Part shown: positions 1 to 64,000 of the stretch, piece by piece
Layout of the letters: the number at the start of each line of letters is the position of its first letter
Position numbering within the stretch: the stretch's first letter is position 1
Assembly (NCBI GenBank): GCA_026391455.1
Contig: JAPLEH010000040.1
Location: 1 to 64,000 of the forward strand
DNA: 64,000 nt
DNA from: Bacteroidota bacterium
GTDB lineage: Bacteria; Bacteroidota; Bacteroidia; Chitinophagales; Chitinophagaceae
Reading direction: 5' to 3'
The notes under the pieces: generated by a model
The model's database searches: none
Told to the model about the DNA's origin: nothing
What the model saw: only the letters and a program-made list of their open reading frames with translations
Translations under genes and position numbers: made by a program

Positions 1-93
1 CAGCAACAAAATAAGAAACCAACGTATTTTTAAAACTGATTCAAGCTCTTATTCATACTATTCTCGGGACCGCAATAATCCACTCCACAGTGG

Positions 94-136
94 GGTGGGT
101 CAACATGCAGGAATGGTGGGTCAACATGACAGGAAT
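94..136. repeat. Tandem 21-22 bp repeat, possible IS end
   Basis: Two head-to-tail copies (94-114 and 115-136) start GGTGGGTCAACATG and end CAGGAAT; the second has one extra base. Repeated GTGGGTCA blocks of this kind are seen near the ends of IS21-family elements in Bacteroidota, so this may be the inner terminal repeat of an element lying to the left of the window. No transposase is present here, so that reading is inference. The rest of bases 1-201 shows no gene that I can support. Confidence 0.45.
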
Positions 137-201
137 TTACAATTTCGATTATATTTATCACAATTTTACCCCTTTTAATTACGAAATTAAGTTGGGTTAG
201 T

Positions 202-1128
202 TTGGGTGTTGAAGAACCAAATCAAATCGGCGATACCTTGGGTGGCATAATGGGGCCAGTTGTTGCACTTCTAGGTGTTGGTCTAACTTTCCTGGCTTTT
301 TGGGCACAGTATGTAGCTAACCAAGAACAAAGAATTCAATTTTTTACCTCTTTGGAAAAACAGGATTCTGACAAGAAAGAGCAACAATTTGAAAGTCAAT
401 TTTTTGAAATGCTAAGATTGCATAAAGAAAATGTTGATGAAATGTCAATTGCACCTATTGGTTCTACCGATGGAGAAATAGTAACAAGGAGGCGCGTTTT
501 TGAAGTGATGACAAAAGAATTTAATGAGCTATTAGAGCATTGCTCTTTTGATTCCACCTTAAACATTGAAGAATATGAAGCTGGTTATAACATTTTCTTT
601 TGGGGTTTTAGTCATGAAGAACTCGAAAGATTATCCCCCTCTTCGCAATCATGGTTTAAACGAGATTTTCACCCAAGTATTTTAGGTGTTAATAATTATC
701 GTTTACATTCTGGATATTCTGGTCAGTTGGGACATTATTTCAGACACTTATACATGATGGTTAAATTTGTTGTTAAAAGTGAAGTGATTGATTCTTATGA
801 TCATAAGATGAAATACCTAAAGATGTTGCGAGCGCAGTTAAGTAATCATGAGCAGATAATGTTGTTTTATAACTGGCTATCTTCAGGTTATGGAGGGGAC
901 TGGGAGCATAATAAGAATCAATATTTTACAAAATATAAAATGATTCACAATTTATGGATTGGTGAATTGTTTCAAAATCAATTCATTGTGGATAAGGTTA
1001 ACGGATTAATTGATAAATACAACTTGGACCCCAAAAAGAAGCCGTTGTTTGAATTTCAACGTGACGATTTTAATAAGAAAATGAATGATATTAAACCCAA
1101 GCCTTTGAGTGATCAGAACATAAATTGA
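202..1128 (+). CDS. putAbiC-like phage abortive infection protein
   Basis: The 308-residue product has one hydrophobic segment near the N-terminus (about residues 16-36) after the motif IGDTLGG, then a basic/glutamine-rich stretch. It carries the block FFEMLRLHKENVDE (about 67-80) and, in the middle, SGYSGQLGHYFRHLYMM. This layout matches the Putative phage abortive infection protein family (putAbiC, Pfam PF16872): a membrane-anchored protein with a cytosolic helical domain. The mechanism of the family is not established. The start is a TTG; the frame stays open to a TGA at 127-129 but has no ATG upstream of 250, so the N-terminus is uncertain and could be slightly truncated. It is the first gene of the accessory island and is followed closely by another single-span membrane protein. 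Confidence 0.75.
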   Translation: MGVEEPNQIGDTLGGIMGPVVALLGVGLTFLAFWAQYVANQEQRIQFFTSLEKQDSDKKEQQFESQFFEMLRLHKENVDEMSIAPIGSTDGEIVTRRRVFEVMTKEFNELLEHCSFDSTLNIEEYEAGYNIFFWGFSHEELERLSPSSQSWFKRDFHPSILGVNNYRLHSGYSGQLGHYFRHLYMMVKFVVKSEVIDSYDHKMKYLKMLRAQLSNHEQIMLFYNWLSSGYGGDWEHNKNQYFTKYKMIHNLWIGELFQNQFIVDKVNGLIDKYNLDPKKKPLFEFQRDDFNKKMNDIKPKPLSDQNIN

Positions 1129-1174
1129 TCTTATGTAATCTTCGGTAAATATTTTTAAATATTAAAATTTGCAG

Positions 1175-1726
1175 ATGAAGGAGATATTAAACAGCTATTT
1201 AGTTCCATTAGGGGTAGTTTTAACATTTATTGCTTCACTTTTCGGGATATTCTATACAAGACGAATTGCTAGATCAACAAAGTATATTGACACAATTACA
1301 AGTGAACGAATTAAATGGAACGAAAAAGTTAGAGACGAAGTTTCAGAGTTAAACTCTATTTTCTTAACTATAATTAAAAATACTCACATTATCACGGAAT
1401 TGGAAGATTCTGAAGAAAAAACTATTAACCCATTTACATTAATTGATATTTCTGTAGCTCAGAATAAGTTAAATAAAGAGATTGATAGTTTTTCAAAGAC
1501 CGAGATTTTGAAAAAACTAATTACATTAAGATTGAGGTTTAATCCAAATGAGCATCAATCTATACTTAGTTGTATTTATGAATTGACTAGCTTCACATTG
1601 GGTCAGAAGCAAACAAAAGAGTCAATTCAAAAAATATGGGAAATAAATAATAAACTTATTGAAGAAGCACAGATTATTTTAAAAAGTGAATGGGAGAAAA
1701 TAAAGAAAGAAGTAATTGTTTTATAG
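1175..1726 (+). CDS. Small single-span membrane protein, unknown
   Basis: About 183 residues from the ATG at 1175; an in-frame TTG at 1169 is the only earlier option. One transmembrane helix lies near the N-terminus (about residues 8-28), followed by a basic stop-transfer segment (YTRRIARSTKY) and a helical cytosolic domain with a TSERIKW motif. Proteins with this N-terminal helix plus 'TKYIDTITxERIKW' pattern are common hypotheticals in accessory regions; I know of no demonstrated function. It lies about 45 bp after the putAbiC gene in the same direction and is similarly AT-rich, so the two may be co-transcribed and act together, which is inference. Confidence 0.6.
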   Translation: MKEILNSYLVPLGVVLTFIASLFGIFYTRRIARSTKYIDTITSERIKWNEKVRDEVSELNSIFLTIIKNTHIITELEDSEEKTINPFTLIDISVAQNKLNKEIDSFSKTEILKKLITLRLRFNPNEHQSILSCIYELTSFTLGQKQTKESIQKIWEINNKLIEEAQIILKSEWEKIKKEVIVL

Positions 1727-1835
1727 TTATGAAATTTTTTTTTCAACAGTCTCACCTTTTATCTAGCCTATAGTTAGTTAAATTTATTTGAAATATTAAT
1801 TTTTTCGGTTCCATTTCTTCCTATTTATTTGAAAT

Positions 1836-2804
1836 ATGCCTAGCCATTCACTTCCAATTTTAAAATTCTACATCGGCAATACCGACTACGACTGGTTTTC
1901 TTTCTTATCCCAACGCCAACCCGAAGATGTAAACTTCTGGCGGCCGGGAGGCAATACCAATTTTAAGGTACTATCGCCGGGGGCTCCGTTTCTGTTAAAG
2001 CTGAAAAGCCCCTATAATGCTATTGCCGGTATTGGCTTTTTTGCAAAGCATACTCTGTTGCCTGTTTCCTTTGCCTGGGATACCTTTCAGGAGCGCAATG
2101 GCTGCGAGAGTTTTGAAGCACTGTTGAAGAAGATTTCCGGCTACCGGCGAGACTGGTGGGATCAGAACCCGCAGATCGGCTGTACGGTATTATCCAACCC
2201 CATATTTTTCGCTAAAAAAGATTGGATACCCGCACCCGAAAACTGGGCAAATAGCATTGTACAGGGTAAGTCTTATATTACCGAAGAGCCTATTGGCTTG
2301 GCCATTTGGGAAAGGGTGCAACTTTTGCTGGATGACTATTTTACCATGCATACCGGAGAAGTAAAATCTACCCAGCTCATACTGGATAATAACAGCGATG
2401 CCCGTTACCGGGAAACTGTACTGTCGAAAGTACGGGTGGGGCAAGGGGCGTTCCGCTTATTGTTAACAGATGCCTATGCCAGAAGATGCGCCATTTCGGG
2501 AGAGAAAACGCTGCCCGTGCTGGAGGCGGCACATATTAAGCCCTACGCCCTTTCCGGCCCGCATCTTATCTCCAACGGGGTTTTATTACGCTCCGACCTG
2601 CACAAGCTGTTCGATACCGGCTATATCACCATCACCCAAGAGTTGAAAGTAGAGGTAAGCCGCCGAATAAAAGAAGAATTTCAGAATGGCAAAGAGTATT
2701 ATCAGTACCACGGCGCAGTATTAAAGCAATTGCCCAACCGGAATATGGACATTCCGGCTACACTGTTTACGGAATGGCATAATAGTAATGTGTTTAAGGG
2801 GTGA
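1836..2804 (+). CDS. HNH endonuclease, restriction-endonuclease-like
   Basis: The 322-residue protein has an N-terminal domain of about 190 residues (starting PSHSLPILKFYIGNTDYDW) resembling the DNA-recognition part of predicted restriction endonucleases (COG3440-like). A C-terminal HNH_2-type nuclease domain follows: RRCAISG, then AAHIKPY, then N..LLRSDLHKLFD. The His of AHIKPY, the Asn and the DLH histidine are the expected metal and catalytic positions. No methyltransferase partner is adjacent, so it may be a modification-dependent or solitary nuclease. Base composition is more GC-rich than its neighbours. It is followed 51 bp later by RNase H1. Confidence 0.8.
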   Translation: MPSHSLPILKFYIGNTDYDWFSFLSQRQPEDVNFWRPGGNTNFKVLSPGAPFLLKLKSPYNAIAGIGFFAKHTLLPVSFAWDTFQERNGCESFEALLKKISGYRRDWWDQNPQIGCTVLSNPIFFAKKDWIPAPENWANSIVQGKSYITEEPIGLAIWERVQLLLDDYFTMHTGEVKSTQLILDNNSDARYRETVLSKVRVGQGAFRLLLTDAYARRCAISGEKTLPVLEAAHIKPYALSGPHLISNGVLLRSDLHKLFDTGYITITQELKVEVSRRIKEEFQNGKEYYQYHGAVLKQLPNRNMDIPATLFTEWHNSNVFKG

Positions 2805-2855
2805 AGGTGCAATAGGATTTGATAATTTTTTGAATCATAAAACTAACTGTATCAT

Positions 2856-3596
2856 ATGAGCTGGGAGCAGATTCCAGAAATTGACCTTTATTCAGATGGC
2901 GGGGCAGAGCCCAACCCCGGAAAAGGTGGATTTGGTGTAATAATGGTTTATAAAGGGGCTAAGAAGGAATTCAGTCAGGGCTATCGGCTTACTACGAATA
3001 ACCGCATGGAACTGTCGGGGGTGATATATGGGTTGGAGCGATTGAAAACGAAATCGAAAGTGAATGTCTATACCGATTCCCGGTATGTGGTAGATGGCAT
3101 TGAGAAGGGCTGGGCCAAAAAATGGAAGTCGAAAAACTGGTACCGTACCCGAACACAAAAAGCCGTGAACTATGACTTGTGGGCCAAGCTGCTGGATCTT
3201 ATCGCTGCCCAGGAGGCGGTACGTTTCAATTGGATAAGGGGGCATGTGGGCCATCCCGAAAATGAACGATGCGATGAACTGGCCAATTTCGCCCTGAATG
3301 GCGATAGCCTGCTGGTGGATACTTTTTACGAAGAGACGATGAACACGGAAACAGGTGAAGAAAACACCACTACTACGCTCTTTGGAACGGAGACCACAGC
3401 CATAACAGCAGCAAATCCGAATCTTAAAATTACTAATGCGGGCGACCCCTGCCGCAAGTGTGGCACTGCCGTCATCCAGCGACCAACCAAAAAGAAAGAA
3501 CTAAAGCCGGAGCAAACATATTATTTCGAATACTTTTTTCTTTGCCCCAAATGTAAAACGGCTTATATGGTGGAGGAGGCGAAGAGGTTTTTGTAA
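2856..3596 (+). CDS. rnhA: Ribonuclease H1 with C-terminal zinc ribbon
   Basis: Residues 8-148 form an RNase HI domain that degrades the RNA strand of RNA-DNA hybrids. The four metal-binding acids are visible: D14 (YSDGG), E52 (NNRMEL), D74 (YTDSRY) and D140 (ERCDELA), with the helper histidine H130 in RGHVGHPENE. After a linker, residues 199-233 contain two CxxC pairs (C199/C202 and C230/C233), a probable zinc ribbon not present in E. coli RNase HI. The 246-residue length, against about 155 for the classical enzyme, is explained by this extension. It sits beside an HNH nuclease but is probably a housekeeping R-loop/primer-removal enzyme. Confidence 0.9.
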   Translation: MSWEQIPEIDLYSDGGAEPNPGKGGFGVIMVYKGAKKEFSQGYRLTTNNRMELSGVIYGLERLKTKSKVNVYTDSRYVVDGIEKGWAKKWKSKNWYRTRTQKAVNYDLWAKLLDLIAAQEAVRFNWIRGHVGHPENERCDELANFALNGDSLLVDTFYEETMNTETGEENTTTTLFGTETTAITAANPNLKITNAGDPCRKCGTAVIQRPTKKKELKPEQTYYFEYFFLCPKCKTAYMVEEAKRFL

Positions 3597-3773
3597 AACC
3601 TTTTTTCTTTGATTCTTAATCGTAAAAGTTAAGGATGGTGTGTTAAAGTAAATCATTTGGGTGGTATATTATTGAAGAATAAATGTGCTGATTATTTTAA
3701 TAGATGTAAGTACCTTTATTTGAGTATGAATGAGCATTACAAACTGTGGTAGTTTGAAAATAATATTCTAATC

Positions 3774-4718
3774 ATGGAGAATAATAATATGCAGGGGTTT
3801 GACCTCAGATTGGATTCATATATTCAAAAATGCTGTGATGCTGTAATATCCATATCAACACACCTAAAGAAAGTAATTGGAATACTTTCGATTGTAACTA
3901 TTTTCTCTTTTTTGGCTTCATTTAATAGTCAAATGGACTGGTCAAGTTCCATGATTACATATCATAAAGCCCAATTAAATCAACTCAAGGATAGACTTAG
4001 TACGGAAAAATTATCTCTGGTAGATTCTACATCGCTTAGGGATTCGATTGAAATGAAGGAAAAAGTAATCTACGATTTACGTCGTGATTTGGTATCGAAC
4101 TATCAGGTAATTCACATACCAATTGTTGGGAGTGTTATACATATAAATAATTTATGCTTACTTGCTGGATTAGCTTTTAGTAGTTTAATGTTAATGATTT
4201 TTTATTACTTAAAGCAGGAAAAAAATAATTTGTCCAAAATTCTGAAATTAATCTCTATACGTTATTCTGAATTTGCAGACAAAGAAGATTTTAAAAAAAT
4301 TATCAAAAACAATGCCTTTTTTAACGACATGAATAAGTATCACGCTCTTTCTGAAATTAATAAATTACGAAGGGCCTCTCATTTCGATTTTTTGTATTTG
4401 CATGAGTTGTTTAATTATCTAAACATCTTTTCGTCTAATATGAAATACTTTGCAAGAGATATTAGGATTATTTATACAACATACTTGATTCCTTACTTTG
4501 TTTTTGTATATATTTTTTTATATGATATTATTACATTCCGCATTGGGTTTAATATGAATTCGAATATGACTTTTGTTTCCTTAACTTATTCTTTATTTTT
4601 TTGTATTTTTTTGGGATTCCTGACAATGAGATGCTTGAGAGAGAAGAAAAAAATATTATACATGTATCGCAGCTTTAAAGAGAATGGCTACAGATATGTT
4701 GAGCGTATTATAAAATAA
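3774..4718 (+). CDS. Four-helix membrane protein of unknown function
   Basis: The 314-residue protein is strongly AT-rich in codon use. Hydrophobic segments lie at about residues 34-50, 125-145, 236-256 and 262-282. Between the first two is an extracytoplasmic coiled-coil-like stretch rich in Lys, Asp and Leu (TYHKAQLNQLKDRL...). The loop between helices 2 and 3 is about 90 residues, charged and probably cytosolic. I do not recognise the family. It sits alone between RNase H1 and a disrupted exonuclease gene, with intergenic gaps of more than 170 bp on both sides, so it is probably transcribed alone. Confidence 0.6.
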   Translation: MENNNMQGFDLRLDSYIQKCCDAVISISTHLKKVIGILSIVTIFSFLASFNSQMDWSSSMITYHKAQLNQLKDRLSTEKLSLVDSTSLRDSIEMKEKVIYDLRRDLVSNYQVIHIPIVGSVIHINNLCLLAGLAFSSLMLMIFYYLKQEKNNLSKILKLISIRYSEFADKEDFKKIIKNNAFFNDMNKYHALSEINKLRRASHFDFLYLHELFNYLNIFSSNMKYFARDIRIIYTTYLIPYFVFVYIFLYDIITFRIGFNMNSNMTFVSLTYSLFFCIFLGFLTMRCLREKKKILYMYRSFKENGYRYVERIIK

Positions 4719-4899
4719 ATATTAATTTCTTATATTATTATGCCATAGACAACGGTACGACTCTGTGCTTTATTTGACGTGTTTACCAAACTGAGCCTGG
4801 AAAAAGGCCATGTATTCCATTCTCGAAATATTGCATTAAATTTTGCAATTTTTACTCATAATTATTTAAAAAAACCACTATTCCATCTCCAATTCAAAC

Positions 4900-4956
4900 A
4901 TCATGCTCGACACCGAAACAGACGGCTCCATACCCGTTGATTTTTCAATCAGCACG
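4900..4956 (+). pseudogene. N-terminal remnant of DEDDh exonuclease gene
   Basis: Bases 4900-4956 translate to I-M-L-D-T-E-T-D-G-S-I-P-V-D-F-S and stop at TAA 4957-4959. This matches the N-terminus of the intact exonuclease at 17625 (IMVDVESDGPIPGDYS), including the catalytic D-x-E motif. The rest of the same gene resumes about 640 bp later at 5593. The material between them includes a hairpin and a complete gene for an exported protein, so the exonuclease appears to have been split by an insertion. The similarity is short (16 codons, about 10 identical) and should be tested by alignment. Confidence 0.55.
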
Positions 4957-4960
4957 TAAA

Positions 4961-4987
4961 TTGGTGTTTCTGCTTGGCATACACCAA
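4961..4987. other. Inverted repeat at proposed insertion edge
   Basis: TTGGTGT (4961-4967) and ACACCAA (4981-4987) form a perfect 7-bp inverted repeat around a 13-base loop. It begins two bases after the stop that ends the N-terminal exonuclease remnant. It could be a terminal structure of the inserted DNA or a weak terminator; no T-run follows. Confidence 0.35.
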
Positions 4988-5012
4988 CAAAAGCTCAAAA
5001 CGACTTATAATG

Positions 5013-5036
5013 AAAATACCATGTTTTAGGTATTTT
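5013..5036. promoter_or_regulatory. Hairpin AAAATACC-N8-GGTATTTT, copy 1
   Basis: A perfect 8-bp stem (5013-5020 and 5029-5036) encloses the loop ATGTTTTA. It lies 40 bp upstream of the start codon of the exported-protein gene at 5077. A near-identical hairpin is present at 6071-6090, upstream of the next exported-protein gene. The shared loop sequence as well as the stem argues against chance. The role is unknown: operator, RNA structure, or terminus of a mobile unit. Confidence 0.6.
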
Positions 5037-5076
5037 TTAATTTGATATGTTTTGTAATTTGGTAAAAAAAAAACAT

Positions 5077-5568
5077 ATGAGAAAAATCATTTTGACTTTT
5101 TCGCTGATGAGTTTATTTTATTATTCAGAAGCGCAGACAAATAAAAGTTGTGATTGCGTTGCTTTAACGCTTAATGACGCAATGGGTATGAAAAGTATGA
5201 CAATTTCAGAAAGAGCGGATTACCTGAATAATCACTGCTATGTGATTGGCCGATCCTCTGGAAAACAGGGCGATTTGACATTTAAAGAGTTTACAAAATG
5301 TAATCTGGTTAAAGTAACAGCTGATTCCGAGAATCAATTTTACCGAGGCGATTATACTGTTAAGCTTTGGAGTGATAACTCTGTACAGTACACCACTACA
5401 TCTGTTACAAATTATCAATCGATAAAAAAAATTGTAGGTAAAGATGGTCAACTAAGTAGTAGTAATTTAGATTTGGATGTATATAGTTATAAGAACATAA
5501 GCATATCATTTCAGGCCACTACAAATAAAGATGGGAAAACTATTTATATTATCATTTATACCTTTTAA
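5077..5568 (+). CDS. Predicted exported protein, unknown, in insertion
   Basis: The product of 163 residues starts at the ATG at 5077. An earlier in-frame ATG at 5047 would add a charged extension in front of the signal peptide and is less likely. Residues 1-20 (MRKIILTFSLMSLFYYSEAQ) form a signal peptide typical of Bacteroidota, ending just before TNKSCDC. The mature part has several Cys near its N-terminus and a mainly beta-type pattern at the C-terminus (DKDGKTIYIIIYTF region). I do not recognise the family. The gene lies entirely inside the interval that separates the two halves of the exonuclease remnant and follows a hairpin motif by 40 bp. Confidence 0.6.
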   Translation: MRKIILTFSLMSLFYYSEAQTNKSCDCVALTLNDAMGMKSMTISERADYLNNHCYVIGRSSGKQGDLTFKEFTKCNLVKVTADSENQFYRGDYTVKLWSDNSVQYTTTSVTNYQSIKKIVGKDGQLSSSNLDLDVYSYKNISISFQATTNKDGKTIYIIIYTF

Positions 5569-5592
5569 TTGGATTTATTGAATTTGTGCACC

Positions 5593-5985
5593 ATATCCGA
5601 TATGTATATAACGGAGGCACTTGCAGTATCCGGCTTCACCCGGGAAGAAACCCTGCAGTTTGATGATCCCAAAGAAGTGATGGAACGGTTTGCGCATTTG
5701 ATCAGCGAGGTGAGTAAAGACCGCCCGATGTTTAACAGCGACAACAATGGCTTCGATTGGATGTTTATCTGCTTGTATTTCCATCATTTCACTGGCAGAA
5801 ATCCGTTTGGCTTCAGCTTACAAAATCTCGGCAGCCAGTACAAAGGGCTGGCGAGAGATACTTTCGTCAACTTTAAGCATCTTCGCAAAACCCGCCACAC
5901 CCACAACCCCGTAGATGATGCCCTGGGCAAAGCGGAGGCACCCTTGCATTTGAAGCAGGAGTATGGTATGAATATGAAGTTGTGA
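5593..5985 (+). pseudogene. C-terminal remnant of DEDDh exonuclease gene
   Basis: From the ISDMY codons at 5593 to the stop at 5985 the translation parallels the intact 172-residue exonuclease at 17625 almost to its end: EALAVSGFTREETLQF, SDNNGFDWMF, NPFGFS, and TRHTHNPVDDA, ending in NMKL. The catalytic D-x-E segment and about 22 residues after it are missing from this reading frame. A short matching N-terminus survives at 4900-4956. The remaining motif residues (FDWMF aspartate, HTHNPVDD) are intact but cannot give an active DEDDh enzyme alone. The frame is open, so an N-terminally truncated protein from 5569 is possible, though probably inactive. Confidence 0.75.
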
Positions 5986-6070
5986 CCTGGGCTACTCGCC
6001 AGTCAAATCTGCACACAACCTATATTAGGTAATAATGCATCTATTCATACAATAAGGACTTTGTGGGAAA

Positions 6071-6090
6071 AATACCATGTTTTGGGTATT
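6071..6090. promoter_or_regulatory. Hairpin AATACC-N8-GGTATT, copy 2
   Basis: A perfect 6-bp stem (6071-6076 and 6085-6090) surrounds the loop ATGTTTTG, one base different from the loop of the hairpin at 5013-5036. It lies 63 bp before the exported-protein gene at 6154. Both copies precede signal-peptide-bearing genes in the same orientation. Confidence 0.55.
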
Positions 6091-6153
6091 GTATGTTCTT
6101 GCATTTTATCTATATTACCGGTTACATTAATGCCATCACTACTTATACAACTT

Positions 6154-7050
6154 ATGAAAAAGATCATTTCAATATTATTTTTTTGTAGCTGGATAAATTT
6201 GCCTGCACAAAATGAACTTCGGAATGATACTTTTCATCAAATAACAAGAACCGACACCGTATTTATTAGTAAGGAACGACCGATAGATAGTGTACTATCA
6301 AACTATCAGCAGATATTGGAGAAGACTAATAGTCAATTGGGGATGTGGTCAAATCCATATGGAATTTTAATAGGATGTCTGGGTGTTATGATCACTCTGC
6401 TTGGAATTGGGGTGGCTTTTGTAATATACAAACAAGGTAAGGATGCGAGAGATTTGATAAAGGAGTCTTTGAATAAGCATGAGGTTGAATTGGATAAATT
6501 GATTAACGAAAAGAATAACTATTTCAAAAATTTTGAGATTTCATTAAATAAGTCAATTCAGGAGTATCAGGAGAGGTTATCTCGTTCACAGAATCTTGAA
6601 AATAAGGAGCAGATTTTGGAGTTTATTTCCAAATTGGAGGAGCAAAAGGATATTATGGATTTGAAAATTCATACGCATTCCGGGTATAGCCCTCAGGATA
6701 TTGCTGAGAATTATATCATTTCTGAAAGTACTTTATTCTACACAAAAATCAACTTAAGTAACCCTAACCAGTCATTCATTATATATCTGCGAATCGTCGC
6801 TTCTGATGGGAAAAAGTATTGGTTGGGATTTGGAGGAAATATTAAAGATACACCAGGTAAAACGAAGTATGAGTACACCTCACATAGCATTTACCCAACA
6901 AAAAATCCAATGATTCAGGAAAAAGTACTGGAAACTTTCCGTTTGGGTTTTCCTGAGTTAAACTGTTATCCGATAAGAATTGATAACATTAGGCTTCGTG
7001 GCAGCGACACTGATTTGGGACAGATTACGTTCTCATATAAAATTACCTAA
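6154..7050 (+). CDS. Exported/membrane coiled-coil protein, unknown
   Basis: The ATG at 6154 gives 298 residues starting MKKIISILFFCSWINLPAQ, a plausible signal peptide. The in-frame TTG at 6061 would place a second hydrophobic stretch in front of it and is unlikely. A strong transmembrane helix follows at about residues 70-93 (GILIGCLGVMITLLGIGVAF). Then comes a long charged coiled coil (about 95-175), then a C-terminal beta-rich domain (IYLRIVASDGKKYWLGFGG). This suggests a periplasmic N-terminal stub, one span and a cytosolic coiled-coil plus globular domain. The family is not recognised. It follows the exonuclease remnant and shares its upstream hairpin with the gene at 5077. Confidence 0.6.
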   Translation: MKKIISILFFCSWINLPAQNELRNDTFHQITRTDTVFISKERPIDSVLSNYQQILEKTNSQLGMWSNPYGILIGCLGVMITLLGIGVAFVIYKQGKDARDLIKESLNKHEVELDKLINEKNNYFKNFEISLNKSIQEYQERLSRSQNLENKEQILEFISKLEEQKDIMDLKIHTHSGYSPQDIAENYIISESTLFYTKINLSNPNQSFIIYLRIVASDGKKYWLGFGGNIKDTPGKTKYEYTSHSIYPTKNPMIQEKVLETFRLGFPELNCYPIRIDNIRLRGSDTDLGQITFSYKIT

Positions 7051-7130
7051 ATCCTTTCAATTTAATTTGGGGTAACCTTACACTTACGCTATGTAGTTAT
7101 GTTAAATAAGTGAGATGTTAAACAAACGAA

Positions 7131-8906
7131 TTATTGTTGGACACTTTGTCTAATCAATTTTTCATAAATATCTACCACGCATTTTAGTAGCTTTTTGTTC
7201 TCAATGATTATTTGCAAATTTCTAAAAAATGAATATTGTCGGGTATATGTATAATATTTTTTACCGAAAGCATATAATTTATCTGTAGGACTAACTTTAT
7301 TTGTTTCGTTTATTAAATCAAAAATGAAAAAAGCAAAATTCAAAATGTAAGATCCGTCTTTATTTTTTAAATCTTTGTTTTTTATTTTTTTTGAGTGGAA
7401 GTGCCTTAGTGTTTCAATTTTTATAGAAGAAAAAAGAAACTTTTGGTCATGATTATGACTAAAGAATATCCGGTCATTGTTTTTACAATGTATTATTTCT
7501 GAAAAAGAAAGAGAGTTTATTAGGAGCCTGGAAAAGGTTATTTCCAATTCTCTTATATTATTAGTAGGGGATTTGCATAGCTTATCAATAATATAATTAC
7601 CTGCTTTGTATTTAAGACCTGATTGCTTGAAATTGATAATCTTCTCTTTATCGCCTTTCGTAGGAATTTTTAAATATACTACTTGTGGATTTAAATATGG
7701 TAGCTTGTCGTCTATTTCCTGTTTATCATTTTCAATTAAATAGGAGAGAATTAGTTTTTTTCCAAGTTTTCGGATATATGTTAGTGCTGCCAATAGTCCT
7801 TTGTCATTTTCAAGAAAATGAGCGTCATCAATTAGTATATAATCGTTTCTGAAAACATATGAAAAGAATAGATTCATCTTCTTTTCATAAGAGCATTCAC
7901 TAATAAATAAAGAAAATTCCGCAGCGTCAATGTAATTTAAAATTACATTTTTTTCTTTTGTGATCTGATTGCTTATTGCTGACAGTAGATGTGATTTTCC
8001 TGATCCGGCGGTTCCCTTAATTATAAAAGTGTTCCTTTGGGGGCTACTATTTAGGTTATGCCAAATATTAAATTCCTTAATTGCATATTCGTTATTGTCA
8101 CATTCTATTAAGTTTGAAAAATTAAAATACTTATTTGTGTCATAATAATCTTGATGATTTTTGATTTTGAAAAGACTTCGTTCCGATGAAATTTGTAGCT
8201 GTTCTTTAATAATTAGTCTTTTGCATATTTCATAAAATCCAATGAATTTAACGAGTGTTGCTTTAAGAATTGGCTTGTATTTTTTGATTTCGATATTAAA
8301 CTCATCATACATCAGATTTTTAAGATAAATGATCAAATGGTCAGCAAAGTAGTTTTCTACTAAATCGCTATTAAATTCTAAATACAATGTATCGTCTTCA
8401 AATTCTTTTGCAACAATTAGTTGCCCCCATAGTTTAATAGTTTCAGGGAAAACATTTTCTAATTTATCAAGGCACTTGCTCCAATAGTATTTAGCTTTAA
8501 TAAGGTTATTACTATGATCTGAGTTTGTTATATCTGAATCAAGTGCGAATTCTCTAATGAAATCTACCAATTGTTCTTCTAGGTAAGAATTGATTTCTAT
8601 GCAAGGCAATTTATTTTTGAAAAATGATGCTAATTTCCCAGATTCTTTATATTCTATATTGTCTTTCCATTTGAACCCAAAAAGGCATTCTTCACCTGCA
8701 GATTTTTCGATAGTTGTGTTTATGGGGTTTATTTTTGAATGTTGAAAATAAATAGGCACTATGACGAAATCTTGAATTGTTTGATTATTGTCAGTTACCT
8801 GCATAAACAGATTCTCACCGGATTTGAATATAGGTGTCACGAAGCCGGTTTCATAATCAAGGGCTTCTATGGAACCATAAAGCTTATATTTTTGATTAGG
8901 CTTCAT
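7131..8906 (-). CDS. DnaA-like AAA+ ATPase with extra N-terminal domain
   Basis: The 591-residue protein has four parts. Residues 1-135 are a novel beta-rich domain. Residues 139-212 (YYWSKCLDKLE...LWGQL...LYLEFNSDLVENYFADHL) resemble DnaA domain I. Residues about 258-470 are an AAA+ domain of DnaA/Hda type, with Walker A GTAGSGKSH (298-306), Walker B YILIDDAHFL (356-365) and the sensor-2-like stretch NNIRELEITFSRL (449-461). Residues 497-591 occupy the place of DnaA domain IV and keep some of its hydrophobic pattern, but the DHTT-type oriC-binding signature is not evident. It is therefore a DnaA relative unlikely to be the replication initiator. It overlaps the preceding gene by 11 bp, so the two are translationally coupled. 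Both are AT-rich and look horizontally acquired. Confidence 0.75.
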   Translation of the reverse strand: MKPNQKYKLYGSIEALDYETGFVTPIFKSGENLFMQVTDNNQTIQDFVIVPIYFQHSKINPINTTIEKSAGEECLFGFKWKDNIEYKESGKLASFFKNKLPCIEINSYLEEQLVDFIREFALDSDITNSDHSNNLIKAKYYWSKCLDKLENVFPETIKLWGQLIVAKEFEDDTLYLEFNSDLVENYFADHLIIYLKNLMYDEFNIEIKKYKPILKATLVKFIGFYEICKRLIIKEQLQISSERSLFKIKNHQDYYDTNKYFNFSNLIECDNNEYAIKEFNIWHNLNSSPQRNTFIIKGTAGSGKSHLLSAISNQITKEKNVILNYIDAAEFSLFISECSYEKKMNLFFSYVFRNDYILIDDAHFLENDKGLLAALTYIRKLGKKLILSYLIENDKQEIDDKLPYLNPQVVYLKIPTKGDKEKIINFKQSGLKYKAGNYIIDKLCKSPTNNIRELEITFSRLLINSLSFSEIIHCKNNDRIFFSHNHDQKFLFSSIKIETLRHFHSKKIKNKDLKNKDGSYILNFAFFIFDLINETNKVSPTDKLYAFGKKYYTYTRQYSFFRNLQIIIENKKLLKCVVDIYEKLIRQSVQQ

Positions 8907-9681
8907 TGAGATAATTTCTTTTTATCAAAAATTGTTTTGCTAAATCTAAAATTTGGGTATAGTAATAATGAGATGCAATGCCATAAGAGTTATATGGGAT
9001 AATTTCAACCTTAAGTTCCTTCACAAGTACTTCCTGGACGATTTCAGCAACACATAAATGTTTCGGCAGAATTACAGCCATCAAGGATTTTTCTGTCAAT
9101 TCCAAAGGAGCAGACATTTGAATTTCGATACTTGCTTTTCTGTCATCAACTACGCTTTTGCCTGCATCTCGGATTAATTTTGAATATGATTCTTTAGGGA
9201 AGTCCAATGGGTCATAATCCAAATGTTGAGGTATAACCCCATTGAAATAGTTAGCGTTGTTTTGGAAAAAATACCCAATCATCCTGATAATAGAATTCAG
9301 TTCAGGTTTCAAAAAAAACTGATTGATTTCCATTTTTGAGTGTAAGAAATCTGCATACAAACCGTTGGTAAACGCACCTGAATCAAATGGAATTATTCTT
9401 TTTATATTATTAATGATCCCTGGATTAATAATAAAACAAGCCGGAAGATAGGAGGTTAAATCAGAATTTTCTGTTACTGATGATCTGTATGCTGGTCTGC
9501 CATAAAACAAATACAACAACTCTTCATTTAAAAAGTCCTTGCATGTTTGTAATTGAGGGATTAATTTTTTGTGTCGAAGTATTTCGTTGAGATAGTAGGA
9601 CTCACAAGTGTGAAAGATAGGTAGCAGATCTAATCCGCTAATATTTGAATTTAGTTTATTATCGAAGTATTCGTTTGTCAA
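8896..9681 (-). CDS. Unknown partner of DnaA-like ATPase, possible ART fold
   Basis: The first gene of the minus-strand pair encodes 261 residues with no signal or membrane segment. Notable blocks are IFHTCESYYLNEIL (22-35), the striking YLFYGRPAYR (57-66), PFDSGAF (98-104) and DDRKASIEIQ (179-188). The order His, Tyr, Glu resembles the H-Y-E arrangement of some ADP-ribosyltransferase-like enzymes, such as those that act early on 'come back to the start of the chain' H-x-T motifs, but I see no decisive signature; this is a hypothesis to test by structure prediction. Its last 11 bp overlap the ATPase start, so the two proteins very probably work together. Nothing around it suggests a metabolic role. 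Confidence 0.6.
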   Translation of the reverse strand: MTNEYFDNKLNSNISGLDLLPIFHTCESYYLNEILRHKKLIPQLQTCKDFLNEELLYLFYGRPAYRSSVTENSDLTSYLPACFIINPGIINNIKRIIPFDSGAFTNGLYADFLHSKMEINQFFLKPELNSIIRMIGYFFQNNANYFNGVIPQHLDYDPLDFPKESYSKLIRDAGKSVVDDRKASIEIQMSAPLELTEKSLMAVILPKHLCVAEIVQEVLVKELKVEIIPYNSYGIASHYYYTQILDLAKQFLIKRNYLNEA

Positions 9682-10177
9682 TACACTTGATAATTTTACA
9701 CAATTTAAATTATCCGATTAGCAATGCAAAATATCTTTTTGAATACATGTTGCACTCCTGGTTTTAGTGTATAGGAGTAAAGTATTGTCAATCAGCTTTT
9801 TCTGTTGCAAAGTTTTAACTTATCGGCAATTCGTTAGTTAAGAATTACGGTTTCCCATATATTATTTCTCATTAATTCTCTGCTCACACAACACCAACAT
9901 TGGCACTTTTTTCATCCAAATCCTACATACTTTCATTACTAAGGTCAAACCCCTAACGAGTTAAATTTCGTTTCCTAAAACTTGTTGAATTCAAAATCAC
10001 CTTGTATGTTTGAAACATCCGTCATATAAATGATACGGATCATCTCAACAATCTAACCGAACACTTCCTGCTTCGGTTTCTATTTCTCCAAAGAAATACT
10101 TATAGCTGCAAGCATAAGATGGGCATTCCTAATCGGGGTGTTTGTCCAACATAATGTATTTAAAAATTAAAAAAGCG
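9682..10177. other. Divergent intergenic region, AT-rich
   Basis: This 496-bp gap separates the leftward DnaA-like pair from the rightward modular secreted protein and must hold promoters for both. No convincing TAnnTTTG element was found. A 7-bp inverted repeat AACCGAA/TTCGGTT with a 10-base loop lies at 10055-10078; it has no T-run. No gene can be supported here. Confidence 0.35.
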
Positions 10178-12016
10178 ATGCACCTTAAGTACAGGAATTA
10201 TTGGTTAGTAAGTATAGTAATCTTGATCGGGTATGCAGCCTGCCGCAAGGCAGATGCGCCGCTTACGCAGGAGCGGGGGCAATCGGCCATTACCCGGTTT
10301 TTTTATGAGCGGGCACCGGCTACACCATTGGTGCAATCCATTCGCGATTACGCCATCCGGGAGCAGGCCAAGGCACCGTTTGCAGAAGCGCTCATCCGCC
10401 AGATCGGCTATCCGCAATGGAATAAGGCCCTTACGATAGCCGGTGCTTCGCCATCGCGGTCGGGGCGGGGAGCTGAAGATTCGGTGCATATTACCTACGT
10501 ACCTTTTGTGAGGGATAGTCAGCAGCACGTGAATGCCACCCTGGCGGTAGCCACATCCCCGGGAGATACCTCGCTCCGCATCTTCTGCGACTGGCAATAT
10601 GCCGATACCACGGCCACCGGCCTCAGCAAGGCGCAATTTGCCCTTACTATGATGGCGCTAGATGAAGCCGTATTTGGCAACCGCCTCTACCAGCTTACGG
10701 ATACCACGATTTTCCACCACCGGTCGCGCTATATACGGCCGCATGCACCGGGTAGTGGTGCAACCAAATCATTGGCCACCGCTTCCTCCTCATTGCTATC
10801 CTGGTTGTATACCACTACCATTTGCTGGACAGAATATGTACCCCTGTACCAAGGCCAGGTGGTGGGCTGTGATCCTGAGACAGATTGTCCATTCTATACC
10901 GCAGTGCAAGCCTGTATCGAAATCATCTGGAGCAGCAGCGGTGGCGGTGGTGGCGGAGGAACTTCGGGCCCTATTGGCGGCACGGGAGGCGGAGGAGGCT
11001 CCGGCAGTGGCGGCGGATGGGTACCCCCCAATAATCCGAACCCCTGCGGCGGCGTAGCTTCGCTCATAGAAACACAGGTAGGCTGTGGTGTGGGCTGGGT
11101 GCCTGTGGGAGGGGGAGGAGGGGCTTACAATCCCTATGCCGGAGCTGCCATTTTCAATAACTCAGAAGTTTCTGTACGTGATAACAATAAGATTAATTAT
11201 TGGAAAACAAATAACCTGGATACATTGGGGTTAGATAGCTGCAGGATGCAACTGCTCAATAAACTTATCAATACTTTGGGACAAAGTCCAATTGGAGTTT
11301 TCTTATCAAAGCTTGATAATGCGATTGGAATACCTAATACAATTGACAAATTCAAAATTCATTTCTTAACTCGGCCAATGATTAACTACGATGCTATTAC
11401 TGAACATGCTATTTATGATGAAATTTCAAAGGAATTTGAAGTCGATATTGTGCTTGATTCCACAAGGGCAAAAACGGCTACTGATATTTTTATAGTAAAT
11501 ACATTATTTCATGAAATAGTACATGCATATATGACATTCATTTGGAAGAAGTTAAATCAAGGGGCCACACAACAGCAAATGGATAGCCTGAAATATGACC
11601 AGATATTTAATGCTTATGTAGATACGCTTCGTATTCGGGACTCCCTTAACCCACAATTAGCCATATTGCAAATGGAATCAATTCAACACAATTATATGGC
11701 AGATCGGCTTATTGAATATATAGCGAATACGGTCAAGATTTATGACAATAAGCCGTCGACAAATGATAGTTATTATTGGTATTTGGCATGGGCTGGACTT
11801 ACCCGAAAACAGGTGAGGACATGGAAGTCACTTTGGCCTAATTTCCCTTCCTGGCCTCCAACGAACCCTGCTACATCTGAAGCTGACAAAAGAGGATTAA
11901 AATATGCCCTGACACTATCCCGGATTGATTCAATTTATAACGTAGTATTGGAAAATGAATCAAAAGGATTACCAGGTGCTAAGGGTAGAAAACCAGTAGT
12001 TGGAGGTTGTTATTAA
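10178..12016 (+). CDS. Modular secreted protein with HExxH C-terminal domain
   Basis: About 612 residues from the ATG at 10178; ATG 10154 and TTG 10142 are alternatives. The N-terminus is a lipoprotein-like signal (VSIVILIGYAACRK). The first ~320 residues are GC-rich and include a long glycine-rich linker (10937-11022) with WVPPNNPNPCGG and a second Gly-rich patch, a pattern seen in large Chitinophagaceae secreted-protein families. From about 11150 the DNA becomes AT-rich and the protein changes character: this C-terminal part has the zinc-protease motif HEIVH (11510-11524) with SMESIQHNYMADRLIEY downstream. The abrupt change suggests that a new C-terminal domain was joined to a conserved carrier, as in polymorphic effectors. 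Two small exported proteins follow closely and could be partners or inhibitors (inference). Confidence 0.65.
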   Translation: MHLKYRNYWLVSIVILIGYAACRKADAPLTQERGQSAITRFFYERAPATPLVQSIRDYAIREQAKAPFAEALIRQIGYPQWNKALTIAGASPSRSGRGAEDSVHITYVPFVRDSQQHVNATLAVATSPGDTSLRIFCDWQYADTTATGLSKAQFALTMMALDEAVFGNRLYQLTDTTIFHHRSRYIRPHAPGSGATKSLATASSSLLSWLYTTTICWTEYVPLYQGQVVGCDPETDCPFYTAVQACIEIIWSSSGGGGGGGTSGPIGGTGGGGGSGSGGGWVPPNNPNPCGGVASLIETQVGCGVGWVPVGGGGGAYNPYAGAAIFNNSEVSVRDNNKINYWKTNNLDTLGLDSCRMQLLNKLINTLGQSPIGVFLSKLDNAIGIPNTIDKFKIHFLTRPMINYDAITEHAIYDEISKEFEVDIVLDSTRAKTATDIFIVNTLFHEIVHAYMTFIWKKLNQGATQQQMDSLKYDQIFNAYVDTLRIRDSLNPQLAILQMESIQHNYMADRLIEYIANTVKIYDNKPSTNDSYYWYLAWAGLTRKQVRTWKSLWPNFPSWPPTNPATSEADKRGLKYALTLSRIDSIYNVVLENESKGLPGAKGRKPVVGGCY

Positions 12017-12034
12017 CAACGTTAATTTTATCTT

Positions 12035-12532
12035 ATGCGAATAACCTTAATGCTATGTATTTTCTTGTTAATAAGTCAGTTTGGGTTCTCCCAAGCTGAT
12101 TTAACACAAACGGCTTCACGAATTGTACATTTTATTGAACGAAACCTGAAGATTGAAGAAAATAGCAACAATGAACCAGTTTATGATTTTTTTGTCTATG
12201 ACATTTCAATCGATAGCTCGGGCAAAATTTCTTCTATGCATACCCTGATATGGGATAGCATTAGTTGTATCAAGCGGGTAAATGAACTTGCAGATTCTAT
12301 AAAAGTTAATTATTCATTTCATAAACCGAGATGCTATAAATTTTTTGTGCCGGTATTAGTTGTATCTGAAAAAGGTCAGGAAAATCAAAGAAAGGATTTA
12401 GAAGCTTTAGCAGAAACAATTAAATTTTTCGGTTTGTTTAAAGGTCAGCAGAAGAACGGAGTGTATGTAACAAGATTGGCGACAGTGATGGTTTTGGCAA
12501 ATTCCGGGAAAAATGATTTAATTAAAGAGTAA
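12035..12532 (+). CDS. Small exported protein, possible cognate partner
   Basis: The 165-residue product has a clear signal peptide (MRITLMLCIFLLISQFGFSQ) and a mature domain without membrane segments. It starts 18 bp after the HExxH protein and shares its AT-rich composition, so it is probably co-transcribed. The family is not recognised; FFVYDISIDSSGKI and KFFVPVLVVSE suggest an alpha/beta fold. A periplasmic immunity or accessory role for the preceding protein is possible but rests only on position. Confidence 0.6.
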   Translation: MRITLMLCIFLLISQFGFSQADLTQTASRIVHFIERNLKIEENSNNEPVYDFFVYDISIDSSGKISSMHTLIWDSISCIKRVNELADSIKVNYSFHKPRCYKFFVPVLVVSEKGQENQRKDLEALAETIKFFGLFKGQQKNGVYVTRLATVMVLANSGKNDLIKE

Positions 12533-12545
12533 TTAAGTTGCTGAA

Positions 12546-12938
12546 ATGAAGTATATGCTAATGCTATTTACCCAGGCATTAATACTTATAATTGAAAAAA
12601 ATACTTATTGCCAAACATCAGATACAACCCTAAATAAGCTTATAGCGATTAATGAAACCAATTATAGGGGAAAGCCACTGGATTCAATACTATCAGTGCT
12701 TCCGCCAGAATTTATACAGATGAAAGTGGTGTCAAGCCACCACCGTTATACAGTTCGGTTCTTAAGGGTTAAGTATGCAAATGACGTTTGGATTGAACTC
12801 CACGTAAGGGAGTTTACGCATATGAATCCGGTCGATAAAAACTATAATTGGGATATGAATCTGATGAAGAAAGAGAAATTATACCGGGCGGTGATATATC
12901 AAAAGAATGACTGTTTTTTGAATTGTGAAGTTTGGTAG
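12546..12938 (+). CDS. Small exported protein, unknown
   Basis: 130 residues with an N-terminal hydrophobic signal (MLMLFTQALILIIEKNTYCQ) ending near TSDTT. The mature part contains LDSILSVLPPEFIQMKV and paired beta-strand-like segments rich in Tyr and Arg. It lies 13 bp after the previous exported protein in the same AT-rich block, so the three genes from 10178 probably form one transcription unit. No family is recognised. Confidence 0.55.
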   Translation: MKYMLMLFTQALILIIEKNTYCQTSDTTLNKLIAINETNYRGKPLDSILSVLPPEFIQMKVVSSHHRYTVRFLRVKYANDVWIELHVREFTHMNPVDKNYNWDMNLMKKEKLYRAVIYQKNDCFLNCEVW

Positions 12939-13387
12939 TTTTATTTAGAAAGCGAAAGGATGTATTTAATGGTAATAATGAAGATTTGTAAGATCGTTTT
13001 ATTGGCATTCTTTTAAGACTCCCGTTAATTTCTCCTGTTGAGCAGCCATGTATTTCAATTCCCATTCGCGCTGAAAGTGCGCCATTACACTACACCACGA
13101 AACCCGATTGCCGTATTACCTGATTCAGGCTAAAGTTAAAATCACGATTCATTGATTAAATACACTGTTTTGTAGGTAAAAATTAACATCAGTGAATTGT
13201 GGCAATCCGTTGGGGCATTTGAATTGACTGTGAGATCTTTTATACTTAGTTTTGTATAGATTTTTTTGTGTCTCAGGTGTTTATCTTCCACTGACCCTCA
13301 CGTTACTTCCCCTTCCATATAGTATAAAACTATTGGGTAATTGATCATTACCCATGTTCATATATTTAATTTTTAAACCAACATCTC
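12939..13387. other. Intergenic region with degenerate sequence
   Basis: This 449-bp gap starts with a 12-codon open stretch (from ATG 12980) that looks like the beginning of a signal peptide and stops at once, perhaps the remnant of another small exported-protein gene. AAATACACTGTTTTGTAGGT at 13158-13177 loosely resembles the paired hairpins at 5013 and 6071 but lacks the clean stem. The right half holds the promoter at 13224-13254. Confidence 0.3.
13224..13254 (+). promoter_or_regulatory. Bacteroidota-type promoter
   Basis: TTG at 13224-13226 and TAGTTTTG at 13247-13254, separated by 20 bp, fit the Bacteroidota consensus (-33 TTG/TTTG, -7 TAnnTTTG). Transcription would start near 13261, giving a leader of roughly 127 nt before the T9SS-cargo gene at 13388. 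Confidence 0.5.
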
Positions 13388-14488
13388 ATGAAAACAAAGT
13401 CACTACTTATCATTTCTTTTATTTTTTTCTGTTTCTCTGTTTATTCAGCCAATGCACAATGCGGCGTTAACATGCTCACCAACCCGGGATTTGAAAGCCC
13501 GGTACAGCCCGTAATTGGTGAAAACCACACGGGGGTATCCGCCTACGGCGGGTGGACCAATACCAATGCAGCTCCTTTTGTTATTGTTAAAACAGCACCT
13601 ACTTATCCGAATGGGCCCGATAATGCATACGATGGTATCCAGTTTCTTGATGTTCAGGGCGCTACAGCTACCATTTATCAGGATTTCACCATAAGCGGAT
13701 CTACAAAGTTTGTTTCCTATGGTGGTCAGTTTTCTTCCAGAGGCCCGCATCCATTCTATAGTAATTGGGTTGGTTCAGTAAGCATTCAGTCTTTGCCCTC
13801 CATGACGGTAGTCGCCAGTTCCTCTACCGGTCTTTTTCACAATGGGGTAAATCAGGAAATCTGGTCGCCCGCTGTTGGAATTACCAGCCTGCCTCCGGGC
13901 AACTACCGGTTCTCCGCTACTTTTGGTGATTTTGGAAATTTTGATGGAGCCTATCTTTATCAGGATTGTGCGTTGCCGGTAACCCTGCAGTATTTTGAAG
14001 GAGATTATAAAAACAATGAGGTGGCATTAACATGGAAAGCGGAATCTGTTTCCAACTTTTCCCATTTCGAAGTAGAAAAAAGCACCAACGGTACATTGTT
14101 TGAGTCACTGAAGCGTGTGCCTGTTTCTGATACAGCTATCTACCATTGCACGGATCGGGAATTGACAAAAGCCAGTACTTATTATTACCGGCTTAAAATG
14201 GTGGATGCAGATGGCAAATTCGTTTATTCCCGGATTATCAAAATAAACACAGGCGATAACAGCACATTTACCGTTTTAAAAAATCCGGCCAGCAATACAC
14301 TTGCGCTGGCAGGTATGCAGGCAAATGGAATCATACGTGTAATGGATATGTCGGGTAAAATAGTATTACAGCAAAATGTGCAAAGCCAGTCGCTGTCTGC
14401 CGACATTTCTTATTTACGAAAAGGACTCTATATAGTACAATACACCCATGGTGAAACCACCTCCTCCAGAAAGTTTTTGATACAATAA
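13388..14488 (+). CDS. Secreted protein with T9SS C-terminal sorting domain
   Basis: 366 residues. A signal peptide (about 1-24, ending ANAQ) is followed by a beta-sandwich domain starting CGVNMLTNPGFESP, typical of carbohydrate-binding or PEP-CTERM-like jelly-roll modules. Then comes a fibronectin-like segment (LPVTLQYFEGDYKNNEVAL, VSNFSHFEVEKS) that commonly precedes type IX sorting domains in Chitinophagaceae. The C-terminal ~75 residues (NPASNTLAL, IRVMDMSGKIV, LRKGLYIVQY, RKFLIQ) form a type A T9SS sorting domain, so the protein is probably exported across the outer membrane. It is monocistronic, with a promoter upstream and a strong terminator at 14521. Confidence 0.8.
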   Translation: MKTKSLLIISFIFFCFSVYSANAQCGVNMLTNPGFESPVQPVIGENHTGVSAYGGWTNTNAAPFVIVKTAPTYPNGPDNAYDGIQFLDVQGATATIYQDFTISGSTKFVSYGGQFSSRGPHPFYSNWVGSVSIQSLPSMTVVASSSTGLFHNGVNQEIWSPAVGITSLPPGNYRFSATFGDFGNFDGAYLYQDCALPVTLQYFEGDYKNNEVALTWKAESVSNFSHFEVEKSTNGTLFESLKRVPVSDTAIYHCTDRELTKASTYYYRLKMVDADGKFVYSRIIKINTGDNSTFTVLKNPASNTLALAGMQANGIIRVMDMSGKIVLQQNVQSQSLSADISYLRKGLYIVQYTHGETTSSRKFLIQ

Positions 14489-14520
14489 TGTAAATGCTGC
14501 TTCAAACGATATGCAGAAGA

Positions 14521-14547
14521 CCCTGTCTTTTCAGACAGGGTTTTTTA
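14521..14547 (+). terminator. Rho-independent terminator after T9SS cargo gene
   Basis: CCCTGTCT (14521-14528), loop TTTC, AGACAGGG (14533-14540), then a run of six T. It lies 33 bp after the stop codon at 14488. Confidence 0.9.
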
Positions 14548-14732
14548 TTTGGCTGCAGGTGATGTATTTGAGTAAAAGCACAATTACATGTTAGTCGGCA
14601 CTTTTTTTATTCTTGCAAGCGGGTACTTCGTACAGCTTTGATCAATGGAAATAAATTAAAATATTTTACTTTTATCCGGGCTTTTCAAACGACGAGAGAC
14701 CGGTTCACTAAATACCACCATAAATAAAACAA

Positions 14733-15101
14733 ATGTCCATCACGCCCCCGATTCAAATATTTTTTGCCGCAATGGGCACCATCCTCCTGATCGATTCAAT
14801 AGGTTCGGTATTATCAAGAAAACTTGGTTTTTACTATGGCAGATTGGGATACCTTTCCTTTGTAGTCTATTTCTTCTTTGGATACCTGCAGGGGGCACAA
14901 AGTGATTTTCAAACTACGGGTATCCTGGCAGCTTTGCTGGGTTTTGTGGATAGCACATTGGGTTTTCGGATTTCCAGGGTACTCAAAGCCAATTATGGTA
15001 AATATGAGGATAGGATTAAGGAAGGATTGACTCCTGCCGTTGTCTTCATCGTTGCTTTCCTTTCCTTTGTAGTAGGTAGTATCGGATACAGCCTTTCCTG
15101 A
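14733..15101 (+). CDS. Small integral membrane protein, unknown
   Basis: 122 residues with four hydrophobic stretches (about 8-24, 38-54, 62-76 and 99-120). There is a conserved-looking glycine pattern (LLGFVDSTLGFRIS) and a short basic loop between helices 3 and 4 (KANYGKYEDRIKEG). It is small and moderately GC-rich like core genes. The family is not recognised. It stands alone between a terminator and a 470-bp gap. Confidence 0.6.
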   Translation: MSITPPIQIFFAAMGTILLIDSIGSVLSRKLGFYYGRLGYLSFVVYFFFGYLQGAQSDFQTTGILAALLGFVDSTLGFRISRVLKANYGKYEDRIKEGLTPAVVFIVAFLSFVVGSIGYSLS

Positions 15102-15571
15102 TGGCGTAGCAGCCGCGATACGCCGGTTTTCTTTACGTTTCCTGCAATGATCGGGTAAGAGCTATTTACGAATATGAAACGAACCCCGTGGATACCATAT
15201 ATCAGTATCACTATAACAGGATTGATTCACAGCAATAACAATCATGGATGGAATTAGTGCCTTTCATTGATAACTGAAAGTACCTGTCAATATCCCGAAA
15301 CCAGCCCCGCGATAGGCAAAAAAAATCCTGAAAAAGCAAGAAACCGCTGAAAACCCCTTTTTTACGCCAAAAAAGGCTAAGTAAAAACCTCAGTTCCGTG
15401 TTTCATTTACCACATTCATTTGCAAAAAAGGGCATTTACAAACTACAGCCCTTTGGGGCTAGCTAAATACACTTAAGTATAAGTATCCCGATGTAATTTG
15501 CACCAGCAACAGAATGAAAGTGTTGCTGCCAAATGTTCCCGTTTTTAAATATCCTAATAGAAAATTGTCTT
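15102..15571. other. Intergenic region with possible gene remnant
   Basis: In this 470-bp gap, bases about 15133-15237 translate without stop to a 34-codon tail (VRAIYEYETNPVDTIYQYHY... ending QQ-stop) that looks like a real protein C-terminus but has no start or upstream body, so it may be the end of a lost gene. The right half has short inverted repeats around CCCTTTGGGG but no promoter I can defend. Confidence 0.3.
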
Positions 15572-16048
15572 ATGAAAAACCAACTTATTAGCCGCCTTAC
15601 AGATTATAACACTGTACCGGCCCCCGTATCCAAACCTGTAAACCGTTTCAAAGCCACGTCTTCAAATTTTACCGCCTTTCCTTCGGCGGTTTGTCCAACG
15701 GGTATGTCCGCCCAGGCTTTGCTACTTGTGCCGCATTCGCCCGCCCGGGCAATGCTGGCACAACAGGAACTGATAGCTCACAAAGCTTATTCCGTATCCC
15801 GTGTAATGGCCTGCTACGCACTCGACCTTACCGACGATGCCTTATGCGAAGCCATCACCATTTCCCGGGCCGAACTGGTGCAGGAAAAGCCGCAGCACCT
15901 GATTATGATCGCGGCCAAACTGCTGGCCAAAGCCCACACGCTGCTGGATGAACTGGAGCCCTATGGCCTCACCAGCAATCAACTGGCTGATCTGGATGGA
16001 GAGATCAGACGACTGGTGAAAATGTGCAAGTCCAACAGCCAGGCTTAA
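15572..16048 (+). CDS. Conserved hypothetical protein (KNQLISRLTDYN type)
   Basis: The ATG at 15572 gives 158 residues beginning MKNQLISRLTDYNTVPAPV. A TTG at 15533 would add 13 residues of doubtful coding. The N-terminal 45 residues are low-complexity and Pro/Ala/Ser-rich. The rest is a helical domain (ARAMLAQQELIAHKAY...HTLLDELEPYGLTSNQLADLD...) without membrane segments. Similar 'MKNQ.ISRLTDYN' hypotheticals are frequent in Chitinophagaceae, often in isolated, repeated loci; no function is known to me. The gene is followed by a good terminator. Confidence 0.6.
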   Translation: MKNQLISRLTDYNTVPAPVSKPVNRFKATSSNFTAFPSAVCPTGMSAQALLLVPHSPARAMLAQQELIAHKAYSVSRVMACYALDLTDDALCEAITISRAELVQEKPQHLIMIAAKLLAKAHTLLDELEPYGLTSNQLADLDGEIRRLVKMCKSNSQA

Positions 16049-16085
16049 AATGGATGTCCTTGTTTTTTAATTTATAGCAAACCAA

Positions 16086-16110
16086 CCCTGCCTTTCCAGG
16101 CGGGGTTTTT
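16086..16110 (+). terminator. Rho-independent terminator
   Basis: CCCTGCCT (16086-16093), loop TTCC, AGGCGGGG (16098-16105) with one G-T pair, then TTTTT. It lies 37 bp after the stop of the KNQLISRLTDYN-type gene. Confidence 0.85.
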
Positions 16111-16183
16111 TATTAACAGTACTACAGCAAACCTCCTCAGAAACATCCATACATTTGCTCATAACTTGTAAACTTTCCTGCTT

Positions 16184-17569
16184 ATGCCACACAAGTATAG
16201 CCTCCTCAGTTTCTTTTTCGTTATCAGCTTTTCCTGGTGTACCGCACAAAGCAAACAGGATAAACCAATCATTAAGCAAATCGATGAATTGATTACCGCC
16301 CGCCTGGGCCGGATCGCACCGGGCTGCGTAATACAAATTACCCGCAAGGGACAGGTCTTTTATCATAAAGCGTTTGGTATGGCCAACCTCGAACTTCAGG
16401 TGCCCGCCAGCCCCGATATGGTATTCCGGATCGGATCCATTACCAAGCAATTCACCGCAGTTGCCATCCTGCAATTAATGGAGCAACAAAAACTTGCACT
16501 TACCGATCCCGTACAACGTTTTATACCTGATTTCCCTGACAAAGGCCATACCCTCACCATCGAACACCTGCTGACCCAAACCTCCGGCATACCCGACTAC
16601 CTCAACCTGGAATTTAACCTGCCCAATCCCTTTCGGATAGATATTCCCGCAAAACAAATTGTAGACAGTATTAAAATACAAGCCCTGGGCTTTGTACCTG
16701 GCTCTAAATTCGAATACAGTAATTCCAATTATTTCCTGCTGGGTTATATTATCGAAAGAATATCGGGTATGTCGTACCCCGATTACCTGAAAGAGCATTT
16801 GCTGGATCCCATCGGGCTTACACATACCTATTACGATGCACCGGCCACCCTTATCCCCAACCGGGCGAGTGGCTACGAAAAAGCCGATACCAGCTACCGC
16901 AACGCTGATTTTATCAGCATGGCGGCCTTTTACAGTTCGGGTGCTTTGCTCTCCACCACCGCAGACCTGCTGGCCTGGAACAATGCGCTATACAATGGTT
17001 CTGTATTGAGTAAAACAACCCTTGCTAAAGCCCAGCAACCTTACCGGCTGGCAGATGGTACATTCTCTGAATACGGATACGGCTGGTTTATCCGCAAGAT
17101 CGAAGGCTCTCCGAGCATTGAGCATGGTGGCAGTATATTCGGATTCCGGGCGCAGGAAATCTATTTGCCCAATGAGCAATTGTACATCACCGGACTCTTT
17201 AATTGTCGCCAGGGGAATACCGATGAGCAGCAACTATGTTATGACCTGGTTCGCCTGATGCTGGGCAAACCACTTTTGAAAGAATATCCCGTGCCGGCTG
17301 ATCTGCTGGCCCGCTATGCCGGTACCTACAAGAATGACCAGTATAAACAATCCATGACCATTCAACTGGCTGGCGATGGCCGGTTGTACTGCACCTTATC
17401 TAACGGAACCGGTACCAATATGTATATGCTGGCACAATCGGAAACAACATTTTTGTTGCCCGAAGTAAAACGCATCCATACCACATTGCAGTTTGTAATG
17501 GAGAATGGAAAATGCACGAAGGTCGTTTGGGGGCAGGAGAATAGCGGGGCGTTTATACGGGTGGAGTAG
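16184..17569 (+). CDS. Serine hydrolase, class C beta-lactamase family
   Basis: 461 residues with a signal peptide (about 1-22, ending CTAQ). The beta-lactamase/penicillin-binding fold shows all three motifs: S85-I-T-K88, Y178-S-N180 and H314-G-G. The C-terminal ~100 residues (LARYAGTYKNDQYKQSM...) form an additional lipocalin-like domain often fused to these enzymes. Family members act on peptidoglycan peptides, esters or amides in the periplasm, and resistance activity is not implied. It is probably monocistronic, with the terminator of the previous gene just upstream and the exonuclease gene 55 bp downstream. Confidence 0.85.
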   Translation: MPHKYSLLSFFFVISFSWCTAQSKQDKPIIKQIDELITARLGRIAPGCVIQITRKGQVFYHKAFGMANLELQVPASPDMVFRIGSITKQFTAVAILQLMEQQKLALTDPVQRFIPDFPDKGHTLTIEHLLTQTSGIPDYLNLEFNLPNPFRIDIPAKQIVDSIKIQALGFVPGSKFEYSNSNYFLLGYIIERISGMSYPDYLKEHLLDPIGLTHTYYDAPATLIPNRASGYEKADTSYRNADFISMAAFYSSGALLSTTADLLAWNNALYNGSVLSKTTLAKAQQPYRLADGTFSEYGYGWFIRKIEGSPSIEHGGSIFGFRAQEIYLPNEQLYITGLFNCRQGNTDEQQLCYDLVRLMLGKPLLKEYPVPADLLARYAGTYKNDQYKQSMTIQLAGDGRLYCTLSNGTGTNMYMLAQSETTFLLPEVKRIHTTLQFVMENGKCTKVVWGQENSGAFIRVE

Positions 17570-17624
17570 GGGCGACACAGAATTAATTTGATAGAACTGT
17601 ATTTAAACCAGAATAGCAACATAC

Positions 17625-18143
17625 ATGGCTTACATCATGGTAGATGTGGAAAGTGACGGCCCGATACCCGGTGATTATTCGATGATCACTTTTGGAGCGG
17701 TATTGGTGAACGAACAGCTTGATACTACGTTTTATGGAAAGCTCAGGCCGATATCGGAGCAATACATTCCCGAAGCGTTGGCGGTATCCGGTTTTTCGCG
17801 CGAAGAGACACTTCAGTTTGAAGATCCGCGTGAAGTGATGTTGCAATTTGACCAATGGCTGAAAGCAGTTTGTAAAGATCGTCCCATTTTCATCAGTGAT
17901 AATAATGGTTTCGACTGGATGTTTATCTGTTGGTATTTCCACCACTTCATTGGGAAAAACCCCTTTGGATTTAGTTCGCAAAACCTGGGCAGTCTGTACA
18001 AAGGTTTGGAACGCGACACTTTCCGCAATTTTAAACATTTACGAAAAACCAAACATACGCACCATCCGGTAGATGATGCGAAGGGAAATGCGGAGGCATT
18101 GTTACAATTGAAGAATGAATTTGGGATAAAGATGAAGCTCTGA
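17625..18143 (+). CDS. 3'-5' exonuclease, DEDDh fold (Rv2179c-like)
   Basis: 172 residues. The first motif is VDVESDG (D7, E9), the second aspartate lies in NGFDWMF, and the third motif is HTHHPVDDA with its His and Asp. This is the DnaQ-like RNase fold, closest in pattern to the Rv2179c-like 3'-5' exoribonuclease group. It is a small stand-alone enzyme, probably acting in RNA or short-nucleic-acid turnover. A diverged and disrupted copy is present at 4900-5985 in the same orientation, so the gene was duplicated within 13 kb. Confidence 0.8.
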   Translation: MAYIMVDVESDGPIPGDYSMITFGAVLVNEQLDTTFYGKLRPISEQYIPEALAVSGFSREETLQFEDPREVMLQFDQWLKAVCKDRPIFISDNNGFDWMFICWYFHHFIGKNPFGFSSQNLGSLYKGLERDTFRNFKHLRKTKHTHHPVDDAKGNAEALLQLKNEFGIKMKL

Positions 18144-18233
18144 GAAATGACAGAAGCGAACCGCCATAAAAATATATATAAGGATGGGTAGGGTATAGTT
18201 ATTTTTTATTTTCAATAATATTCGTTCCATGCT

Positions 18234-18707
18234 ATGGGAAAAGAAATCGAACGCAAGTTTTTAGTACATACTGATAAATGGCAGGCACTCACAAAGCCCG
18301 AAGGACACCATTACCGGCAGGGCTATTTATTAACAGATCCGTACAAAACCATTCGAGTCCGCGTTACACCCACCACGGCCTTCCTCACCATCAAAGGCCT
18401 TTCCGTAGGTGCCACCCGTACTGAATACGAGTACGAGATCCCTGCGGACGAAGCCACTGAGCTACTGGACCAGTTCTCACTTTCTGAACTGGAAAAAACC
18501 CGTTGCCATATTTCAATGGGTCAGCACACCTGGGAAGTGGATGTATTTGCGGGTGATAATGCGGGACTTATTGTAGCTGAAATAGAACTCACCGGTGAAG
18601 AAGAGACTTTTCCCATTCCCGAATGGATCGCTGATGAAGTAACGGGGGAGGATCGCTATTATAATTCTAACCTCACGATACATCCGTTTAAAAATTGGGA
18701 TATATAA
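18234..18707 (+). CDS. CYTH domain protein
   Basis: 157 residues beginning with the CYTH signature EIERKFLV (4-11). It continues with KTIRVRV, TIKG, the acidic/basic strand pairs ETE/YEYEIP and the C-terminal AEIELTGEEE, which build the triphosphate tunnel. Stand-alone bacterial CYTH proteins are inorganic triphosphatases or class IV adenylyl-cyclase relatives that need Mg2+ or Mn2+. The exact substrate cannot be read from sequence. It stands alone between the exonuclease and a TonB receptor. Confidence 0.88.
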   Translation: MGKEIERKFLVHTDKWQALTKPEGHHYRQGYLLTDPYKTIRVRVTPTTAFLTIKGLSVGATRTEYEYEIPADEATELLDQFSLSELEKTRCHISMGQHTWEVDVFAGDNAGLIVAEIELTGEEETFPIPEWIADEVTGEDRYYNSNLTIHPFKNWDI

Positions 18708-18852
18708 GCCGCCAACTAATTTTTATTATATTATTTGAAGCCGATAATAGTGATCATCCGTTTCGCAAAAATCGTTTAGAAAGAAGAAATCCTAAACAAA
18801 TCCACTCCCGGCTTGTTATGAGAGGAAACAATTAACCGAAAAAAATCCACGG

Positions 18853-21312
18853 ATGCGTTTCCTTTATACCCTTGTCCTCAGCCTGTTTTTCAGTACCTTT
18901 TTCTCCAACGGGGCAGAAGCCCAGTCCAATGGCCGTATTTCCGGAGTAGTATCTGATAAGATCACCCAGCAACGGCTTACCGGAGCCACTGTTACCCTGG
19001 TGGGTACCAACAACCGGGTGATCACCGATACGGCCGGGGCCTTCCGTCTGACGGGCATTCCGCTGAATACCTATACCCTGGAAATATCCATGGTGGGGTA
19101 TAAGAAAATATCTTTATACAATATCAATATCACCGCAGGTAATGAGACCAATATATCCATCGAAATGGAGCCAGATGCTCAGCAACTCACCGGCGTTACC
19201 CTCAAAGTAAATAAGCGGACCGTACGTGCCGCTACACTCGAAACACCACTCAGCGTACAGCGCCTTACCACGGAAGAAATAAAAAGTAACCCCGGCAGTA
19301 ACTTCGATATCAGTAAAGTGATACAAACCCTGCCCGGTGTGGGTGGTGGGGCACAGGGCGGCAACTTCCGCAACGATATTATCATCCGTGGCGGTGCGCC
19401 CAATGAAAATGTGTTTTACCTCGATGGTATCGAAATACCTGTTATCAACCATTTTCAGACGCAGGGCAGCAGTGGTGGTCCGCAGGGCATACTGAATGTA
19501 TCATTCATAGAAGATGTGAAACTGAGCACATCGGCCTTCGATGCCCGCTACGATAATGCAATGAGTTCGGTGTTTCAGTTCAAACAAAAGAATGGCAACC
19601 CTAATCGTTTCCAGGGCAATGTTCGCCTGAGTGCCACTGAACTGGCTGCTACGCTGGAAGGCCCGCTGTCGCGCAATAAAAAGACTACGTTTCTGGCATC
19701 AGCCCGGCGTTCTTACCTGCAATTATTGTTCTCTGCACTCGATCTGCCCATTCGCCCCAACTATTGGGATTTTCAAACCAAGATCACCCACCAGATAGAT
19801 AAGAAAACAACACTTTCCTTTCTGGGTATCGGAGCGATCGATGAATTCCGTTTTGCTCCCATTAAAGATGCCACACCGGAGAAAGCCTATATCATCAATT
19901 CAAACCCACTCATTAACCAATGGAACTACACGGCTGGGGTAAGCCTCAAACGTCTGATCAAAAACGGGTTTATGAATGTGGCCATCAGCCGCAACAGTTT
20001 TGATAATGATATTCAACGCTACGAAGACAACGAAGCACAAATTGCTTCCCAGCAGACATTGAACTACCAGTCACGCGAAACCGAAAATAAATTCCGCTTT
20101 GATGTCAATACCAATGTGAAAGGATGGAAACTATCATACGGACTGGTGGCCCAGTATGTGCAATACGATAACAATACATTCAACGTGATCCGGAAGGAAA
20201 TACGGGATAACAGTAATAACATTATTCAGCCGGCGGTAACGGCCCGTTTCGAAAGCCCCTTGCAAAATTTCTGGCGCTATGGTGCTTTTGTACAAACCGG
20301 TAAACGCTTTTTCGACAATCGCCTCGGGGTAAGTGCAGGTATCCGTACCGATATGAACTCCTTTACTACGGACGGCAATAATGGATTGAAAACAATTTCA
20401 CCACGGATCGCATTCAGTTATGTACTGGCCGATAAATGGACACTGAACGCATCGCTGGGACGTTATTATAAACTGGCACCCTATACCATTCTTGGTTTTG
20501 CAGACAATACAGGCCGCCTCGTCAACCAAAACAGTAAATACCTGCAAAGTGATCACTATGTGACTGGCATCGAATACCTGCCCAACGATGGACTGCGATT
20601 TACGCTCGAAGGGTTTTATAAAAAATATGCCAACGTACCGGTATCTGTACGTGATGGCATTTCTCTTTCTAATCTGGGCAGTGATTTCAATGTGCTCGGA
20701 AATGAAGCTGTGGTAACCAATGGGAAGGGAAGGGCCTATGGCATAGAACTGTTTGCACAAAAGAAACTGACGAATCGTTTCTTTGGTATTTTCAGTTATA
20801 CCTTTTACAGAAGCCAGTATAGTGGTAATAATGCGGTATTCATTCCCAGCAGTTGGGACAACCGGCATTTACTCAGTGTGACCTGGGGGTATAAATTCCC
20901 GCGCAATTGGGAACTGGGACTCAAATTTCGTTACCAGGGCGGTGCCCCCATTACGCCCTTTGATGAAACAGCCTCCCGTATCAATTACCTGAGTCTCGGC
21001 CAGGGTGTACTCGATTATTCACGATTGAATACCACCCGGCTCAATGCCTTTCATGCCAGTGATGTGCGTATTGATAAGAAATGGAATCTCCGCAAAATCA
21101 CCCTCGATCTTTTTCTGGATGTAACGAACTGGTACCTGGCAAAGAGTCCGGCACAGGAGAGTTACACCTTTAAACGAAATGCCACCAATACCGGTTTTGA
21201 AACCACAGACGGACAGCCCATCAAAGCCAATGGATCCAATGCCATACCGGTGCGCCTCGCCAATGATGATGCACAGGCTACGCCCTCTATTGGATTTATA
21301 ATTGAGTTCTGA
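18853..21312 (+). CDS. TonB-dependent receptor with N-terminal CarboxypepD_reg domain
   Basis: 819 residues. A signal peptide (about 1-24, ending AEAQ) is followed by a carboxypeptidase-like regulatory beta-sandwich (about 27-112: GRISGVVSDKITQQRLTGA, VGYKKIS). Then come a plug domain (about 130-240: LETPLSVQRLT, DIIIRGGAPNENVFYLDGIEIP) and a long outer-membrane barrel ending in the aromatic-acid pattern IGFIIEF. It takes up an unknown ligand with energy from TonB-ExbBD. No SusD partner is adjacent, so it is probably not a polysaccharide-utilisation SusC. It is monocistronic, with the GNAT gene 101 bp downstream. Confidence 0.9.
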   Translation: MRFLYTLVLSLFFSTFFSNGAEAQSNGRISGVVSDKITQQRLTGATVTLVGTNNRVITDTAGAFRLTGIPLNTYTLEISMVGYKKISLYNINITAGNETNISIEMEPDAQQLTGVTLKVNKRTVRAATLETPLSVQRLTTEEIKSNPGSNFDISKVIQTLPGVGGGAQGGNFRNDIIIRGGAPNENVFYLDGIEIPVINHFQTQGSSGGPQGILNVSFIEDVKLSTSAFDARYDNAMSSVFQFKQKNGNPNRFQGNVRLSATELAATLEGPLSRNKKTTFLASARRSYLQLLFSALDLPIRPNYWDFQTKITHQIDKKTTLSFLGIGAIDEFRFAPIKDATPEKAYIINSNPLINQWNYTAGVSLKRLIKNGFMNVAISRNSFDNDIQRYEDNEAQIASQQTLNYQSRETENKFRFDVNTNVKGWKLSYGLVAQYVQYDNNTFNVIRKEIRDNSNNIIQPAVTARFESPLQNFWRYGAFVQTGKRFFDNRLGVSAGIRTDMNSFTTDGNNGLKTISPRIAFSYVLADKWTLNASLGRYYKLAPYTILGFADNTGRLVNQNSKYLQSDHYVTGIEYLPNDGLRFTLEGFYKKYANVPVSVRDGISLSNLGSDFNVLGNEAVVTNGKGRAYGIELFAQKKLTNRFFGIFSYTFYRSQYSGNNAVFIPSSWDNRHLLSVTWGYKFPRNWELGLKFRYQGGAPITPFDETASRINYLSLGQGVLDYSRLNTTRLNAFHASDVRIDKKWNLRKITLDLFLDVTNWYLAKSPAQESYTFKRNATNTGFETTDGQPIKANGSNAIPVRLANDDAQATPSIGFIIEF

Positions 21313-21413
21313 TTGGGTGCCTTGCATGCGCGTTTGAATCGTATCTTTAAACGGTAAGTAAATCAGCAATCGCTTATAATCTTGTTGATTTGCATCACGT
21401 TTAATTCATTTCC

Positions 21414-21896
21414 ATGTCAACTCCATCTATTTTATTAAAGAAAACAGAACCGCAGGATCTGCATACTTTATTTGAATTTCAAACGGAGCAGGAGGCGATT
21501 CACCTGGCAGCCTTTACACCCAAAGACCCGCATGATAAACAGGCTTATCTGGATAAATACACTCCCTTTTTATCGGATCCCACCAAAATATTTCGCACCA
21601 TTTATGTGAATGATGAAATTGCCGGCAGTATATCCCAATTCATTTTGTACGGCGATGCAGAGATTACTTATTGGATCGACCGGAAATATTGGGGGCAGGG
21701 TATAGCCACGGCTGCACTTCGTGAATTAGTACAAATCGTTTCTATACGCCCGCTGTATGGACGGGTAGCATTTGACAATATCGGTTCACAAAAAGTATTG
21801 GAGAAATGCGGCTTTGTAAAAACAGGTACCGATAAAGGATTTGCCAATGCAAGGCAGGAGGAGATTGAAGAGTTTATTTATGAGCTTTCAGCGTAA
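21414..21896 (+). CDS. GNAT family N-acetyltransferase
   Basis: 160 residues in the RimJ/RimL-like GNAT layout. The acetyl-CoA loop is GQGIATAALRELVQI (motif A), preceded by ITYWIDRKYW, and motif B follows as VAFDNIGSQKVLEKCGF. The enzyme transfers acetyl from acetyl-CoA to an amine of a small molecule or protein; the acceptor is unknown. It converges with recF, whose stop codon is 27 bp away. Confidence 0.85.
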   Translation: MSTPSILLKKTEPQDLHTLFEFQTEQEAIHLAAFTPKDPHDKQAYLDKYTPFLSDPTKIFRTIYVNDEIAGSISQFILYGDAEITYWIDRKYWGQGIATAALRELVQIVSIRPLYGRVAFDNIGSQKVLEKCGFVKTGTDKGFANARQEEIEEFIYELSA

Positions 21897-21923
21897 ATGA
21901 TGCATCTAAACAGGAAAGAATAA

Positions 21924-23033
21924 TCACAAACTGATCATATGATACGGAGTGCTGAGTTTTTCCAATTGTGCGGCTAATCGTGTTTCATTTGTATCTGTAA
22001 TAAAAACCTGTCCTTCATTTTCCACACATACCCGATGTAATAAATTGCTGATCCGGTCTTCGTCGAGTTTTTCAAATACATCATCCAGCAGCAGTAGGGG
22101 AGGAAATCCCTTTTCTTTTTTCAATACATCCATTTCGGCCAGTTTGAGTGCAAAGAGTAAACTTTTTCGTTGTCCCTGCGAAGCAATATTCTTAAAGGGT
22201 TGTTCCCCTGAGCGAAGCAATAATTCATCCCGGTGTACGCCGGTGGTGGTACGTTGTGCCAGGCAATCGCGCTGCCGGTTTTGTTGTAATAAAGCTGCCA
22301 TACTTTGTTGCTCTAACTGACTTTCGTAGAGCAGTTGCAAATCTTCCCTTTGGATTGTGGCAGCATCCGCCGCATTGGCACCGGCGATAGACTGATAAAG
22401 ATGTTTGACCTCCGGTAAAAAACGAAAGAGGAAATCCCTTCGTGTCTGATAGATGCGGTCGCCCGGCTTAATAAGCTGTTCGTCGAGTACATCAAGCAGG
22501 GAGTAGTTGCGGCTGCCGCTATCGGCAAATGATTTGAGGGCGGCATTGCGTTGATCCAGTACTTTTTTATATACGATCAATTGCTGGAGATAATCGGTAT
22601 CCAGTTGCGAAAGCAGGGCGTCGAGGAAAGAGCGGCGTTCGCGGCTGTCGCCCGTAATCAGTTCGGCATCATCGGGCGCGATCACCACACAGGGGTATCG
22701 TCCAATATGCTGGGAGAATTTTTCATAGGCATCGTTATTGATGGAAAATTCCTTTTTACCGGTTTCCCGTAAAATGCAAACGGCTTTTTCCGGCTGTTCA
22801 CGGTATAGGAAATCACCTTCAAGCCGGAAGCCATTATGGCCATGCCTCACATTGTTGGCATCCAGCCGGGTAAAATAGCTGCGGGTAAAGCAGAGATAGT
22901 GAATGGCATCGAGGAGATTCGTCTTTCCCACGCCATTTTTACCGCAAATACCCACGATCCGCTCCGCAAAATCGAAGGACCGGTGCTGGTAATTCTTGAA
23001 TTGAAACAGCGATATCTGCCGCAGGTGAAACAT
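21924..23033 (-). CDS. recF: DNA replication and repair protein RecF
   Basis: The ATG at 23033 gives 369 residues, the normal RecF length, starting MFHLRQISLFQFKNY. The open frame runs further upstream but without similarity. The SMC-like ATPase has Walker A GKNGVGKTNLL, the VIAPDD..LITGDSRERRSFLD region, the signature SQGQRKSLLFALKLAE and Walker B PLLLLDDVFEKLD. RecF loads RecA at single-strand gaps together with RecO and RecR. TATCTTGC lies just upstream of the ATG on the minus strand and could be a -7 element of a nearly leaderless transcript. The gene faces away from the pdhA operon. Confidence 0.93.
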   Translation of the reverse strand: MFHLRQISLFQFKNYQHRSFDFAERIVGICGKNGVGKTNLLDAIHYLCFTRSYFTRLDANNVRHGHNGFRLEGDFLYREQPEKAVCILRETGKKEFSINNDAYEKFSQHIGRYPCVVIAPDDAELITGDSRERRSFLDALLSQLDTDYLQQLIVYKKVLDQRNAALKSFADSGSRNYSLLDVLDEQLIKPGDRIYQTRRDFLFRFLPEVKHLYQSIAGANAADAATIQREDLQLLYESQLEQQSMAALLQQNRQRDCLAQRTTTGVHRDELLLRSGEQPFKNIASQGQRKSLLFALKLAEMDVLKKEKGFPPLLLLDDVFEKLDEDRISNLLHRVCVENEGQVFITDTNETRLAAQLEKLSTPYHMISL

Positions 23034-23435
23034 GGGTGCAAGATAAGTCGGAGAGACACAAATTTGATAATGTGCTAATATGCTGATGTGATAATGAAAC
23101 AGCCAGTTCGAAAGAAGGCAAGACTCTATTGGGGAGCATCGAGCCGCCTGCCCCTTTGGGGTGAGCTGCGAGCTAGCTGCCCCTTTGGGGCAAGCAAACA
23201 GCCAGCAACCCGCCACGGTTTACCTGCCGTAATGAAATACAGGTAGGCGGGCAGGCCAACAAGCAACCGTCAACCAGCAACCCGCAACCTTCCCGACTTT
23301 CGGTCTTCCTGTCTTCCGGTCTTTCCGCCACGGGCGGACAAGCCGGACTTGTATTCTCGGTCTTTCGGACTTTTCCTCAATCAGTTAGGCTTAAAATTTA
23401 CCATTCAGGGAGGGGGAAACTTGATAATATTCCCT
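23034..23435. repeat. Repeat-rich intergenic region between recF and pdhA
   Basis: This region has no gene. It contains two copies of CCCCTTTGGGG (around 23150 and 23192) next to GAGCTGCGAGCTAGC, an inverted pair GTTTACCTGCCGTA / TACAGGTAGGCGGGCAGG, and a run of related phrases built from 'AACCAGCAACCCGC' and 'CTTTCGGTCTT/CTTCCGGTC' (23210-23380). Such low-complexity inter-operon filler is common in Chitinophagaceae genomes and its role is unknown. Confidence 0.45.
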
Positions 23436-23443
23436 TATTTTTG
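23436..23443 (+). promoter_or_regulatory. -7 element TATTTTTG upstream of pdhA
   Basis: TATTTTTG followed by CGC matches the Bacteroidota -7 consensus TAnnTTTG. It lies 41 bp before the GTG start of pdhA, giving a leader of about 35 nt. No clear -33 TTG at the ideal distance is seen. Confidence 0.45.
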
Positions 23444-23484
23444 CGCTCCGTAAAATCGGTTACGAAACAACAAAATTTTGGCCT

Positions 23485-24480
23485 GTGGCTACCAAATTTT
23501 CGAAAGAAACCTATCTCTACTGGTACGAACTGATGCAACTCATCCGCCAGTTCGAACTCATGGCAGAGGAAAAGTATAAAATGGATGGAAAGATCCGTGG
23601 GTTTTTCCATGCGTACGTGGGTCAGGAAGCGATCGCTGCCGGATGCAGTACCGCCACCCGTCCCGAAGACCTGATGATTACCGCGTACCGGGATCACGGG
23701 TTGGCCATTGCTAAAGGTGTTTCTGTAAACAGTTGTATGGCGGAGCTTTATGGCAAAGCCACTGGTTGTGCCAAGGGAAAAGGCGGCAGTATGCACTTTT
23801 TCGGTAAAGAAGTCGGATTCTTTGGCGGACATGGTATTGTAGGCGCTCAGATCGGCACAGGTGCTGGGCTGGCATTTGCAGAACAATACCGGGGTACCGA
23901 CAACGTAGTACTTACTTTCTTCGGCGATGGAGCAGCCCGTCAGGGTATGTTGCATGAAACCTTCAACCTGGCCATGCTTTGGAAATTGCCGGTGATCTTC
24001 ATTTGTGAGAATAACAATTACGCGATGGGTACTTCTGTAGAACGTACCTCCAACGTGATCGATATCTATAAACTGGCCGATGGATACGAAATGCCCGCCG
24101 ATACGATCGATGGCATGAGCCCCGAAGCCGTACATGAAGGCATCAGCCGGGCTGTAAAAAGAGCACGTGAGAAGGGCGGACCTACTTTAATTGAAATTAA
24201 AACATACCGCTATAAAGGCCACTCAATCAGCGATCCGCAAAAATACCGGACCAAAGAAGAAGTGGACGAATACCGCAGTAAAGACCCGATCCAGATGGTG
24301 TTGAAAACCATTATGGATAATCAATTTGCTACCCAAGCGGAGATCGATGCGATCAACCAGCGGGTGGATGAAATGGTGGTGGCTTCTGTAAAATTTGCTG
24401 AAGAAAGCCCCTGGCCGGATGACAACGAAGTATTGAAAGATGTATATGTGGATCAGAACTATCCCTTTATCGTGGATTGA
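23485..24480 (+). CDS. pdhA: Pyruvate dehydrogenase E1 component, alpha subunit
   Basis: 331 residues from a GTG start (VATKFSKETYLYW), placed by similarity of the ELMQLIRQFE region to E1-alpha N-termini. The thiamine-diphosphate motif is GDGAARQG...ENNNYAMGT, and the region containing the phosphorylation-loop equivalent is YRYKGHSISDPQKYR. With an E1-beta partner, not in this window, it decarboxylates pyruvate and acetylates lipoyl-E2. It heads a probable operon with a TPR membrane protein, ribH and lutA; gaps are 44, 1 and 31 bp. Confidence 0.93.
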   Translation: MATKFSKETYLYWYELMQLIRQFELMAEEKYKMDGKIRGFFHAYVGQEAIAAGCSTATRPEDLMITAYRDHGLAIAKGVSVNSCMAELYGKATGCAKGKGGSMHFFGKEVGFFGGHGIVGAQIGTGAGLAFAEQYRGTDNVVLTFFGDGAARQGMLHETFNLAMLWKLPVIFICENNNYAMGTSVERTSNVIDIYKLADGYEMPADTIDGMSPEAVHEGISRAVKRAREKGGPTLIEIKTYRYKGHSISDPQKYRTKEEVDEYRSKDPIQMVLKTIMDNQFATQAEIDAINQRVDEMVVASVKFAEESPWPDDNEVLKDVYVDQNYPFIVD

Positions 24481-24524
24481 TCTCTTTTTAACCAAGCAAT
24501 TTTTTTAACCAAGAAATAAAAACA

Positions 24525-25217
24525 ATGTCAGACAAGAAAATCGTGCAGGATGTGGATGCAGGTGAAGCAGCGATAGCCAAAGCCAAAGATTTTTGGGGTA
24601 AATACGGAAAGGTTCTTTCCATAGCCAGTATCGTTGTTATCCTGGGTATTGGTGGCTGGTATGGCTACAAACAGTTTTTCAAAGGTCCCAAAGAAGCGAA
24701 AGCTTCAGAAGCCATTTTCAAAGCGGAAGAGTATTACCGTATGGATTCAGTGAGCCTGGCGCTCAACGGCGATGGTACCCATCCCGGATTCCTGAAAGTA
24801 ATCGACCAGTATGGTGGTACAGAAGCAGGTAACCTCGCTTGTTTCTATGCCGGTAGCTGCTATATCAAAATCAATGAGAACGAAAAGGCCATCAAATACC
24901 TGAAAAAGTTCAGCACTTCTTCCAAAGCCGTACAGGCCCGTGCTTACAAATTGATGGGCGATGCATATGGCGATCTGAGTAAATTCAAGGAAGCTTTTGA
25001 CTATTATAAAAAAGCTGGCCATGAGTTCGAGAAAGACCAGTCTAATTCGGCTGAATACCTCTTTATGGCAGCTTACCTGGCTCAGCGTACGCTGAATGAT
25101 ACCAAATCAGCTACTGAACTGTACAAAGAGATCAAAGAAAAATATCCGTTTACACAACAGGCCAATGATGCCGATAATTACCTGGCACAAATGGGCGTGT
25201 ACACCACCGATAAATAA
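24525..25217 (+). CDS. Tetratricopeptide-repeat membrane protein (YfgM-like)
   Basis: 230 residues. A short cytosolic N-terminus is followed by one transmembrane helix (about 31-47) and a periplasmic helical-repeat domain (about 60-225) in which TPR-like pairs are visible: CFYAGSCYIKINENEKAIKYLKK, AYKLMGDAYGDLSKFKEAFDYYKKA and AAYLAQRTLNDTKSATELYKEI. The architecture resembles YfgM-type or DUF2659-like periplasmic chaperone/adaptor proteins. It is placed between pdhA and ribH with very short gaps, so it is probably co-expressed with them. Its specific role is unknown. Confidence 0.75.
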   Translation: MSDKKIVQDVDAGEAAIAKAKDFWGKYGKVLSIASIVVILGIGGWYGYKQFFKGPKEAKASEAIFKAEEYYRMDSVSLALNGDGTHPGFLKVIDQYGGTEAGNLACFYAGSCYIKINENEKAIKYLKKFSTSSKAVQARAYKLMGDAYGDLSKFKEAFDYYKKAGHEFEKDQSNSAEYLFMAAYLAQRTLNDTKSATELYKEIKEKYPFTQQANDADNYLAQMGVYTTDK

Positions 25218-25218
25218 T

Positions 25219-25707
25219 ATGGCAAGTGTAAGCAACAGCAAATTACTTGAAACAGGTACAGGCATTCTGAAAAAGGATGCCTGTATCGTTTTGGTAAAAA
25301 CAGAATGGAATAACGCTATTACCGATCAACTCGAAATGGGTTGCGTGGCCGAACTGGAAAAGCAGGGCGTAAAGCAGATCACCGTATTGACGGTGCCCGG
25401 TGCCATCGAAATCCCGTTTGCCATACGCAGTTGCTGGTCGAAGGCCGGTAAAAAAGAAAGGCCGGATGCCTTTATTGCGCTCGGCTGTGTGATCAAGGGC
25501 GATACGCCGCATTTTGAGTATGTATGCCGTTCAGTAACCGATGGCATTACCCAACTCAACCTCACGCTGCCCGTACCGGTGATCTTTGGCGTGCTTACCG
25601 TCAATACAGAGGAGCAGGCAATCGAACGGATAGGGGGCAAGCACGGGCACAAGGGCGAAGAAGCCGCCATTACGGCATTGAAAATGATCGCCATTAACCG
25701 ACATTAA
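25219..25707 (+). CDS. ribH: 6,7-dimethyl-8-ribityllumazine synthase
   Basis: 162 residues from the ATG at 25219, one base after the previous stop codon. The typical segments are present: KTEWNNAI (substrate loop), VPGAIEIPFAI, LGCVIKGDTPHFEYV with the catalytic His, PVIFGVLTVNTEEQA and KGEEAAITALKM. The enzyme condenses 3,4-dihydroxy-2-butanone 4-phosphate with 5-amino-6-ribitylaminouracil in the penultimate step of riboflavin synthesis, usually as a 60-mer or pentamer. The open frame extends upstream within the TPR gene but this is not coding. Confidence 0.95.
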   Translation: MASVSNSKLLETGTGILKKDACIVLVKTEWNNAITDQLEMGCVAELEKQGVKQITVLTVPGAIEIPFAIRSCWSKAGKKERPDAFIALGCVIKGDTPHFEYVCRSVTDGITQLNLTLPVPVIFGVLTVNTEEQAIERIGGKHGHKGEEAAITALKMIAINRH

Positions 25708-25738
25708 TTACGTAAAAACGAACTGATATTCCCGGGGC

Positions 25739-26458
25739 ATGAACGTACAGCTATTCATACCATGTTTTGTAGATCAGCTTTTTCCCGAGACGGCCTTTAA
25801 CATGATCAAAGTGCTGGAAAAAGCAGGCTGCACCGTTTCCTATAATGAAAAGCAAACCTGCTGCGGTCAACCCGCCTTCAATGCTGGTTATTGGGATGAA
25901 TCGAGAAGTGTATGTACGAAATTCATTAAGGATTTCAGTGGTTCGGATCCCATTGTGACACCCAGTGCCAGTTGCGCCGGTTTTATCCGGAATTATTACA
26001 GTAAACTCTTCGAAAATTCCTCCGTTCACAATGAAGTAAAGGACCTGGGCAACCGGGTATTCGAATTCTCTGAATTCCTGGTGGATGAGTTGAAAGTAGA
26101 AAAGCTGGGAGCCGTATTGGCTGGTAAAGCTACCTATCATGATAGTTGTGCAGCACTACGTGAATGTAAGATCAAAGCGGAACCCCGGAAACTGCTGGCC
26201 AATGTAAAAGGACTTTCTCTGACAGAAATGAATGATGTGGAAACCTGCTGCGGATTTGGAGGTACGTTTGCCGTAAAGTTTGAGCCGATCTCCATTGCCA
26301 TGGGAGAACAAAAAGTAGAAAATGCCATCGCTACCGGTGCTGAATTTATCATCTCCACTGATCTTTCCTGCCTGATGCACCTGCAGGGCTATATCAAACA
26401 CAAAGGGCTTACCATAAAAACGATGCACCTGGCGGATGTGCTGGCATCGGGATATTAG
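25739..26458 (+). CDS. lutA: LutA/YkgE family (Fe-S)-binding protein
   Basis: 239 residues with two CCG (DUF224) domains: TCCGQPAFNAGY (about 41-52) and ETCCGFGGTFAVKF in the second half, with SCAGF and HDSCAALRE between them. These cysteines bind an Fe-S cluster, as in LutA of the lactate oxidation complex LutABC and in heterodisulfide-reductase-like subunits. Length and layout match LutA, but lutB and lutC are not adjacent, so lactate use is inference. It closes the pdhA-TPR-ribH cluster. Confidence 0.85.
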   Translation: MNVQLFIPCFVDQLFPETAFNMIKVLEKAGCTVSYNEKQTCCGQPAFNAGYWDESRSVCTKFIKDFSGSDPIVTPSASCAGFIRNYYSKLFENSSVHNEVKDLGNRVFEFSEFLVDELKVEKLGAVLAGKATYHDSCAALRECKIKAEPRKLLANVKGLSLTEMNDVETCCGFGGTFAVKFEPISIAMGEQKVENAIATGAEFIISTDLSCLMHLQGYIKHKGLTIKTMHLADVLASGY

Positions 26459-26517
26459 AGAGTTAAGAGTTTCCTTAATGTATAGTTACTGGCAAGTGAT
26501 CTGGAACCAGAAATTGC

Positions 26518-26580
26518 AAACTGATAACTGATAGATGATAACTGAAAACTGATAACTGATAGTTGATAACTGAAAACCAT
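26518..26580. repeat. Short tandem repeats of AACTGAT/GATAACTGA
   Basis: Six or seven imperfect copies of a 9-10 bp phrase GATAACTGA(A/T) lie head to tail. The phrase reappears at 26757-26787 and 26820-26850 on the other side of the dispersed repeat at 26577-26756. It is non-coding, and a variant of the same phrase in reverse occurs after miaB. Confidence 0.6.
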
Positions 26581-26756
26581 TATAGTCCGGGGAAAGTTTT
26601 TGCAAAACCCTGAAACATTGCCCCAGAGCGGGTTCTAGCCCCTCTCCTTTGGGGTTTCTGAGTTCGCACAACGTGCGGATGAAAGAAACGCGCGTAGCGC
26701 TTGGGGAGGGGTCTGAATTGATTTTCAAACTAATAAATAGTTTTACCGGACAACAA
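26577..26756. repeat. Dispersed intergenic repeat, copy A (inverse of 50351-50496)
   Basis: This 180-bp non-coding stretch is nearly identical to the reverse complement of 50351-50496 over its two flanks: about 75 bp from CCATTATAGTCCGGGGAAAG to CCCCTCTCCTTTGGGG on the left, and about 60 bp from TTGGGGAGGGGTCTGAATTG to ACCGGACAACAA on the right. Copy A differs by an additional central segment of roughly 45-50 bp (about 26657-26700) that includes GAAAGAAACGCGCG. A short third relative lies at 52270-52305 in the orientation of copy A. Confidence 0.8.
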
Positions 26757-26855
26757 TAACTGAAAACTGATAACTATGCCTGAATTACAGTAGGGAAATT
26801 TACACAATCGGGAAGGCTGTTAACTGAAAACTGTCAACAGCTAACAGCTAACTCC

Positions 26856-28556
26856 TCACAACCTCACCACTTTCTTCGTCCGGATATCTTTCAGCAGTTT
26901 ATTGAGTAAGATGAGATCTTTTCTTTTCCGATCAAGATCTTTTATGGTAATGTCTGAATCGGGAATACCGGATTCATTGTGCTGCAGCATTTCTGAACGG
27001 GCCATATCAATTTTGGAGATTGCTTCGGCATATACACGCTGGAGACTATCCATCCGAATCACACTAACGGCGTTGGCCAGTTGTGCATTTACGTTTTTCC
27101 AATCTATATTTTCATAGCTCTGGCGGAGTTTGGTCTCCCAGCTTTTCCAATCGAAGCGGCTGAGTGCTTTTTCATAAATAGATTTCAGTTTCTCTTTTTC
27201 TTTCTGGCTGAATACTTCCGCGATCTCGCTTTCTACATTTTTCCATTCTGCTTCTTCGAATATGCGTTTAGAAGAGGATACGGCTTCCTTTATCTGGGCT
27301 TCCTGTTTTGCATTGAGCAACTGGAGTTCACAGGTGGCCATATCCAGACCGGCCTGTATGATCTCCGGGTTCACAACAACGGGTAGTTGCGGAACATTTC
27401 GTATTTCCGATTCGATTTCTGCTTCCGGTATATCCGGTATATTTATCTCTATGGGTAACTCTTGTCTTGCAGCAGCCATACCTTCTTCAGTGCGGCCGGT
27501 TTCCTCATCACTGGTACCGGTGGCAAACATTTCGGAAGGTGAATTCATTTCTGCCAGGGATGTATAACCGCTTTGTAAAGCAGGCTTTGAAAGAATCAAT
27601 AAGGCATTCAATCCGATGATGCAAAGGAGGCCCGCAAACACACCCGCCAGTTTATGGAAACTGATGACCGGCTTTTTTTGTACACCAAGTATCGTTTCAA
27701 TCCGGTGCAGCAGGTCATTACGTTTGCCATTCGCTGCTATAACAAACCGTTGTTGAGCCTGGCTTGATTTTTCCAGCAGCAGGAGAGCGGCTGCATACTC
27801 ATGGGAGTCGTATTGAAACTGCAATACCAGTTCATCGCAACTTTTTTCACGTTCGCGCTCTACCGTCTTCACCAGTTCTTTTACGAAGGGATTAAAGTAT
27901 AAAACAGTCTGTACAATATTGATCAGCAGGTTTATCAGGTAATCAAACCGGCGTATATGCGAAAGTTCGTGGAGCAATACCGCTTCGAGTTGTGCAGGGG
28001 TGAGATGGTTCATGGCTGCCATCGGTATCAGCACCACCGGTTTCCAAAACCCGATGGTAACCGGAGAAGAAACATATTCAGATACCCAGGCGAGTACCGG
28101 TTTTTTGATACCCATCCGAAGGGCGGTGCGGTTTACAAACAGGCGCCAGTCTGCCGGAAGTTTAGACAATCCATAGCGGCGTATCACTTGCACATAGCGG
28201 TAATTGCGAATAAAACGAAGCACCGGGAAGATCAGTAATACTAAATAGATTACCGAAGCGGCAGGCAACGTATTCATCAACCATTGGCTTACCGAGCCGG
28301 AGGTATCAGGAGAAAGTAAAATGGATGAAAGATGGTTTTCTGAAGTTCCTCTTGTAAACGAAGAAAGGAAGGTATATACAAACCAGGCAAAACCAGCGAA
28401 GAGTAAGGTGCTGGCAAGAAAACTTTTCGCTGCAGGTCGGGTCTTTCGTGCAGCGTGAGTTATTAATTTATAAATCGTCCATAGCAATGCGAATTGCCAC
28501 AAGCTGTTCAGTACAGCCCATCCCAAAGATTGCAGTAAGTTGGCCTGGTTTCCCAT
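26856..28556 (-). CDS. M56 family metallopeptidase, BlaR1/MecR1-like
   Basis: 566 residues. Hydrophobic segments near the N-terminus (about 10-30, 40-60, 95-112) and at about 300-320 anchor an M56 peptidase domain with the zinc motif HELSH (AVLLHELSHIRRFDYL) and the downstream EREKSCDE glutamate. The C-terminal ~240 residues are a charged, coiled-coil-rich extracytoplasmic tail and not the beta-lactam sensor domain of true BlaR1, so the signal is unknown. It lies 6 bp downstream of a BlaI-type repressor gene, the usual repressor-antirepressor pair: on stimulation the peptidase domain inactivates the repressor. Confidence 0.85.
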   Translation of the reverse strand: MGNQANLLQSLGWAVLNSLWQFALLWTIYKLITHAARKTRPAAKSFLASTLLFAGFAWFVYTFLSSFTRGTSENHLSSILLSPDTSGSVSQWLMNTLPAASVIYLVLLIFPVLRFIRNYRYVQVIRRYGLSKLPADWRLFVNRTALRMGIKKPVLAWVSEYVSSPVTIGFWKPVVLIPMAAMNHLTPAQLEAVLLHELSHIRRFDYLINLLINIVQTVLYFNPFVKELVKTVEREREKSCDELVLQFQYDSHEYAAALLLLEKSSQAQQRFVIAANGKRNDLLHRIETILGVQKKPVISFHKLAGVFAGLLCIIGLNALLILSKPALQSGYTSLAEMNSPSEMFATGTSDEETGRTEEGMAAARQELPIEINIPDIPEAEIESEIRNVPQLPVVVNPEIIQAGLDMATCELQLLNAKQEAQIKEAVSSSKRIFEEAEWKNVESEIAEVFSQKEKEKLKSIYEKALSRFDWKSWETKLRQSYENIDWKNVNAQLANAVSVIRMDSLQRVYAEAISKIDMARSEMLQHNESGIPDSDITIKDLDRKRKDLILLNKLLKDIRTKKVVRL

Positions 28557-28562
28557 GCAGGT

Positions 28563-28958
28563 TTATTTTTTTAAGCTATCGAGTAATGCCTGGATTTTCT
28601 CAATTTCTTCTTTACTGGCTTTATGGCTTTCATCGCCGAGCGCCTGTATCACCAATTGGGTAGGAGAGCCACCAAAAAGGCTGTCGATCATTTTGCTCAG
28701 GATGTGTTTTTGTGTTTTTTCCTTGTTCACGGCTGCCTGGTACACATGGGTGCGCATCGAATCATCTCTTTTTACTATACCCTTTTCGTGCATGATCTGC
28801 ATCAGTTTGAGGGTGGTGGTATATCCCACGTCCTTTATCTGGGCGAGTTCTTCATGTACTTCCCGAACAGTAGCCAGGCCTCTCGTCCATAATATTTGTA
28901 AAATCTCCAACTCGCTTTCGGTGGGTTTTATCATTTTGGGCGCAGTCATAGTACTCAT
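28563..28958 (-). CDS. BlaI/MecI/CopY family transcriptional repressor
   Basis: 131 residues with an N-terminal winged helix (PTESELEILQILWTRGLATVREVHEEL, TTTLKLMQIMHEKGIVKRD). The C-terminal dimerisation helices include SPTQLVIQALGD. It binds as a dimer to dyad operators and is cleaved or released when its M56 partner is activated. It is the first gene of the pair. A candidate operator overlaps its own promoter at 28973-28988, suggesting autoregulation. The start at 28958 was preferred; a second ATG lies at 28949. Confidence 0.92.
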   Translation of the reverse strand: MSTMTAPKMIKPTESELEILQILWTRGLATVREVHEELAQIKDVGYTTTLKLMQIMHEKGIVKRDDSMRTHVYQAAVNKEKTQKHILSKMIDSLFGGSPTQLVIQALGDESHKASKEEIEKIQALLDSLKK

Positions 28959-28965
28959 TTTATAC

Positions 28966-28988
28966 CCGAATATACGACTGATTTCGTA
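28966..28988 (-). promoter_or_regulatory. Candidate BlaI operator overlapping promoter
   Basis: On the plus strand TACGA (28973-28977), six bases, then TCGTA (28984-28988) form a perfect dyad. On the minus strand its last bases run into TATATTCG, a -7-like element, so a bound repressor would cover the promoter of the repressor-peptidase pair. Dyads of this type are expected for BlaI-family proteins; specificity is inferred. Confidence 0.5.
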
Positions 28989-29138
28989 AATGCCAAAAAT
29001 GGAGGGGAGTTTTAGGATTTTTTAACAGAGTAGGGTTTAGGTTGTAAGTTTTAGGTTTTAAGTTTTAAGTGGGCGTGTTTTTATTTCAACTCATTATAAT
29101 CCAATAATGCGTTGAGCATATGGAGTTTTAAGTCTATA

Positions 29139-29169
29139 TAAAAAAAAGCCCCGTTGTGGAAACAACGGG
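29139..29169 (-). terminator. Rho-independent terminator of pyrophosphatase gene
   Basis: Read on the minus strand: CCCGTTGT, loop TTCC, ACAACGGG, then GC and a run of nine T. It lies 46 bp after the stop of the minus-strand pyrophosphatase gene. Confidence 0.88.
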
Positions 29170-29214
29170 ACTAAATAATGGTTCTGATTAAGCTTTTATA
29201 AAAAGTTCGTGAGA

Positions 29215-31461
29215 TCAGTTCATGTTGTAATCTACACTATTTTTTGTTGAATTCGCGGCTACCGGCTCTGTTGCTTTGATCACCTTACCGGTGGGAGCAG
29301 CAGAAGGAGGCAGGGGTTGTGGTACTTTTTTCGCAGCGATCTGTGCCAGTGTTGGCGCGATCACCAGTGAAACGATGGACATCAGTTTGATCAGGATGTT
29401 CATAGAAGGACCAGAAGTATCTTTAAAAGGATCACCCACTGTGTCACCTGTTACCGATGCTTTATGGGGTTCTGATTTCTTATAATACATCTCACCATTG
29501 ATCTCCACACCTTTCTCGAATGATTTCTTCGCATTATCCCATGCACCACCGGCATTGTTCTGGAACATACCCATCAATACACCGCTCACGGTAGCTCCGG
29601 CCAGAAAACCTCCGAGTGCTTCTGCACCCAGACCAGGCATAAAGCCAATGATAAGGGGAGATACGATAGCGATCGCACCGGGCAGCATCATTTTCTTCAG
29701 TGAAGCTGTGGTTGAAATGGCTACGCATTTATCGTATTCCGGTTTACCGGTACCTTCCATAATGCCGGGAATGGTTTTAAACTGGCGGCGAACTTCTTCC
29801 ACCATTGCCATAGCAGCTTCACCCACGGCACGAATTGCCAGTGAAGAGAAGATGAATGGGATCATGGCACCTACAAACAAACAGGCCAGTACATTCGCTT
29901 TGTAAATATCAATACCGGTGATACCGGCCACACCTACGAAGGCAGCAAATAATGCCAGCGCGGTTAACGCAGCAGAAGCAATGGCAAAACCTTTACCGGA
30001 AGCTGCCGTGGTGTTACCCACCGCATCCAGCACGTCAGTTTTTTCACGCACCTCTTTGGGAAGCTCACTCATTTCAGCGATACCACCAGCATTATCTGCA
30101 ATAGGACCGAAGGCATCGATCGCCAATTGCATTGCAGTAGTGGCCATCATACCGGCTGCAGCAATTGCCACACCGTAAAGACCAGCACACTCATAAGAAC
30201 CCCAGATACCACCTGCCAATACCAGAATAGGGAGGAAGGTAGATTCCATACCAATGGCCAAACCACCGATCACGTTAGTAGCGTGTCCGGTAGAAGATTG
30301 GCGAATGATCGAGTTCACGGGGCGTTTGCCCATGGCTGTATAATATTCAGTAATGATACTCATTAAAGCTCCCACAGCAAGACCCACACCAATAGCGCCC
30401 ATTACGCCCCATTTGGTAAAGATCACACCACGCAGTTCCATGGCTTCGGGAAGCAACCAGTAAACCAAACCGCCTGCAGCAATAGCTGTAAGGATCATGG
30501 AACCCCAGTTACCCATATTCAATGCGCTTTGTACGGTACTGGTATTGATACCGGCCGTTTCGCTGATACGAACAAACAGTGTTCCTACGATAGAGAATAA
30601 AATACCCATACCTGCGATCAGCATAGGCAGGATCACTGGTGAGAAACCTCCCAGTGCATCCATATCGCTGATGATAGTTGTTTGTTGTCCGAGTACGATG
30701 GTAGCAAGTACAGTAGCCACATAAGAACCGAAAAGGTCGGCACCCATACCGGCTACGTCACCTACATTATCACCCACGTTATCCGCAATGGTCGCAGGGT
30801 TACGGGGATCATCTTCCGGTATACCAGCTTCTACTTTACCTACGAGGTCAGCACCTACGTCGGCTGCTTTGGTATAGATACCACCACCCACACGGGCGAA
30901 AAGAGCAATCGATTCAGCACCCAAAGAAAAACCGGTCAGTACTTCAATGGTACGTACCATTTCCTCCGAATTGATAGGAGCATCGGCGGCAAAGAAATGT
31001 TTTAAAACGATGTATAAACCTCCCAGGCCCAATACAGCCAGACCAGATACACCCACACCCATTACAGCACCGCCCGTGAATGATACATTCAGGGCTTTCT
31101 TTAAACTGGTACGGGCAGCCTGTGCTGTGCGAACATTGGCTTTGGTAGCGGCTTTCATACCGATGTATCCGGCTAAAGCACTCAATACCGCACCTATCAC
31201 AAAGGCAATCGCGATTGACCAGTGTGAGTGAGGGTTAGCGGAAGACATCACGGCGAGCAAAACGGCTACAATTACTACGAAATAGCCAAGTATTTTCCAT
31301 TCGGCTTTCAGAAAGGCCATAGCTCCTTCTGCAATGTACTGGCTGATTTCTTTCATACGGTCAGTACCGGCATCCTGTTTGGAAACCCAATTAAATTTAA
31401 TAAGGGTATAAAGCAGTCCGATAATGCCCATCGCGGGAACGAGATAGATCAATTTGTCCAT
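29215..31461 (-). CDS. hppA: Membrane-bound ion-pumping pyrophosphatase, K+-dependent type
   Basis: 748 residues and about 15-16 transmembrane helices. The hallmark substrate loop [21 protein letters not shown] is present, along with [12 protein letters not shown] and a C-terminal [15 protein letters not shown] loop. The motif [13 protein letters not shown] has Ala at the position where K+-independent pumps have Lys, so the enzyme belongs to the K+-dependent group; whether it moves H+ or Na+ cannot be told from what I see. It hydrolyses cytosolic pyrophosphate and stores the energy as an ion gradient. It is monocistronic, with its own terminator. Confidence 0.93.
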
Positions 31462-31676
31462 AAGCGTTGATTCTTGAATCTTAGTCGTTTAGTAAAATAC
31501 CCCGGCCAGAGGCCATGGGCTAAGGGCGGCAAAGATAGGGGAAAATGGAGTTTGAAAAGAGCCTGAACCCGCTTTCCTTTTTCGGTTTTTACGCAAAAAA
31601 TTATGAGAAAAGGGCAGCGCATTTTCTATGGCAGGAACGGGTGATAGGAAAGGTGCAGTATCAACCTGCCAGCCCA

Positions 31677-33203
31677 TCAGCCGGAAAGGCCGGCGATTTG
31701 AGAAAAAGCCTGACCAAAACAGGCCAAAATATCACCCGCAATCAATGATTCCTGTGATGACTGTGCTGCTGCCAGGTCTCCGGCCATGCCATGCAGGTAC
31801 ACGCCCAGTACCGCCGCCTGCTCCGAGGGATACCCCTGGCCCAACAGGGCAGTAAGCAAACCTGTAAGTACATCGCCGCTGCCACCGGTAGCCATACCCG
31901 CATTGCCCGTACCATTAAAATAGCCCTGACCACCCGGTGTGGCAATAAATGTATGGTGACCTTTTAAAATGATAACGGCTTTCAGTTCCTTTGCTTTTTC
32001 CAGCGCCAATGCGATCTGGTTAAAAGCATTGTCCGTAGCGCCCCACAATCGTTCAAATTCTTTAGGATGCGGAGTAAGAATCGATCCGGGTGGTAGGTCT
32101 TTCAGTAATTGCGGTTGGCGGGCCATCCCATTTAATGCATCCGCATCCACTACCATCGGTTTGGAATAATTTTTCATTAGTTGATGCAGCACGTGTATAG
32201 AAGCTTCCGCAGTACCCATACCCGGACCTATACCAATCGCATCATACCGGGACAGCCCGGCAGTATCCACCGATAATGCTGTAAGGATATCTTCATCGGG
32301 GTCTGTCATCACCATGGCTTCTGGTACGGCTGTTTGCAGTATCGTATATCCGGATCGGGGTATATGACAGGTAACCAGGCCGGCACCACCCCGCAGGCAG
32401 GCATGGGCCATTAATACGGCTGCACCCATTTTTCCATAACTGCCACCTGCGAGTAAAATATTCCCAAAGTCGCCCTTATGCGAAAATCGCGTCCGGGGCC
32501 GGTAGATCGCATGTATGAGTTCATCATCGGTGAGTTCATAATTTCCCGCAGGAGAGGGTAAAAAACCAGGATGTAATCCAATATCGAGTACTTGCACTTG
32601 TCCGATGGCCGCTTCATTTTCGGCTACGAGGAAAGCCGTTTTCATACATTGAAATGTGAGTGTATGGGCAGCCCGGATCGTCAATTGCCCCCGGGTGGAT
32701 GTATCTGCAAATAACCCGCTCGGAATGTCGATAGCTATGATGATACACGCTGACGCATTGATGTACACCACCAGTTTTGCGGTGAGTCCGTCCAGGTAAC
32801 GGTTGATCCCTGATCCCAGCAATGCATCAATGATGATCGTGCCAGGTGACAGCGGATGAAAATGGGCTTCGTCCTGAATGAAATGGATAGCTGCTCCCGG
32901 CATTTTATGCAAGCGGGCGAGGTTTGACTGAAATTCTTCAGTACCCTTATGTCCAAACTCCAGTATAAACACACTTACTCTATAATTATTTTCCAGCAGC
33001 AAGCGGGCGATCACCAGCCCGTCTCCACCATTATTTCCTTTGCCACAAAAAATGGAAAAGAAGGGGGCGTCGGGGTATTGTTCCATCAGCCATTCTGCAC
33101 ATTTTCCGGCTGCCCGTTCCATCAGGTCGAGCGGGGAGATGGGCTCAAGTGTGATGGTGTACTGGTCCCAGTCACGAATTGCCTGTGCAGATAATACTTT
33201 CAT
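31677..33203 (-). CDS. nnrD: Bifunctional NAD(P)H-hydrate epimerase/dehydratase
   Basis: 508 residues. The N-terminal YjeF_N epimerase domain (about 1-215) has FCGKGNNGGDGLVIAR. The C-terminal ribokinase-like ADP-dependent dehydratase domain (about 225-500) has ILLAGGSYGKMGAAVLMAHACLRGGAGLVT, ILTPHPKEFERL and the catalytic NAGMATGGSGDVLTG. Together they repair hydrated NADH and NADPH. The usual fused bacterial length is about 500, so the gene is complete. Spacing to the serine hydrolase gene (94 bp) suggests separate transcription. Confidence 0.93.
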   Translation of the reverse strand: MKVLSAQAIRDWDQYTITLEPISPLDLMERAAGKCAEWLMEQYPDAPFFSIFCGKGNNGGDGLVIARLLLENNYRVSVFILEFGHKGTEEFQSNLARLHKMPGAAIHFIQDEAHFHPLSPGTIIIDALLGSGINRYLDGLTAKLVVYINASACIIIAIDIPSGLFADTSTRGQLTIRAAHTLTFQCMKTAFLVAENEAAIGQVQVLDIGLHPGFLPSPAGNYELTDDELIHAIYRPRTRFSHKGDFGNILLAGGSYGKMGAAVLMAHACLRGGAGLVTCHIPRSGYTILQTAVPEAMVMTDPDEDILTALSVDTAGLSRYDAIGIGPGMGTAEASIHVLHQLMKNYSKPMVVDADALNGMARQPQLLKDLPPGSILTPHPKEFERLWGATDNAFNQIALALEKAKELKAVIILKGHHTFIATPGGQGYFNGTGNAGMATGGSGDVLTGLLTALLGQGYPSEQAAVLGVYLHGMAGDLAAAQSSQESLIAGDILACFGQAFSQIAGLSG

Positions 33204-33296
33204 GGATCAAATGTTTTTGAAAAAGCAGCATGCCCCTTCGCACACTAAAGTTGAGAAACAATTTGCAGAAAACGTATATGATCTTAATACGTGGTA

Positions 33297-34538
33297 TCAG
33301 CGCTTTTTCTTTTGCTTCATTTCCGGAGCGGGACTTTGTTTCAGGCTATCGGATTCTTCCGTATCACCGTTTTCCCCCTGAAGGTATTCACCGAAAATAT
33401 CATAACAGAGCGTGGCAGCTCCATATATGTATCGGGTAAAGCGGTTGCCAATGATGATAATGGTAGCTTTTTCATCCATCAGCCGGGCAAAGGCCGCATT
33501 GGAACCATGCCATTTCCCAAAATGATAGACCACTTTTTTCCCATTGGGTAATAATTGCAAACGCCAACCGAGTCCGTAATTATGAATGGAGGGTTTCTCA
33601 AAACTGTATGGAGCGAAGGCCGAGTCGAGCCAGGCTTTGGAAAGCACCTGATCGGTATACAGGGCCTGGTCCCATTTGAGCAAATCGCGCGGAGTGGTAT
33701 AAATATTCTTATCGCCATACGTGGCATCCAGAAAATCCCGGTCCCAGTATACACCCCGGTTGGTAAAGGATGGAGTGGCAGTGAGGGTATCCTTTAAGGT
33801 AAACACATAGGTATCGTTCATTTGCAGCGGGGTGAAAATATGTTGCTGCATGTAGGCGGGGTAGGGTTGCCCGGTTATTTTCTCAATGATCAGCGCCAGT
33901 AATACATAATTGGTGTTGCAATAACTGAATCGCCCGTCCGGGTTGCCTGTTTTGTCAGGATGGGTATCGATCATCATCTGCAGTACATCTTCGTTAGTGG
34001 CCATTTTCTTATTCCATTTACCATCCGGCCCCATGCCCCATTTATTATTACTCATGAAGTACAGGTAATTCGGAAGACCGCTGCGGTGATTGAGCAGCAT
34101 TTTCACCGTAATGCCGGGGTAGGGCAGGCGGGGGAAAAATTTGGCGATGCTGTCATTGAGCGATAATCGACCCTGCTGAATCAACCGCAATATGGCTACG
34201 GCCGTAAAGGTTTTGGAGGTGGACGCAATATGAAACGGTGTGTGGGGCGTGATGGAGTCTTTTTTACGGATGTCAACTAACCCGTTATACTTTTCATAGA
34301 TCACAGCGCCTTCGCGGGCAATGAGGATGCCTCCGTTGAAATTCTTATTGGCCGTCAATGCCGTGTCCAGAAATCCGGACAACTCCCGGTATAAACGTCG
34401 GAATTCATACTTGTTCAGCGTACCCGGTGTGGGTGGGTAATAACTCAGGGAGTCATCCACCGTGGTCTTATCCCCGGATGAAGGATTTCCGCAGGCGAAT
34501 AAGAAGGCAAGCAAACATATATAGAGGAAGGTTTTCAA
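33297..34538 (-). CDS. Serine hydrolase lipoprotein, beta-lactamase family
   Basis: A TTG start at 34538 gives 413 residues with a clean lipoprotein signal (KTFLYICLLAFLFACG). The upstream ATG at 34649 would put a 37-residue untypical extension in front of it and run into the serA upstream region. Catalytic motifs are STSK (in HIASTSKTFTAV), a Y-C-N variant of YxN (FSYCNTNYVLL) and HFGKWHGS in place of HxG. The enzyme is therefore a periplasm-facing lipid-anchored esterase, amidase or DD-peptidase; the substrate is unknown. It diverges from serA. Confidence 0.8.
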   Translation of the reverse strand: MKTFLYICLLAFLFACGNPSSGDKTTVDDSLSYYPPTPGTLNKYEFRRLYRELSGFLDTALTANKNFNGGILIAREGAVIYEKYNGLVDIRKKDSITPHTPFHIASTSKTFTAVAILRLIQQGRLSLNDSIAKFFPRLPYPGITVKMLLNHRSGLPNYLYFMSNNKWGMGPDGKWNKKMATNEDVLQMMIDTHPDKTGNPDGRFSYCNTNYVLLALIIEKITGQPYPAYMQQHIFTPLQMNDTYVFTLKDTLTATPSFTNRGVYWDRDFLDATYGDKNIYTTPRDLLKWDQALYTDQVLSKAWLDSAFAPYSFEKPSIHNYGLGWRLQLLPNGKKVVYHFGKWHGSNAAFARLMDEKATIIIIGNRFTRYIYGAATLCYDIFGEYLQGENGDTEESDSLKQSPAPEMKQKKKR

Positions 34539-34711
34539 CAGGTCGATGGTTTGTGTCAAAAATAGACAGGTGTAAAGGGGAAAGGTATCAATAGTTTTCC
34601 CCAACTGCAACGAAAATGTGGAAAGAAATCTTCGGAGTACATTCCACACTTTCGGTTGTTCGTATCACGGAGTTTTACGGGAGCGATATATCATCTGCTT
34701 TATTTGTCATG

Positions 34712-34719
34712 TATATTTG
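34712..34719 (+). promoter_or_regulatory. -7 element TATATTTG directly before serA
   Basis: TATATTTG matches TAnnTTTG exactly and ends only four bases before the serA ATG at 34724. A start site about seven bases downstream would fall at the start codon, so the transcript could be leaderless. Confidence 0.55.
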
Positions 34720-34723
34720 CACT

Positions 34724-35962
34724 ATGGCAAAAAGCGATAAAACAAGTTATCCCAAAGAGAAGATCAAAATACTTTTTCTCGAGAATATCAGTGATGTGGC
34801 GGTAAAAAATTTTCAGCATCATGGTTATGAGCAGGTGAGTAAGATATCCAAAGCGCTTACGGAAGAGCAACTGATGGACGAGATCAAAGATGTACATATA
34901 CTGGGTATCCGCTCCAAAACACAGATCACCGCCAATGTTTTGAAAGCCGCCAAAAAATTACAGGCCATTGGCTGTTTTTGTATCGGGGTAAACCAGGTTA
35001 ATCTCAAAGCGGCAACGCAAAACGGGGTGGTGGTATTCAATGCCCCTTATTCCAATACGCGCTCGGTTGCCGAACTGGTGATCGGCGCCTCCATTATGCT
35101 CATCCGCCGCATACCGGATAAAAACAAAGCGGCCCACGAAGGCATTTGGATGAAAGATGCCAAGGGCAGTTATGAATTGCGGGGAAAAACGCTCGGTATC
35201 ATCGGCTATGGCAATATCGGCAGCCAGGTAAGTGTACTGGCTGAATCACTGGGGATGAAAGTGCTTTTTTATGATGTGGAAACCAAACTACCATTGGGTA
35301 ATGCGGTGGATGCAAAAACACTAAAAGAATTGCTTAGTAAATCGGATGTGGTTACCCTGCATGTTCCGGAAACTTCCCAAACCAAAAATCTGATCAATAA
35401 AACCAATCTCAAATATTTTAATAAAGGATCCATCCTCATCAACTATGCCCGGGGAGAAGTAGTGGATCTGGATACGCTTCGCAAATACATTCTCGACGGA
35501 CATATCGGAGGCGCTGCTGTGGATGTATACCCCTGGGAGCCGGAGAAGAACGGCGACCGTTTTCAAACGCCCCTGCAGGACCTGCCCAATGTGATCCTTA
35601 CGCCACATATCGGGGGTAGTACAGAAGAAGCGCAACAAAATATCGGCGAAGATGTAAGTGTAAAGCTGTTAAATTACCTTGAGAAGGGCATCACCTTCGG
35701 ATCGCATACGGTACCGGCCCTGGCATTGCCGCCGCAGGAGGGCAGTCACCGCATTTTGCATATCCACTACAATGTACCCGGTGTACTTTCACAGATCAAC
35801 ACCCAATTATCCAAATACAAAATCAATATTCTGGCCCAGTACCTTAAAACCAATGAGGAAATTGGCTATGTGGTACTTGATGTAGACAAGAAATTGTCTG
35901 CCCAGGCACTGGAATTGCTGAAAGAAGTGAAGGAGACGATCAAGGTGCGGATGTTGTATTGA
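34724..35962 (+). CDS. serA: D-3-phosphoglycerate dehydrogenase with ACT domain
   Basis: 412 residues from the ATG at 34724; the frame is open upstream but overlaps the promoter. Substrate-binding segments (HILGIRSKTQIT, NAPYSNTRSVAEL) flank a Rossmann NAD domain (LGIIGYGNIGSQVSVLAESLG). The catalytic residues lie in INYARGEVVD, the Glu of AAVDVYPWEPE and LTPHIGGSTEEAQ. The C-terminal ACT domain (HYNVPGVLSQINTQLSKY) is the serine-feedback site, as in the ~410-residue E. coli SerA type. It catalyses the first step of serine synthesis. It is monocistronic and followed by a terminator. Confidence 0.95.
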   Translation: MAKSDKTSYPKEKIKILFLENISDVAVKNFQHHGYEQVSKISKALTEEQLMDEIKDVHILGIRSKTQITANVLKAAKKLQAIGCFCIGVNQVNLKAATQNGVVVFNAPYSNTRSVAELVIGASIMLIRRIPDKNKAAHEGIWMKDAKGSYELRGKTLGIIGYGNIGSQVSVLAESLGMKVLFYDVETKLPLGNAVDAKTLKELLSKSDVVTLHVPETSQTKNLINKTNLKYFNKGSILINYARGEVVDLDTLRKYILDGHIGGAAVDVYPWEPEKNGDRFQTPLQDLPNVILTPHIGGSTEEAQQNIGEDVSVKLLNYLEKGITFGSHTVPALALPPQEGSHRILHIHYNVPGVLSQINTQLSKYKINILAQYLKTNEEIGYVVLDVDKKLSAQALELLKEVKETIKVRMLY

Positions 35963-36019
35963 GGGAATTGAAGAAATAAAAGTGATAAGTTAATAGTGAA
36001 ATATATGTGAGATAACTAA

Positions 36020-36049
36020 AGCGACCGGGATTTTTCCGGTCGCTTTTTT
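36020..36049 (+). terminator. Terminator between serA and the cytochrome lipoprotein gene
   Basis: AGCGACCGG (36020-36028), a seven-base loop, CCGGTCGCT (36036-36044), then five T. It lies 58 bp after serA. A short A-run before the stem (AAA) could let it also serve the convergent minus-strand gene ending at 36082. Confidence 0.88.
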
Positions 36050-36081
36050 ATTTACGTATTATCGAAACTGACTTAACTATT

Positions 36082-37632
36082 CTATTTTGTACTCTCCAGT
36101 ATTGACACTGTGTCTGCCGTTATCAGGCTGTCAGCGCATTGTTTTGGGATGATGATTTGTTCTTTTTCTTCAATACCAATATCGATACCTTCAATATTCT
36201 CGGTGTATAGAAACTTTCGTATCTCTTCTACATTTGTCTCATGAATCATTACTTTAATTTGCTGACTCCGGGTTGCGTAAAACGTCGAAATACCGTAATA
36301 CATTTTACCCCCCTTACTGCCGAAAGCAAATGCCAGTACCCGCTCACCCAGATATAGTGGGATACCCCCATTGATTTTTATAAATGTATAAACAGCAGTA
36401 TTCTTATCGTAGCTTACAGATAAGGTTTTATTGGAGGGACAAAAGAGGTACACATGCAAATTCGATTCCATGGGGCCTTCCGCAATTACTTTCACATCTG
36501 TAATCACCGTTCCGGCATACCCTTCTACTTCCGCGTCTATATTGTACCAGCCCAATGTTTTTATTTCAAAATCATACATACCATCCGTAGGATTTGGATC
36601 TGTAAATCCGTTTCGCAAGCCTTCCATTGATTCAGCTTTTTTGGGAAGGGTATCGGTTAAAAGTTGATTGATGTCTGATAAATTGACACCTTCTAGCATG
36701 GTATTTTCTTCCGTACCACTTTTACGAATATAGATTGTATCATCATTACATGTCCTGGAAGCGAGTGCCATCCCTTCGGTTGAACTAGTATCCTGATTTA
36801 ATTCAGCGATGGACTTTGCCAAAAGACTATCCCGTTCTCTTTTTTCGTCAGCTTCTGCACCCGGTCTTTTCGTTTCACTATTGATATAGGCGAGTATTGC
36901 GTCCAGCCCTTCTTCATTTATATCATTGAATGCGGTCATCATTTGCCCGCCATATGCGGATTTCAATTTAAGAACATAGTTGTCTTTTTCCATCCACCCT
37001 GATGGATTTCGTATAAAACTTAGCAGATTCTTCCTGTCATTCCATTTACCTCTGTATTCAACATTTCTTAATGAAGGCCCGGTTAATGATTTAAAGATAC
37101 CATGACAACTGGCACATTTACCCTTGAATAATAATTTGCCCATCAGGTATTTCTGTTGCTGCGGTGTACTGTCCAGTGGAACGGGATCTACCCAATTAAC
37201 CGTACCGCTATCTGTCTCCACCCCTTTATACAACTTCATCTTTTCATCAAAATAAGCATTGGGTACTGATACATTAATAGGTTTTACTAACGAAAGTTGT
37301 TTGTCCTTTTGTTTCGCATTGATATAGATCATGCCACCCGTACGTAGCGGCATGCCATTCGATTCGGTGGTGAGGCCTGCGGCTAAAATTTCTGCCGGAG
37401 TGAATGCTTCTTTGATTTCGATACTAATGTCCCCATCTGTATTAAAGGTACCTGCTTTTATTTTGAGTAAAGATCCGTGCTTGGTTCGGATAGTTGTATC
37501 TGCCTTATCATTGATCACATAAGTTTGCCTGAGCAGCATTTCGTTGGTGAATAAAGCGGGGTTAGATTTGTTTTTACAGGAGAAAAGTATTGTTAGTTGA
37601 ACTAACAAAAGGAAAAAGCATATCTTTTTCAT
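36082..37632 (-). CDS. Lipoprotein with cytochrome c domain
   Basis: 516 residues. The lipobox LTILFSC has its Cys at residue 19. A beta-rich domain (about 30-150) resembles repeats used in cell-surface carriers. The only c-type haem site is C173-A-S-C176-H177, followed by LTGPSLRNVE. The likely distal methionine is in GGQMMTAFND (231/232), and the domain ends at AYINSE. The C-terminal ~240 residues are another beta-rich part with several MYDFEIKTLGWYNIDAE-type strands. The protein is a periplasm-facing, probably outer- or inner-membrane-anchored electron-transfer protein; the partner is unknown. The architecture is unusual: the haem domain is in the middle, between two beta domains. Confidence 0.75.
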   Translation of the reverse strand: MKKICFFLLLVQLTILFSCKNKSNPALFTNEMLLRQTYVINDKADTTIRTKHGSLLKIKAGTFNTDGDISIEIKEAFTPAEILAAGLTTESNGMPLRTGGMIYINAKQKDKQLSLVKPINVSVPNAYFDEKMKLYKGVETDSGTVNWVDPVPLDSTPQQQKYLMGKLLFKGKCASCHGIFKSLTGPSLRNVEYRGKWNDRKNLLSFIRNPSGWMEKDNYVLKLKSAYGGQMMTAFNDINEEGLDAILAYINSETKRPGAEADEKRERDSLLAKSIAELNQDTSSTEGMALASRTCNDDTIYIRKSGTEENTMLEGVNLSDINQLLTDTLPKKAESMEGLRNGFTDPNPTDGMYDFEIKTLGWYNIDAEVEGYAGTVITDVKVIAEGPMESNLHVYLFCPSNKTLSVSYDKNTAVYTFIKINGGIPLYLGERVLAFAFGSKGGKMYYGISTFYATRSQQIKVMIHETNVEEIRKFLYTENIEGIDIGIEEKEQIIIPKQCADSLITADTVSILESTK

Positions 37633-37700
37633 AAAACAGTTTTATACATGGCTGAATGCGGATGCAAAGTTATACCCGTTTTATTTTATCAAAAAAATAT

Positions 37701-38621
37701 TTATTCTTTTTCTGCTGAAATAATATAGTATCCAAAATGTTTCCGGTGCAAACCGAGCAGCATTCCGAGTACCGGTGCATACACATTGTGCCATCTCTCT
37801 TTTTCCATACGAAGGCTGCGGTTTTTCCAGATTTCATGTACAAAGAATTTGAGACAGGTCCAGGGTACATACGCTACGGATGGAGCAATGCGGTAACTGA
37901 TCTCACGCACCGAGATGTTTTTCATACCGTATTTCTTCAGATTGGCCAACACATCCTGTATGCTGCCAAAACAGGGGAGGGCCCAGCAATGGATTATTTT
38001 CTGATAAATAGCATTGAAGAAACGGGGCAACGCATTATTATGTTTTAAGAATCCATCTGCTATACAGAATCGGCCTCCGGACTTCAGTACGCGGGCCATT
38101 TCAGCTATGAATAATTCTTTGCCGCTACCGTTGGCATGACAGGCACTTTCCACCGCATAAGCATGAGTAAAACTATTATTGGCCGCCTGCAAGCCTTCAA
38201 AATTATCTTTCATCAATTGTACGCGATCCTGCAACTGGTCGCGCTCAATCAGTTCGCGCCCCTTGTCGATCTGGTAATCGGAGATCGTAATACCCGTCAC
38301 CTGTGCGAGGGGAAAATGCAAGGCAGCATAACGTGCCACAGTACCCACTCCGCAGCCAAGGTCGGCGATAAGGGCATTGTGGGAGGGAAGGAGTTGCAGT
38401 TCTTTCATCACTTCTGCATTCATGTTCATCAGCATACGCTCGAGGAAGAAGATATCAGTGAACTTTTTACAATAACCAAAATGCATATTGAAGTTGGGGC
38501 TCCACATTTCATAGTCCGGACCGGCCACATCATAATAAGTCCTGATATCCTTATAATCGGAAAGCGGTATTACTGGGGCGGGTGACTCCGGAACAGGGGC
38601 AGCAGAAGAGGCTGGTTTCAT
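37701..38621 (-). CDS. SAM-dependent methyltransferase (UbiE/tocopherol MT type)
   Basis: 306 residues. After a Pro/Ala-rich N-terminus comes TYYDVAGPDYEMWSPN.NMHFGY, the start of a class I methyltransferase of the UbiE/gamma-tocopherol/sterol-methyltransferase group. Motif I is IADLGCGVGTVARYA. Later motifs are ITISDYQIDKG, the acidic VESACHANG and VLKSGGRFCIADGFL. The C-terminal part (about 210-300) has a Trp/His-rich hydrophobic tail that may associate with membranes. It probably methylates a lipid or quinone-like substrate. It is divergent from the NDH-2 gene, with 98 bp between the starts. Confidence 0.8.
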   Translation of the reverse strand: MKPASSAAPVPESPAPVIPLSDYKDIRTYYDVAGPDYEMWSPNFNMHFGYCKKFTDIFFLERMLMNMNAEVMKELQLLPSHNALIADLGCGVGTVARYAALHFPLAQVTGITISDYQIDKGRELIERDQLQDRVQLMKDNFEGLQAANNSFTHAYAVESACHANGSGKELFIAEMARVLKSGGRFCIADGFLKHNNALPRFFNAIYQKIIHCWALPCFGSIQDVLANLKKYGMKNISVREISYRIAPSVAYVPWTCLKFFVHEIWKNRSLRMEKERWHNVYAPVLGMLLGLHRKHFGYYIISAEKE

Positions 38622-38692
38622 AACGTTGGGTTTGTTCCGGATGTAAAGCTATATAGAAATAATTAAATTTTCAGTAATTATTGAAAATTGTG

Positions 38693-38700
38693 TAAATTTG
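38693..38700 (+). promoter_or_regulatory. -7 element TAAATTTG upstream of ndh
   Basis: TAAATTTG fits TAnnTTTG and ends 19 bases before the ndh ATG at 38720. ATTG sequences at 38677-38690 do not give ideal -33 spacing. Confidence 0.5.
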
Positions 38701-38719
38701 TGTTGTAAAAACAAATTAT

Positions 38720-39988
38720 ATGAAAGTCGTCATTGCAGGAGCCGGATTTGGCGGATTGAAACTGGCCCGCCTGCTCAACAACCGGGGCGGATTTGAAGTG
38801 GTTCTGATCGACAGGTTCAATTATCACCAGTTCCAACCTTTATTTTATCAGGTAGCTACCGCCGGTCTCGATGCCAGTAATATCTCTTTCCCGCTGCGGA
38901 AAGTATTTCAAAAGAGTAATAACGTAAAGATTCGCCTGGCGGAGATCAAAGAGATCCGCGCTGCCGAAAACGTACTCATTACCGATCAGGAACAAATATC
39001 CTATGACGTACTCGTGCTGGCCACCGGTGCAGATACCAATTTCTTTGGTAATCAAAACCTGGCCACTCATGCCTTCCCCATGAAGAGTACAGTGGAAGCG
39101 TTGCAGATTCGTCACCGCCTGTTACAATTATTTGAAAACGCCCACACGATACGTGATGCTGACACATTACAAAATCTGATGAATATCGTTGTAGTGGGAG
39201 GGGGGCCTACCGGTGTGGAAGTATCCGGTGCATTGGCTGAAATGAAAAAATATGTGTTGCCCAAGGATTTTCCCGAACTGGATTTTTCTAAGATGAACAT
39301 CTACCTGCTCGAAGGCACTGCCAAAACCCTTTCGGCCATGAGTGAAAAATCATCCGCTCAGTCACGCAAATACCTCGAACGTCTTGGGGTAAACGTCATG
39401 ACGCAGACCATCGTAAAGGATTATGACGGTAAACTCGTGCTACTCGATAATGGTAACACCCTTTCCGCCGCCACCGTTATCTGGGCGGCCGGTGTAAAGG
39501 GCAATGTACCCGCCGGTATCGATGCTTCCCTCATCACCCGTGGCAACCGTATCAAAACAGACCGGCACTGCCTGGTACAAGGATCTTTCAATATCTATGC
39601 TATTGGCGACCTCGCCTATATGGAAACACCCAAATATCCCAATGGTCATCCGCAGGTAGCGCCGGTTGCTATGCAACATGCGGCGATGCTGGCGAAGAAC
39701 CTTCGCCTGATCGAACAAAAATCCAATTCCGACCGTTTATCCGAATTTGAATATTTCGATAAAGGTTCGATGGCCACCGTAGGTCGAAACCTCGCTGTGG
39801 TGGATATGCCCAAACCTAAACTGCATTTCGGCGGCTTCTTTGCCTGGCTGATCTGGATGGGCCTTCACCTCATGCTCATTCTCGGCGTAAAAAACCGGTT
39901 CTTTGTATTCTCCAACTGGCTCTATAATTATATCACGTATGATCAGAATTTGCGGTTGATATTCAGGGAGTTTGAACGGAAACGTTAA
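38720..39988 (+). CDS. ndh: NADH:quinone oxidoreductase type II (NDH-2)
   Basis: 422 residues. The FAD site is IAGAGFGGLKLARLL at the N-terminus, and the NADH site is NIVVVGGGPTGVEVSGALAE in the middle. The quinone/FAD region is AIGDLAYMETP with QVAPVAMQHAAMLAKNL. The C-terminal amphipathic or hydrophobic helix region (FFAWLIWMGLHLMLILGVKNR) is the membrane attachment typical of the enzyme. It oxidises NADH without pumping protons. Confidence 0.93.
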   Translation: MKVVIAGAGFGGLKLARLLNNRGGFEVVLIDRFNYHQFQPLFYQVATAGLDASNISFPLRKVFQKSNNVKIRLAEIKEIRAAENVLITDQEQISYDVLVLATGADTNFFGNQNLATHAFPMKSTVEALQIRHRLLQLFENAHTIRDADTLQNLMNIVVVGGGPTGVEVSGALAEMKKYVLPKDFPELDFSKMNIYLLEGTAKTLSAMSEKSSAQSRKYLERLGVNVMTQTIVKDYDGKLVLLDNGNTLSAATVIWAAGVKGNVPAGIDASLITRGNRIKTDRHCLVQGSFNIYAIGDLAYMETPKYPNGHPQVAPVAMQHAAMLAKNLRLIEQKSNSDRLSEFEYFDKGSMATVGRNLAVVDMPKPKLHFGGFFAWLIWMGLHLMLILGVKNRFFVFSNWLYNYITYDQNLRLIFREFERKR

Positions 39989-40021
39989 TTAGCTAATTAG
40001 CTAATGTGCTAATTTGCTAAT

Positions 40022-40167
40022 GGAATACAGGGGTCTTATGTATTTCTTTGCGTGCCTTTGCTGTCTTTGCGTGATTTATAATTTGGAAATGTGGAGATGT
40101 GAGAATGTGGAAATGGAATAAAGGATTCTTTTGTAATTCTTTGCGTGCCTTTGCTGTCTTTGCGTGA
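40022..40167. repeat. Direct repeat of ~53 bp, two copies at 93-bp period
   Basis: The copies lie at 40022-40074 and 40115-40167. The last 30 bp of each are identical, starting TCTTTGCGTGCCTTTGC and ending TTTGCGTGA; the first 23 are diverged. The phrase is a common intergenic repeat in Bacteroidota, usually non-coding, and lies here in the 295-bp gap between ndh and the YqjF-like gene. Confidence 0.75.
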
Positions 40168-40283
40168 AATATAGGTTGCATAAGTTGAATAGGTTTCTTT
40201 TCTGCACAGCATTAACTATTACCGGCATTCTTTGTTAATTGTTTGGAATAGTTATTTTTCATTTATACTTTTTAATTTTTACC

Positions 40284-41009
40284 GTGAGTAAGAACGTTTT
40301 TTTAACTGCGGAATGGCGCAGGCTGATCATGGCGAATTATACCATCAGTCCGGACGTGTTGAAACCCTTTTTGCCGGCGCATACCGAATTGGATTTTTTC
40401 GATGGCAAATGCTATGTAAGCCTTGTCGGTTTTTTATTCCGCGATGTGCGCATCAAAGGCATTGCCATTCCCTGGCACCGGCATTTTCCGGAGGTGAATC
40501 TGCGATTTTATGTAAAACATTTCGACGGGCAACAATGGAAAAGGGGAGTGGTCTTCATCAGCGAGATCGTACCCAAGCCCGCCATCAGTTGGGTAGCCAA
40601 TACCCTGTACAAAGAACATTACAGCACCCTGCCCATGCGCTACGTGTGGAAAGAAGAGGCTGGAGAATTATACACACAATACCATTGGAAGAAAAACAAT
40701 GCCTGGCAAAAACTGGAAGTGGTAACCCCACCAGAGGCCGTTCCGCTCATCGCCGGCAGCGAAGAAGAATTCATTACCGAACATTTCTGGGGCTATGCAA
40801 AAGCCGGTGCCAACCGTACCAACGAATACCAGGTAGGGCACCCACGCTGGAATATTTACCCGGTGAAATCATATACGGTAGCATGTGATTTCAGCGCCTT
40901 ATACGGGAATGCCTTTTCGGTGTTGCAGCAACAAAAACCGGCGAGTGTTTTCCTCGCAGAAGGCTCTGCGATAGCCATTTACAATAAGCAAATCATTGGC
41001 ACCCAATAA
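40284..41009 (+). CDS. YqjF family protein (DUF2071)
   Basis: A GTG start at 40284 gives 241 residues (VSKNVFLTAEWRRLIMANY), which begins at the FLTAEWR region where the family normally starts; the upstream TTG at 40239 would add an unrelated hydrophobic stretch. Conserved family features are LLLNYxxxPxxLxPxLP-like (MANYTISPDVLKPFLPAHTEL), VSLVGFLF, EVNLRFYVKH and the late HPRWNIYPV. The family has no established biochemical function. It is a lone gene in a core region. Confidence 0.8.
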   Translation: MSKNVFLTAEWRRLIMANYTISPDVLKPFLPAHTELDFFDGKCYVSLVGFLFRDVRIKGIAIPWHRHFPEVNLRFYVKHFDGQQWKRGVVFISEIVPKPAISWVANTLYKEHYSTLPMRYVWKEEAGELYTQYHWKKNNAWQKLEVVTPPEAVPLIAGSEEEFITEHFWGYAKAGANRTNEYQVGHPRWNIYPVKSYTVACDFSALYGNAFSVLQQQKPASVFLAEGSAIAIYNKQIIGTQ

Positions 41010-41442
41010 GGTAGGACCCGATTCGGGCTCATTCGCTTTTTTAATAACAAAAAATATATGTATATTTGCATAACACTATTCCTTTTTTACACACTATTCC
41101 CTTTTAACTGACCTTCCTGCGGTTCATGTATTTTCATGAATCATATCAACAGCCGTATTGCTGCATGATGTTTTATTTACTTTAAATAGACATTAGTTGC
41201 ATCATACTGTCTGTAAGATATATTCGACTCTGTTAATTCAAATACTTCCACACTCATTCCACCAATGGAATGGGTGATTCATTCATTTCAAGGATATGGC
41301 CGCCACTGGCAGCGGTATCCTGATCGGAATTCCGGTACGTATGAATGATTCTGTCAACATGAGCGCTTCTTTGATTGCATCAAAGTAAGCTCAGCATATC
41401 AGGATCTGCATACGTATCCGGATTGGAAAATATTTGAAACCT
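41010..41442. promoter_or_regulatory. Long 5' region of GT39 gene with promoter-like element
   Basis: TATATTTG at 41061-41068 matches the Bacteroidota -7 consensus and would give a leader of about 370 nt for the gene at 41443. Within it CATTCCA (41255-41261) and TGGAATG (41266-41272) form a 7-bp stem with loop CCAA. No T-run follows, so a simple terminator is not indicated. No gene is seen here. Confidence 0.4.
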
Positions 41443-43134
41443 ATGAAAAACGAACTGGAGCGATCCTTACAAAAAAAAGTTTATGCCGGACTGGTATTAT
41501 GGTGGCTGATCAACCTGGTACAGGCCCATTTTACAGAAATACATCCGGATGAGGCCTACTATGCCTTGTGGGCCGAGCATACCGACGCGGGTTACTATGA
41601 TCATCCGCCGATGGTCGCATTTTTCATCCGCATAAGCTCCTTCTTTTTTTCCGGCAACCTGGGTGTACGGTTCTTCACCGTATTGATGCAACCCATCACC
41701 CTCTTTATAGTCTGGCAACTATGTAAAGGAGAGGGTTCGGAGCAGCAAAAGCGGTTGCCTGTATTTTTTATCACTGGTGCAGCCATGATCATGTTCTCCG
41801 CATATGGCTTCATCACCACGCCGGATGTACCCTTACTATTCTTTACAGCAGTTTTCTTATGGGCCTATCAGCGATTTTTACACACCCGCTCCATTCCCAT
41901 AATATTACTGTTATCGGTAGCAATGGCCGGCATGATCTGCAGCAAGTATCAGGGGGCGATTGTCATACTGATGCTGATCGTATCCAATATCCGACTCCTT
42001 ACCGTTCCAACATTTTGGATAGCCGGCATACTGGCACTCGCCATCTGCACACCCCATTTTTATTGGCAAATTGAACATCAGTTTCCCAGTTTTAAGTATC
42101 ACCTGACTGAACGCTCTGCCGGATTTCGCTGGAATTACTTTTTTGAATACCTGCCCAATCAAATGGCCACTTTCAACCCCTTTGTACTGGCGGCGATGGT
42201 ATGGCTCGTAATCCGATTCAACATCACCAATTTGTTCGACCGGGCCCTCGTATTCATCATGTCGGGCATGGTACTGCTTTTCTGGCTGGCAACTTTCAAA
42301 GGCCATGCAGAACCACACTGGACCGTTGCCGCTTCCATACCGGCACTTATCCTCATAGTAAAATACAGTACGCTTAATAAAAGCTTTCTCCGCTATATCA
42401 GACGGGTAGTGGCTCCATCCATACTGTTGCTGATAGGCGCACGCATTTGTTTGATAGCTGGATGGGTACCCTCCAACCTGGAATTGACCGGCAAGCAAGC
42501 CAAGTACAGGGCTTTGGAAAAAGTGGCGGGCGATGCTCCGGTTATTATTGTGGGCTCCTTTCAACCACCCTCCCTGTATCATTATTTTACCGGCAGGGAG
42601 GCTATGGTACTGAGCAGTCTCGACAGAAGGCGCACCCAGTTTGATATTTGGCGCAATGATCGTGCTTTTACAGGGAAGAAAGTGTTTGTGTTGCTGGATA
42701 TGCCCGACCGGTCGGTACAATACGACATCGGAGGGGAGCGGTTCTCCGGATTTTTTGTCAACCGGTTTCAATCTACGCATGATATATGGATCCGTTTTTT
42801 GCAGTCCAAAAGTGGAGTGGTTCATAAAGCGGGGAGGGAACTTGAATTGATACTGGAAGTGGAAAACAGGGGTACCCAGCCTTTTCTTTTTCAGCATCCG
42901 GAGTTGCCGGCCACTATCCACGCAGTATTATCCGGAGCAAAGGGCATGCAACTCATTCAGGGAACCTGCAGCCAACCACTTATCAGTTTACAACCCGGTG
43001 AAAAAAAGGAGACCGGCTTTCGGTTTGTATTTCCGAAAGGCAGTGAGGGTACGCAAAAATTGGGTATTACCTGTTATTCCATTTTCGGACCTGATCTCAA
43101 CAGCGATTTTTTTACCATCAACATACAGCCATGA
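41443..43134 (+). CDS. GT39/ArnT-like glycosyltransferase, multi-pass
   Basis: 563 residues from the ATG at 41443 (TTG 41434 is the alternative). The first periplasmic loop has the catalytic acid motif HPDEAYYALW and GYYDHPPMVAFFIRIS, characteristic of the PMT/ArnT family using polyprenyl-phosphate sugars. About ten transmembrane helices fill residues 15-345. The C-terminal ~200 residues are a soluble domain (VVHKAGRELELILEVENRGTQPF, a beta-sandwich-like region). The enzyme transfers a sugar from a lipid-linked donor to a lipid or protein on the periplasmic side. It overlaps the GtrA gene by 4 bp. Confidence 0.85.
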   Translation: MKNELERSLQKKVYAGLVLWWLINLVQAHFTEIHPDEAYYALWAEHTDAGYYDHPPMVAFFIRISSFFFSGNLGVRFFTVLMQPITLFIVWQLCKGEGSEQQKRLPVFFITGAAMIMFSAYGFITTPDVPLLFFTAVFLWAYQRFLHTRSIPIILLLSVAMAGMICSKYQGAIVILMLIVSNIRLLTVPTFWIAGILALAICTPHFYWQIEHQFPSFKYHLTERSAGFRWNYFFEYLPNQMATFNPFVLAAMVWLVIRFNITNLFDRALVFIMSGMVLLFWLATFKGHAEPHWTVAASIPALILIVKYSTLNKSFLRYIRRVVAPSILLLIGARICLIAGWVPSNLELTGKQAKYRALEKVAGDAPVIIVGSFQPPSLYHYFTGREAMVLSSLDRRRTQFDIWRNDRAFTGKKVFVLLDMPDRSVQYDIGGERFSGFFVNRFQSTHDIWIRFLQSKSGVVHKAGRELELILEVENRGTQPFLFQHPELPATIHAVLSGAKGMQLIQGTCSQPLISLQPGEKKETGFRFVFPKGSEGTQKLGITCYSIFGPDLNSDFFTINIQP

Positions 43135-43517
43135 ATCTTTTACTCATCAAATTAATTAAATATGGCACGGTAGGCCTGAGCGGCATGGCCTGCGATTTTG
43201 GTGTAACCTATTTTTTAAAAGAGAAACAGAAAATAAACAAGTATATCGCCAATTCGGTGGGTTTTATACTGGCAGCTTCGCTGAACTATACATTGAATAA
43301 ATACTGGACCTTCGGCACCTCCAGACAGTCAGTACCTTTTGAATTCGGACTTTTCCTGCTGATCGCGCTCACGGGATTATTGCTGAATAATATGATCCTG
43401 CTCTTGCTAAAAGAAAAATGGAATGTCAACTTCTATCTCTCCAAACTGATCGCCATCGGGATCGTATTTATCTGGAATTTTAGTATGAATTATTATTTTA
43501 CGTTTACGGGTGGGTGA
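43131..43517 (+). CDS. gtrA: GtrA family membrane protein
   Basis: 128 residues and four transmembrane helices, with YGTVGLSGMACDFGVTYFLK, the NSVGFILAASLNYTLNKYWTF loop and NFSMNYYFTF near the end, all typical of GtrA (PF04138). GtrA proteins flip or help transfer polyprenyl-phosphate-linked sugars. Its ATG overlaps the stop of the glycosyltransferase gene (ATGA), indicating translational coupling and a common pathway, probably lipid-linked glycan modification. Confidence 0.9.
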   Translation: MNLLLIKLIKYGTVGLSGMACDFGVTYFLKEKQKINKYIANSVGFILAASLNYTLNKYWTFGTSRQSVPFEFGLFLLIALTGLLLNNMILLLLKEKWNVNFYLSKLIAIGIVFIWNFSMNYYFTFTGG

Positions 43518-43560
43518 CAAAGTTGGGGAAGCAAAACCTCCTAATGAGCAGGAACAAATA

Positions 43561-44070
43561 TTACAATTTTGCCAGTATCTTCCTCGCTCTGGATCGAAAT
43601 GCCGGTGTTTCAAATTCCCAGCGGTTTTCAATAATGGTTTTCAATTCGGGTTTGATATCGGGATAGGTGGCGGATAAATGTTCAAGCACAGTAAGGGAAA
43701 AGGCTTTGATGGCGGCTTTTTCTGTGGGAGAGGAGATATAATCGAAGCAGGTATTCATGATCTCTCCCTGGTATTTGGCCGGAATGGCAATATCCTGCAT
43801 CAGCCGGAGGGCGTTGCGCTTTACTGCATCATGCACACCCGGCAATTTCATTTTTTTAATAAGGGCTCCAAAATGTTTTTTGATCAGTGATGGCGTTTCG
43901 ATCACCAGGTAGCTGATGGGCCAGGCCGCCCGTTGCACCACGCGGTACTCATCGTGGAGAAAGAGATGAAACAGTTCATCAAAACGGGCCTGATCCTTGC
44001 CTACCCAGCGAATGATTTTATCGCGGTTGGCTTTGCTGTGTTCCTTCAAAATTGTTTTTCGTAAATCCAT
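43561..44070 (-). CDS. HEAT-like helical repeat protein, hypothetical
   Basis: The ATG at 44070 gives 169 residues (MDLRKTILKEHSKANRDKIIRWVG); the open frame continues upstream through non-coding sequence. The protein is all-helical, with repeat-like segments RVVQRAAWPISYLVIETPSLIKKHFG, AVKRNALRLMQDIAIP and EKAAIKAFSLTVLEHLSATYPDI, resembling HEAT/ARM or DNA-alkylation-repair-like superhelices. No catalytic residues are recognised. It converges with gtrA (43-bp gap) and lies downstream of the terminator of the Bax-inhibitor gene. Confidence 0.7.
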   Translation of the reverse strand: MDLRKTILKEHSKANRDKIIRWVGKDQARFDELFHLFLHDEYRVVQRAAWPISYLVIETPSLIKKHFGALIKKMKLPGVHDAVKRNALRLMQDIAIPAKYQGEIMNTCFDYISSPTEKAAIKAFSLTVLEHLSATYPDIKPELKTIIENRWEFETPAFRSRARKILAKL

Positions 44071-44137
44071 TGTTGAGCTGCGAGCAAACAGGCCGTGTGT
44101 AATTTGGAAAAAAAATTGATTCGTCAATGTATAGAAA

Positions 44138-44182
44138 GAAAAAGCTGCGAGCATAATTTCGTAATCGAAAACCGCTCGCAGC
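44138..44182 (-). terminator. Terminator of the Bax inhibitor-1 gene
   Basis: On the minus strand GGCTGCGAGC pairs with GCTCGCAGC, enclosing an inner TTTCG-ATTA-CGAAA stem; the outer arms are 44144-44152 and 44174-44182. TTTTTCTTTC follows. The nine-base GCTGCGAGC also occurs at 44078-44086, just upstream of the next gene's start. Confidence 0.75.
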
Positions 44183-44205
44183 CTTTAGCAAATAGCTTAT
44201 CACTT

Positions 44206-44943
44206 TTATCTTCTGCTTCCGAACAAACGGAGCAGCATAATAAACAGGTTGATAAAATCAAGATAAAGGGTAAGGCCCGCCATGATGGATAATTTCTTCA
44301 CGTCTTTTTCGATTACAGCGCCATTCTCATCCAGACCTTCGCCGATACGCTTGATCTTTTGCATATCATAGGCAGTGAGGCCGGTAAATACCAATACACC
44401 TACAAAGCTGATGATATAATCCATCGTATCATTCTGCATAAAGAAATTGATAAGGGAAGCGGCAAAAATGCCCCAGAAGCCCATCATCATTATCTTGCCA
44501 AAACTGGTGAGATCCTGCTTGGTGGTATAGCCCATAAAGGCCATGATTCCAAACATAGCGGCAGCAGATAAAAAGCAGGTGAGGATGGATGATTGTGTAT
44601 ATACCAGCAAAATAAAGCTGAAACTGATACCGATACAAATGGACCAGGCAATAAAGATGGCCAGTAATACAGGTACCGACATTTTATGAAAACCAAAATT
44701 TACGATCAGCATAAATGCCAGCGGCATGAACATAACACCATATAATAATAACTTATTAGTAGCTATGGTGAACATCAGATCGTAGCTATTGGTAAAGATG
44801 TACGAAGTAACGGCAGAAATGGCCAATGCCAGAAACATATACGAGAATACGTTCGCGATGAACGATTTGGAGCGCGAGCCCGTAGCCGCCTGGTTGGCAA
44901 ATAAATGCTCCGGCGTGCTGTTTGAATAATTTCCAGATTCCAT
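44206..44943 (-). CDS. Bax inhibitor-1/YccA family protein
   Basis: 245 residues with seven transmembrane helices. The segments after a hydrophilic N-terminus (MESGNYSNSTPEHLF) include SFIANVFSYMFLALAISAVTSY, AFMLIVNFGFHKMS and, near the C-terminus, FTGLTAYDMQKIKR and LYLDFINLFIMLLRLFG; these last two blocks are the family signature. Members form pH-sensitive Ca2+ channels or associate with FtsH. The gene is monocistronic and has its own terminator. Confidence 0.92.
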   Translation of the reverse strand: MESGNYSNSTPEHLFANQAATGSRSKSFIANVFSYMFLALAISAVTSYIFTNSYDLMFTIATNKLLLYGVMFMPLAFMLIVNFGFHKMSVPVLLAIFIAWSICIGISFSFILLVYTQSSILTCFLSAAAMFGIMAFMGYTTKQDLTSFGKIMMMGFWGIFAASLINFFMQNDTMDYIISFVGVLVFTGLTAYDMQKIKRIGEGLDENGAVIEKDVKKLSIMAGLTLYLDFINLFIMLLRLFGSRR

Positions 44944-45008
44944 AAATGAATGGTTTTTTGTTTGAGATGTAAATTAGTAATTTATCGGATAGGGGATACT
45001 ATATAAAC

Positions 45009-45643
45009 CTATAATTTCCGGATTTCAGCCAGTTTCAGGCCGGTTAGCTTCCGGATATTGGCTTCAGCGGTTCCATTGGATTTTAATTCCTTCGCAATGG
45101 CGATCAGTTTTGCTTTATTGGCGGATCGTTCTTTCTCAATTTCCTGACGCATTTTTTCGAGTTCCCCGGCGGTTTTCTTTTCCACCAGTTCCCAGTTACC
45201 GCTGTGCTGTATCTCGTCCATGAGGCCTTCGTTGGCGAAGCTGGTAAATTTCTTTTCGGTAATCACCAGATGGTCCAGCACATGAATACGCAGAAACCGG
45301 CCGGCTTTGTACAAATAGTCCGTGGTTTCCTTATCCTGGCGCGATGCGACCAGGCTGCCGCCGGGATGATTGTGTACGAGCACGGCCTGTGTGGCCAGTT
45401 TGTAAATGGCCATCCGGAATACCTCGGGCGGCGCAAGGCTGGCGCGGTTGCTGGCGCCCAGGGCCAGCAGTTCGATAAATAGAATCTTCTGCTGGTCATT
45501 CAATCCCACGATCCAGAAATGTTCCTGCGCCCGGCTGAATTTATTTTCGCGCAGCAACACCTGCTGCATTACCTTATATATATCATTATATCATCCGGTT
45601 TGGAAACTCTGATCTTTTGTGTGGATCTCAGTTTTACGTTCAT
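45009..45643 (-). pseudogene. RadC-like JAB-domain gene, frameshifted near its start
   Basis: The open part (45009-45569, 186 residues) starts MQQVLLRENKFSRAQEHFW. It has the JAMM metal motif HNHPGGS followed by the Asp in SRQDKETTDYL, and a C-terminal coiled coil. An upstream ATG at 45643 begins MNVKLRSTQKIRVSKPDDI, the normal N-terminus of these proteins, but it soon hits TAA. At the break TATATCAT is present twice in tandem (45579-45594). Removing one copy rejoins the frames as PDDIYKVMQQVLLREN. The TAA of the short frame overlaps the ATG of the long one (TAATG), so translation could restart and still give a nearly complete JAB domain. Family members are RadC/MPN-like; their role in repair is doubtful. 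Confidence 0.75.
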
Positions 45644-45782
45644 GGTTTCAAAGATATAAATTCAGGATGGTCTGTACAGGGCTGTTACGTAGTTCCCTGT
45701 ATACTAATTTTTTAGCGGATTTATTTCTTATAATTTACATTATGTTAAACAGGCGCACAAAGGCCTGACACAGAGAGTACAG

Positions 45783-45849
45783 GGAGAGAAAAAACGGCCA
45801 CGCTTCTATTCGTGATACGCGGTATAGTTCGCTACCTTCGGGGGAAACA
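45783..45849. repeat. Direct repeat copy 1 (partner 46436-46498)
   Basis: GAGAAAAAACGGCC followed by CGCTTCTATTCGTGATAC and then GCTACCTTCGGGGGAAA. The same order of blocks occurs at 46436-46498. Both copies are preceded by a TATGTTAAACA phrase about 40 bp upstream. The small gene at 45857 lies between them. Confidence 0.65.
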
Positions 45850-45856
45850 TTTTTGT

Positions 45857-46147
45857 ATGGATTGCGAAACAATAAAAGAAACTATTTCAGGTAGTTGGGA
45901 AGATTCTAAGGGCGGAAGGTACTTATTCAGTACAACGTATGAAAGTGGTGGGATACTTCACTACACACCCAAAAATGAAGCAACAACAGAATTCGATTTT
46001 AACATAAAGGAAAACAATAAATCGTTTTCTATTGTTCTTTATGAGAAGGGTTCTCAAAAAACTCGGGAATTAATTCTTCAAGACTATTCACGAACTGAAC
46101 TCCGTCTGGGATCGGGTCAAGAAATTCTTTTACGCCGAGTTTTATGA
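45857..46147 (+). CDS. Small hypothetical protein, possibly lipocalin-like
   Basis: 96 residues from the ATG at 45857 (MDCETIKETISGSWED). The earlier in-frame codons lie inside the direct repeat and are less likely. The pattern ISGSWED...YLFSTTYESGGILHY...FDFNIKENNKSFSIVLYEKG...RLGSGQEILLRR is a succession of beta strands, as in lipocalin-like or small calycin folds, without a signal peptide. No family is recognised. It sits between the two copies of a ~60-bp repeat, suggesting that it moved or was duplicated with it. Confidence 0.5.
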   Translation: MDCETIKETISGSWEDSKGGRYLFSTTYESGGILHYTPKNEATTEFDFNIKENNKSFSIVLYEKGSQKTRELILQDYSRTELRLGSGQEILLRRVL

Positions 46148-46592
46148 GATTCTCATTTCTCAGTTTTTCCTGCTCGGCTATCGCCTCGCTTTGTCCCTTT
46201 TGTTTTTTCTCTCCCTGACACTCTCCCACGCTGCCCCCAGCGACTTGCTTACGCTGCCTGTCATTGATTGAAGCAAACATAATCAATGACGGCTGCCCTA
46301 CGGCTAACCTGTGTAACATAATGTAGTTTTGATATTCGAAACTGACAGGGAAAAGGAAAGATACAATTTGCGGTCAGTTTAAATATAAAATCTCTTTATG
46401 TTAAACAATTAATTAAGACTTGATACAAATTGCAAGGAGAAAAACGGCCTCGCTTCTATTCGTGATACAACGACCAATTGGGTACCTTCCGGGGAAATGT
46501 ATTGATGAAATACCCTGGTACTATGGAGAAGTTTTATGACTAGTGAGTCTTTGATGTATTGCGATACGCAGATTAAAATAAAAAGCTACATA
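46148..46592. other. Intergenic region with inverted repeat and second repeat copy
   Basis: There is no supported gene in these 445 bp. GTCATTGATT (46260-46269) and AATCAATGAC (46281-46290) form a perfect 10-bp stem with an 11-base loop, and GCC/GGC just outside can lengthen it. The copy of the direct repeat lies at 46436-46498. The CT-rich stretch 46170-46240 has no clear role. Confidence 0.45.
46436..46498. repeat. Direct repeat copy 2 (partner 45783-45849)
   Basis: It matches 45783-45849 in the blocks GAGAAAAACGGCC, TCGCTTCTATTCGTGATAC, GGTACCTTC and GGGGAAA, with a diverged middle. Same orientation, offset about 653 bp. Confidence 0.65.
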
Positions 46593-47417
46593 TCAAGCTA
46601 GAGTAATTTCGTATTCTAGCCCAACATTAGGTAGAGGACTTTCGTAAACTATTTCTTTCTTGATTTCTGGATCAAGATCATCTACTGAATAATTCTCAAT
46701 GTACTCCTTAATCAATTCAACATTTGCACGTCCAAATCCATGAATACTAAACTTAAATATACCGTTTAACTGACAGATATCTATCTTCTCTTTTACTAAA
46801 TCCCTCAAAGCTAATATAGTCATACCTCCATGAACAAAAATTGCAGCAGCCTCTTTTCCAACTCTTAACTCATAATATTCTTTGAATCGCTCAATACTTA
46901 ACTTATTCTTAGCAGCCTTAAAAGATCTTTCGAAATACCCAGCAGTACATAAGTTTGCTATATATGCACCTCTAGGGCCAAACGTTTCTCGAATTTCTTT
47001 TTTTAACGCACTGATATCATTACCCTTATTCTTTTCATCCCTCATAAATAAAGACATTTTTAAAGCGTCTAAATCGTTTGCTGGAATCGACGATGTAAAA
47101 AATTCAATAGTATCTTTATTAGGGTTTGCTTCTGAATACTCTATATATTCTTCTATTACTTGTTCTTGTTTATAAGGCAGTAATAACAAGTTTCTATTAT
47201 GATACTCTTTAATTATGATAACTAACCCTGCTTTCTCTTCGTCATTTAAATTTTCTGGAAATACCGTAAGTATTTTGTCAGATGCCTCCCATGTGTATGG
47301 GAAAGGGCTTTCGCTGTCTGCATCAATATTAAAAGTAACCCCTCTTCCAAAAACTTTTGTAACAATAGGTTTAAGGGATGGGCAAACGTTTACCTGAACT
47401 TTTGATGATTTAGACAT
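46593..47417 (-). CDS. Unknown protein with C-terminal HhH/alpha-CTD-like segment
   Basis: 274 residues, AT-rich. The N-terminal half is alpha/beta without membrane segments. The middle is helical, with RETFGPRGAYIANLCTAGYFERSF. The C-terminal part (LVKEKIDICQLNGIFKFSIHGFGRANVELIKEYIEN) resembles the helix-hairpin-helix of the RNA polymerase alpha C-terminal domain, which binds DNA or transcription factors. It starts 20 bp after the stop of the 84-residue gene, so the two are co-transcribed. The function is unknown; a regulatory or nucleic-acid-binding role is inferred from the C-terminal segment only. Confidence 0.55.
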   Translation of the reverse strand: MSKSSKVQVNVCPSLKPIVTKVFGRGVTFNIDADSESPFPYTWEASDKILTVFPENLNDEEKAGLVIIIKEYHNRNLLLLPYKQEQVIEEYIEYSEANPNKDTIEFFTSSIPANDLDALKMSLFMRDEKNKGNDISALKKEIRETFGPRGAYIANLCTAGYFERSFKAAKNKLSIERFKEYYELRVGKEAAAIFVHGGMTILALRDLVKEKIDICQLNGIFKFSIHGFGRANVELIKEYIENYSVDDLDPEIKKEIVYESPLPNVGLEYEITLA

Positions 47418-47437
47418 TAAACAGCAAAATTATAAGC

Positions 47438-47692
47438 TTACTTAGCAGGGTCGTACTTACCCTCGGTTAATTTAATTGCAGAAAGTAAGCCCTGTTTCAT
47501 GAAGATTACAGAGCCCTTTTTAATACCACCGAAGTTGTCTTTATGAAGTTCATCACCTTCAGGTGTCAGAACGGGTTCGCTGGTTTCTGAATCTATAATA
47601 ATACCATTTTCGGAAATGGTTTTACCAAATGCATCTAAAATATAAGGCAAAGCTCTAGGTGAAAAAATTAATTTGCTTGATTTGTTACTCAT
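47438..47692 (-). CDS. 84-residue unknown protein with strong Shine-Dalgarno
   Basis: The start ATG at 47692 is preceded by AAAGGAGG 8 bases upstream, a near-perfect Shine-Dalgarno, which fixes the start; the open frame continues upstream to 47761 but is not needed. The protein (MSNKSSKLIFSPRALPYILD...) has no membrane segment and ends EGKYDPAK. Such ribosome binding sites are rare in Bacteroidota and unique in this window, which suggests transferred DNA or a highly expressed mobile gene. It is the first gene of a pair with the alpha-CTD-like protein; both begin MS(N)KSSK. Confidence 0.6.
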   Translation of the reverse strand: MSNKSSKLIFSPRALPYILDAFGKTISENGIIIDSETSEPVLTPEGDELHKDNFGGIKKGSVIFMKQGLLSAIKLTEGKYDPAK

Positions 47693-47697
47693 ATAAT

Positions 47698-47709
47698 ATC
47701 CTCCTTTAG
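47698..47709 (-). promoter_or_regulatory. Strong Shine-Dalgarno of the 84-residue gene
   Basis: On the minus strand AAAGGAGG lies 8 bases before ATG. No other gene in the window shows comparable complementarity to the 16S 3' end, consistent with the general lack of Shine-Dalgarno use in Bacteroidota. Confidence 0.6.
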
Positions 47710-47887
47710 CTTTCTCACAAATTCTAATAGGTTGTTGGTTTATTACTTTTACAGGGTGCAAAGGTATCCTAAAAATATGATTCTAAAATGATACTATCAA
47801 AGAGTTTTTACTCTTTTTTATAATAAATGACCTGATTTTGATAAATTTAATACATTATTTGCAACTTTGCTTCAAAAAAAACATATT

Positions 47888-50290
47888 TTAACCACGAGGA
47901 GCTACTACCCCTATCTTCTTCACCGTCTTCGTAAAATTATATCCCATACTCAACCGGAAATTCCGTGTTTGTGCCGTGCTAAAACTTTGCACCGAAAAAT
48001 TAGGGCCATAGGTATAGCTCCTGTTTTCCTGTAAGAACGGATCAATGATATTGGCAGAAATGGTGAGTTTTTTATTCAGCAGTTTGCGCTGCACGCCCAG
48101 GTTCATACTCCAGCTCCAGCGCGCAAAGCCCTGGGGATTGGCAAAGCGGTTGAAATTAAAACTGCCCGTAAGGCCCCATATATCCCGGGGGGTGTAATTC
48201 GTATTTACATTGGAGGTAAAAGAGCCGCCATTGCGAAAGAGGTTCACCGTTTTGTCAAATGTACTGTAGGCATTGTAGGTATAGCTGGCACTCAGGTTTA
48301 CTTTTAGTTTTTGCGTAAGCGTAAGTCCACCCCAACTGCTCAGTTCATATTCCTTCCGTCCGCTGATATTCTCCCAGGTGATCTGGGTTTTCCCATCGGT
48401 GAGCAGGGTGCGTACCTGACTGAAGATATCTTCTACGATATTGTACCCCAACCCCAGGTTGAGAAAGTATTTCTTTTTGGTCTCCCCCAATACCAGGTCG
48501 AAATTATGGGCCGTGGAGGCACGCAGGTTTTCATTACCAAAGCGTACATTATAGGGATCACCAAAATCAATGGCGGGATTCAGTTCATTGATACCGGGCC
48601 GGCGGATGCTGCGTCGGTAAGCTAACGTAAGATTGTAGCGGTCGTGCCAGTTGCGGTTGATATTGGCAAAGGGCAGCCAGGTCCAGTAATGGTTGCGGGC
48701 ATCGCGGTTCTCTTTAAATAGTTCAAACCAGATAGCAGTGCGCTCCAGCGAGGTACCGGCTGTAATGCTGAACCGTTCTTTCAATATCTGTTTTACCGAA
48801 GCGCGGTAATTGATGATGCCCTGGTGAAATTTGAATTCATTGCTCAGTGGTACGGAGTTCACCATGAATTGCTCCGGCTTTTTGAGGTAACTGGCATCCA
48901 CATCCACATGGCTGTTGCTCCGGTTGTAATAAGCACCGAATGAAAGAAATGTTTTTTTATTGGCCAGTGGTTTATCATAACTTACCCGGAGATTATAACC
49001 CGTATTGCGGCTGTTGTTCAGTTGCTGCTGGGTGGAGTCGATCCCATTGGGTTGAAAATCGGGGTTATAATATTCCTGGAAGAAATCGCGGTCGGCCTCG
49101 TTCACCGATACATTTCCATTGGCAAAAACTTTGAACACCTCTCCTGCCCGTTTGGTCTTTTGGGTAAAGCTGAGGCTCATATTCGGATTGTAATTGCCGC
49201 CATGGTTTTCAATATCGCGTATACTTAACCGGTAGGTTTCACCAAAGCGGTTGATATTGCGGTATTCGGTGGAGTTTTGATTTACAAAATTGTTCTGGTT
49301 GTATTGCACCACCACATTCAGCGATTGCAGTTTGTTGAGGTCATAGTCCAGGTTGAAACGGAAATTGGGCCGTATATTTTTATTAAGATAATGATTGCGG
49401 GTATTGAAATTGTTGGATGAATCGGTATAAAAATTCGTTCGTTCGGAATGGCCATCACCGCGCACGCGGTTATAACTGGTACCCGCATTGATGCTGATGG
49501 AAAGGCCCTGCTTGCGATAGGTAAAACTGCCACTGATACCGGCCTCTCCCCTTGTGCCACCGGAAATATTGAGGCGGCCGCTGCGGCCCACTTTTCCTTT
49601 TTTGGTCACAATATTAATCACGCCTCCCTGTTCATTGGCATATTGGGGTGGCGGGTTGGTCATTACTTCTATTTTTTCGATGGAGCTGCCGGGCAAGGAT
49701 TCGAGCAGGTCCTGCAGTTGCTGCAGGTTCAGCTCTACCGGCTTATCATCAATGAGGATCTTAGGCTCTTTACCCCGTACGGTTATTTTTCCATTGGGAT
49801 CTTTGGCCACGAGTGGTACATTGGTGAGCAGGTCGCTGGCATTGCTGCCTGCAGCCAGGGCCGATTCACCTGCATTGAACGTGATATTCCCATCTTTGGA
49901 TTCGATCAATGGTTTCTCTGAATAAATGATCACGGCCGCCAGTTCTTCGGTGCCGCTTCGTTTCAATGTAATATCTGAAAGATTAAAATCGGATCGTTCT
50001 GAACGAAAATGGATGCTGTCGATGGTCAGGCGTTGCATACCCACATAGCGGATCTGCAATTTGTAATACCCCAATGCAATCCCGGTAAAATTGAATGAAC
50101 CGGTGCTGTTGGTGCGCAGGGATTGTTTTTGCAACGTATCGCGCAGGGAGATCAGTTCCACCGTGGCATCGGTCAATGCCTTTTTCTGTTCATCCATTAT
50201 ATTACCCGTAAGTATGCCCGCATTACCCCCCTGGGAAAATACCGGGCGGGAGATACAAAGCAGCAGGGAAAAAAATAGCAATATTTTCAA
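47888..50290 (-). CDS. Outer-membrane beta-barrel (OMP_b-brl_3) TonB-receptor-like protein
   Basis: A TTG at 50290 gives about 800 residues with a normal signal peptide (KILLFFSLLLCISRPVFSQ). The upstream ATG at 50332 would add 14 residues that look unlike a signal n-region. The N-terminal CarboxypepD_reg-like domain (about 25-105: GILTGNIMDEQKKALTDATVELISL) is followed by a plug (ASDLLTNVPLVAKDPNGKITVRG, VMTNPPPQYANEQGGVINIVTKKG) and the outer membrane beta-barrel family protein region to the C-terminus (FRLSMGYNFTKTVKK). It probably transports an unidentified substrate, TonB-dependently. No SusD-like partner. Monocistronic, convergent with nothing. Confidence 0.85.
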   Translation of the reverse strand: MKILLFFSLLLCISRPVFSQGGNAGILTGNIMDEQKKALTDATVELISLRDTLQKQSLRTNSTGSFNFTGIALGYYKLQIRYVGMQRLTIDSIHFRSERSDFNLSDITLKRSGTEELAAVIIYSEKPLIESKDGNITFNAGESALAAGSNASDLLTNVPLVAKDPNGKITVRGKEPKILIDDKPVELNLQQLQDLLESLPGSSIEKIEVMTNPPPQYANEQGGVINIVTKKGKVGRSGRLNISGGTRGEAGISGSFTYRKQGLSISINAGTSYNRVRGDGHSERTNFYTDSSNNFNTRNHYLNKNIRPNFRFNLDYDLNKLQSLNVVVQYNQNNFVNQNSTEYRNINRFGETYRLSIRDIENHGGNYNPNMSLSFTQKTKRAGEVFKVFANGNVSVNEADRDFFQEYYNPDFQPNGIDSTQQQLNNSRNTGYNLRVSYDKPLANKKTFLSFGAYYNRSNSHVDVDASYLKKPEQFMVNSVPLSNEFKFHQGIINYRASVKQILKERFSITAGTSLERTAIWFELFKENRDARNHYWTWLPFANINRNWHDRYNLTLAYRRSIRRPGINELNPAIDFGDPYNVRFGNENLRASTAHNFDLVLGETKKKYFLNLGLGYNIVEDIFSQVRTLLTDGKTQITWENISGRKEYELSSWGGLTLTQKLKVNLSASYTYNAYSTFDKTVNLFRNGGSFTSNVNTNYTPRDIWGLTGSFNFNRFANPQGFARWSWSMNLGVQRKLLNKKLTISANIIDPFLQENRSYTYGPNFSVQSFSTAQTRNFRLSMGYNFTKTVKKIGVVAPRG

Positions 50291-50332
50291 ATCAATGCTT
50301 AAGACGTAAAAGTAAGAAAATGCAAGCGGCAA

Positions 50333-50638
50333 GCTATCAGCTACAAGCTACAAGCCATTGTTCTCCGGTAAAACTATTTATTAGTTTGAAAATCAATTCA
50401 GACCCCTCCCCAACCCCTCCCCAAAGGAGAGGGGCTAGAACCCGCTCTGGGGCAATGTTTCAGGGCTTTGCAAAAACTTTCCCCGGACAATAATGGCTAC
50501 AAGCTGTTAGCTACAAGCCTTGAGCCTTTAGCTCCAAGCTGCATGCTACTTGCTTTAAGTACACTGCTTGAAGCTTGAAGCTCAAAGCTTGCAGCTCCCC
50601 CCCCCCTGTCATCCTGTCATAAATTCACGACTTAGCAG
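50333..50638. other. Repeat-rich intergenic region upstream of miaB
   Basis: It contains the inverted copy of the dispersed repeat (50351-50496), variants of 'AAGCT(G/T)CAAGC' phrases on both sides (50330-50350, 50500-50595), and a run of ten C at 50597-50606, a possible slippage tract. No gene is seen. Confidence 0.6.
50351..50496. repeat. Dispersed intergenic repeat, copy B
   Basis: The reverse complement of this 146-bp segment matches 26577-26756 over both flanks with only a few differences; copy B lacks the extra ~45 bp in the middle of copy A and reads AGGGGTTGGGGAGGGG instead. The two copies are 23.6 kb apart in opposite orientation. Confidence 0.8.
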
Positions 50639-50646
50639 TATATTTG
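50639..50646 (+). promoter_or_regulatory. -7 element TATATTTG upstream of miaB
   Basis: TATATTTG is a perfect TAnnTTTG. It ends 18 bases before the ATG at 50665, leaving a leader of about 12 nt. The codons at 50644-50664 therefore are not part of the protein. Confidence 0.55.
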
Positions 50647-50664
50647 CAGTCCAATCGGACTTAT

Positions 50665-52122
50665 ATGCTTGACTACGTGACAGATAAACAAACGGCTACG
50701 GAGACCGACCGGCACGATGAAGCCCGGCAGGGAGAAGCCTTTGCCCCTTTTACCAACGACCCCAATCAATACAAAAAGCACTTTTATATTGAAAGCTATG
50801 GCTGTGCCATGAACTTTTCGGATAGCGAGATCGTGGCCTCCATCCTCAATGGGGTTGGCTATGGTGCCACCCGCAATGCGGAAGAAGCTGACCTGGTGTT
50901 GCTGAATACCTGCTCCATCCGTGAAAAGGCCGAACAGACCGTGCGCAAACGCCTGTCGGATTTCAAACGGATCAAAAAAACGAAAAAAGGATTGCTCGTG
51001 GGCGTACTCGGCTGTATGGCCGAACGGCTGAAATCGAAATTGCTGGAAGAAGAAAAACTGGTGGATATTGTGGTGGGGCCCGATGCCTATCGCGCGCTGC
51101 CCAACCTGGTATTGGAAGCTGAAAGCGGACAAAAAGGCGTGAATGTATTGCTCAGCCGGGATGAAACCTATGCCGATATTTCGCCCGTGCGTCTTGGCGG
51201 AAATGGCGTGAGTGCTTTTGTAAGCATCATGCGCGGATGTAATAATATGTGTTCATTTTGTGTGGTGCCCTTTACCCGGGGTCGGGAACGCAGCCGCCCG
51301 GCAAACAGTATTTTGCAGGAATGTACCCAACTCTTCAACGAAGGCTATCGCGAAGTAACCTTGCTGGGGCAAAACGTGGACAGTTATTACTATACGGCAG
51401 ATGAAGACAATCCGAACAATGATTCCGTTACGTTTGCCCAACTGCTGGAAAAAGTAGCGCTGATCTCTCCCCTGCTGCGTATACGCTTTTCTACCTCACA
51501 CCCAAAAGATATCACCGACGATGTATTGCATACCATTGCCCGGTATGATAATATCTGCAACTATATACACCTGCCGGTACAGAGTGGTTCCAATAGAATT
51601 TTGCAATTGATGAACCGCACTTATACCCGCGAATGGTATATGGCTAAGGTGGATCGTATACGTGAATTGCTTCCCGGATGTGGCATCAGTGCCGATATCA
51701 TTACCGGATTTTGTACCGAAGAAGAAGCAGATCATCAGGAAACGCTGGCCATTATGGAATATGCACAATATGATTATTCCTATATGTTCTTTTATTCCGA
51801 ACGGCCCGGTACGCTGGCGCAAAAACGCTATACCGATGATGTGCCTTTAAACGTAAAGAAAAGAAGATTGCAGGAAGTGGTGGATATGCAAAACCGCCTT
51901 TCTCTGGAAAGTAACCTGCGCGATATCGGTAAAACATTTAAGATTCTCATCGAAGGTGATAGTAAAAAAAGTGATGCAGACTGGATGGGGCGGAGCTCAG
52001 AAGGAAAAGTATTTGTGTTTCCCAAAGCGGGATATGCATTACAAAAAGGCGATTATGTTTGGGTGAAAGCGAATGAATGTACGCAGGGGACGTTGTTGGG
52101 AGAGATTGTAGTTGGCAGTTGA
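50665..52122 (+). CDS. miaB: tRNA-2-methylthio-N6-dimethylallyladenosine synthase
   Basis: 485 residues from the ATG at 50665, placed downstream of the -7 element. The N-terminal UPF0004 domain ([21 protein letters not shown]) holds the first cluster cysteines, with [10 protein letters not shown] and [11 protein letters not shown]. The radical-SAM centre is [23 protein letters not shown] with CxxxCxxC. The C-terminal TRAM part is [16 protein letters not shown]...[20 protein letters not shown]. It adds a methylthio group to i6A37 of tRNAs. The stop codon lies within the first unit of a 14-bp tandem repeat (52109-52164). Confidence 0.95.
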
Positions 52123-52164
52123 TAGTTAGCAGTTAATAGTTAGCAGTTGATAGTTGGCAGTTGA
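52109..52164. repeat. 14-bp tandem repeat x4 spanning the miaB stop
   Basis: Four head-to-tail copies of TAGTTRGCAGTTRA at 52109-52122, 52123-52136, 52137-52150 and 52151-52164. The first copy encodes the last residues and the stop TGA of miaB. The remaining copies are non-coding. Confidence 0.85.
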
Positions 52165-52269
52165 TACCCGAAAGATGTGTGGTTTGAATTAAGAATCAAT
52201 GGTAGTAGGGTTTATCAAATATGCCTTTGATAAAATTTATTCGAAGAACATCTTTGTGGTTTGAGACTC

Positions 52270-52305
52270 CAAGCCCCCTCTCCTTTGGAGAGGGTTGGGG
52301 AGAGG
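52270..52305. repeat. Partial third copy of the dispersed repeat
   Basis: AGCCCCCTCTCCTTTGGAG followed by AGGGTTGGGGAGAGGTCTGAT matches the centre of the repeat at 50351-50496 in reverse, and the same region of 26577-26756 in the same direction, with a few substitutions. The outer arms are absent. Confidence 0.6.
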
Positions 52306-52346
52306 TCTGATAAAAGATAATAATTTTCAGTGATTGAAGTAATGCT

Positions 52347-53618
52347 ATGGATATACAAAGTATAAAGAACAGATTCAATATAATCGGCAATGCGCCGGCA
52401 CTCAACTATGCGTTGCAGGTGGCGGTGCAGGTGGCCGCTACTGACCTTACCGTGCTCATCAATGGGGAGAGCGGTGTGGGTAAGGAAGTATTTTCCCAGA
52501 TCATTCACTCCTTATCCTCCCGCAAACATAATCCCTTTATTGCGGTAAACTGTGGTGCGATACCCGAAGGCACGATTGATTCGGAATTGTTTGGTCATGA
52601 GAAAGGATCCTTCACCGGTGCGGTGGATGCGCGTAAAGGATATTTTGAAACGGTGAATGGTGGTACCATCTTTCTCGATGAGATCGGTGAATTGCCATTG
52701 GGCACACAGGCCCGCCTGCTGCGCGTGCTGGAAGCCGGTGAATACATTCGGGTAGGTTCATCCAAAACACAAAAGACGGATGTGCGCGTAATCGCCGCTA
52801 CCAATAAAGATTTGTTGCAACTGGTGCAGTCTGGTAAGTTTCGCGAAGACCTGTATTATCGTCTGAGCACTGTACCCATTCGTGTACCATCACTGCATGA
52901 TCGTCCGGAAGATATTCATTTGCTATTCAGGAAATTTGCTGCTGATTTTGCGCATAAATACAAGACCTCTCCGGTACAACTGGATGAGGACGCCAAAAAC
53001 CTGTTAATAAACTATCCCTGGCCCGGTAATGTGCGGGAATTGAAGAATATTGCAGAACAGATTTCAGTTCTTTCTCAGGACAAGCAAGTAACGTCTGCCG
53101 GTCTCAGTAAGTTTTTACAACCGTATTCCAGCAATCGTATGCCTGCACTTGTGTCGCCAGCCCATACGAACACGCAGGATTTCAGTAATGAACGGGAAAT
53201 GCTGTACAAGCTTTTCTTCGATATGAAGAAAGATGTGACCGAACTGAAACGGATGTTTCTGGAAGTATTGCAAAACCCGCAAATGAGTGCGCAAAATCAG
53301 GCCTTTATCAACCAACTGAAGGAGAATGATACCTACCGCCTCAAGGGTAATGAACTGGTGCCGGCGCTGAATCCTGTTTCCATCAGCAACTACGACCTTC
53401 CTCCTGCTGCGAATCATACACAACCAGTACTCATGAACAATGATATACATGAGCATGTGGAAGTGGAAGAAAGCCTGAATATCGTGGATAAGGAAAAGGA
53501 ACTGATCATAAAAGCATTGAAAAAACATAAGAGCAAACGCAAGGATGCGGCCCTCGACCTGGGTATCAGCGAACGAACCTTATACCGCAAACTGAAAGAA
53601 TACGATATAGAAGAATAA
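52347..53618 (+). CDS. Sigma-54 interaction-domain regulator without receiver
   Basis: 423 residues. The AAA+ sigma-54 activator domain (about 15-235) has Walker A GESGVGKE, FGHEKGSFTGA (the GAFTGA loop with Ser), Walker B GGTIFLDEIGELPLG, and RLSTVPIRVPSL with REDLYYRL. No N-terminal receiver or sensory domain precedes it. A linker of about 130 residues leads to a FIS-type helix-turn-helix at the C-terminus (RKDAALDLGISERTLYRKLKEYDI). Such proteins activate sigma-54 promoters; how the activity is controlled cannot be seen. It overlaps the lptE start by one base (TAATG), so it is co-translated with the envelope genes. Confidence 0.88.
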   Translation: MDIQSIKNRFNIIGNAPALNYALQVAVQVAATDLTVLINGESGVGKEVFSQIIHSLSSRKHNPFIAVNCGAIPEGTIDSELFGHEKGSFTGAVDARKGYFETVNGGTIFLDEIGELPLGTQARLLRVLEAGEYIRVGSSKTQKTDVRVIAATNKDLLQLVQSGKFREDLYYRLSTVPIRVPSLHDRPEDIHLLFRKFAADFAHKYKTSPVQLDEDAKNLLINYPWPGNVRELKNIAEQISVLSQDKQVTSAGLSKFLQPYSSNRMPALVSPAHTNTQDFSNEREMLYKLFFDMKKDVTELKRMFLEVLQNPQMSAQNQAFINQLKENDTYRLKGNELVPALNPVSISNYDLPPAANHTQPVLMNNDIHEHVEVEESLNIVDKEKELIIKALKKHKSKRKDAALDLGISERTLYRKLKEYDIEE

Positions 53619-54145
53619 TGAAACGGAAGTATAAAATAACCCTTTATCTCCTGCCGCTGGCCATTGCCGGACTGTTGTTGTTTACCCAAAGCAGTTGTGG
53701 TATTTATAAATTCAATGAAACCGGTTCGATACCTGATTCGATCAAGACGGTAAAAGTGAATTTCATAGAGAACCGGGCACAATATATCAATCCGCAACTG
53801 AGTCCGCGACTGACCGATAAATTGCGGCAAAAGATCGTGGGACAAACAAAGCTCACTCAAACCAATAATGATAATGCCGATTGGCTCATCAGTGGTTATG
53901 TACAGGAATATTCCTTTATGACCAGCGCCATCTCTGGTCAGCAGGGTGCCAACAGTCGCCTCACTGTGGCTATACATATTACGCTGGAAGACCGCAAAGA
54001 GGGAAAAACCACCGAACATGATGTAAGCCGGAGTTTTGAATTCAAGGGCAATAAGACCTTTCAGCAGGCCGAATCAGAATTGGCTGATGAAATGGTACGA
54101 ACTATGACGGATGATATTTTCAATAAACTGTTTTCCAACTGGTAA
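53618..54145 (+). CDS. lptE: LptE family LPS assembly lipoprotein
   Basis: 175 residues. The signal ends at the lipobox LLLFTQSSCGIYKF. The mature domain SIPDSIKTVKVNFIENRAQYINPQLSPRLTDKLRQKI with WLISGYVQEYS and DVSRSFEFKGNKTFQQAESELADEMV is the LptE pattern of Bacteroidota. LptE plugs LptD and delivers LPS to the outer leaflet. Its start overlaps the preceding regulator stop. Confidence 0.85.
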   Translation: MKRKYKITLYLLPLAIAGLLLFTQSSCGIYKFNETGSIPDSIKTVKVNFIENRAQYINPQLSPRLTDKLRQKIVGQTKLTQTNNDNADWLISGYVQEYSFMTSAISGQQGANSRLTVAIHITLEDRKEGKTTEHDVSRSFEFKGNKTFQQAESELADEMVRTMTDDIFNKLFSNW

Positions 54146-54150
54146 TTCAG

Positions 54151-54158
54151 TAATTTTG
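54151..54158 (+). promoter_or_regulatory. -7 element TAATTTTG upstream of the repeat-rich gene
   Basis: TAATTTTG fits TAnnTTTG and lies 53 bp before the ATG at 54212, so the next genes may also be transcribed from their own start near 54165. Confidence 0.45.
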
Positions 54159-54211
54159 CCATCCCCGTTTTGCTGTTGTGGCAAATGCGGTTTTACTCTT
54201 ATCTTGTAACG

Positions 54212-55417
54212 ATGAATGCCCGGATCAACCAATTGGTAAAATCACTGCTGCAAAAAGATACGCTGGAGCAATGCAGCCTGCGTGAAGTGGAGCAATTTGC
54301 GGAACGGTACCCTTATTTTGGTGCGGCACAACTGCTGCTCACCAAAAAATTACAGGCTGAAAATTCTGACCGTTATGCGGCACAATTGCAAAAGACTTAT
54401 TTATTCTTTCATAATCCGTTGTGGGTGGAACAATTGCTGAATGAAACCGGCAATGGTACCATTGTACAGGAACAATTGACCGAATTGACCGTACCACCCG
54501 TGGCTTTTACCAACACCCCGTCAGTAACACCTCCGATACAGGAAGTAGCAGCTCCGGCAGCTATACCCGTGGAAGAAATACCCGTGAATACAGCACCCGA
54601 GGTGATAAATACACCGGAAGAGGTGGACAATGTGGCCGATTTGTCGTCACCGGTGGAGGCTGTACTAACGCCTGAATTGATGATACAGGAAGTAGCGGCT
54701 CCGGCAGCTATACGCGTTGAAAAAATACATGAGGAAGAAATTCCCGAGGTTACTGCACCTGAGGTGATGAATACCCCGGAGGAGGTGGACACTGTGGCTG
54801 ATTTGTCGTCCCCGTTGGAGGCTGTACTAACGCCTGAAGATATGCCCGAAGCAGTTGCTTTACCAGTGGAAAACACAACAATGGAACTGTCATCTTCGCC
54901 GGCACAGGAGGAAAGGGTACCAGAGGCAGAAACGCCTGCTCCCCTGCCCGAAATGGCATTGGTGGCCCCTGAACCGGAAAAAGCGAAAGAACCCGAACTT
55001 CCCGTTTTCAACCCCGGGATGCCGGATGCGGTAACAGGTGATGAATTGCTTTTCGAACCCTACCATACCGTGGATTATTTTGCTTCGCAGGGTATTAAAA
55101 TGCAGGAAGAGGAAGCACCACGCGATAAATTCAGCCTGCAACTGAAAAGTTTCACCGGCTGGCTTCGCACGCTTAAAAAGCACCCTGCCGTGGAATTGGG
55201 GCGGGCTCCGGTTAGCACCGGCGAGCATAACGCAGAATTACTGGCACGGGATTCCCTCCAGGAAGGCGATGTGGTAACGGAGGCCATGGCAGAAGTATGG
55301 GAAAAGCAGGGCCACAAGGGCAAAGCCATTGATATTTACCGCAAATTAAGTTTGCTCGAACCCGATAAAAGCGCTTATTTTGCAGCCAAAATTGACGAAT
55401 TAAAGAAATTAAACTGA
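54212..55417 (+). CDS. Hypothetical protein with internal PEVT-rich repeats
   Basis: 401 residues from the ATG at 54212 (MNARINQLVKSLLQKDTLEQC). The N-terminal ~85 residues are a helical domain. Then comes a Pro/Glu/Val/Ala-rich region with two long repeats: 54536-54682 (49 codons) and 54683-54844 (54 codons), sharing IQEVAAPAAI, EVxNTPEEVD and VADLSSPxEAVLTPE. The C-terminal ~130 residues (FEPYHTVDYFASQGIKMQEEE...AEVWEKQGHKGKAIDIYRKLSLLEPDKSAYFAAKIDEL) are helical and TPR-like at the end. The protein lies 1 bp before secG, so it is probably a conserved neighbour of protein translocation; the role is unknown. Confidence 0.7.
   Translation: MNARINQLVKSLLQKDTLEQCSLREVEQFAERYPYFGAAQLLLTKKLQAENSDRYAAQLQKTYLFFHNPLWVEQLLNETGNGTIVQEQLTELTVPPVAFTNTPSVTPPIQEVAAPAAIPVEEIPVNTAPEVINTPEEVDNVADLSSPVEAVLTPELMIQEVAAPAAIRVEKIHEEEIPEVTAPEVMNTPEEVDTVADLSSPLEAVLTPEDMPEAVALPVENTTMELSSSPAQEERVPEAETPAPLPEMALVAPEPEKAKEPELPVFNPGMPDAVTGDELLFEPYHTVDYFASQGIKMQEEEAPRDKFSLQLKSFTGWLRTLKKHPAVELGRAPVSTGEHNAELLARDSLQEGDVVTEAMAEVWEKQGHKGKAIDIYRKLSLLEPDKSAYFAAKIDELKKLN
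54536..54844 (+). repeat. Two-unit in-frame repeat in hypothetical gene
   Basis: Unit 1 (147 bp) and unit 2 (162 bp) are adjacent. The units share long identical stretches such as GAAGTAGC-GCTCCGGCAGCTAT and GAGGCTGTACTAACGCCTGAA. Insertions and deletions are in multiples of three. Confidence 0.75.
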
Positions 55418-55418
55418 C

Positions 55419-55796
55419 ATGACTATTCTTTTTATCATATTGATTGTAGTAGCATCTTTAGCGCTTACTTTATTTGTATTGATTCAAAACCCCAAGGGTG
55501 GCGGGCTGGCTGGAAATATTGCTGGTTTTAGCAACCAATATATGGGTGTAAAGCAAACTACGGATGTACTGGAAAAAGGTACCTGGGTATTTGCTGGACT
55601 CATTGGTCTTCTTTGCATTATAGCAGTGATTTTTATTCCCAAGCCTGTAAACTCTGCCTCTGGCAGTACGAATAAGGCGGAAGGTTTACCCGCTCCCGTA
55701 CAGAAGACAACAGCCCCTGCTCCCGGAGCTAATCCCGGAAATGTGCCAATGCCTTCTACCACACCCCCGGCAACAACTCCTACTACCCCTAAATAA
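55419..55796 (+). CDS. secG: Protein translocase subunit SecG
   Basis: 125 residues with two transmembrane helices (about 3-22 and 51-72). The conserved cytosolic loop is VLIQNPKGGGLAGNIAGF. The C-terminal ~45 residues are a Pro/Ala/Thr-rich tail common in Bacteroidota SecG. It assists SecYEG in protein export. It follows the previous gene after one base, and a strong terminator follows. Confidence 0.93.
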   Translation: MTILFIILIVVASLALTLFVLIQNPKGGGLAGNIAGFSNQYMGVKQTTDVLEKGTWVFAGLIGLLCIIAVIFIPKPVNSASGSTNKAEGLPAPVQKTTAPAPGANPGNVPMPSTTPPATTPTTPK

Positions 55797-55818
55797 GGAA
55801 ATACGATAGTAAAATATG

Positions 55819-55850
55819 CCCCGTGTCCGTTCTGCAGACACGGGGTTTTT
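55819..55850 (+). terminator. Terminator after secG
   Basis: CCCCGTGTC (55819-55827), a nine-base loop, GACACGGGG (55837-55845), then five T. It separates the secG unit from mltG. Confidence 0.88.
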
Positions 55851-55870
55851 ATTTATATTGTGAATCATCT

Positions 55871-56911
55871 ATGAAAAAGAAAATAATCATCGCCATTGTA
55901 TTGGTGCTTTTGCTGGCAGGAGGTTTCCTGGGTTATAAAATATTGGGTCCCGCTGTGCATGTTTCAGACAAGAAATATTTTTATATACAGGATGGTGCCA
56001 CTGCAGATCAGGTGAGCCATGCGCTGTCCGAACAACAGTTTATCAGCAGCGAAGCCTGGTTCAGCCGGGTGGCTGGATGGATGAAGTACCGGTCTGTAAA
56101 GCCAGGCCGGTATGAATTAAAGAATGGAATGAGTCTGATGGACCTGGTAAAAATGTTGCGGGCCGGAAAACAGTCGCCCGTAAAACTGGTGATCATTAAA
56201 GAGCGAACCAAAGAACTATTTGCCGGTAAAATGGGGAAGAAATTTGATACCCAGTGTGATTCACTTCGCATGATCCGTTTTCTGAGCAGCAATGATTCGC
56301 TGGCCCGTTTTGATGTGGATACCAATACGGTTATGTCAGTTATCATGCCCTATACCTACGAAGTGAACTGGAACAGCAGCCCGGAAAAGATCATGCAGCA
56401 ATTTTATACGGCGTATAAAAAATTCTGGAATGAAGACCGTAAGTCTAAAGCCGAAGCGCTGCAACTGACTCCCCTGCAGGTGATCACACTCGCATCGATC
56501 GTGGAAGAAGAGACCAATAAGAAAGATGATAAATTCAAAATTGCGAGTACCTATATCAATCGTATCCGTCAGGGCATGAAATTACAGGCAGATCCTACCG
56601 TGAAATTTGCCATGAAGAATTTTGCGCTCAAACGCATACTCGGCGTACACCTGCAGACCAATTCTCCTTATAACACGTATATGTATGCCGGTCTTCCTCC
56701 CGGCCCCATTTGTACGCCTACGGCTGAAACGATTGATGCAGTATTGCAGGCACCGGTTACAGATTACCTCTTCTTTGTGGCTAGTTATAAATTCGATGGT
56801 ACCAGTATATTCACGAGCAACCTGTCGGACCATTCCCGCTATGCGAAAATGTATCAGCAGGAACTTACCCGCAGGATGGATTCTGCTAAAAAGGCCAATG
56901 CCGGAAAATAA
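55871..56911 (+). CDS. mltG: Endolytic transglycosylase MltG
   Basis: 346 residues from the ATG at 55871. Short basic N-terminus and one membrane helix (about 6-24). A LysM-like subdomain (about 35-110) is followed by the YceG catalytic domain: LASIVEEETNKKDDKFKIASTYINRI, in which a Glu of EEE is catalytic, then MKLQADPTVKFAM, NSPYNTYMYAGLPPGPI and DYLFFVA. It cleaves nascent peptidoglycan strands and sets glycan length. Its stop overlaps the next start (TAATG). Confidence 0.93.
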   Translation: MKKKIIIAIVLVLLLAGGFLGYKILGPAVHVSDKKYFYIQDGATADQVSHALSEQQFISSEAWFSRVAGWMKYRSVKPGRYELKNGMSLMDLVKMLRAGKQSPVKLVIIKERTKELFAGKMGKKFDTQCDSLRMIRFLSSNDSLARFDVDTNTVMSVIMPYTYEVNWNSSPEKIMQQFYTAYKKFWNEDRKSKAEALQLTPLQVITLASIVEEETNKKDDKFKIASTYINRIRQGMKLQADPTVKFAMKNFALKRILGVHLQTNSPYNTYMYAGLPPGPICTPTAETIDAVLQAPVTDYLFFVASYKFDGTSIFTSNLSDHSRYAKMYQQELTRRMDSAKKANAGK

Positions 56912-57879
56912 TGCCTTTGTTTACACAAATAGCGAATAAGATCACTTCATCGGCACCGGCCCGGATCATTGTACATAAAAGCAAGAACACGTCGCTACCC
57001 GGATTTCGTCGTATTCCGATCTATGATGTGGTGAAATTCTTTATTGGCCAGGTAAAAACGGTGGGCATGACCGAACGGGCCTCTGCCATTGCCTATAATT
57101 TCTGTATGGCCATTCCGCCGGCCATTATCTTTCTGTTTACGCTGATCCCTTTTTTGCCCATTTCAAAGGATTTTGAAATGAGCTTGTACAGCCTGATACG
57201 TGATGTGATACCCGGGGAAAAGAATAATGAAGTATTGATCCATTTTCTGCAGGATTTTATCAATAAACCCCGCAATGGGTTGTTGTCACTCGGTTTTCTA
57301 TTATCCCTGTTCTTTTCTTCCAATGCCATGATGGGTATCATGCATTCATTTGACAAGAACTATATCGGTTTCCGCAAGCGAAAGGGTTGGCAGAAAAGGC
57401 TGGTAGCTTTAAAGATCACCCTGGTATTGTTTGTATTGGTATTTGCCTCTATCCTGTTGCTCATAGGGCAAGCCAGGGTGCTGAAATTTTTCGGGATTCG
57501 CGATACCACGGTCCTTTTTATCATTGTGAATGCAAGGTGGGTCGTGATCATACTTTTATTTTTTGCCTGTATCTCTTATATCTATCGCCATGCCCCGGCA
57601 GTGCATAAGAAATGGAAAATGATCAATCCGGGTTCCATACTCGCCAGTTTTCTGATGTTGCTGATGACCTTACTGTTTTCCTGGTGGGTGAGCCGTTTTG
57701 GAAATTATAACCAGCTTTTCGGATCCATCGGTACGGTGCTGATTTTGATGATCCTTATTTTTATCAATTCCCTGGTATTGCTGATCGGCTTCGAATTGAA
57801 CGTAAGTATCTCCTCCCTGCAGAAAATTGCAGACGAGCGGAAAGAAAACCCTTCGGATGGGACGGAATCTTCGAAATAA
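56911..57879 (+). CDS. YihY/virulence factor BrkB family membrane protein
   Basis: 322 residues and six transmembrane helices. Family features include MTERASAIAYNFCMAIPPAIIFLF, FLLSLFFSSNAMMGIMHSFDKNY, ISYIYRHAPAVHKKWKMINPGSI and LLIGFELNVSI. Its function is not established; it was once mis-annotated as RNase BN. It starts within the mltG stop codon and may be co-translated. Confidence 0.9.
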   Translation: MPLFTQIANKITSSAPARIIVHKSKNTSLPGFRRIPIYDVVKFFIGQVKTVGMTERASAIAYNFCMAIPPAIIFLFTLIPFLPISKDFEMSLYSLIRDVIPGEKNNEVLIHFLQDFINKPRNGLLSLGFLLSLFFSSNAMMGIMHSFDKNYIGFRKRKGWQKRLVALKITLVLFVLVFASILLLIGQARVLKFFGIRDTTVLFIIVNARWVVIILLFFACISYIYRHAPAVHKKWKMINPGSILASFLMLLMTLLFSWWVSRFGNYNQLFGSIGTVLILMILIFINSLVLLIGFELNVSISSLQKIADERKENPSDGTESSK

Positions 57880-57912
57880 TGTCCGAATTTGGTAGTCACA
57901 AAAATCAATTGT

Positions 57913-58515
57913 ATGAAATCATTCTTTTTTGCAGCCCTGCCTGTGCTGGCGCTTTCCCTGATAATCAGCAGGACGAATGAACCCCTGCCGATCGGGGCAC
58001 CTGTTCCCAATCCGGATACCAAAATGATGGATATTTCGGGTAAAGAAATTGCCCTGAAAGATGCCAAAACCGAAAAGGGATTGCTGGTGATGTTTAGTTG
58101 TAATACCTGCCCGTACGTGGTAAAGAACCAGTCGCGTACTTACGAAGTATGTAAATATGCACAGGGCAATGGTATTGGCGTGGCCATACTCAACTCCAAT
58201 GAAGCCAAGCGGGGTGATGATGATTCAATGGAGGAAATGAAAGCTTATGCCAAACAGCAGGGATATAATTGGTATTACCTGGAGGACAAAAATTCGGCGC
58301 TGGCAGACGCTTTTGGTGCCAACCGTACGCCGGAGTGCTTCCTGTTTGATGGTTCGGGCAAACTGGTGTACCATGGCGCAATCGACGATAATCCGTCGGA
58401 TGCTTCGGGAGTAAGCCGTAAGCACCTGATGGCAGCCATTGATGAAATGAAGAATGGAAAAGAGATAACGGTGAAGGAATCAAGGTCAGTAGGCTGTGCG
58501 ATTAAGCGCCTATAA
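57913..58515 (+). CDS. Exported thioredoxin-like (redoxin) protein
   Basis: 200 residues from the ATG at 57913 (MKSFFFAALPVLALSLIISR). The signal peptide is followed by a redoxin domain with the redox motif C-N-T-C-P in FSCNTCPYVVKNQSRTYE, the cis-Pro region NRTPECFLF and DGSGKLVYHGAIDDNP. It is a periplasmic thiol-oxidoreductase or peroxiredoxin-like protein. The C-terminus (VGCAIKRL) has one more Cys that may be functional. Followed by a strong terminator. Confidence 0.85.
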   Translation: MKSFFFAALPVLALSLIISRTNEPLPIGAPVPNPDTKMMDISGKEIALKDAKTEKGLLVMFSCNTCPYVVKNQSRTYEVCKYAQGNGIGVAILNSNEAKRGDDDSMEEMKAYAKQQGYNWYYLEDKNSALADAFGANRTPECFLFDGSGKLVYHGAIDDNPSDASGVSRKHLMAAIDEMKNGKEITVKESRSVGCAIKRL

Positions 58516-58534
58516 ACCTGTTTTTTACCGCATG

Positions 58535-58567
58535 AAATACCCCGGCAAAGGCCGGGGTATTTTTTTA
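58535..58567 (+). terminator. Terminator after the redoxin gene
   Basis: AAATACCCCGGC (58535-58546), loop AAAG, GCCGGGGTATTT (58551-58562), then TTTTT. The stem has 12 perfect base pairs. Confidence 0.92.
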
Positions 58568-58644
58568 TAAATAATTTATGGAAAATTTTTATGCATGCAT
58601 CTAAAAGGTGTAAGACCTTTATTTATACACAAAAACCGCAGCTT

Positions 58645-58863
58645 ATGTTTTCCCGCACTATCATCAACCGGCTGGTTATATTCAGTTTTTTAGTATTGGT
58701 GGGTTATTGGCTGGCCAAAGCCTTCTACCATAAAAGTGTATTGGGTGTCATACTTGCCCTGGTAAGCCTGGGTGCCGGGATATATTTCCTGTATATACTG
58801 GCATCTGCCCGTAAAGAAATGGAGATGGAAATGGAGGCGGAAAATATTAATCAGCACAGTTAG
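58645..58863 (+). CDS. Small two-helix membrane protein
   Basis: 72 residues from the ATG at 58645 (MFSRTIINRLVIF). Two hydrophobic helices at about 7-24 and 33-53 are followed by a short acidic tail (RKEMEMEMEAENINQHS). No family is recognised. It stands 8 bp before the lipoprotein gene and may be co-transcribed with it. Confidence 0.55.
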   Translation: MFSRTIINRLVIFSFLVLVGYWLAKAFYHKSVLGVILALVSLGAGIYFLYILASARKEMEMEMEAENINQHS

Positions 58864-58871
58864 CATTCCCA

Positions 58872-59705
58872 TTGAAACGGTTTGCCTTTTTTCTGGTTGC
58901 CGCAGTCCTTACCGGATGGTCCTGTATGCAGCGGGCAAATATCGAACCTTCATTTAGCCTGCAACCTACACCTACAGTCGAAACATCTGAAAGCTCAGCC
59001 GACATTGTTAAAACTATTCATGTTTTTGTCCCCTTATGCGATAACAAGTATCAGGGAATAGTACCGGTACCCGCTAAAACCGGTAACGGACAAGACCCTG
59101 GAAATAATCTTTATTGGGGCTGGAGTTATGGCATTCGTACTTACTTTAAGAAAAGCAGGGAGTGGATTTTCATCCGTTCGGTAAAAGTAAATGATACGAT
59201 ACCCGAGCGGCTATTGTTTCGCCACAGGGATCGATCTTTTTTCCTTATCGCTGATGCGTATGATGGCAGATATATCAAATCCTGTACAGTGGATTTTCTA
59301 AAGGGATTGGGTGGTGTAATGAAGGACACCATGATGGCGGAAGGAAGAATTGCGGGTTTATATGGCAACGCATCGGCATTGGCGTATAACGGGCATAATG
59401 GGTTAATGGATGTGGATGTGCCGGTATCAACGGTGAGTGCAGATGGTATAGAACGGGATTGTTTTATCCTGGCATGTATCAGCAAACCTTACTTTTCAGG
59501 ACTGATTCAAAAAACAAAAGCAAGGCCATTATTATGGACATCGGGTTTGATGGGGCCGGAAGCCTATACTTTGCATGATGCGCTGACGGGGTATATAAAT
59601 AGTGAGAACGGGGAATCTATCAGGATGCGGGCTGCAAAAGCGTATTCAGGCTATGCCAAATGCTCAGTACAAGCTGCAAAAAAATTATTATTAACGGGGT
59701 TTTGA
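58872..59705 (+). CDS. Hypothetical lipoprotein
   Basis: 277 residues from a TTG start (KRFAFFLVAAVLTGWSCMQ) that places a lipoprotein signal at the N-terminus. The mature protein has no membrane segments. Motifs include NNLYWGWSYGIRTYFKKS and SVKVNDTIPERLLFRHRDRSFFLIADAYDG, giving an alpha/beta fold. VPVSTVSADGIERDCFILACISKPYF looks like a conserved core. Family unknown. It converges with the next gene (5-bp gap). Confidence 0.6.
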   Translation: MKRFAFFLVAAVLTGWSCMQRANIEPSFSLQPTPTVETSESSADIVKTIHVFVPLCDNKYQGIVPVPAKTGNGQDPGNNLYWGWSYGIRTYFKKSREWIFIRSVKVNDTIPERLLFRHRDRSFFLIADAYDGRYIKSCTVDFLKGLGGVMKDTMMAEGRIAGLYGNASALAYNGHNGLMDVDVPVSTVSADGIERDCFILACISKPYFSGLIQKTKARPLLWTSGLMGPEAYTLHDALTGYINSENGESIRMRAAKAYSGYAKCSVQAAKKLLLTGF

Positions 59706-59710
59706 TCTGT

Positions 59711-60202
59711 TTATCTACTTTGAAGTAAAGCCATGATCTCCTTTTTCAGTTCTTCTTCGGAGAGCTGATCTTCGGCAAATTTCCGGTAGCCCGTTTTACG
59801 ATTGATAAAAAGGGTTGCCGGAATAGCCCCGGACCAGGTACTGTCTATTTTGGGACAGAAATAATCCGCATTCGTTTCATCCAGCCAAACCACTTCTGAA
59901 GTAATCTTTCGTTTCTTTATAAAGGAACGAATACCGGCGGGATAATTTTCTTTAAAGTCGAGACTCACCAACAGGAGTTGCACACTATCTCCTTTATGCG
60001 CCGCAGCCTGTTGTTGAAAATAGGGAATCTCTTCCACGCAGGGTTTACACCAGGTAGCCCACATATTGATGATGAGCGGGTGTTTGCTTTCAGCAATGAT
60101 CGTTTCCAGCTCCTTGATCTTCACCCGCCTTATCACCTGCGCCTTTCCAGCAACCGCCATAAAAAAACCGACTGTAATTATCAAGAATCTTAACACAAGC
60201 AT
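59711..60202 (-). CDS. TlpA-like thioredoxin domain protein
   Basis: 163 residues with a signal peptide (MLVLRFLIITVGFFMAVAGKAQ). The thioredoxin fold has the active site W-C-K-P-C (NMWATWCKPCVEEIPYFQQ), a central VSLDFKENYP and the cis-proline IPATLFINRKTGYRKF. It is periplasmic and probably reduces or isomerises disulfides, as in cytochrome c maturation. It is 86 bp from the trmH end and in the same orientation. Confidence 0.88.
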   Translation of the reverse strand: MLVLRFLIITVGFFMAVAGKAQVIRRVKIKELETIIAESKHPLIINMWATWCKPCVEEIPYFQQQAAAHKGDSVQLLLVSLDFKENYPAGIRSFIKKRKITSEVVWLDETNADYFCPKIDSTWSGAIPATLFINRKTGYRKFAEDQLSEEELKKEIMALLQSR

Positions 60203-60288
60203 TATTTAAAAACTATTTGTATGTGGGAATCAAAGTATAAACAGCAACTATCATCTTTCAACTACCTGCCTGCCGGCAGGCAGGTCAT

Positions 60289-60876
60289 CTATTCACTCTC
60301 AAACCCCCACTCTTCCTGCAATTTCGTATACCGTTGCTCATCCAGTCCCCGCTTTTCATAATGACCTGCATTGGTCTTTTGCCGGAAGGCTTCATACAAT
60401 GTAACTGCACAGGCTACACTGATATTGAGTGATTGAATGATGCCTACCTGCGGAATAATGAAATTGCCGTCGGCCAATGCCCGGATCTCTTCGCTCACTC
60501 CGCTGTGTTCGTTGCCAAACACGAGGGCAATGGATTGGGTAAGGTCAAGCTGGTGTAAACTTACTGCATCACTGCTGAGATGGGTTGTTAAAATGGTTGA
60601 ATAGCTTTTTCGAAGGGATGAAAAGCATTCTTCCGCATTATCAAACTGATGAATGGTCAGCCATTTGGCAGCACTCGAGGAGCTTTTGGCCCCCCATTTT
60701 TTATGGCGGGGGATTTTCGTGTTCAGAATATAAATATCCTGTAAGCCTACTGCATCGGCGGTGCGCATAACGGCAGAAATATTATGCGGATCGAACACAT
60801 TTTCCAATACCACGGTGATATTGCTTTGTCGTTTATCGAGTACCGCGGTGAGGCGGTTATATCGTTCAGGTGTCAT
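60289..60876 (-). CDS. trmH: tRNA (guanosine-2'-O-)-methyltransferase TrmH
   Basis: 195 residues of SPOUT type. The N-terminus RYNRLTAVLDKRQSNITVVLENVFDPHNISAVMRTADAVGL is like E. coli TrmH, with the catalytic Arg in the MRTADAVG motif. The knot region is VFGNEHSGVSEEI, with FIIPQVGIIQSLNISVACAVTLYEAFRQK. It methylates the ribose of G18 in tRNA. A -7 element lies just upstream. Confidence 0.9.
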   Translation of the reverse strand: MTPERYNRLTAVLDKRQSNITVVLENVFDPHNISAVMRTADAVGLQDIYILNTKIPRHKKWGAKSSSSAAKWLTIHQFDNAEECFSSLRKSYSTILTTHLSSDAVSLHQLDLTQSIALVFGNEHSGVSEEIRALADGNFIIPQVGIIQSLNISVACAVTLYEAFRQKTNAGHYEKRGLDEQRYTKLQEEWGFESE

Positions 60877-60892
60877 TGTAGATGATTAGCAA

Positions 60893-60900
60893 CAAATATA
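60893..60900 (-). promoter_or_regulatory. -7 element of trmH (TATATTTG, minus strand)
   Basis: TATATTTG on the minus strand ends 16 bases before the trmH start at 60876, leaving a leader of about ten nt. Confidence 0.55.
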
Positions 60901-61040
60901 AGTCAGACGGATGAAAGCATCATAGCATACAAATGATCGGGATCATATCGATGTGATTGTATAAAGTTGTCCTGAAAATTCATTCAACCGTTGAATTTAA
61001 TTATATTTAACAAGGAACTAATCCTTAATTATTTGTATAT

Positions 61041-62498
61041 ATGAAATATCAACCCGTACAGAACTATATCAATGGACAGTGGGTGAATGCTGCTGCTGCT
61101 GTTACGCTCCCCGTTATCTCTCCGCTGGATGGCCAGCAATTATCAACAGTTCCGCTTTCCACTGCTGCCGACCTGGATGCCGCGGTGAAAGCCGCCAAAG
61201 CTGCATTTCCGGCCTGGAGTAAAATGCCGATCAAAGACAGGGTGCAGGTCTTTTTTCGTTACAAGACATTGCTCGAAAAGCACCTGAAAGAACTGGCCGA
61301 ATTGTGTAGTGAGGAAAATGGAAAAACGTATGGTGAATCGGTGGCGGAGATCGAAAAATGTATCGAACTAACGGAGTTCGCCACTTCCCTGCCCCAATTG
61401 GTGACTGGTGAAATACTGGAAGTAAGTAAGGGCGTGGAATGCCGTACTGAACATGTTCCCCTGGGTGTGGTCGCCTCAATTGTACCATTCAATTTTCCGG
61501 CGATGGTACCCAATTGGACCATTCCCAATGCGATTGCACTGGGGAATTGTATGATCCTTAAACCTTCGGAAAAAGTTCCGCTGAGTTGTGGACGCATTGC
61601 TCAATTGCTGAAAGAAGCGGGACTGCCTGATGGGGTGCTCAATATTGTGCATGGTGATGTGGCTATCGTAGAAGCTATTTGCGATCATCCGGGTATTGCT
61701 GCCGTATCGTTTGTAGGATCGACCAAAGTAGCGAAGATCGTGTATCAACGGGCCACGCATCATTATAAACGTTGCCTGGCATTGGGTGGTGCCAAGAATC
61801 ATTTAATGGTATTACCGGATGCAAAACCGGAGATGACGGCTCAGAATGTCGCCGCCAGTATGAGCGGCTGTGCCGGGCAACGCTGCATGGCGGCCTCTGC
61901 TATGGTAGCGGTGGGCAATGTGGATCATATCATTGATAAAATATGTGAGGAAGCCAGAAAGATCATTCCCGGAGAGAACCTTGGTGCGGTGATCAGTAAA
62001 GAAAGTAAAGAACGGATTGAAAACTATATTACCGAAGCAGAGCAGAATGGTGCAAAGATTTTAGTGGATGGTCGGGGTGCGCAAGTGGCCGGTAAAGAGC
62101 AGGGCACGTATGTGGGCCCCACCGTGATTGATTATGTAACGCCCGGCATGAGTGTGGCGACGGAAGAGATATTCGGGCCGGTGATCTCCATTATGCGTAC
62201 CCAAACGGTAGATGAAGCGCTGGCTATTGAGAATGCCAATCCTTATGGGAATGCCGCTTCGGTATTTACACAAAATGGCGGGTTGGCGCGGTATATTATT
62301 GAAAGGGCCAGTGCTGGTATGATTGGTGTGAATGTAGGCGTGCCCGTACCCCGTGAACCATTTTCATTTGGCGGGTGGAATGAAAGTAAGTTTGGTGTAG
62401 GCGATATAACGGGAAAAAGTTCCATTGAGTTTTGGACCAAACTGAAAAAATCAACTACCAAATGGAATCCGGAAGCGGGGGTGAATTGGATGAGTTGA
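61041..62498 (+). CDS. mmsA: Methylmalonate-semialdehyde dehydrogenase (CoA-acylating)
   Basis: 485 residues. The features are the ALDH fold with PFNFPAMVPNWTIPNAIALGN, the Glu region and catalytic Cys within the MMSDH-specific motif SGCAGQRCMA, LGGAKNHLMVLPDA, and GVPVPREPFSFGGWNESKFG at the C-terminus. This matches MmsA/IolA, converting (methyl)malonate semialdehyde to propionyl- or acetyl-CoA in valine, thymine or inositol breakdown. It is monocistronic, with several degenerate repeats behind it. Confidence 0.93.
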   Translation: MKYQPVQNYINGQWVNAAAAVTLPVISPLDGQQLSTVPLSTAADLDAAVKAAKAAFPAWSKMPIKDRVQVFFRYKTLLEKHLKELAELCSEENGKTYGESVAEIEKCIELTEFATSLPQLVTGEILEVSKGVECRTEHVPLGVVASIVPFNFPAMVPNWTIPNAIALGNCMILKPSEKVPLSCGRIAQLLKEAGLPDGVLNIVHGDVAIVEAICDHPGIAAVSFVGSTKVAKIVYQRATHHYKRCLALGGAKNHLMVLPDAKPEMTAQNVAASMSGCAGQRCMAASAMVAVGNVDHIIDKICEEARKIIPGENLGAVISKESKERIENYITEAEQNGAKILVDGRGAQVAGKEQGTYVGPTVIDYVTPGMSVATEEIFGPVISIMRTQTVDEALAIENANPYGNAASVFTQNGGLARYIIERASAGMIGVNVGVPVPREPFSFGGWNESKFGVGDITGKSSIEFWTKLKKSTTKWNPEAGVNWMS

Positions 62499-62524
62499 GT
62501 TTTTATCTGGATAATATTAACTGG

Positions 62525-62622
62525 TTTACTTATTGCGGATTTTTTTGCACACGGGATGATATGGCCAGCTTACGTCGCGGCAACTGGATTTATTTGGATT
62601 TTTTCTTTTGCGCAGAAAATGG
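62525..62622 (+). repeat. Repeat element, left copy L1 (inverted relative to R copies)
   Basis: It contains GTTTACTTA, GCACACGG, GCTTACGTCGCGGCAA and TGCGCAGAAAATGG in this order. The same blocks in reverse complement are found in R1 and R2. L1 starts 27 bp after the mmsA stop. Confidence 0.75.
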
Positions 62623-62663
62623 GGGTATTGGTATAAATGAGTGAATTTGTCTGTAAGAGGTAA

Positions 62664-62744
62664 ATGCAGCACACGGATGATACGGTTAGCTTATTTCGCG
62701 GCAACTGGATTTATTTGGATTTTTTTCTGCTGCGCAGAAAATGG
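62664..62744 (+). repeat. Repeat element, left copy L2
   Basis: It matches L1 in GCACACGGATGAT, CGCGGCAACTGGATTTATTTGG and CTGCGCAGAAAATGG; its start is degraded. L2 ends 98 bp before the GxxExxY gene start. Confidence 0.75.
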
Positions 62745-62842
62745 GGTAAGATACAAAGGTGTTGAAGGTTTATACCTAACAACGTAGTTGCATCTTTTTT
62801 ATTAATCTTGTAATTATTTTAAGATTGATAAAGTACCACCTT

Positions 62843-63253
62843 ATGAAACATGAAAAAATTACTGAAAAGATCATTGAAGCATTTTATCGAGTTTACAATA
62901 CGTTAGGATATGGATTTCTTGAAAATGCTTATTCTAATGCGATGTATATTGAATTAACTAACCTGGGTTTAAAAGTAGTAAAAGAACAAAAAATTGTAGT
63001 TTATTATCAGGGACAGCCTATTGGTCACTATTATGCGGATTTAATAGTAGATAATCAGGTAGCAGTAGAATTGAAGGCAATTGATACACTTTTGGATAGA
63101 AATGAACGGCAGTTGATCAATTACCTGAAAGCCACCACGCTGGAAGTAGGTTTATTATTAAATTTTGGAGTAAACGCCCAGATAAAAAGAAAGGTCTTTG
63201 ATAACGATAAGAAGCCAATGCTACGTAACCAGCAAAAGGATAACGGCCTTTAA
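62843..63253 (+). CDS. GxxExxY protein (PD-(D/E)XK nuclease-like)
   Basis: 136 residues from the ATG at 62843. The name-giving motif is GFLENAY (G-x-x-E-x-x-Y), followed by an alpha/beta core with VVKEQKIVVYYQGQPIG, YYADLIVDNQVAVELKAID and RQLINYLKAT, the order of acidic residues and ELK motif expected in PD-(D/E)XK nuclease-like folds (Pfam PF13366). The function of the family is unknown. It sits between inverted sets of repeats (62525-62744 and 63270-63557), with no partner gene. Confidence 0.85.
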   Translation: MKHEKITEKIIEAFYRVYNTLGYGFLENAYSNAMYIELTNLGLKVVKEQKIVVYYQGQPIGHYYADLIVDNQVAVELKAIDTLLDRNERQLINYLKATTLEVGLLLNFGVNAQIKRKVFDNDKKPMLRNQQKDNGL

Positions 63254-63269
63254 ATCTCTGCTTAGACTG

Positions 63270-63374
63270 ATCCAAATTTCTGCGCAGCAGAAAAAATCAG
63301 TTCTTATCCATTGCCGCGACGTAAGCAAACCGTTTGATTCGTGTGCCGAACTACGCAGAAGTAAGTAAAATCGC
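63270..63374 (-). repeat. Repeat element, right copy R1
   Basis: Read on the minus strand this copy begins GCGATTTTACTTACTTCTGC and ends in TGCTGCGCAGAAATTTGGAT. It aligns to L1 and L2 in opposite orientation. It is about 105 bp long and followed by a 29-bp spacer. Confidence 0.8.
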
Positions 63375-63403
63375 CTGAATACTCTTTGAATGATAGTTGG
63401 CGG

Positions 63404-63509
63404 ATCCAAATTTCTGCGCAGCAGAAAAAATCAGTTCTTATCCATTTTCCGCGACGTAAGCAAACCGTCACATCCGTGTGCCGAAATACGCAGAAGTAAG
63501 TAAAATCGC
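63404..63509 (-). repeat. Repeat element, right copy R2
   Basis: It is nearly identical to R1 and starts exactly 134 bp further on. The spacers after R1 and R2 are also weakly similar to each other, so the repeat period is 134 bp. Confidence 0.8.
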
Positions 63510-63537
63510 TTGAGACAGGGTTGAACATTTTTTGGCT

Positions 63538-63557
63538 ATCCAAATTTATGCTAAGCA
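63538..63557 (-). repeat. Repeat element, truncated copy R3
   Basis: Only the outer 20 bases (ATCCAAATTTATGC region) of the next unit remain, starting 134 bp after R2. The ORF6N remnant begins at the break point. Confidence 0.6.
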
Positions 63558-63980
63558 GAAACAAAAGTTCTTAATCAGGCTGTAAAAAGAAACAAGGAAA
63601 GATTTCCATCTGATTTCATGTTCAAGCTTACCAGAAAAGAAGCCCAAGCTTCAAGGTCACAAATTGTGACTTTGAAAAAAGGACAGAATATCAAATATCT
63701 TCCTTAAGCATTTACAGAGCAGGGAATTGCGATGATAAGCGGTATTCTCCGCTCCGACAAAGCGATAAAAATGAACATCGCAATTATGCGTGCCTTTGTG
63801 GAGATCAGGAAAAGTATACTGCAAATCAGAAATATTGTGAGTAAACTCAAACAACTGGAAGATAGATTGGGTGAACATGATATTCAATTGGGAAAAATAT
63901 ATGATGCCATAGAAGACATGTTGGACAAGAAAGCAGATGAAGAGAATTGGCGTACAAGGCGAAGAATTGGTTTCAAATAA
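63558..63980 (+). pseudogene. ORF6N domain protein, truncated and interrupted
   Basis: From 63558 the frame reads ETKVLNQAVKRNKERFPSDF and MFKLTRKEA, typical ORF6N protein sequence. TAA at 63705-63707 replaces the Tyr codon of LP-Y-AFTEQG. The frame goes on to EQGIAMISGILRSDKAIKMNIAIMRAFVE and ends at RRRIGFK (63980). The normal first part of the ORF6N domain, before ETKVLNQ, is missing at the junction with the repeat copy R3. A shorter protein from ATG 63732 (82 residues) is possible but would lack the domain. ORF6N proteins occur in phages and mobile elements of Bacteroidota. Confidence 0.8.
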
Positions 63981-64000
63981 AATTTTCATTTATCTAATTA

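Follow-up and report, generated by a model that had tools for sequence, protein, structure and literature searches.

A conserved bacterial gene pair with exchangeable host-protein tails, probably an integrated-decoy immune module

In the window, the whole 64,000-nucleotide stretch of DNA from a Bacteroidota bacterium that was analyzed here, two overlapping genes on the minus strand probably form an integrated-decoy immune module. Gene 1 would be its conserved effector, and gene 2 would join a family-specific N-terminal domain (the N-domain), acting as adaptor, to a bait that duplicates an expected phage target, either a host protein or another defence enzyme. Gene 1 would be kept silent through gene 2 until a phage protein acts on the bait by binding, modifying or destroying it; once released or activated, gene 1 would stop the infection, probably by harming the cell. 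The pair is conserved among relatives, and its gene-2 proteins share the N-domain while exchanging the part behind it, which has lost active-site residues in several cases. The parts of the pair are located in the window as follows.

8896..9681, minus strand: gene 1, 261 aa, TTG start, putative effector (open reading frame; family of 84 homologues)
7131..8906, minus strand: gene 2, 591 aa, ATG start, N-domain (putative adaptor) and DnaA-like putative bait (open reading frame)
8445..8897, minus strand: N-domain common to gene-2 proteins (profile positions 2-153 of 155, E 5.9e-29)
8262..8483, minus strand: DnaA domain-I-like region, residues 142 to ~215, lower border approximate (start of the TIGR00362 match; alignment with native DnaAs)
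7512..8135, minus strand: DnaA-type AAA+ core, residues 258 to ~465 (PF00308; alignment with native DnaAs; motif positions)
7983-8015, minus strand: Walker A motif of gene 2, within the AAA+ core
7134..7439, minus strand: C-terminal part in the position of DnaA domain IV (alignment)

Gene 1 is the upstream, first-transcribed member of the pair and the ATPase gene, gene 2, is the second. The listing of open reading frames bears out the positions of both genes and their 11-bp overlap (8896-8906) as given in a preliminary description of this DNA.

Searches with the single gene-1 protein recovered only the protein itself among 395 genomes of the phylum and no relative in viral contigs or in phages. 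Homologues with 25-31% identity were found on 12 plasmids (10 from Alphaproteobacteria, 2 from Betaproteobacteria); in six of the 10 plasmid records examined the matching region is annotated, with a "hypothetical protein" of 303 to 902 aa directly behind it, while the remaining records are unannotated there (three) or degenerate (one). Three further loci came from a viral-contig scan, and a scan of 84,980 species genomes yielded 98 gene-1 relatives among 168 candidate stretches, the best 80 of which were retained. According to the record titles, the species-genome relatives are mostly Alphaproteobacteria, with others from Bacteroidota, Verrucomicrobia, Acidobacteria, Clostridia and further groups.

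The N-domain was detected directly downstream of gene 1 in 83 of 93 loci (L002-L094), using gene-1 and N-domain HMMs that were both built partly from the loci counted. Among the other loci, the N-terminus of the downstream gene can be aligned by eye in L003, L009 and L088, while L042, L084 and L093 stop at contig ends, L010 is degenerate, and no gene 2 was seen in L027, L044 and L055. Searching with the N-domain first is a less circular test of the pairing than this gene-1-first count; across 385 alphaproteobacterial genomes the N-domain profile (53 rows, the window sequence among them) alone gave seven matches, two of which were already in the locus set (L023 and L054), and all seven lie beside gene 1. 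The same profile matched one of 395 genomes in the phylum of the window, namely the window itself, and one of 391 in the clostridial class of the L076 genome, namely that genome; the system is rare in both groups as sampled. In 71 of 81 pairs the two genes overlap and in eight more they are at most 20 bp apart, counts that rest on first-start calls, which exaggerate some of the overlaps. Conservation of the partner across homologous loci, on which the idea of a functional pair depended, is thus borne out by both searches.

Gene 1 has no match in Pfam, PADLOC, NCBIfam or the PDB sequences when the window protein is used, none of the 84 gene-1 proteins matched a PADLOC 2023 model, and a further search against PDB sequences gave nothing significant (best E 0.8). 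The preliminary description had pointed to HTC, YLFYGRPAYR and SIEIQ blocks in the order H-Y-E. These blocks are present (H24, Y57 and E186) and are not due to chance, since they are invariant or at least 90% conserved across the family: in an alignment of 84 homologues, the window protein included, H24, F59, D100, G102, D179, R181 and E186 are invariant and Y57 is conserved in at least 90%. The window protein departs from the family at none of the 18 positions that are invariant or nearly so. Candidate active-site residues are, judging from this conservation, H24, Y57, D100, D179, R181 and E186. The order of the H, Y and E blocks is also that of the H-Y-E ADP-ribosyltransferases, and the best local profile match to DarT falls at the E block of gene 1. 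The comparison as a whole did not support the proposed DarT-like fold, with an hhalign probability of 0.2% against both two and 11 DarT sequences, and neither Pfam nor the PDB sequences offered a match. A putative ADP-ribosyltransferase fold and activity with a candidate H-Y-E active site are therefore only a motif-level lead for gene 1.

Gene 2 matches two DnaA models. Residues 258-376 match the Pfam Bac_DnaA model (PF00308; 47 bits, cut-off 23), and residues 142-516 align with positions 1-369 of the 437 in the DnaA model TIGR00362 (81.3 bits against a cut-off of 343.9); from these two matches, both the domain-I-like region and the AAA+ core are present. The Hda model TIGR03420 gave 34.8 bits against a cut-off of 194.8, and PADLOC returned only weak P-loop matches for gene 2, the best being Avs2 at 21.2 bits. 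The Walker A sequence GTAGSGKSHLL begins at residue 298, followed by LIDDAHF at 358 and NNIRELE at 449. Alignment with native DnaAs showed that both Walker motifs and the sensor-2 sequence NNIRELE are retained, that the box VII arginine finger is lost (KLPYL with a gap instead of RLLSRF), and that the DnaA-box motif GGRDHTT is missing, GKKYYTYT being aligned in its place. A match to Bac_DnaA_C (domain IV) was not listed for the gene 2 protein. The host encodes its own DnaA (L100), which is ~20% identical to gene 2 over 354 residues, and the gene 2 ATPase is therefore distinct from the housekeeping DnaA. While the domain-I-like and AAA+ regions are of the DnaA type, gene 2 differs from DnaA and Hda in scoring far below both cut-offs, in its extra N-domain and in the loss of the arginine finger and the DnaA-box motif. 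Gene 2 in the window is, by its sequence, a DnaA derivative that has very probably lost initiator function and stands beside a conserved putative effector in a defence-type setting, which agrees with the preliminary description, as do the DnaA-like domain I, the AAA+ core with NNIRELE and the domain-IV position lacking an oriC-binding signature. That description had also proposed a new N-terminal domain of ~135 residues. The domain itself stands, but it is family-wide and ~150 residues long; no model match was listed for the first ~140 residues of gene 2 (Pfam, PADLOC and NCBIfam included), and PDB sequences gave nothing significant for the N-domain (best E 0.24).

Behind the shared N-domain, the 83 gene-2 proteins fall into 34 clusters of C-terminal parts, or tails. 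An identity was recognised for at least 21 of the 83, and 62 remain without one. The position occupied by DnaA in the window is taken in relatives by S9, FtsZ, IF2, peroxiredoxin, HsdR and others, and further recognised tails are RelA/SpoT, Csp, GcrA, PglX, a DrmD-like helicase and a copy of gene 1. Since these relatives combine S9, FtsZ, IF2, peroxiredoxin or HsdR with the same two constant parts, gene 1 and the N-domain, DnaA would be one interchangeable bait. Native counterparts were found in most genomes searched: in all three searched for DnaA, in two of the three searched for S9 (none was found in the L077 genome, which is possibly incomplete), and in the single genome searched for each of peroxiredoxin, FtsZ, RelA/SpoT and IF2. 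The S9 tails, which comprise a whole S9 domain with its SKR tail, are 81% (L075) and 73% (L076) identical to the S9 of their own genomes. The IF2 tail is a single domain. Among the S9 fusions dN/dS was uninformative because dS was saturated.

Placing the 34 tail clusters on the gene-1 tree takes 33 changes, the fewest possible with 34 states, which indicates that each cluster arose about once and was then inherited; frequent recent swapping of tails is unsupported by this count. If all DnaA tails are pooled, DnaA entered the family on at least two occasions (in the window and L047, and in L023). L070, the sister of L047 and near the window on this tree, nevertheless has a different tail. The largest C-terminal class contains 28 proteins. 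One subgroup of eight (A10, including L028:9227-10573) weakly matches FtsZ in the PDB (E 1.2e-4), although this lead reached only E 0.033 against one native FtsZ in a small set; two other subgroups had no PDB match, and the all-helical class A11 had no match either. Two single tails were also observed. The cold-shock tail at L066:1902-2615 additionally matches the retron Se72 effector model (34.8 bits, cut-off 82), and L147:1600-3783 fuses the N-domain to part of BREX-2 PglX in a frame that stops at profile position 411 of 1185, for which reason the gene may be cut short.

Several tails, but not every one, appear to be disarmed, where the catalytic status of the residues concerned is presumed from general knowledge of each family. 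The peroxiredoxin tail of L033 is 85% identical to the genome's own protein and has PVCTTE changed to LVSTTE, with loss of the peroxidatic cysteine. The RelA/SpoT tail of L054 (34% identical to the native protein) has HDTVED changed to HDSLDT and the NGYRS and EIQIR stretches replaced, and the FtsZ tail of L078 (71% identical) has GVGGGGGN changed to GVGEGGGN. The DnaA tail of L047 keeps Walker A and B and is missing the arginine finger, the DnaA-box motif and the sensor-2 arginine. At L056:8764-10029 gene 1 itself recurs as the tail (i-E 1.4e-34), with Y in place of H24, H in place of Y57 and neither D179 nor R181 preserved. D100, G102 and E186 are retained in this tail, which may be regarded as a pseudo-effector, a dead copy of gene 1. 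On the other hand, ATP-binding motifs are retained in HsdR (L036, HTQGSGKS) and in the DrmD-like helicase (the SNF2 protein of L069, DEVGLGKT), the PglX tail keeps its methyltransferase motifs as read, and nothing disabled was seen in the S9, Csp and GcrA tails; disarming is thus not a property of every tail.

A further comparison with a native protein, encoded beside the module, comes from L023 (Magnetospirillum aberrantis), in which the module region (L023:6512-13007) includes dnaA (6512-7909 of the locus) and the module lies between it and dnaN, followed by recF and gyrB, the last three being named by reading. The fused and native DnaAs align over 461 positions, of which 384 are identical (83%; 26 gap positions), with dN 0.078 and dS 0.286. 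Walker A is changed from GLGKT to GLSKT (G175S). Only three residues differ within the last 125 codons, and two of these differences convert GGRDHTTV to GGRAPTTV; the C-terminal codons are 96-98% identical to the native gene. By a hand calculation, the probability that two of these three changes fall within five residues assumed to contact bases is ~0.004, for a residue set chosen after the result was seen. Over the whole protein, 10 of 137 positions that are invariant in three native DnaAs are substituted (M1V included), plus one gap; given this rate, the changes in L023 are not taken to be enriched at disabling positions.

The intact tails bear on a different reading, in which the C-terminal part would attach gene 2, together with gene 1, to a machine of the host (ribosome, Z-ring, replication origin or restriction complex), where gene 1 would act. 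The S9, Csp, GcrA, HsdR and DrmD-like tails appear capable of assembling with their usual partners, given the whole S9 domain with its SKR tail and the intact ATP motifs of HsdR and the helicase. However, the L023 DnaA lacks the Walker A glycine and DNA-recognition residues, which should weaken assembly at oriC, the peroxiredoxin has lost only the region of its catalytic cysteine, a loss that delivery does not require, and the IF2 tail is just one domain; delivery is possible but unlikely. It is improbable that gene 1 modifies the host protein named by the tail, with the gene-2 tail taking the hits as a sacrificial substrate or antidote. Such a role would fit an enzyme that always travels with a host-protein copy, and toxin-antitoxin pairs share this gene layout, but a single conserved active site would have to recognise S9, FtsZ, DnaA, IF2 and HsdR, and L056 carries a dead copy of gene 1.

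The preliminary description had proposed that the DnaA part, paired with a possible effector, could sense replication or foreign origins. The ATP-binding motifs and the domain-I-like region kept in the window would suit such a sensor, but the arginine finger and the DNA-binding DnaA-box motif are gone and the relatives carry interchangeable, non-DnaA tails, L070 near the window on the gene-1 tree included. This proposal is not supported and is now very improbable. That the tails are captured fragments decaying without function is the least credible reading: although they are very diverse, some have lost active-site residues and the L147 gene ends early within PglX, the frames are long and open, non-synonymous change in L023 is below synonymous change, whole S9 domains with 81% and 73% identity to host S9 occur in two genomes, and most of the tails with a recognised identity are central host proteins or defence proteins.

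The integrated-decoy reading would explain why gene 1 and the N-domain are constant while the tail is exchangeable, why tails that are enzymes are disabled, and why hub proteins of the host and defence enzymes are common among the recognised tails. It would also account for the dead gene-1 copy of L056, because a phage would have to inhibit gene 1. In the window the bait would be DnaA with its domain-I-like region and ATP core, reporting phage proteins aimed at DnaA; with the arginine finger and the DnaA-box-binding motif gone, it could do so without initiating. A protein that binds DnaA domain I, the cryptic-prophage protein YfdR, has been reported (PMC5448010). Counting against an integrated decoy are the tails that keep their motifs (HsdR, the DrmD-like helicase and PglX) or show nothing disabled (S9, Csp and GcrA), the L070 tail, which differs from that of its sister L047, the presence of the system in one of 395 and one of 391 genomes, the 62 of 83 tails without a recognised identity and the null comparison with DarT.

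The closest kind of known system would be the plant NLR receptor with an integrated decoy, in which a conserved receptor carries exchangeable domains derived from likely pathogen targets (PMC5067614). The gene-2 family resembles these receptors in having a constant part with exchangeable extra domains, and native counterparts of tails were found in genomes searched. Unlike the plant receptors, the pair consists of two small bacterial genes without NB-ARC or LRR, its tails may comprise almost an entire host protein stripped of its active site, and its trigger is a predicted phage protein. Among bacterial systems, PrrC/EcoprrI, PARIS, Ronin, RecBCD-guarding retrons and Panoptes sense a phage counter-defence or take-over protein indirectly and respond with a toxin-like effector (PMC12409349, a 2025 review), and the proposed indirect sensing and toxin-like effector in a gene pair are similar. 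In the passages of that review used here, these systems have a fixed sensor or a decoy small molecule, and exchangeable disabled host copies on one adaptor are not described. Among the top-ranked papers of a literature that left out bioRxiv as such, no title or start of an abstract described a bacterial system of this kind, and an earlier description is possible.

If the reading is correct, the principle known from plant immunity, in which a copy of a pathogen target is fused to an alarm, would extend to bacteria, its carriers being two gene families for which the searches of Pfam, NCBIfam and PADLOC turned up no model. These baits would point to possible phage targets in lineages with little known phage biology, such as GcrA in Alphaproteobacteria and S9 in Clostridia, and each bait would be a testable prediction of a phage product that binds it. 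The exchangeable bait slot also suggests a programmable sensor.

The surroundings of the module in the window are consistent with its description as an AT-rich island with defence-type neighbours, which the GC profile and Pfam confirmed. GC content is 31% at 6001-10000 against 43-49% across most other window DNA, in which there are other low patches, and a repeat scan of 6800-10300 showed no repeat clearly marking an insertion. Two neighbours lie outside the module.

202..1128, plus strand: putAbiC gene (PF16872, 69.5 bits)
1836..2804, plus strand: HNH nuclease gene (HNH_2, PF13391, 45 bits)

Between the HNH gene and the AT-rich stretch, an RNase H gene (2856-3596, 132 bits) has C-terminal CxxC motifs, and 10142-12016 encodes a 624-aa protein with glycine-rich stretches and an SprT-like match below the cut-off (16.5 against 25.6 bits). 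In the viral contig of L012, the open reading frames behind the module (L012:11202-12094) were read by eye as a holin-type membrane protein and a lysozyme, and this copy of the module may therefore ride on a prophage.
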